Positions 1 to 18,923 of a stretch of 18,923 nt of DNA are shown piece by piece. The notes beneath the pieces were generated by a model. The model was not told the origin of the DNA. It saw only the letters and a program-made list of their open reading frames with translations, and searched no databases. Every line of letters starts with the position of its first letter. Within the stretch, counting starts at the first letter, position 1. The DNA is from Synergistaceae bacterium (GTDB lineage Bacteria; Synergistota; Synergistia; Synergistales; Aminobacteriaceae): contig JAFVEW010000005.1 in NCBI GenBank assembly GCA_017475805.1, positions 1 through 18,923 of the forward strand, in the 5' to 3' direction. Both the position numbers and the translations under genes were made by a program.

Positions 1-24
1 AAGCAATAAGCGCGGTGGTACTCG

Positions 25-405
25 ATGCATGACGATAGAACAACTAATAAAAACTTGCCGCTGCCTAATCGAGATAATGTGCTTGCAGATGACGTTGAAA
101 GAATTAGAGAGGCTTTTAATTCCATAGATACGGAGCTTGCAGGCATTGAAAATCAAATTTCAGAGCTTCCTGAAAACATTAATACAAAATTATCGGAGCT
201 TAAAGAGGAAATTAATAAACAAAATATTCTCTCAAAATTGGGTTTCTATATCGATGATGAGGGTTATTTAGCTCAAAAGATAGTCAAAGAAGAAACACCC
301 GACGATCCTGAAGCTCCTACAGTTTTAATAAATGGCAAACCCGCCACACTAACCACTAAAGCAGACATCCAAGAATTATTGGGTGAACTTGACTTCGGTC
401 AATAA
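25..405 (+). CDS. Small phage tail-fibre-associated protein with coiled coil
   Basis: A 126-residue protein with no enzymatic motif. Residues 11-35 (LPLPNRDNVLADDVERIRE) resemble the start of many phage tail-fibre and tail-appendage proteins. Residues about 36-70 have heptad spacing of hydrophobics and probably form a coiled coil, as in trimeric fibres. Residues 72-86 (LGFYIDDEGYLAQKI) are followed by an acidic stretch, and the same motif with acidic tail recurs in the gene at 1167-1397. The start is ATG at 25, with a weak GGTGG about 6 nt upstream. The bases before it (AAG CAA TAA at 1-9) may be the end of an upstream gene. Position ahead of a tail gene and the DGR target supports a structural tail role. 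The precise function is unknown. Confidence 0.7.
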   Translation: MHDDRTTNKNLPLPNRDNVLADDVERIREAFNSIDTELAGIENQISELPENINTKLSELKEEINKQNILSKLGFYIDDEGYLAQKIVKEETPDDPEAPTVLINGKPATLTTKADIQELLGELDFGQ

Positions 406-464
406 CGGGTTGTGTACAGACCTTTTATTGAATAAATTAATTTAATCTGGAGGTATTTTTTACT

Positions 465-1118
465 ATGTCCAATTACAATGAAAACAGCGTTTTACAATTT
501 GGTCGTCTCAAAGAGTTCGGTCAGGCAGTCGCTGGCGAAATTTCAAAGTTAAAAACTGCGTCAGGCAGCGCGATTAAGTATGTCAGCGTTGCAAATAACA
601 CCGTCAGCTTCTTTACAAGCACCGACGGCTCAGGAACAGCAGCTTTCTCGTTTAACTTCCCGAACGAACTTGTCCTTGACCAACTCAAAACAACGTTTGT
701 TCCCCACTTTGCATTTAGCTCCGAGACATATGCAGGCGCAACTAATCCGAGCTTAGAAGGCAAACCCGTTTTAGTTATCGCGGTCAAAGACACAAACGCG
801 GCCGGAACTACAACGACAAACTACAGCTTCCTTAACATGGAAGACTTAATCGATATTTACACTGCCGGAGACAACTCAATCAACATCGACGGCTACAATA
901 TCAGCGTCAAAGTAAGCGCGACAACTGGCAATCACTTAACGCTCAATAACGACGGCCTCATGGTTGACGTTTCAGACAAAGTCGACAAAGTTGAAAATGC
1001 CACTGCAGGAAATATTCCCGTAATGACTGAAGCGGGCGGAATTTCTGATAGCGGCTATACTTTTGCAACATCTGCCGACGTTACGGAACTTAATAACGAA
1101 TTATTCCCGTCAGCATAA
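465..1118 (+). CDS. Phage tail-fibre-like structural protein
   Basis: A 217-residue protein rich in Ser, Thr, Asn and Gly, typical of beta-structured phage appendages. Residues 1-30 are predicted helical (LKEFGQAVAGEISKLK). The middle is beta-rich. Residues about 138-195 contain repeated short strands (INIDGYNISVKV, LTLNNDGLMVDV) and a segment KVDKVENATAGNIPVMTEAGG, which resembles linkers in phage tail fibres. A strong Shine-Dalgarno (GGAGG, 450-454) precedes ATG 465. A hairpin terminator follows the stop codon. It lies between two short tail genes and upstream of the DGR variable protein, so it is probably part of the same appendage. I cannot assign a named family. Confidence 0.7.
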   Translation: MSNYNENSVLQFGRLKEFGQAVAGEISKLKTASGSAIKYVSVANNTVSFFTSTDGSGTAAFSFNFPNELVLDQLKTTFVPHFAFSSETYAGATNPSLEGKPVLVIAVKDTNAAGTTTTNYSFLNMEDLIDIYTAGDNSINIDGYNISVKVSATTGNHLTLNNDGLMVDVSDKVDKVENATAGNIPVMTEAGGISDSGYTFATSADVTELNNELFPSA

Positions 1119-1130
1119 GTTTTCTTTTTC

Positions 1131-1156
1131 AGGCAGGCTCTTGGGCTTGCCTTTTT
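1131..1156 (+). terminator. Rho-independent terminator after the tail gene
   Basis: The stem AGGCAGGC (1131-1138) pairs with GCTTGCCT (1145-1152), with one G-U wobble and a 6-nt loop, followed by a T run. It lies just after the stop codon at 1118 and only 11 nt before the next ATG. Confidence 0.75.
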
Positions 1157-1166
1157 ATTTTTTATC

Positions 1167-1397
1167 ATGAGTAGAGAAGTCTTTATAAAAAATCAAATTA
1201 AGAGCTTGCTTGCCTCAAGCAAAACTGATACAGCTACTAAATTTTCTACACTTAACGCCGCTCTTGAAGACATGTTCGGGCAAGTTAATGATGAATTAGT
1301 ATCTTTAAGAAATAGTGTAGGTTTATTTTATACAGACGCAGAAGGCTACGTATGTCAGAGAATAACAGAGGAGGAGGAAGAAGGAAATAATGAGTGA
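1167..1397 (+). CDS. Small acidic-tailed phage tail protein
   Basis: A 76-residue protein. The N-terminal half is helical (IKNQIKSLLASS, FSTLNAALEDMFGQV). Residues 52-66 (GLFYTDAEGYVCQRI) match the motif of the protein at 25-405 and are again followed by an acidic tail (TEEEEEGNNE). No Shine-Dalgarno is visible before ATG 1167, because the upstream terminator occupies that space; a later start or translation on read-through transcripts is possible. It overlaps the DGR target gene by 8 nt, and its Glu-rich codons (GAGGAGG, about 1370) provide that gene's ribosome binding site. It may be a chaperone or structural partner of the variable protein, but this is only inferred from coupling. Confidence 0.6.
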   Translation: MSREVFIKNQIKSLLASSKTDTATKFSTLNAALEDMFGQVNDELVSLRNSVGLFYTDAEGYVCQRITEEEEEGNNE

Positions 1398-2496
1398 TTC
1401 AAATAATGTAGATGTTAGGGTAGCTACAGATGCTACGCTTGCCACACTTGCTAAAGACGCAACGCTGGCAACTATCGCAAAGGACGCGACACTGAGCAAT
1501 GTAAAAACTGCAATCGACAATTTAGTAGCAGCTGTAGAAAATCAAGGCGGCGGCGGAGGCTCAGGCGGCGGAGCAACTATCTCTAATAGTACAGTAAACA
1601 TTACAAGCGGTGGCAATACAATTACCGGCGGAGAAACTAAAATTACGGGTGCTAATCTCGAAACTAAAATCACCGGCGGTACAACGCATATTTATGGCGG
1701 AAACTTCACAGTTGACGGCGTTCCTGCCGTTTTAGCTTCGAATATTTACGATGCATTAGATAACTCGATTTTTGCAACTGTAGCGTTAGCGGCACAGGCT
1801 CATAACGCCTATTACCGCGAAAACAACTTAGGTGAAGCACCAACGGCAGTACAACTTGCGGCCATCCGTGCAGGAACATTCAAAGGCTTATATCCAGGTG
1901 ATTACTGGGAACGTAGCATAACTTACAATAATGCCGACGGTGCGTCCGTAACAGATACCGTCAGAATGAGAATTGCACATATTAATTACCCGAGAGACGG
2001 TGCTACACCGAATATTATGGTAATTCCTGAATACTGTTTATACAACGCTAAAATGGAAGATAGTAATACGAACGCAAACGGCTATAGAGGTTCTAAGATG
2101 TATACGACCTATTTAGCGGCGGCTATCGCAGTGTTCAAGGCTTTCTTTGGAGAAGAAAATCTCTTACCGTATACAATAGATTTGAGTACTGCGTCAGGAG
2201 GTTCTTTTGTGTCGACATCAGGACGCATTGTTGACTTGTTAAACCAATATCAGGTTTTTGGCACAGCCGGAAGTTATGGTAAGGCTGCAGACCCCGAGCA
2301 GACACAGCTTGCAATATTTAAGTTGAATACTGAACTTATAAAAGCTAAGCTAAAAAGCGTAGGTAGTTTTACTTACTGGTGGACTCGAGACCCGTATAGC
2401 TCCAACCTCTTCGCCCACGTCTATCCTTCGGGCGCGGCGTCCAACCTTAACGCGTCTCACTCGTGTGGCGTTCGCCCTGCTGCCCTTATCGGTTAA
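1390..2496 (+). CDS. DGR-diversified phage tail/adhesin protein (variable protein)
   Basis: A 368-residue probable receptor-binding tail protein and target of the diversity-generating retroelement. Residues 12-36 hold three repeats of (K/T)DATLATxA. Residues 53-61 are a glycine-rich linker. Residues 63-112 contain short beta repeats with NITSGG, TITGGET and TKITGG. Residues about 165-366 form one domain that ends with YWWTRDPYSS and GVRPA. That pattern resembles the DUF6273 / C-type-lectin-like folds used by DGR targets (family recognition from memory). Residues 335-364 are encoded by the variable repeat. Versus the template, ten residues are changed: N to L, N to H, N to Y, T to P, T to A, N to S, N to L, N to H, Y to C and D to A. 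Start ATG 1390 overlaps the upstream gene and has an AGGAGG-like site at about 1370-1376. Confidence 0.88.
   Translation: MSDSNNVDVRVATDATLATLAKDATLATIAKDATLSNVKTAIDNLVAAVENQGGGGGSGGGATISNSTVNITSGGNTITGGETKITGANLETKITGGTTHIYGGNFTVDGVPAVLASNIYDALDNSIFATVALAAQAHNAYYRENNLGEAPTAVQLAAIRAGTFKGLYPGDYWERSITYNNADGASVTDTVRMRIAHINYPRDGATPNIMVIPEYCLYNAKMEDSNTNANGYRGSKMYTTYLAAAIAVFKAFFGEENLLPYTIDLSTASGGSFVSTSGRIVDLLNQYQVFGTAGSYGKAADPEQTQLAIFKLNTELIKAKLKSVGSFTYWWTRDPYSSNLFAHVYPSGAASNLNASHSCGVRPAALIG
2390..2481 (+). repeat. DGR variable repeat (VR)
   Basis: The last coding segment of the variable protein. It aligns without gaps to the template repeat at 3158-3249 (offset 768). Differences from TR over 2392-2480 are at 2407, 2408, 2416, 2422, 2425, 2437, 2440, 2441, 2446, 2447, 2458, 2465 and 2480, and all correspond to adenine in TR. 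Just outside this stretch, 2391 is also an A-to-C change. The invariant GC-rich end (TGGCGTTCGCCCTG, 2466-2479) probably acts as the site where mutagenic homing begins (IMH), as known for the Bordetella phage DGR. Confidence 0.95.
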
Positions 2497-2500
2497 TCAG

Positions 2501-2533
2501 TAAATCTACGTAGGCTTGTCCTACGTAGATTTA
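2501..2533 (+). promoter_or_regulatory. Perfect hairpin/cruciform downstream of VR
   Basis: TAAATCTACGTAGG (2501-2514) is followed by a 5-nt loop (CTTGT) and its exact reverse complement (2520-2533). It begins 20 bp after the end of the VR and 4 bp after the stop codon. No T run follows, so a plain terminator is less likely. In the Bordetella phage BPP-1 DGR, a DNA hairpin shortly after the VR promotes target recognition. This stem is longer and its loop differs from the GRNA tetraloop described there. The equivalence is inferred from position. Confidence 0.7.
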
Positions 2534-2536
2534 GCC

Positions 2537-2563
2537 TTGACATACTTAGAACGCGGTTATAGT
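2537..2563 (+). promoter_or_regulatory. Candidate promoter for accessory gene, TR and RT
   Basis: TTGACA at 2537-2542 and TATAGT at 2558-2563 are separated by 15 bp, shorter than ideal. It would transcribe the helical protein gene, TR and reverse transcriptase. A second hairpin (CCGCCG, loop CTTG, CGGCGG; 2576-2591) lies in the predicted leader, followed by the GGAGG at 2612-2616. Confidence 0.45.
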
Positions 2564-2575
2564 TTTTTTGTTGTT

Positions 2576-2591
2576 CCGCCGCTTGCGGCGG
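2576..2591 (+). other. Small GC hairpin in the accessory-gene leader
   Basis: CCGCCG and CGGCGG flank a CTTG loop. The loop shares CTTG with the larger hairpin at 2501-2533. A T run precedes it rather than follows it, so it is not a plus-strand terminator. Its function is unknown; it may be an RNA leader structure or a DNA recognition feature. Confidence 0.5.
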
Positions 2592-2623
2592 TCGCTATAT
2601 ATAGGATTTTTGGAGGTTAGAAA

Positions 2624-3145
2624 TTGTCAAAGTCAAAGAAGAATGAGAGTTTTGAGGTTTTAAGAGACGCAATAATAATTCGCAGCAAAATAACGAACGT
2701 ACTGAAATTTTTAGCATTGCAGTCTCAAAAGCGTTTTGAATTTCTCAGTGAAAATTTGACAAAGGCGACGACTGACGAAGAAATCCTAAAAGCGAAAGAA
2801 ACTATGAGAGAAGAACGTTTTAATCTATGGCTCATCAAAGAAGAATGTCAAACTGTTGCGTCCAAAGGCTCGGAATTAACAAGCAGCTTAAGAACAGCTA
2901 ACACAATCTGGCCTACTTACATGAGTGAGTTCACGGAGCGTAGAAATTATATGAATAAGGCTATGGCGGCCTGCAATGTCTTACAGGACGAACTGCAATA
3001 TGTAGCTCAGTCCGTCTATGCTGATAAAAATAAATTCACAGCTCTCGTACTTGAAATTGAAGCGTTGTTCAAAAAAATTAAAAGTGTGAGGCAAGCTGAT
3101 AATCGTTTCTTAAAACAGCTAAATGACGTTAATGAACAAAAATAG
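2624..3145 (+). CDS. Helical basic protein in the avd position of the DGR (candidate accessory protein)
   Basis: A 173-residue, almost entirely helical protein that is slightly basic by residue count (29 Lys/Arg, 24 Asp/Glu). It starts at TTG 2624, 7 nt after GGAGG. It lies between the variable gene and the template repeat, exactly where avd lies in many DGRs. Avd is a small four-helix-bundle protein that binds the reverse transcriptase and DGR RNA. This protein is longer than the usual ~120-130 residues and I see no clear Avd sequence signature. It could be a divergent Avd or an unrelated phage protein. Helical segments lie around residues 10-45, 50-85, 95-130 and 133-165. TR begins only 12 nt after its stop, so both are probably on one transcript. 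Confidence 0.6.
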   Translation: MSKSKKNESFEVLRDAIIIRSKITNVLKFLALQSQKRFEFLSENLTKATTDEEILKAKETMREERFNLWLIKEECQTVASKGSELTSSLRTANTIWPTYMSEFTERRNYMNKAMAACNVLQDELQYVAQSVYADKNKFTALVLEIEALFKKIKSVRQADNRFLKQLNDVNEQK

Positions 3146-3157
3146 GGTGTTTCTTGT

Positions 3158-3249
3158 AACCGTATAGCTCCAACAACTTCGCCAACGTCAATACTTCGGG
3201 CGCGACGAACAACAATAACGCGTCTAACTCGTATGGCGTTCGCCCTGAT
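3158..3249 (+). repeat. DGR template repeat (TR)
   Basis: A non-coding template with 24 adenines in 3160-3248, of which 13 differ from the VR copy; no C, G or T in that stretch differs. Read in the VR frame it encodes nine Asn codons (AAC/AAT). Those codons are typical in DGR templates because adenine mutagenesis turns Asn into many residues but never into a stop codon. The shared end TGGCGTTCGCCCTG is at 3234-3247. Beyond it the sequences diverge, including at a non-adenine site (3250, T in TR versus G in VR), which marks the edge of transfer. Confidence 0.95.
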
Positions 3250-3440
3250 TCACTTACTGCACATTTTGAGTAAAATTCTCGCGTGCAGGTTAAGGGAAGG
3301 AAGAAACATCCTTTCAGGTTAAAACCTGATAAATGCCGATCATCTTGACACAGTTACGACTGGGGTTTTAGCGTTCGTCTCTTGTTTATGGACGCAGATG
3401 GTTTAGACTTTCTCTAAGAGACAGAGGGAGGTCTTTTTTT
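3250..3440 (+). ncRNA. TR-RT spacer, structured part of the DGR RNA
   Basis: This 191-nt stretch has no gene. In characterised DGRs the region 3' of TR is needed to prime and support cDNA synthesis. Pairings visible here: CTGCAC (3257-3262) with GTGCAG (3283-3288), enclosing ATTTT (3263-3267) with AAAAT (3272-3276); TCAGGT (3314-3319) with ACCTGA (3324-3329) and loop TAAA; and GTCTCTT (3377-3383) with AAGAGAC (3416-3422). A TTGACA at 3345-3350 has no convincing -10 partner. The reverse transcriptase ribosome binding site (GGGAGG, about 3426-3431) ends it. The role is inferred from known DGRs; the pairings are seen directly. Confidence 0.65.
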
Positions 3441-4685
3441 ATGATTTTTCTTGATGCCAATGTAATTTATGAGGCAATGCACAAGACTATAAAAAGCAGT
3501 GATAAAGATAGATACATAACACAGTTATATCAGGTTAATCACTTGCTTTACACGGCCATGCTGCAGGAAGCATTGCGCGATGGAACTTACAAACCTAAAC
3601 TTGGCAATAAATTTGTACTTTCTGAACGTGGTAAAACGCGCTTTGTTACGAATAATAAATTCGACGATAAGGTCATTAATCACGTTATTTGCGATGAAAT
3701 TTTAACGCCTGCTCTAAAAAGATTTTTAATCCATGACAACGGAGCTTCTCAGAAAGGCAAAGGAGTAAGTTTTCACCGGCAGCGTTTTGAAAAGCACTTG
3801 CGGGATTATTTTAAGGAGCACGGTACAAACGAAGGATTTATTTTGCTCGGCGATTTTTCAGGCTACTATGCGAATATCCGGCATGATAAATGTGCAGAAG
3901 TTTTGGCGCATTTCTTAAAACGTTCAAATTTTCCTGTTGAAGATTTGAAAAAGGCTTGGAACATTTTGACGGGAATTTTTCAGACATACAGAATAGACGT
4001 CAGCCGATTTTCAGATGAAGAAATTAGAGCCATGTATACACAAAAAGTTGACACTATGATGAATTTTGGTGTTGATGAAAGTTTGCTTACAGGCGAGAAA
4101 TTTCTCACTAAAGGCGTTGACATCGGCAATCAGACTTCACAAAATATCGGCGTAGCGTTTCCATACCGCATTGATAATTACGCTAAAATTATTGCGGGTA
4201 TCAAAGGCTACGGACGCTATACAGATGATTTTTACGCCATTGCAAATAATAAAGAAACACTAAAAAATCTGCTTGCAAATTTCAACGCTATAGCTCAAGA
4301 ATACGGGATTATTATCAATGAACGAAAAACAAGAATTGTAAAACTTTCAGGCTTTTATCGTCATTTACAAAACGGATATTCACTAACCGACACAGGACGA
4401 GTAATTTGTAAGATAAATCCAAAGTCTATCACGCGCGAACGCCGCAAGTTAAAGGCATATAAACGGCTTTTAGACGCGGGAAGAATTACATATGACGAGA
4501 TAGAAAATATTTTCAAAGGCTGGATATGCGCAAATTATAAAAGAATGTCGCATCGGCAGATTTTTAATATGTCAGAACTTTATTTTAATTTATTTGGGAG
4601 GAAGCCGAAATGGCGAATGAAAAGAAAAAAAACACATTCACGATTACGTTGGCTGATGGAACACAGATCACCGACTTGGGACTAA
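3441..4685 (+). CDS. DGR reverse transcriptase
   Basis: A 414-residue reverse transcriptase that copies TR RNA into adenine-mutated cDNA for transfer to VR. Catalytic motifs are clear: ILLGDFSGYYANI (134-146, first catalytic Asp 138) and YTDD (260-263, the YxDD box). GNQTSQ (229-234) ends in SQ where group II intron enzymes usually have QGxxxSP; that SQ form is characteristic of DGR enzymes. INERKT (292-297) and LSGFYRHL (302-309) match the later palm/thumb motifs. No maturase or endonuclease domain follows. Start ATG 3441 has GGGAGG upstream. The C-terminal ~25 residues overlap the next gene by 76 nt; that gene's ribosome binding site lies inside this coding region. Its neighbours (TR, VR gene, helical protein) make the assignment firm. 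Confidence 0.95.
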   Translation: MIFLDANVIYEAMHKTIKSSDKDRYITQLYQVNHLLYTAMLQEALRDGTYKPKLGNKFVLSERGKTRFVTNNKFDDKVINHVICDEILTPALKRFLIHDNGASQKGKGVSFHRQRFEKHLRDYFKEHGTNEGFILLGDFSGYYANIRHDKCAEVLAHFLKRSNFPVEDLKKAWNILTGIFQTYRIDVSRFSDEEIRAMYTQKVDTMMNFGVDESLLTGEKFLTKGVDIGNQTSQNIGVAFPYRIDNYAKIIAGIKGYGRYTDDFYAIANNKETLKNLLANFNAIAQEYGIIINERKTRIVKLSGFYRHLQNGYSLTDTGRVICKINPKSITRERRKLKAYKRLLDAGRITYDEIENIFKGWICANYKRMSHRQIFNMSELYFNLFGRKPKWRMKRKKTHSRLRWLMEHRSPTWD

Positions 4686-4963
4686 CCGGCAACTGCTTTA
4701 TAAGCGAAAAGCCAATTACAGTGCAGGATTTTAGCGGAAAACTAAAAAATGTCGTTATTTCATGCTCCGATGAAGAATATCGCGATAAATATAATCTTGT
4801 CGGAAGCCATGATTACATGGAGCTTTTAAGCTGCGAACAGAGCAATATCGAAGGTTACGAAGGCAAATATTTATTTGTATTGCGCGGACTAACACGTCAA
4901 GAAGTCCGCGACATAGAAATTGACGCGAGGCTTGATTATCACGAAATGATGTTGGAGGCTTAA
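4610..4963 (+). CDS. Conserved-looking small phage tail protein
   Basis: A 117-residue protein of unknown function. After a lysine-rich start (MANEKKKN), residues 9-35 (FTITLADGTQITDLGLTG) are beta-rich, as in small tail-associated proteins of Firmicutes phages. The C-terminal half is acidic (EVRDIEIDARLDYHEMMLEA). ATG 4610 follows GGGAGG (4595-4600) located within the end of the reverse transcriptase gene, giving a 76-nt overlap and probable translational coupling. It is followed after 3 nt by the XkdX-like gene. In related phages a gene of this size often precedes the XkdX gene in the tail module, so a tail role is likely, but no family name can be given. Confidence 0.65.
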   Translation: MANEKKKNTFTITLADGTQITDLGLTGNCFISEKPITVQDFSGKLKNVVISCSDEEYRDKYNLVGSHDYMELLSCEQSNIEGYEGKYLFVLRGLTRQEVRDIEIDARLDYHEMMLEA

Positions 4964-4966
4964 ACA

Positions 4967-5107
4967 ATGAGTGAGAAATTTGAAGAAGTTAAAAAGTATT
5001 TTGATATGGGATTTTGGACAGAACAAAAATTGAAATATGCCGTGAAAAAAAGCTGGATAACAGCAGGAGAATTTAAGAGTATCACGGGCAAAGAATACAG
5101 CGAGTAA
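4967..5107 (+). CDS. xkdX: XkdX-family small phage protein
   Basis: A 46-residue protein. Its sequence, with KYFDMGFWTEQKLKYAVKK then WITAGEFKSITGKEY, matches the typical XkdX pattern (YxxGxWTxxxVxxAVxxGxIT, then xEYxxITG). XkdX proteins are short and occur at the end of tail modules in Firmicutes phages and PBSX-like elements. Their molecular role is not established. The gene begins 3 nt after the previous stop; the AUG is preceded by GGAGG (4953-4957) within the upstream gene. It is followed by a strong terminator, which closes the tail/DGR transcription unit. Confidence 0.85.
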   Translation: MSEKFEEVKKYFDMGFWTEQKLKYAVKKSWITAGEFKSITGKEYSE

Positions 5108-5145
5108 ATGCCATTTCTAAATGAAACCCCTTAATTAATTTTTTT

Positions 5146-5181
5146 ATAGAGAGCTTCGATTTTGAGGCTCTCTATTTTTAT
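5146..5181 (+). terminator. Rho-independent terminator ending the tail/DGR unit
   Basis: The perfect 9-bp stem ATAGAGAGC (5146-5154) / GCTCTCTAT (5167-5175) encloses a 12-nt loop and is followed by TTTTTA. It separates the tail module from the lysis genes. Confidence 0.85.
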
Positions 5182-5200
5182 ATTTCTATGGAGGCAGAAA

Positions 5201-5533
5201 ATGTTTGAAAAAATCGCTAAATTCAAAGAGTGGATTATTGAAAAAGCCATTGAGCAGGTACTTTGGGCGGAGAAAAATTTGCGCGGTAAAACAGGCGCAG
5301 AAAAGAAAGCCGCTGTCGTTAAAAAACTCGATGACATGGTAGAGCTTCCTTTTTATCTCGAATGGGCTGACGACATGGTCTTTTCGTGGCTTGTTGATAC
5401 TGTCTGCGAAAAGCTAAATGCGCTCACAGGGCACAAATTTGCGAATTTAGTTTTGTCTGACGCTCAAGAGATAGAAATTGCTGGAAGCATTGAAATTCCT
5501 GAAGGTTTTATAAAGGAGAAAAATCATGACTAA
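5201..5533 (+). CDS. Small phage protein upstream of the lysin, unknown function
   Basis: A 110-residue protein. The first part is helical and amphipathic (KFKEWIIEKAIEQVLWAEK). It is followed by a basic segment (LRGKTGAEKKAAVVKK) and a helix with many aromatics (YLEWADDMVFSWLVD). No clear transmembrane segment is present. The G..KK spacing recalls the cytoplasmic part of some small phage holins, but the membrane helix of those proteins is absent, so I do not assign that function. The correct start is ATG 5201 with GGAGGC at 5190-5195; the longer in-frame start would lie inside the terminator. It overlaps the lysin gene by 8 nt, so it belongs to the lysis module. Confidence 0.65.
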   Translation: MFEKIAKFKEWIIEKAIEQVLWAEKNLRGKTGAEKKAAVVKKLDDMVELPFYLEWADDMVFSWLVDTVCEKLNALTGHKFANLVLSDAQEIEIAGSIEIPEGFIKEKNHD

Positions 5534-6101
5534 CGAAGAAAAATTCGAGCGTTCAATAGAATTTTCTTTGAAGTGGGAAGGCGGCTTGAATTTTAACATC
5601 GTGAACGGCAAGCCCGTGTTAAAAAATTACGCAAAAAACGACTTGGGCGGGGCGACTGCTTACGGCGTAACTTGGGCAACGCTCAAAACTGCTTATAAAG
5701 TCGGTATTGTCGCACATGATGATATTTGTAAATTGACACCTGACGAAGCAAAATTAATTTATAAAAAGAATTACTGGGATAAATACGGCTGGGAGCAGCT
5801 TGAATGGCCGGTGTGCTTATGCTGTCTTGATTGCTGCATTAATCACGGGCAATTTGCCTTTATCCTGCAGAGAGCGGCTATCGATTGCGGTCAGTCTGTT
5901 GTTATTGACGGTAAGTTCGGGCCGAAAACTTTTGCGGCTTTGAAAGCCTGTCCGCCGATGACGCTTGCAAAGGCAATTTACATACAGCGCAAAAAATATT
6001 ATCAAAAAATTGTTGCCCGCAATCCGAGTCAAAACGTTTTCTTAAAAGGCTGGCTTCGTCGTGCTGACGAAATGGCAAGAAAATCGGGTGTTATTTCATG
6101 A
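5526..6101 (+). CDS. Phage endolysin, GH108-type N-acetylmuramidase
   Basis: A 191-residue peptidoglycan hydrolase that cleaves the glycan backbone at host lysis. Residues 12-20 contain KWEGG with the catalytic Glu 18. The motif DLGGATAYGVT (39-49) completes the GH108 signature. From about residue 86 to the end is a PG_binding_3-type domain (CINHGQFAFILQRA, then DGKFGPKTFAAL). Size fits the family. There is no signal peptide, so export depends on the holin. A cluster of five Cys within eight residues (97-104) plus two more is unusual for this family. It overlaps the upstream gene by 8 nt and the holin by 4 nt (ATGA). Its TGA stop shows that TGA is a normal stop codon here. Confidence 0.88.
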   Translation: MTNEEKFERSIEFSLKWEGGLNFNIVNGKPVLKNYAKNDLGGATAYGVTWATLKTAYKVGIVAHDDICKLTPDEAKLIYKKNYWDKYGWEQLEWPVCLCCLDCCINHGQFAFILQRAAIDCGQSVVIDGKFGPKTFAALKACPPMTLAKAIYIQRKKYYQKIVARNPSQNVFLKGWLRRADEMARKSGVIS

Positions 6102-6514
6102 CAGATTATTTAGAATATATTGCAGGATTAATCGGAGCATTAGCCGGATATTTTTTCGGCGGCTTTGACGGCCTGATAAAGGCTCTAATTGCCTTTGCAG
6201 TCGTCGATTATTTTACAGGAATGGCGGCGGCTTGGTATTCTAATGAGCTATCATCTCAAATAGGCTTCAAAGGAATTTTGAGAAAAGTTACGATGTTCGT
6301 ACTCGTCGGAGTTGCTCATATAGTAGATAGAGAACTAGTCAGCAAAGTTTTAGGCAACGCGGCAATTTTGCGCGAGGGCGTGCTTTATTCTTTTCTCGTA
6401 AACGAAACTTTATCAATTATCGAAAACGCGAACAAGATGGATATTCCGATGCCTGAAGTCCTAACAAAACACCTTTTGCAAATTAAGAATAAACATACAG
6501 AGCCCTTGAAATAA
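6098..6514 (+). CDS. Phage holin (phage_holin_4 / TcdE-like type)
   Basis: A 138-residue membrane protein that releases the endolysin to the cell wall. Hydrophobic segments lie at residues about 6-22, 27-46 (ALIAFAVVDYFTGMAAAW) and 66-80 (VTMFVLVGVAHIVD). The pattern DYxTGxxAAWxxxELSSxxGFKGxxRK is typical of this holin family. The C-terminus is hydrophilic and lysine-rich. The gene starts inside the lysin's stop codon (ATGA), so translation is coupled. The lysin-then-holin order is less common than the reverse but occurs. Confidence 0.88.
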   Translation: MTDYLEYIAGLIGALAGYFFGGFDGLIKALIAFAVVDYFTGMAAAWYSNELSSQIGFKGILRKVTMFVLVGVAHIVDRELVSKVLGNAAILREGVLYSFLVNETLSIIENANKMDIPMPEVLTKHLLQIKNKHTEPLK

Positions 6515-6524
6515 ATCTCCTTAA

Positions 6525-6568
6525 AATAGCCTTGCTAAAAAATTAAAACAGAGCAAACATAGGCTATT
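6525..6568 (+). promoter_or_regulatory. Stem-loop before the gene at 6592
   Basis: AATAGCCT (6525-6532) pairs with AGGCTATT (6561-6568), with an inner TGCT/AGCA pairing (6533-6536 with 6552-6555). No T run follows directly. It may act as a terminator for the lysis unit or as a leader structure for the downstream gene. Confidence 0.45.
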
Positions 6569-6591
6569 ACTCAATAAAGGAGGTTTTATAA

Positions 6592-6846
6592 ATGAAAAAT
6601 CCCGAATTAATGAACGAAAACGGCGAAGCTGAAAATCTCACGATTTTATTTCACAGAGATTACTGCACCGTTATCGCAATTCAGGACGCAACGGAAGAAA
6701 GCGTGACGGGCAATGAACTTGTTGAGAAGCTAAATAAATTAAGACTATTTAGCCTTTTCAGGCTCGACCGTGAAACGTCCGAGTATGCCCGTCTTGTAAC
6801 TACGGACTGCTGGGGCAAAACGCATTATTTTAAGGCATGGAAATGA
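6592..6846 (+). CDS. Hypothetical small prophage protein
   Basis: An 84-residue protein with a very strong Shine-Dalgarno (AAGGAGG, 6577-6583) before ATG 6592. It has a beta-alpha-beta appearance (LTILFHRDYCTVIAIQDA, then a helix ELVEKLNKLRLF, then YARLVTTDCW) and no recognised motif. It follows a leader stem-loop after the holin and converges with the HTH gene on the other strand. Its stop is TGA. The function is unknown; location after the lysis genes suggests an accessory prophage gene. Confidence 0.6.
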   Translation: MKNPELMNENGEAENLTILFHRDYCTVIAIQDATEESVTGNELVEKLNKLRLFSLFRLDRETSEYARLVTTDCWGKTHYFKAWK

Positions 6847-6850
6847 CCAA

Positions 6851-6880
6851 AAGCACAGGCTTAAGACTTAGCCTGTGCTA
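6851..6880. terminator. Convergent-gene hairpin terminator
   Basis: The perfect 10-bp stem AGCACAGGCT (6852-6861) / AGCCTGTGCT (6870-6879) has an 8-nt loop. Read on the minus strand it is followed by TTTTGG. It overlaps the last codons of the minus-strand HTH gene and separates it from the convergent gene ending at 6846. Confidence 0.65.
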
Positions 6881-7223
6881 TTATTGTCTCTATTTTTCTG
6901 ACTTCTTTGATTAAAATTTTCAGGGAGCGTAAAATTTCAAGCTCGATGTTCTTTTTACCCGCCAATGGATTATCCGAATTCTCATCATCGATATAACTCT
7001 CCTCCTTGATTTTTTCTGCTTCACGTCTGCGCTTCCAAATGGCCGCGAAGCCTTGCGGAGCTTTCACGTAATTTTCTACGGAATTTCGCGGAATGAACCA
7101 TTGATGCCCGATCCGTTTTGCGCCTTCAAATTTATCTTTACGGCACAATAAAGAGATTGATTCTTTTCTGTAGTTGAGAATCTTGGCCGCCTCATCTGCC
7201 GAAATGTATTCGTCAATATCCAT
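6861..7223 (-). CDS. Excisionase-like HTH DNA-binding protein
   Basis: A 120-residue protein. Residues 5-55 form a MerR/excisionase-like helix-turn-helix: YISADEAAKILNYRKESISLLCRKDKF with RIGHQWFIPRNSVENYV. The central 'sadEAAkiL' and 'hqWfIPr' pattern is typical of HTH_17-type domains. A basic segment follows (KRRREAEK), then a C-terminal helix rich in Leu, Ile and Lys (ILRSLKILIKEVRKIETIIAQA) that may mediate oligomerisation. The start has a good site (GGAGG on the minus strand, about 7228-7232). It is transcribed opposite to its neighbours. It may be the phage excision factor or a small regulator; proximity to the integrase supports the former, but they are not adjacent. Confidence 0.7.
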   Translation of the reverse strand: MDIDEYISADEAAKILNYRKESISLLCRKDKFEGAKRIGHQWFIPRNSVENYVKAPQGFAAIWKRRREAEKIKEESYIDDENSDNPLAGKKNIELEILRSLKILIKEVRKIETIIAQAKS

Positions 7224-7279
7224 TTTTTACCTCCGTTTATTTTATTTTTTATTTTATCATAATTTATTAAAAAATATAC

Positions 7280-7308
7280 TTGATTTTATATTAAATTAGA
7301 GTGAAAAT
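7280..7308 (+). promoter_or_regulatory. Cassette promoter 1 (TTGATT-17-GAAAAT)
   Basis: TTGATT (7280-7285), 17 bp, GAAAAT (7303-7308). The surrounding ~75 bp to the start codon, including a conserved leader (AACGCAGTAATAATCATAAAGG), recur before three other genes. The repeated conservation is the main support, because the -10 is unusual. Confidence 0.65.
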
Positions 7309-7356
7309 AGCATTATCAAACGAAAACGCAGTAATAATCATAAAGGAGAGTTAAAA

Positions 7357-7554
7357 ATGTCAACAAACAATCAGAACGTAATCAACGAAGAAATCAAGGA
7401 GCAAATCCTTGCGGTACGCGCAACTGGCCTCGTCAACATGCTGGATATAAACGGTATTCAGCGGGTAGCATTCGAAAACGATTTTTACGATCTTGTCTGC
7501 TTCATCGAAGAAAACAAGAAAGCCTACGCGGATTTTATCCTTCACGGGGAATAA
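7357..7554 (+). CDS. DUF5049-like small prophage protein
   Basis: A 65-residue protein. The segment EEIKEQILAVRATGLVNMLD followed by VQRVAFE-like (IQRVAFENDFYDLVCFIEENKK) matches the short proteins called DUF5049 in Firmicutes phages (recognised from memory). No function is established for the family. It has a strong ribosome binding site (AAAGGAGAG) and stands alone between its own promoter and a hairpin terminator, as the first of four similar cassettes. Confidence 0.75.
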   Translation: MSTNNQNVINEEIKEQILAVRATGLVNMLDINGIQRVAFENDFYDLVCFIEENKKAYADFILHGE

Positions 7555-7556
7555 AG

Positions 7557-7580
7557 ACGGGGATTTTCCCCGTTATATTT
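7557..7580 (+). terminator. Terminator of cassette 1
   Basis: ACGGGGA (7557-7563), loop TTT, TCCCCGT (7567-7573), then TATATTTTTA. Nearly identical hairpins follow the next two cassettes. Confidence 0.85.
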
Positions 7581-7616
7581 TTATGGATATTCTATTTGAA
7601 ATAAATAAAAATAAAC

Positions 7617-7645
7617 TTGACTTTATATTAATTAAGAGTGAAAAT
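7617..7645 (+). promoter_or_regulatory. Cassette promoter 2 (TTGACT-17-GAAAAT)
   Basis: TTGACT (7617-7622), 17 bp, GAAAAT (7640-7645). An upstream AT-rich block (TATTTGAAATAAATAAAA) and the downstream leader are shared with the copies at 8112 and 8613. Confidence 0.7.
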
Positions 7646-7693
7646 AACATCATCAAGCGAAAACGCAGTAATAATCATAAAGGAGAGTTAAAA

Positions 7694-8047
7694 ATGTTAG
7701 TAATCAAAGAATACGACGAAATCATCAACAGCGACGGCAAAAACTATGACGCGACAAGTTTCAATGGCAAGCTTTTCTGGGCTTATAGGAACAGCAAAGA
7801 CGCAGGAAATGAAATGCTAAACTTCGACGACAATTGCAGTGAAAACGATATCGAGCAGATTGCGAAGTTACTAAGAAAATTCGCAATCACAGAATTCACG
7901 ATTTCTTCTACTTGGTCGAGCTTACTTGAAACGCTTGCTTCATTCGATGAAAAAGGCATTAAAATGCAGGGCATCGTAAGGGTTTATGAACACACGAATT
8001 GCCGCCAACGAAAGAAAATTCCGGCAATCCTCATGAGAGTTGAATAA
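7694..8047 (+). CDS. Prophage cassette protein, paralog A
   Basis: A 117-residue protein of unknown function. It is closely related to the protein at 8189-8536: both begin ML(V/A)IKEYD and share FNGxxFxAYxxSKxAGNEMLNF, then LLETLASFD, then KKIPAILM at the C-terminus. The fold looks alpha/beta (ITEFTISSTWSSLLETLASFDEKGIKMQG). I recall similar acidic proteins in Firmicutes phages but cannot name a function. The frame is open further upstream, but that stretch crosses a terminator and the promoter, so ATG 7694 after AAAGGAGAG is the start. It stands alone with its own promoter and terminator. Confidence 0.75.
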   Translation: MLVIKEYDEIINSDGKNYDATSFNGKLFWAYRNSKDAGNEMLNFDDNCSENDIEQIAKLLRKFAITEFTISSTWSSLLETLASFDEKGIKMQGIVRVYEHTNCRQRKKIPAILMRVE

Positions 8048-8051
8048 AATG

Positions 8052-8076
8052 ACGGGGATTTTCCCCGTTATTTTTT
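8052..8076 (+). terminator. Terminator of cassette 2
   Basis: ACGGGGA (8052-8058), loop TTT, TCCCCGT (8062-8068), then TATTTTTTA. It matches the hairpin at 7557-7573. Confidence 0.88.
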
Positions 8077-8111
8077 ATAAATATTCTATTTGAAATTAAA
8101 TAAAAATGGAC

Positions 8112-8140
8112 TTGACTTTACATTAATTAAGAGTGAAAAT
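8112..8140 (+). promoter_or_regulatory. Cassette promoter 3 (TTGACT-17-GAAAAT)
   Basis: TTGACT (8112-8117), 17 bp, GAAAAT (8135-8140), with conserved flanks (TTTGAAATTAAATAAAAAT upstream; ACGACCATCAAGCG downstream). Confidence 0.7.
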
Positions 8141-8188
8141 ACGACCATCAAGCGGAAACGCAGTAATAACAACAAAGGAGAGTTAAAA

Positions 8189-8536
8189 ATGTTAGCAATT
8201 AAGGAATACGACGACTACCTCAACAGCAACGGCAGAGAATACAACGCGGCAACTTTCAATGGCACTATCTTCGGAGCTTACCTACGCAGCAAAGAGGCGG
8301 GGAACGAAATGTTGAACTTCGAGTGGTGTTTTGATGAGGACGAAATCAAGCAGATTGCGAAGTTACTGAAACAATCCGCAATCACGGAATTCACACTTTC
8401 TTCAACTTCTACGGCTTTGCTTGAAACCCTTGCTTCATTCGACAAACAAGGCATCAAAATACAGGGATTTGTTACGGTTAATGAATTTGAACGTCCGCAA
8501 AAGAAAATCCCGGCAATCCTTATGAAAATTGAATAA
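8189..8536 (+). CDS. Prophage cassette protein, paralog B
   Basis: A 115-residue paralog of the protein at 7694-8047. Shared blocks are IKEYD, then YNAATFNGTIFGAYLRSK, then EAGNEMLNF and SALLETLASFDKQGIKIQG, ending KKIPAILMKIE. It differs mainly in the surface segments after residue 45 and near the end. This suggests duplication followed by divergence of the exposed parts. The start at ATG 8189 after AAAGGAGAG is set by alignment with paralog A. The function is unknown; a secreted or membrane role is unlikely because no signal or membrane segment is visible. Confidence 0.75.
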   Translation: MLAIKEYDDYLNSNGREYNAATFNGTIFGAYLRSKEAGNEMLNFEWCFDEDEIKQIAKLLKQSAITEFTLSSTSTALLETLASFDKQGIKIQGFVTVNEFERPQKKIPAILMKIE

Positions 8537-8542
8537 AAACGG

Positions 8543-8567
8543 CGGGGATTTTCCCCGTCATTTTTCG
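8543..8567 (+). terminator. Terminator of cassette 3
   Basis: CGGGGA (8543-8548), loop TTT, TCCCCG (8552-8557), then TCATTTTT. Third copy of the GGGGATTTTCCCC hairpin. Confidence 0.85.
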
Positions 8568-8612
8568 CTCCTTTTTTAGAAAAATCTTATTTTGAAATTT
8601 AATAAAATATAC

Positions 8613-8641
8613 TTGACATTTTATTAATATAGAGTGAAAAT
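8613..8641 (+). promoter_or_regulatory. Cassette promoter 4 (TTGACA-17-GAAAAT)
   Basis: A consensus TTGACA (8613-8618), 17 bp, and GAAAAT (8636-8641). It retains AGAGTGAAAATACGACCATC like copy 3, then diverges in the leader. Confidence 0.7.
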
Positions 8642-8692
8642 ACGACCATCGAACGAAGAAATACAGTAAACATCGAAAAGGAGCAAATAAAA

Positions 8693-8992
8693 ATGAAAGA
8701 AAGAATGTATGATGAAAGAATCGATTTTTGCATCGAAGAAGGAATGGGAAAAGAGATCGTCGGAATGGTCATAAAGGAAGTTCTCAGTATCGGGAAAAGA
8801 AGTTTTACAATTTGCGGTGAGATTTCCGATTGTGTCGAACTTCTTGCGGAATTTGAAAAACAAGGCGCAAATGTTCGAGGTTTAATACATCTCGAAAACA
8901 GCATTGAAGAAAACGGAGCATACAGGGAATTTACCTATCCGGCAATTCAAATGAAAATATCCAACCGCTTAAAATATAGAAGGACGGCTTAA
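8693..8992 (+). CDS. Prophage cassette protein, divergent paralog C
   Basis: A 99-residue protein. Its C-terminal half (KRSFTICGEISDCVELLAEF, EKQGANVRGLI, then YPAIQMKI) lines up with paralogs A and B (TEFTISST, LLETLASFD, KGIKMQGIV, IPAILMRV). The N-terminal part is shorter and lacks the FNGxxFxAY block. It starts at ATG 8693 with AAAAGGAG upstream. The last residues (RLKYRRTA) run into the terminator stem. It is the fourth monocistronic cassette under the repeated promoter. Function unknown. Confidence 0.7.
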   Translation: MKERMYDERIDFCIEEGMGKEIVGMVIKEVLSIGKRSFTICGEISDCVELLAEFEKQGANVRGLIHLENSIEENGAYREFTYPAIQMKISNRLKYRRTA

Positions 8993-9008
8993 CGCCGCCG
9001 TCTTTTTT
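8983..9008 (+). terminator. Terminator of cassette 4
   Basis: GACGGC (8983-8988) pairs with GCCGTC (8997-9002), followed by TTTTTT. The stem overlaps the stop codon of the gene ending at 8992. It differs in sequence from the three GGGGATTTTCCCC terminators. Confidence 0.85.
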
Positions 9009-9026
9009 GAATTTTGAGTTGGATAT

Positions 9027-10166
9027 CTATAAATTATCGAGCCAATCTGCCCACCACTGCATGATTTTAGTTCGTTCCGGCATATATTCAGCGTGATTAT
9101 ATGCCCCGCGCACTGAATTATTTTCGACGTGCGCAAGCTGTCTTTCAATTACGTCTCTATTCCAGCCGTGTTCGTTGGCTATTGTCGAGAACATAGCGCG
9201 GAAGCCGTGAGGCGTGATTTGCTCCTTTGTAAATCCCATGACTCTCAATGCTATACGAACTCCGTTATCAGACATACATTTCCCGTCGTTTCTCGGTGAG
9301 GGGAAAAGATAACGTCCTTTGCCAGTCAAAGGGGTTAATTCTTCGAGAATTTCCTGAACTTGTCGCGATAACGGTACAATATGCCGACGTTTCATCTTCA
9401 TTTTTTCTGCGGGAATTTCCCATACATCTCCATTAAACTCACTCCATTCAGCCGAACGAGCTTCACCTGGACGTACGAATGTATATACAGAAAAAAGCAG
9501 TGCACAACGCATAATTGTATAAGGATACGCTTTAATGGCTTTCATAAGAATTGCTATATCACTTGGATTTGTCAAAGTTGCGTAATGGTTTCTGTGTAAT
9601 GGTTTTAGAGCACCATTAAGTGCGTAAGTCGGATCGAATTTTATCAAATCAGACGCGACTGCAAATTTAAATATCTGCCCTGTGATAATTTTTACACGCC
9701 TCGCAGTTTCTTCATGGCCGTCATTTTCAACATTTCGACAAACTTGTAAAACGTCTTTTGGCGTAATCTCTCCTATCGGCATTTCACCTATAAAGGGCAA
9801 TATATGCTTTTTGAGACGAAGCTTAACCATTTTCATGTAACTTTCGGCTTTATCGCTCATGCGAACTTTCAACCATTCATTCATAACTTCTGAAAAAGTT
9901 TCAAGCCGCTTATCTGCTCTACGAGAAAGGCTTTCACCTTTTGCTCTTTGTGTTTGAAGCTCATCGCGTTTAATACGTGCGTCTTTGAGTGATAAATCAG
10001 GATAGGGGCCGAGCGAAATTTGACGTTCTTTTTTATTTTCCCAATATCGAAAAATCCAATATTTCCGCCCTGAGGGATCAACTCTCAAATTTAGCCCACG
10101 ATCATCACGAAGCATGTAATATTTTTCCTTAGGTTTTGCACTCTTTACCTGCAACTCAGTCAACAT
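9027..10166 (-). CDS. int: P4-type tyrosine integrase
   Basis: A 379-residue site-specific recombinase that inserts and excises the prophage. Residues 1-85 form the DUF4102-type arm-binding domain (LTELQVKSAKPKEKYYMLRD, then SLGPYPDLSLKDAR). Residues about 90-180 are the core-binding (SAM-like) domain. Residues 195-375 are catalytic: Arg 232 in RPGEAR, a Lys around 257-259 in MKMKRRHIVPLS, HGFR (320-323), His 346 in LAHV, and the nucleophile Tyr 356 in AYNHAEY. Length is normal. The gene starts about 190 bp from the 3' end of tRNA-Thr(GGT) and reads away from it, the usual layout for this integrase class at a tRNA attachment site. Its ribosome binding site is weak. It marks the right end of the prophage. 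Confidence 0.93.
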   Translation of the reverse strand: MLTELQVKSAKPKEKYYMLRDDRGLNLRVDPSGRKYWIFRYWENKKERQISLGPYPDLSLKDARIKRDELQTQRAKGESLSRRADKRLETFSEVMNEWLKVRMSDKAESYMKMVKLRLKKHILPFIGEMPIGEITPKDVLQVCRNVENDGHEETARRVKIITGQIFKFAVASDLIKFDPTYALNGALKPLHRNHYATLTNPSDIAILMKAIKAYPYTIMRCALLFSVYTFVRPGEARSAEWSEFNGDVWEIPAEKMKMKRRHIVPLSRQVQEILEELTPLTGKGRYLFPSPRNDGKCMSDNGVRIALRVMGFTKEQITPHGFRAMFSTIANEHGWNRDVIERQLAHVENNSVRGAYNHAEYMPERTKIMQWWADWLDNL

Positions 10167-10193
10167 TAGAAAACACCATCCTTTTTCGTTTGA

Positions 10194-10241
10194 CCGTAGA
10201 AAAAAATTTCTCGTAATTTCTTTCTACGATTTTTTCTACGG
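10194..10241. promoter_or_regulatory. Inverted and direct repeats upstream of the integrase
   Basis: CCGTAGAAAAAA (10194-10205) and TTTTTTCTACGG (10230-10241) form a perfect 12-bp inverted repeat. A third copy of the core, TTTCTACGA, is at 10221-10229. These may be arm-type binding sites for the integrase or excisionase, or an operator controlling the integrase gene. The assignment is inferred from location. Confidence 0.5.
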
Positions 10242-10292
10242 TAGTATATCGGTTTTAGTCGGTTTTTATAATTCTTTATCGGGGTAATAAAC

Positions 10293-10315
10293 AAAAAAGA
10301 CCGCTTCTTAAGCGG
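10293..10315 (-). terminator. Terminator of the tRNA operon (minus strand)
   Basis: CCGCTT (10301-10306) and AAGCGG (10310-10315) form a stem with a 3-nt loop. On the minus strand it is followed by TCTTTTTTG (10292-10300). It lies 38 bp past the tRNA-Thr 3' end and before the integrase, so it also insulates the integrase from tRNA transcription. If integration occurs at the tRNA 3' end, this terminator came with the phage. Confidence 0.75.
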
Positions 10316-10352
10316 ATTTCTATTCTCTATCGGTTCTCACCGAGTTATCTTC

Positions 10353-10428
10353 TGGAGCCGATTTTCGGATTTGAACCGAAGACCCCATCCTTACCATGGA
10401 TGTGCTCTGCCGGCTGAGCTAAATCGGC
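10353..10428 (-). tRNA. tRNA-Thr (anticodon GGT), probable phage attachment site
   Basis: A 76-nt minus-strand tRNA with encoded CCA. The acceptor stem pairs GCCGATT with AATCGGC. The anticodon stem CATCC/GGATG holds a loop with GGT. The T arm has GGTTCAAATCC. Its 3' end faces the integrase, so it is the probable bacterial attachment site; the second att copy must lie outside the window. Confidence 0.93.
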
Positions 10429-10434
10429 AAAAAC

Positions 10435-10520
10435 TGGTGGTGGAACATGGATTTGAACCATGGTAGACTCTCGTCGACAGATTTACAGTCTGTTGCCATT
10501 GACCACTCGGCCATTCCACC
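10435..10520 (-). tRNA. tRNA-Tyr (anticodon GTA)
   Basis: An 86-nt class II tRNA with a long variable arm and encoded CCA. The acceptor stem is GGTGGAA/TTCCACC. The anticodon loop CTGTAAA contains GTA between ACAGA and TCTGT. Confidence 0.95.
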
Positions 10521-10542
10521 GTTTTATCCTATCTCTTTTCAC

Positions 10543-10618
10543 TGGAGCCGGCGAGGGGACTTGAACCTCCGACCTGCTGATTACAAGTCAGCTGCTCTAC
10601 CAACTGAGCTACACCGGC
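10543..10618 (-). tRNA. tRNA-Thr (anticodon TGT)
   Basis: A 76-nt tRNA with encoded CCA. The acceptor stem is GCCGGTG/CGCCGGC (one G-C, T-G type end pair). The anticodon loop CTTGTAA gives TGT between GCTGA and TCAGC. It is the first gene of the tRNA operon. Confidence 0.95.
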
Positions 10619-10632
10619 CTCAACGCTAGAGA

Positions 10633-10662
10633 ATTTTATCACGGTGATTTTTATTCTGTCAA
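10633..10662 (-). promoter_or_regulatory. Promoter of the tRNA operon
   Basis: On the minus strand, TTGACA (10662 down to 10657), an 18-bp spacer and TAAAAT (10638 down to 10633), with TG one base before the -10. Transcription would start about 8 nt before the first tRNA. Confidence 0.8.
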
Positions 10663-10702
10663 GACAAAATATTTTTTTGTTCTATGATAATCTTTGACGA
10701 GC

Positions 10703-10726
10703 ATACGTATAGGGCTGTACGTATAT
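10703..10726. promoter_or_regulatory. Paired TACGTA elements in the tRNA-argC intergenic region
   Basis: Two copies of the palindromic hexamer TACGTA (10704-10709 and 10718-10723) lie 14 bp apart, just after a TTGACG (10694-10699). They may be an operator for the arg genes or part of a promoter, but the known ArgR box is not a clear match. Confidence 0.35.
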
Positions 10727-10809
10727 CTTGATTAGCGTCAGTAGGGTTACTAAACGTTGACAATTATTATAAAATACTTGCGAAAAAAATTTTAGGAGTT
10801 GTGAATATT

Positions 10810-11718
10810 TTGACAAAAATTTTCATCGACGGGAGTGCCGGGACTACAGGTCTTCAAATTTATGACAGATTAAAACAGCGCGACGACATTCAAATTTTAG
10901 AAATTTCTGAAGAAAATCGAAAAGATAATGACGCCCGAAAAGATTTTTTTAATGAGGCCGATATAGCTTTTCTTTGTCTTCCTGATGCCGCTGCCATCGA
11001 AGCTGTAACGCTCGCCCTGAATAAAAAGACAGTCATCATTGACACTTCGACAGCTCACAGAGTTTCAGAAGGCTGGGCTTATGGTATGCCTGAATTAAAA
11101 GGTCAGAGAGAAATTATTAAAAATTCAAAGAGAATAGCTAATCCCGGCTGTCATGCAAGCGGCTTTATTGCTCTTGTTGCACCGTTGATTGAAAATAAAA
11201 TTTTAAGTCCTGAGGAAAAACTTTCGTGTTTTTCTATAACAGGTTACTCTGGCGGCGGCAAAAAAATGATAGCCGAGTACGAAACTCAAGGACGAGATAT
11301 TCTGCTTGACGCTCCGAGACAATATGCTCTAACGCAAAATCATAAGCATCTGCCTGAAATTCAAAAAATTTGCGAATTAAATCACGCGCCGATATTTTGT
11401 CCTATTGTTGCGGATTTTTATTCAGGAATGGAAGTTACTGTGCCGATTCATGATGTTAATATTAAAAAAATTTGTGAAGTCTATGAAAATTATTATCACG
11501 GCGGAGTAATTCATTTTAATAATGATGATAATGAAAAATTTTTATCGGCTTCAGCTTTTTCAGGGCGCGATGACATGGAAATTAAAGTCGCAGGCAACGA
11601 CGAGCGAGTTTTATTAATTGCGCGTTTCGACAACTTAGGCAAAGGAGCTTCGGGCGCGGCCGTTCAGAACATGAATTTAGTCATGGGCGTCGATGAATTT
11701 AAGGGCTTAAATCTTTAG
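10810..11718 (+). CDS. argC: N-acetyl-gamma-glutamyl-phosphate reductase (short type)
   Basis: Catalyses the NADPH-dependent reduction of N-acetylglutamyl phosphate, third step of arginine synthesis. About 302 residues, the size of the short (type 2) ArgC rather than the ~345-residue type 1. Counting from the TTG start, the nucleotide-binding loop GSAGTTG is at 8-14. The catalytic Cys is in NPGCHASGF (Cys 114). The substrate region includes GYSGGGKKMI, and HLPEI supplies the usual histidine. An in-frame GTG at 10801 lies only 2 nt from AGGAG (10794-10798), too close, so TTG 10810 (MTKIFIDGSAGTTG) is the more likely start. argJ and argB follow on the same strand. Confidence 0.92.
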   Translation: MTKIFIDGSAGTTGLQIYDRLKQRDDIQILEISEENRKDNDARKDFFNEADIAFLCLPDAAAIEAVTLALNKKTVIIDTSTAHRVSEGWAYGMPELKGQREIIKNSKRIANPGCHASGFIALVAPLIENKILSPEEKLSCFSITGYSGGGKKMIAEYETQGRDILLDAPRQYALTQNHKHLPEIQKICELNHAPIFCPIVADFYSGMEVTVPIHDVNIKKICEVYENYYHGGVIHFNNDDNEKFLSASAFSGRDDMEIKVAGNDERVLLIARFDNLGKGASGAAVQNMNLVMGVDEFKGLNL

Positions 11719-11753
11719 TCTTGATTTATTAATTTCAGAAAGGAAAAATTTTA

Positions 11754-12993
11754 ATGAATAATAATTTTAGTGAAATTAGCGGCGGTGTATGTGCTCCAAA
11801 GGGTTTTAAGGCTTCGGGCGTTCACTGCGGAATTAGACATAACAGAACTAAAAATGACATTGCTATGATTTTCAGTGAAGTTCCTGCTTCAGCGGCTGCC
11901 GTTTACACTCAAAATTTAGTTAAGGGTGCGCCGCTTACAGTAACGAAAAAAAAATTTAGAAAAGTCCGGCGGAGTTGCTCAGGCCGTAATTTGCAACAGC
12001 GGCAACGCTAACACCTGCAACGCTGACGGTATCGAAATAGCTGAAAAAATGTGCGGACTTGCTGCTCAAGCATTAAATATTAAACCTGAATATATCGCCG
12101 TAGGTTCAACAGGCGTCATCGGTCAGCCTCTTAATATCGAGCCGATTAAAAAAGGTATTCCCGAACTTGTTAAAAGTCTTACTGATAACGAAAGCGGCAG
12201 CAATTTAGCCTGCGAAGGTATCATGACGACCGACACGATTAAAAAAGAAATCGCACTCGAATTTGAAATTTCAGGAACTAAATGCAAAATCGGAGCAATC
12301 GCTAAAGGCAGCGGCATGATTCACCCGAATATGGCAACAATGCTGATTTTTATAACGACCGACACAGCAATTAAAAGCGAAATTTTACAGTGCGCTTTAT
12401 CTCAAGTTGTGCCTGACACTTTCAACATGATTAGCGTTGACGGCGACACTTCGACTAATGATATGACCGTAATTTTAGCTAACGGTCTGGCCGGAAATAA
12501 AATTATTTCTGAATGCGGCGAAGATTTCAAGAAATTTAAGGCCGCTTTGAATTTTATCTGCGTTAAACTTTGCAGGTTATTAGCTGGCGACGGCGAAGGG
12601 GCTACGAAACTTCTTGAGTGTAACGTAACAGGCGCGAAAGATATTAAAACGGCAAAAATCACAGCTAAGAGCGTAATATGCTCAACTCTTTTCAAAGCCG
12701 CAATGTTCGGAGCTGACGCAAATTGGGGCAGAGTTTTATGCGCAATAGGCTACAGCGGTGCTGACGTTGACGTTAATAAAATTGATGTTGCCTTTGAAAG
12801 CAGCGCAGGAAAAATCGAAGTCTGCAAAAACGGAGCAGGGGTTGATTTTTCAGAAGAAATTGCTAAAAAAGTTTTGACAGAACGCGAGATAAAAATTTTA
12901 ATTTCACTTAATGACGGCCAAGAAAACGCAACTGCATGGGGCTGTGATTTAACTTATGATTATGTGAAAATCAACGGAGATTACAGAACTTAA
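11754..12993 (+). pseudogene. argJ: argJ, glutamate N-acetyltransferase, frameshifted in a poly-A run
   Basis: ArgJ transfers acetyl from N-acetylornithine to glutamate and recycles the acetyl group. The N-terminal part reads in one frame (ISGGVCAPKGFKASGVHCGI to PLTVTK) up to about 11954, then stops at 12011. The rest continues in another frame (SGGVAQAVICNSGNANTC to YVKINGDYRT at 12993). The break falls at nine consecutive A (11946-11954). With eight A the frame restores as VTKKNLEKSGGVAQ and gives a normal ~412-residue ArgJ. The self-cleavage site is intact: NMATMLIF, Thr codon 12337-12339. Possible explanations are a sequencing error, a real mutation, or slippage on the A run giving some full-length protein. 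The rest is well conserved. Confidence 0.9.
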
Positions 12994-13001
12994 AAAGCAA
13001 G

Positions 13002-13029
13002 TAGGAATTAGGAGTTAGGAAGTAGGAAG
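13002..13029 (+). repeat. Heptamer repeat tract, copy 1
   Basis: Four tandem heptamers TAGGAAT, TAGGAGT, TAGGAAG, TAGGAAG, preceded by AAAAAGCAA. The same arrangement recurs at 15784-15804. The last unit can pair with ACTTCCT (13043-13049) to form a hairpin. Confidence 0.7.
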
Positions 13030-13054
13030 TAAAAATTTTCTAACTTCCTTGCCT

Positions 13055-13060
13055 TATAAT
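13055..13060 (+). promoter_or_regulatory. Candidate -10 box before the small membrane gene
   Basis: TATAAT lies 24 nt before ATG 13085. No clear -35 hexamer is visible 16-18 bp upstream, so this is a weak promoter call. Confidence 0.35.
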
Positions 13061-13063
13061 TCG

Positions 13064-13083
13064 TTTGGACAGGAGAAATTAAA
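13064..13083 (+). repeat. 20-bp direct repeat flanking the small membrane gene, left copy
   Basis: TTTGGACAGGAGAAATTAAA is identical to 13417-13436. It carries the ribosome binding site (AGGAG) of the small gene. The right copy carries the site for argB. Confidence 0.9.
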
Positions 13084-13084
13084 A

Positions 13085-13435
13085 ATGACAAGCACTGACA
13101 ATTATGTAACTATTGAAATATTTAACGCAGGTATTCAGGGAATTAAGACTGAAATGAATCAGCGTTTTGACATTATCCAGACTGAAATTAAAGAAATGAA
13201 TCAGGAGCTTCGCATCACTCAAAACGATGTAGCTCATATTCAGACGTCGATTTATTGGGGCTTCGCTGTCATGGGTATAGTCATTGCTCTTGTCGGTCTT
13301 ATTGTAGCTATTTTAGCTATTATTCCGCCTGAACGCAGCGAAGATTTATCATCGCGAAATATTCGGGACATAAGAGCTTTAATCCGCGAAGAATTTTCTA
13401 TGTTAAATTCATTAAATTTGGACAGGAGAAATTAA
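13085..13435 (+). CDS. Small coiled-coil protein with one membrane helix
   Basis: A 116-residue protein not needed for arginine synthesis as far as known. Residues 14-56 look like a coiled coil (IQGIKTEMNQRFDIIQTEI, then MNQELRITQNDVAHIQ). Residues 58-81 are one hydrophobic membrane segment (YWGFAVMGIVIALVGLIVAI). A charged C-terminal tail follows. The start is ATG 13085 after ACAGGAG; a longer frame open to 13049 has no ribosome binding site. The gene sits between argJ and argB and is bracketed by two copies of a 20-bp sequence, which suggests later insertion. Similar small proteins with coiled coil and one membrane helix occur widely with unknown function. Confidence 0.7.
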   Translation: MTSTDNYVTIEIFNAGIQGIKTEMNQRFDIIQTEIKEMNQELRITQNDVAHIQTSIYWGFAVMGIVIALVGLIVAILAIIPPERSEDLSSRNIRDIRALIREEFSMLNSLNLDRRN

Positions 13436-13436
13436 A
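13417..13436 (+). repeat. 20-bp direct repeat flanking the small membrane gene, right copy
   Basis: An exact copy of 13064-13083, 353 bp downstream. It encodes the last residues (LDRRN) and stop of the small gene, and it provides the AGGAG for argB. Confidence 0.9.
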
Positions 13437-13441
13437 TTAAA

Positions 13442-14296
13442 ATGAATTTTTCAAACTCACAGCGCGCTGAAGTTTTAGTTCAGGCTCTGCCTTATATTCA
13501 AGAATACACTGGAAAGACTGTCGTTATAAAATACGGCGGCAACGCTATGACTAACGAGAGCTTAAAGCAGCAGGTTATGGAAGATATAGTTTTGCTAAGG
13601 CTTGTCGGAGTCAAAGTCGTTTTAGTTCACGGCGGCGGCCCTGAAATTAATGACTTGATGCAGCGTCTTGGAAAGAAGCCGGAGTTTTTGAACGGCCTGC
13701 GCGTTACTGATAATGAAACTGTCGAGATCGTTCAAATGGTCTTGGCCGGAAAAATTAATAAATCTCTCGTGAATTTGCTCGAAGTCAAAGGCGGCCGCGC
13801 TGTAGGACTTTCAGGAATTGACGACAGAATTATCGAAGCTGAATGTAAAAATCGTGATTTAGGTTTTGTCGGCGAAGTTACTAAAATCAACACTGAATTA
13901 ATTAATGACGTTTTAGAACGCGGATATATTCCAGTGATTTCGACGATAGGCTCAGGAAAAAACGGCGAAGTTTTTAACATCAACGGCGATATTGCTGCGT
14001 CTTGCGTCGCTGGAGCTTTATGCGCTGAAAGATTAATAATTCTCACAGACATTGCAGGAATTTTGCGCGACCCTTCAGATATTTCGACTTTAATCCCTGA
14101 ATTAAGCATAAAAGAAGCCGAGAACTTAAAAGCTCAGGGCATTATTTCAGGCGGCATGATACCTAAAACAGACTGCTGTATCAGGGCAATTAATGAAGGA
14201 GTTAAGAAAGTTATCATCATGGACGGCAGGATTCCTCATTCGATTTTAATGGAACTTTTCACGGACGAAGGTGCAGGGACAATGTTCGTAAATTAA
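13442..14296 (+). CDS. argB: Acetylglutamate kinase
   Basis: Phosphorylates N-acetylglutamate with ATP, second step of arginine synthesis. 284 residues, normal length. VVIKYGGNAM (27-36, with Lys 30) and VHGGGPEIN (62-70) bind phosphate and substrate. FNINGDIAA and SGGMIPKTD are the later conserved blocks. A helical N-terminal extension (residues 1-22, RAEVLVQALPYIQEY) is present. Kinases with this extension are usually inhibited by arginine, which fits a cyclic pathway through ArgJ; this is inference. ATG 13442 follows AGGAG at 13424-13428. No further arginine gene follows in the window. Confidence 0.95.
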   Translation: MNFSNSQRAEVLVQALPYIQEYTGKTVVIKYGGNAMTNESLKQQVMEDIVLLRLVGVKVVLVHGGGPEINDLMQRLGKKPEFLNGLRVTDNETVEIVQMVLAGKINKSLVNLLEVKGGRAVGLSGIDDRIIEAECKNRDLGFVGEVTKINTELINDVLERGYIPVISTIGSGKNGEVFNINGDIAASCVAGALCAERLIILTDIAGILRDPSDISTLIPELSIKEAENLKAQGIISGGMIPKTDCCIRAINEGVKKVIIMDGRIPHSILMELFTDEGAGTMFVN

Positions 14297-14344
14297 TTAG
14301 ACGTTATTATAAAAAATTTCTTACGAAACAAAATTTTATTTTTT

Positions 14345-14354
14345 GTGATATAAT
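14345..14354 (+). promoter_or_regulatory. Extended -10 promoter-like element after argB
   Basis: TGATATAAT (14346-14354) has the extended -10 form TGnTATAAT but no clear -35. A hairpin with a T run starts only 12 nt downstream, so any transcript would be about 40 nt. Confidence 0.35.
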
Positions 14355-14365
14355 TCGACATAAGA

Positions 14366-14399
14366 AAATTCCCGTTGCGAGTCGGGAATTTATTTTTTA
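14366..14399. terminator. Bidirectional terminator between argB and the STAS gene
   Basis: AAATTCCCG (14366-14374) pairs with CGGGAATTT (14383-14391), followed by TATTTTTTA. Read on the minus strand the stem is followed by TCTTA after TTTT, so it can also stop transcription from the convergent gene. The rest of 14297-14520 is AT-rich and holds no gene; it includes a single DnaA-box-like TTATCCACA (14486-14494). Confidence 0.8.
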
Positions 14400-14520
14400 T
14401 TACTACAAAATCTTAATTTTGATTCGTGATCGCAAAATTTTACAAAAAACTTTTCAAAAAAAATTACGGTTTGTTTTTAAGAAATTTATCCACAAATTTA
14501 TGAAACAAAGTTTTATTTTT

Positions 14521-15726
14521 TTATTCGCTCAACAAAGATTTAATTTCCGCAACATTCGGGAAAAATTCTCGTCTTGATTGTTCTACGAAAAATTTAACAA
14601 ATTCTTCGGGCATTTCAATACCGTTAGTTCTTACATAAGAGGCAGGGAAAACCGCAGAAAATAATAACGAGGCGGCTTCCATTTTTTTCTCGTATTTACT
14701 TATCTCAGAAAAATTATTTGTGCCAAAATATCCAAGCATCATAGCTTCCCAAAATTTTTTCGCTTGAACAGGATCAAAGCCGGTCAGTTGTTTTACGAGC
14801 TTTTCTGATTTATTTCTGTAAAGCATGTAAATTTTTCCTAAGTCATAAATCGGATTGCCGTAATGTATGCCCATCATGTTTATTAAAATTAATTCGCCGT
14901 TCTCCTGAATAAAAACGTTCCTGGCGTTGAAACTATCATAGAGAATAGTATCAGCCTTAGGATTTGCATCGATGACTTTTACAAGAGTTTCGATTTCATA
15001 TGCTGTCAGCCATTTTTCCATGCTGTAAGCATAGCCTTTGTAACGGTCTGACTGTTGCGAAATTAAATCAATCATCGGATTAACTGAATGAATTTGCTTC
15101 AATAATTTCCCCATCTCGAGTGCGTATTGACCTGATTTTTGCGGGGATTTTTTCAAAAAAGAAAAAACCGTGCTTGCTTTCGTAAGCTCGTATAACATTC
15201 CGTATTGTCCTTTATACGTTACTATATCGTAAGCGATTAAGGTCGGTATCTCAAATAAAAATGCGGCCTGTGCAATTTGCCTTTCGCGTTCGATCGTTTC
15301 AAGCTGCGTGCCTTCGGGGTAAACTTTCATTAAAATGTCATCGCCGATGTAATAAACTGTAACGCCGCCGCTTATTCCCATCATGTGAACATTTTTTTCG
15401 TTTGAAAAGTCGCGGAGCTTTTTAGTAATGTTGAAAATCTCAGTGAAACCAGTTATGTCAAAAATTTCATATGCTTCCGGCGAAACATTTATGATTTTTA
15501 TTGATTCTTTTTCTTTTTTGTTGAAGCTTAATAAAACTCTAAGGCCTGCGCTCGAAATATATTCAAGTTTTTCGCAGTCAAAATTTACAGAACCGTTGGG
15601 ATTATTTTTTCGTTCAGATGTCAAAATGTTGCTTAAATCCGTAACGTTTTGCGATGCTACTCTGCCGGACAGAGAAATATAAAGTTTTCCTTCTTTCATT
15701 GAAGCACTCAAATTAAAATCAGCCAT
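14521..15726 (-). CDS. STAS domain fused to a degenerate kinase-like (APH/TIGR02172-type) domain
   Basis: A 401-residue protein. Residues 1-105 are a STAS domain, as in anti-sigma factor antagonists. The motif LEYISSAGLRVLL (54-66) has Ser 58/59 at the position phosphorylated in SpoIIAA-type proteins. Residues about 118-400 resemble the aminoglycoside-phosphotransferase-like fold of the TIGR02172 paralogous family (recognised from memory): MKVYPEG (Lys 134), a central helix KLLKQIHSV, then YDSFNARNVFI (263-273), INMMG (282-286) and YGNPIYDLG. The usual HGDxHxGN reads YDSFNARN, so the catalytic Asp is Ser, and the metal-binding Asp of IDxG is Asn. It is therefore probably a pseudokinase or sensor. 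The start has AGGAG (minus strand, 15735-15739). It diverges from alr. Confidence 0.8.
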   Translation of the reverse strand: MADFNLSASMKEGKLYISLSGRVASQNVTDLSNILTSERKNNPNGSVNFDCEKLEYISSAGLRVLLSFNKKEKESIKIINVSPEAYEIFDITGFTEIFNITKKLRDFSNEKNVHMMGISGGVTVYYIGDDILMKVYPEGTQLETIERERQIAQAAFLFEIPTLIAYDIVTYKGQYGMLYELTKASTVFSFLKKSPQKSGQYALEMGKLLKQIHSVNPMIDLISQQSDRYKGYAYSMEKWLTAYEIETLVKVIDANPKADTILYDSFNARNVFIQENGELILINMMGIHYGNPIYDLGKIYMLYRNKSEKLVKQLTGFDPVQAKKFWEAMMLGYFGTNNFSEISKYEKKMEAASLLFSAVFPASYVRTNGIEMPEEFVKFFVEQSRREFFPNVAEIKSLLSE

Positions 15727-15743
15727 TTCTTACTCCTTTATTT

Positions 15744-15761
15744 TAATTATCGCGATAATTA
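15744..15761. promoter_or_regulatory. 18-bp perfect palindrome, candidate operator
   Basis: TAATTATCGCGATAATTA lies in the 76-bp divergent region between the STAS gene and alr. It abuts the plus-strand TATAAT at 15762-15767 and overlaps the minus-strand TATAAT (15763 down to 15758). A repressor bound here would block both directions. The regulator is not identified. Confidence 0.6.
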
Positions 15762-15767
15762 TATAAT
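15762..15767 (+). promoter_or_regulatory. -10 box of the alr promoter
   Basis: TATAAT, 35 nt before ATG 15803. The -35 region would fall at the left edge of the palindrome (about 15739-15744, AT-only), so the palindrome would occupy the spacer. Confidence 0.5.
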
Positions 15768-15783
15768 AAGTAAAAAAAGCAAT

Positions 15784-15804
15784 TAGGAATGAGGAATTAG
15801 GAAT
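15784..15804 (+). repeat. Heptamer repeat tract, copy 2, supplying the alr ribosome binding site
   Basis: Three tandem heptamers TAGGAAT, GAGGAAT, TAGGAAT, preceded by AAAAAAGCAAT. The middle unit gives GAGGA 7 nt before the start, and the third runs into the ATG at 15803. The related tract is at 13002-13029. Confidence 0.7.
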
Positions 15805-16954
15805 GAAAATTGAAACTTCGAGAACTTGGGCTGAAATTAATCTAGATAACTTAGCTGAAAATTTTAAGATTTTACGAGCAAAATTAAATCCCCAAGCAAA
15901 ATTTTTAGCAGTCTGCAAAGCCGACGCTTACGGACACGGAATGATTGAGTGTTCGCGGAAATTTCAGGAATTAGGCGCAGATTATTTAGCCGTTGCGAGT
16001 GTAATTGAAGGCATAGAGCTTCGTAAAAACGGAATAACGCTTCCGATTTTATGTCTTGGCCAAGCCGACCCGAATTTAGCTCCTTTAATGCTTGAATATA
16101 AAATTACTCAGGCTGTCGGAGATTTTGAAAACGGCAAAAAAATTTCTGATTTAATCTCGAATTCAAAATTAAAAATTCATATCAAAATCGACACGGGCAT
16201 GAGCCGAACGGGTTTCTATTGGCCTGATGATGAGGACGAAAAAATAAAAGTCGCAGGCGAAATTAAAAATCTTTGCGAACTTCCTAACCTCGAAGCAGAA
16301 GGAATTTTTACGCATTTTGCCGCCGCTGATGATTATACGAGTGCCGGAGAAAATTTTACGCGCCTTCAATTAGAAAAGTTTTTAGACGCAAAAGAAAAGT
16401 TAGCCGCGCTTAATATAAATTTCAAGATAGCTCACGCCGCCGCGAGTGTCGGAGTCTTAAACTATCCGCAAGCTCATTTAGACATGGGACGCTTCGGGCT
16501 TGTCTTATACGGCTACGCTGACACTGTAAAAGGGAACGAAGACAGCGATGTAGGTTTGAAGCCCGTCATGAAAGTCAAGAGCAGAATTACAGCCGTACGA
16601 AAACTTCCAGCCGGAGCAACGATAAGCTATGGACGAACTTTTGAATTAAAACGCGATTCTTTTATTGCAGTCCTGCCGATCGGATATGCTGACGGTTTGC
16701 CGCGAACCTTATCAAATAATTTCAGCGTTAAAATTCATGAAAAACTTTGTCCGATCTTAGGCCGGATTTGCATGGATATGTGTATGGCCGACGTTACGGA
16801 CTTAATATTAAAAAATGAAAATGTTAAGCCCGGCGATATTGCTACGATTTTTGACGAAGATTTAATTCCATTAGCCGCGAAAAATTCAGGGACGATTATT
16901 CATGAAATTCTTTGCAGCCCTTCAAAAAGAGTCCCAAGAGTTTTTATACGTTAA
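15803..16954 (+). CDS. alr: Alanine racemase
   Basis: A pyridoxal-phosphate enzyme that makes D-alanine for peptidoglycan. 383 residues, normal length. Lys 39 in AVCKADAYGHG holds the cofactor. Arg 135 in DTGMSRTG and Tyr 276 in ISYGRTF (the second catalytic base) are present. The C-terminal barrel has GYADGLPR and GRICMDM. Ribosome binding comes from the heptamer repeat just before the ATG. The short intergenic region with a palindrome suggests regulation shared with the divergent STAS gene. A promoter for the next gene overlaps its end. Confidence 0.96.
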   Translation: MKIETSRTWAEINLDNLAENFKILRAKLNPQAKFLAVCKADAYGHGMIECSRKFQELGADYLAVASVIEGIELRKNGITLPILCLGQADPNLAPLMLEYKITQAVGDFENGKKISDLISNSKLKIHIKIDTGMSRTGFYWPDDEDEKIKVAGEIKNLCELPNLEAEGIFTHFAAADDYTSAGENFTRLQLEKFLDAKEKLAALNINFKIAHAAASVGVLNYPQAHLDMGRFGLVLYGYADTVKGNEDSDVGLKPVMKVKSRITAVRKLPAGATISYGRTFELKRDSFIAVLPIGYADGLPRTLSNNFSVKIHEKLCPILGRICMDMCMADVTDLILKNENVKPGDIATIFDEDLIPLAAKNSGTIIHEILCSPSKRVPRVFIR

Positions 16955-16958
16955 ATCC

Positions 16959-16967
16959 TGTTATAAT
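16959..16967 (+). promoter_or_regulatory. Extended -10 promoter before the secreted protein gene
   Basis: TGTTATAAT (TG 16959-16960, TATAAT 16962-16967) lies 30 nt before ATG 16998. No good -35 is visible, which fits an extended -10 promoter. Confidence 0.6.
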
Positions 16968-16997
16968 CTTGAAAAATTTTAGTAGGAGGTACTTTTA

Positions 16998-17618
16998 ATG
17001 AAAAGAAAACTTTTAGCATTCGCGTTAATCATTGCCGTAATTTTTTCACTCGGCGCAGCTAAGCAAGACGACGAGAGAAAACGCATGGGAATTTTCATCA
17101 GCAACTTCACAGAGCTTGGAATGTATGAATTTGACTTAGAAGAAGACGGCCCTGACGAAATTTTACACTTGGGCGACCCTTACAACATGGACGAGTTAAT
17201 TCGCTTCGGAGTCGGCCATAATATAATCAACAATAAGAAATTAATTCAAAAATGCAAGCGAAAAGATTGCGAATTCGGATCATCAACGATCGCTAAAGAA
17301 TCCGTTGCGGCTTCCGTGCGAAAATATTTTGACTTACCCGTAAAACATCAAAAAGTTATGGGCGACGCTCCTGAAATCGATTACGACGGCAAACTCTATC
17401 ATTTTGATAAACGTAACTGGAACAACGACACGATTTATTACGCCGACGTTCAGGAAGTCAGCAAGGGCAAAAACTTCATCACTATGGAAGGCGAACTCTA
17501 CGAACTTGACAATCCTAAACACCGCCCGGCAACTTTCGTAGCAAAGGCCAAACCCTACAAATGGAATAATAAAAACACGTGGTCGATATTGTCCTTAAGC
17601 GTTGAATGGACAGAATAA
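16998..17618 (+). CDS. Secreted protein of unknown function
   Basis: A 206-residue protein with an N-terminal signal peptide: KRK, then LLAFALIIAVIFSLGAA, with likely cleavage near AAK (residues 20-22). The mature part is hydrophilic and mixed alpha/beta, with no transmembrane helix and no lipobox Cys at the cleavage site. It contains two Cys close together (KCKRKDC) and aromatic stretches (YDGKLYHFDKRNWNNDTIYY). The start ATG 16998 follows AGGAGG (16984-16989). It has its own promoter and is followed by the promoter of the symporter gene. I do not recognise the family. Confidence 0.75.
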   Translation: MKRKLLAFALIIAVIFSLGAAKQDDERKRMGIFISNFTELGMYEFDLEEDGPDEILHLGDPYNMDELIRFGVGHNIINNKKLIQKCKRKDCEFGSSTIAKESVAASVRKYFDLPVKHQKVMGDAPEIDYDGKLYHFDKRNWNNDTIYYADVQEVSKGKNFITMEGELYELDNPKHRPATFVAKAKPYKWNNKNTWSILSLSVEWTE

Positions 17619-17630
17619 TTCTGTTAAAAT
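17602..17630 (+). promoter_or_regulatory. Promoter of the symporter gene
   Basis: TTGAAT (17602-17607), 17 bp, TAAAAT (17625-17630), with TG at 17622-17623. The -35 lies inside the last codons of the secreted-protein gene. Confidence 0.7.
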
Positions 17631-17664
17631 GCAACGAATTTTTTAGGGACAGGAGTTTTATAAT

Positions 17665-18923
17665 TTGAATATAACAGAAGTAAGCGTCTTTATAGTTTAT
17701 TTAGTTTTCATGCTAGCGATAGGAGTTTGGTTCTTTTTCCGTGAAAAGAATCAGACCGAACGCGGCTATTTCTTAGGCGATCGAAAAATGGGGCCTTGGG
17801 TCGCAGCATTATCAGCCGGAGCTTCGGACATGAGCGCGTGGGTCTTGATGGGACTTCCGACTTCTATTTATGCTCTCGGACTCGGGCAAATTTGGATAGC
17901 TGTAGGTCTTGCGCTCGGCTATGCTTTAAGCTGGATATATGAAGCTCCAAGACTTCGAGCTTTTTCAATAGCGGCTAAAGATTCAATAACAGTTCCGCAA
18001 TATCTCACGAATAGATTTTTATCTGAGTCGAAGTTTTTGCAGTTAATTTCGGCTGCAGTTTTCTTAATTGCCTATACGATTTACGCGGCTTCAAGCATTA
18101 AAGCCTGCGGGACTCTCTTTAACACCGTAACGGGACTTGATACTACAATCGCAATGTATCTTGCGGCAGTTATCGTAATCAGCTACACATTTTTAGGCGG
18201 TTTTTCGGCTGTATCATGGACTGACTTTTTTCAGGGAATGTTAGTTTTGTGTGCGATGTTAATAGTTCCGATAGCTGCTGCGACAATGTTAGAGTCAGGC
18301 GCGGCTGCAACGATTGAGACGCCGGGTTATTGGAATCCGCTTGAAAAATGGCAGGATATAGTTTCAGGACTTGGCTGGGGACTTGGATATTTTGGAATGC
18401 CTCACATAATAATCCGCTTTATGTCGATAAATTCTCAGAAAGAATTAAGAAAATCCGCTAAAATCGGAATAACATGGACGTTAATAATTTTAACTTTTGC
18501 GGCCTTTGTCGGTGTTGTCGGAAGAATGTTTATAGGTTTTGACGAATCAGTGAATAATAATTCTCTTGTATTTGTCATAATGACTCGAAGAATTTTCCCG
18601 GCGTTAATTTCAGGTGTGCTTCTTTCAGCAGTCTTAGCGGCGGCAATGAGCACAGCGGATAGTCAATTATTAGCGGCGGCTTCGGCTTTTGCTTCGGACG
18701 TTTACAGACCTGTAATCCGTCAAAATAATGCCAAAGACCGTGAAATGTTATGGGCTGGCCGGGTTGTTGTTTTAGTAATTTCGTGAGTTGCTCTTTATAT
18801 CGCCTCAAGACCTGACTCAGGTTCTATAAAGTCGCTTGTTTCTAACGCTTGCGGAGGTTTCGGGGCGGCTGTCGGTCCTGAAAAAAAGCGGAGCCTGTTC
18901 TGGCAAAAAATTACATACGCAGG
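17665..18923 (+). pseudogene. putP: Sodium/proline symporter, interrupted by TGA and cut by the window end
   Basis: A sodium:solute symporter importing proline. The N-terminal 373 residues are well conserved: SAGASDMSAWVLMGLP (sodium-site residues), RGYFLGDRKMGPW, LGGFSAVSWTDFFQG, and AAAMSTADSQLLAAASAF. The frame meets TGA at 18784-18786 after VVLVIS. It then continues in the same frame with VALYIASRPDSGSI and GFGAAVGP, which is typical of PutP, so the TGA is a nonsense change (TGG to TGA would restore it) or an error. Near the end the usual hydrophobic run after GP is replaced by EKKRSLFW, which looks odd. TGA is a normal stop elsewhere in the window. It starts at TTG 17665 after AGGAG (17651-17655). 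Confidence 0.88.

Follow-up and report, generated by a model that had tools for sequence, protein, structure and literature searches.

Much of the literature that we located on target recognition and cDNA start in diversity-generating retroelements (DGRs) concerns BPP-1 (NC_005357), whose cassette comprises mtd, avd, the template repeat (TR), and brt. One such paper (PMC12875486) describes a spacer behind the TR that folds, recruits RT-Avd, and primes cDNA at an internal adenine. For phage DGRs more generally, Guo et al. 2011 (PMC3240598) describe hairpins with GC-rich stems of 7 to 10 bp and GRNA tetraloops, and in BPP-1 changing the GAAA loop to CTTT or adding 2 nt brought homing near background. 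Two other phages carry cassettes comparable with the locus described below. Roseburia phage Shimadzu (LR596903) carries an annotated Avd and reverse transcriptase (RT), and Acutalibacter phage Fontainebleau (ON453893), from Acutalibacter muris, has a deposited annotation that, in the stretch examined, names the RT but not Avd, the repeats, or a DGR.

The locus analyzed here lies in 18,923 nucleotides of Synergistaceae DNA, the whole of which we refer to as the window. Judged by its sequence, it is a DGR residing in a prophage with all parts in place, and we class it as a variant DGR for which retrohoming would follow by analogy with BPP-1.

The cassette and its prophage setting

The cassette runs on the forward strand in the order target gene, Avd-like gene, TR, spacer, and RT, and the three genes are uninterrupted open frames. 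The target (1390..2496, 368 aa) is a probable tail fibre or receptor-binding protein according to its ORF, a profile match, and its position, and its C-terminal part matches Pfam DUF6273 (PF19789). An earlier note on this DNA had called it a tail protein. The basis for this is gene position, from which a receptor-binding tail protein is probable: in Fontainebleau, the homologous cassette comes after genes for the tape measure and minor tail proteins, and holin and amidase lie beyond it. A C-type lectin fold was absent among the listed structure matches of the target, for which the predicted model is poor. The Avd-like gene (2624..3145, 173 aa, TTG start) encodes a predicted four-helix bundle that Pfam bAvd (PF22296) leaves unmatched at E 0.001; this profile matches the Avd of BPP-1 and YPCBV-1, yet misses the annotated Avd of Shimadzu. 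An Avd-like protein, P0010, is 99% identical to that of the window.

DGR-type RTs carry the motifs xGxxxSQ and YxDD, and the 414-aa RT of the window (3441..4685) contains IGNQTSQ and YTDD, with YTDD and SQ invariant across 10 RTs. Its relatives are 84% identical at best. Most come from assemblies whose titles name Synergistaceae, Synergistales, or Fretibacterium, and often ruminants as well; the others are in a single Ruminococcus assembly, a single Candidatus Liminaster assembly, and virus contigs. This distribution makes a Synergistaceae host probable. In the family to which the genome with locus L001 belongs, an RT match at E 0.001 occurs in 20 of the 81 genomes, and some of these matches are weak.

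Overlapping the RT end is a 117-aa ORF (4610..4963, forward strand) that is probably a neighboring phage gene rather than a DGR-specific part. Profile matches identify an endolysin (Glyco_hydro_108; 5526..6101) and a holin (6098..6514), both on the forward strand, and these are followed by a tyrosine integrase on the reverse strand (9027..10166) beside three tRNA genes (10353-10618). The integrase probably marks the right end of the prophage, and this side is flanked by chromosomal genes such as argJ. Several features of the surroundings are recorded here in their own right. Three DUF7698 genes stand in tandem at 7233-8992, each after a similar leader, a fourth copy of which precedes a DUF5049 gene. 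The argJ gene (11754-12993) is broken into a pair of ORFs in separate frames, one matching profile positions 1-50 and the other 79-377, reflecting either a frameshift or an assembly error. A single reverse-strand protein (14521-15726) has both an APH-type phosphotransferase domain and a STAS domain.

Adenine-restricted variation in the repeats

The variable repeat (VR; 2390..2481) sits at the coding 3′ end of the target and alters its residues, and the TR (3158..3249) lies 768 bp away, both on the forward strand. The earlier note had described an ungapped, adenine-only alignment, and recounting reproduces it exactly: between VR 2392-2480 and TR 3160-3248, there are 13 differences in 89 columns, all at TR adenines, while the other 11 of the 24 TR adenines and all 65 non-adenines are unchanged. 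The substitutions from TR to VR are 7 A>C, 4 A>T, and 2 A>G, and the probability of all 13 falling by chance on 24 of 89 sites is 1.8e-9. Over the full repeats, all 14 differences lie at the 26 adenines, and a repeat finder without adenine weighting also detects the pair (family D5).

The last of these differences is of another kind. At A3248 of the TR, the VR has C2480, and among the 27 family pairs that could be scored out of 29, the window included, 26 have C at this VR position and one has T. The resemblance between the repeats ends just past this point, so that the VR and TR have distinct 3′ junctions, C versus A followed by divergence. From this comparison, we assign the difference to a fixed 3′ junction and not to mutagenesis; the two junctions fit the IMH and IMH* of BPP-1, and an IMH role would be expected by analogy. 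Setting it aside leaves 12 differences and 9 residues for mutagenesis. The ten changed residues reported earlier are indeed found as ten codons at residues 340-364 of 368, one of which belongs to the junction. The same report took the pattern as a sign of recent RT activity. The absence of any difference at 65 non-adenine sites bounds VR/TR divergence below about 4.5% (95%), which limits the age of the pattern but does not date the last event; it is the relatives that show recency, and present-day activity of the copy in the window is likely from its sequence.

The composition of the TR appears well suited to its mutagenic job. Read in the target frame, its 24 adenines (counted over 3160-3248) fall 12 at codon position 1, 12 at position 2, and none at position 3. 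The adenine codons are mainly AAC and AAT, each able to yield 15 residues, and a stop codon can be reached by adenine change from none of the 14. Across 29 TRs of the family, some nearly identical, 682 of 698 adenines occupy the first two codon positions, and of 390 adenine codons none is convertible to stop.

If retrohoming operates in this family, then VRs should vary between sibling loci and TRs should not, as the earlier note had proposed. The comparison took in 15 pairs of loci with 88% identity or more across roughly 1,100 bases counted from the TR end. Ten of these pairs reach 95% or more, and all come from lineages of relatives other than that of the window itself. In seven pairs that are 95-100% identical downstream, the VRs differ at 104 sites and the TRs at one, bearing out the prediction for these relatives. 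Ninety-eight of the 104 VR differences are at columns with adenine in both TRs, which make up 162 of 593 columns, and in L068/L070, identical over 1,101 bases, all nine VR differences are at adenine columns. The other three pairs at this level are comparisons within L072-L074 and have identical VRs and TRs, with zero variation. Five pairs that are 89-92% identical have 1 or 5 TR differences against 16-21 VR differences, 14 or 15 of which are at adenine columns. When 35 loci are taken together, 469 of the 484 VR/TR differences fall on adenines, a proportion that the selection of the pair finder favors.

The pair finder reported no VR/TR pair in L003, L005, L007-L012, L015-L017, L043-L049, L051, L052, L056, L057, L064, L069, or L078, among which several loci are incomplete upstream and three (L003, L007, L011) are fused. 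Inspected by hand, L012 proves to have both repeats. Of the 29 differences between them over the stretch aligned, 13 are at TR adenines, and at least four at other bases lie inside the repeat, so adenine strictness is not universal in the family. We also observed that contigs L002, L004, L005, L008, L009, and L070 start inside or shortly before the VR, TR, or spacer, which is what one would see if polymorphism in the VR caused assemblies to break there.

The hairpin behind the VR and the spacer RNA

Downstream of the VR is a hairpin (2501..2533, forward strand) with a 14-bp stem, including 5 G/C pairs, and the loop CTTGT. Its DNA fold has a z of −5.7, and equal stability was reached in 0 of 200 shuffles. 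We scanned 32 of the 37 pair-bearing loci, near-duplicates included (L073, L074, L077, L085, and L087 omitted), and the best hairpin has a loop of five bases in 31 of them and six bases in the remaining one, L014. The five-base loops are CTTGT (18), TTTAT (6), CTTGC (2), CTCGT (2), and three others once each. A stricter search for perfect stems gives a five-base loop in 30 of 32, and in mononucleotide shuffles a stem of at least 6 arises in 16% and such a stem with a five-base loop in 1.1%. The stems vary, with 21 distinct sequences, while the loop is kept. The same script gives CTCGT for L096-L098 and TTTAT for L099. For BPP-1 it recovers GAAA, and for YPCBV-1 a loop consistent with GRNA, GGCA; for Lelie, Brigit, and nd12, only stems of 3-5 were found.

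Set against the description of Guo et al. 2011, the inverted repeat behind the VR is present, but the GC-rich stem of 7-10 bp and the GRNA loop are not, and by its sequences the family of five-base-loop loci thus departs from that description. Because altering the loop abolished most homing in the BPP-1 experiments of PMC3240598, five-base loops in nearly all scanned loci amount to a natural counter-example and make the role of the loop testable. A literature search retrieved no paper joining DGR, hairpin, and pentaloop, a result that does not establish unpublished status.

Between the TR and the RT is a spacer RNA element (3247..3404, forward strand) with a family consensus of five helices, four covarying and one invariant. 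The alignment holds 33 sequences, closest duplicates omitted, with 31 pairs, of which 26 have changed on both sides. Pairing cells amount to 96.3%, compared with 75.3 in shuffles and 36 to 50 when the alignment is slid by one to three columns, and there are 254 compensatory cells, compared with 80.5 in shuffles; any of five measures was reached in 0 of 500 shuffles, statistics that are favored by deriving the structure from the same alignment and by the relatedness of the sequences. Helix 2 is uninformative since it never varies. A covariance model of the element, R1, matches 49 of 53 loci (training set included, some loci incomplete 5′), with no match in L010, L043, L044, and L078, and it matches weakly in the distant DGR of L096-L098. 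The window, itself a training member, scores 95.6 bits over the full model positions 1-140. No Rfam 15 family reaches its gathering score on the spacer, and at E up to 5 there are two sub-threshold matches, one of which, Glutamine-II (14.1 of 33 bits), overlaps the spacer end. Judged by position, this RNA would be the counterpart of the BPP-1 spacer, and its compensatory changes supply comparative structure for an RNA that PMC12875486 describes in BPP-1.

Mechanism, alternatives, and relation to known systems

We consider it very probable that the locus is best explained as a prophage DGR in which an RT/Avd-like ribonucleoprotein carries out spacer-primed, error-prone copying of the TR and replacement of the VR. 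A transcript comprising the 3′ end of the Avd-like gene, the TR, and the structured spacer would be bound by the RT and the four-helix Avd-like protein. Synthesis of the cDNA would begin within the spacer and continue through the TR, with errors arising opposite adenines. The product would then take the place of the VR at the tail gene 3′ end, with the VR 3′ junction and the hairpin as guides. The spacer priming, the ribonucleoprotein, the error-prone copying, and the retrohoming in this scheme are taken over from work on BPP-1 and would hold here by analogy. What can be read directly from the DNA is the set of parts, the restriction of differences to adenines, the covariation of the spacer, the hairpin, and the constancy of TRs beside variable VRs in relatives.

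If the prophage were defective or the cassette switched off, then the pattern would be real but this copy would no longer retrohome. The window begins within phage genes, and decayed relatives do occur, including L010 without a spacer RNA, an RT match with stops in G040, and the non-adenine differences of L012. The open target, Avd-like, and RT frames, the intact hairpin, the clean non-adenine sites, and the full-length spacer match (to a model trained in part on the window) argue against silencing, which we regard as rather improbable. An RT of the defense or group II type with an unrelated repeat nearby is a far weaker prospect, which we rate as very improbable. Its best NCBIfam matches are a group II maturase (40 of 300 bits) and Drt4 (28.7 of 450), far below cut-off, and among PDB sequences it matches a group II maturase best (E 3.3e-7), ahead of the BPP-1 RT (8ub7_A, E 0.0063). 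Against this, a profile-based comparison with BPP-1 Brt (hhalign, E 5.7e-10) brings the IGNQTSQ and YTDD motifs into register, 49 of the 53 loci (training included) have the spacer RNA placed between TR and RT, and TR/VR pairs are present in the phage relatives tested. The presence of two repeat copies might also suggest an ordinary duplication whose copies drifted apart through mutation, gene conversion, or adenine-biased damage with no retroelement involved. The differences, however, are confined to the adenines of one copy and reach all three other bases, an RT, an Avd-like gene, and a spacer RNA adjoin the repeat, and the pattern recurs in relatives; adenine restriction at this significance together with the cassette makes duplication untenable, and we give it next to no weight.

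Some relatives have unusual arrangements. In L003 (8587-9918), L007 (8596-9930), and L011 (1-1062), a target ORF with a VR-like repeat continues directly into the 3′ flank of the TR and the spacer RNA. Neither a separate TR nor an Avd-like gene was seen between target and spacer, and the corresponding assemblies (G003, G007, and G008) gave no Avd-like match. Either VR × TR recombination deleted the intervening gene or the assembler collapsed the repeats; if the fusion is genuine, the spacer would be part of the target transcript itself. Assembly G009 holds an open RT frame and a TR without spacer RNA among chromosomal genes (L010, 9870-11245), an Avd-like gene, TR, and spacer with a broken RT start (L114, 7500-8421), and a phage target gene with a VR and no cassette directly behind it (L115, 179-1525). 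The L115 VR fits the L114 TR at non-adenine sites over the 48 bases compared.

Returning to the DGR reading, we tentatively raise the possibility, which we do not yet favor, of two DGR target-recognition codes, the GRNA tetraloop of BPP-1 and a five-base loop, in which loop, spacer, and RT/Avd form a co-evolved matched set. If this is true, the second code would comprise CTTGT/TTTAT/CTCGT-type loops in Synergistaceae-type prophages and in the Acutalibacter and Roseburia phages, and in this family the five-base loop would be accompanied by a distinct spacer RNA and a distinct branch of Avd.

The window shares with BPP-1 its gene order, adenine-only TR/VR differences, RT homology, a VR in the 3′-terminal part of a tail gene, a hairpin behind the VR, and a spacer between TR and RT. 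It differs in its loop (CTTGT versus GAAA) and in about 50 extra RT residues before the SQ motif, 44 in one stretch; BPP-1 gives no match to model R1, and no sequence similarity was detected between the two for Avd or target. Shimadzu shares a TR/VR pair and a five-base loop (CTCGT), but its RT is only 34.5% identical and model R1 is unmatched. Fontainebleau is closer, with an RT 53% identical to that of the window, an adenine-type TR/VR pair (16 adenine and 3 other differences), a spacer RNA of the same type (131 bits, as a training member), and a five-base loop, CTTGC. As a DGR, the locus is ordinary, and its covarying spacer and five-base loop make this branch a useful variant.
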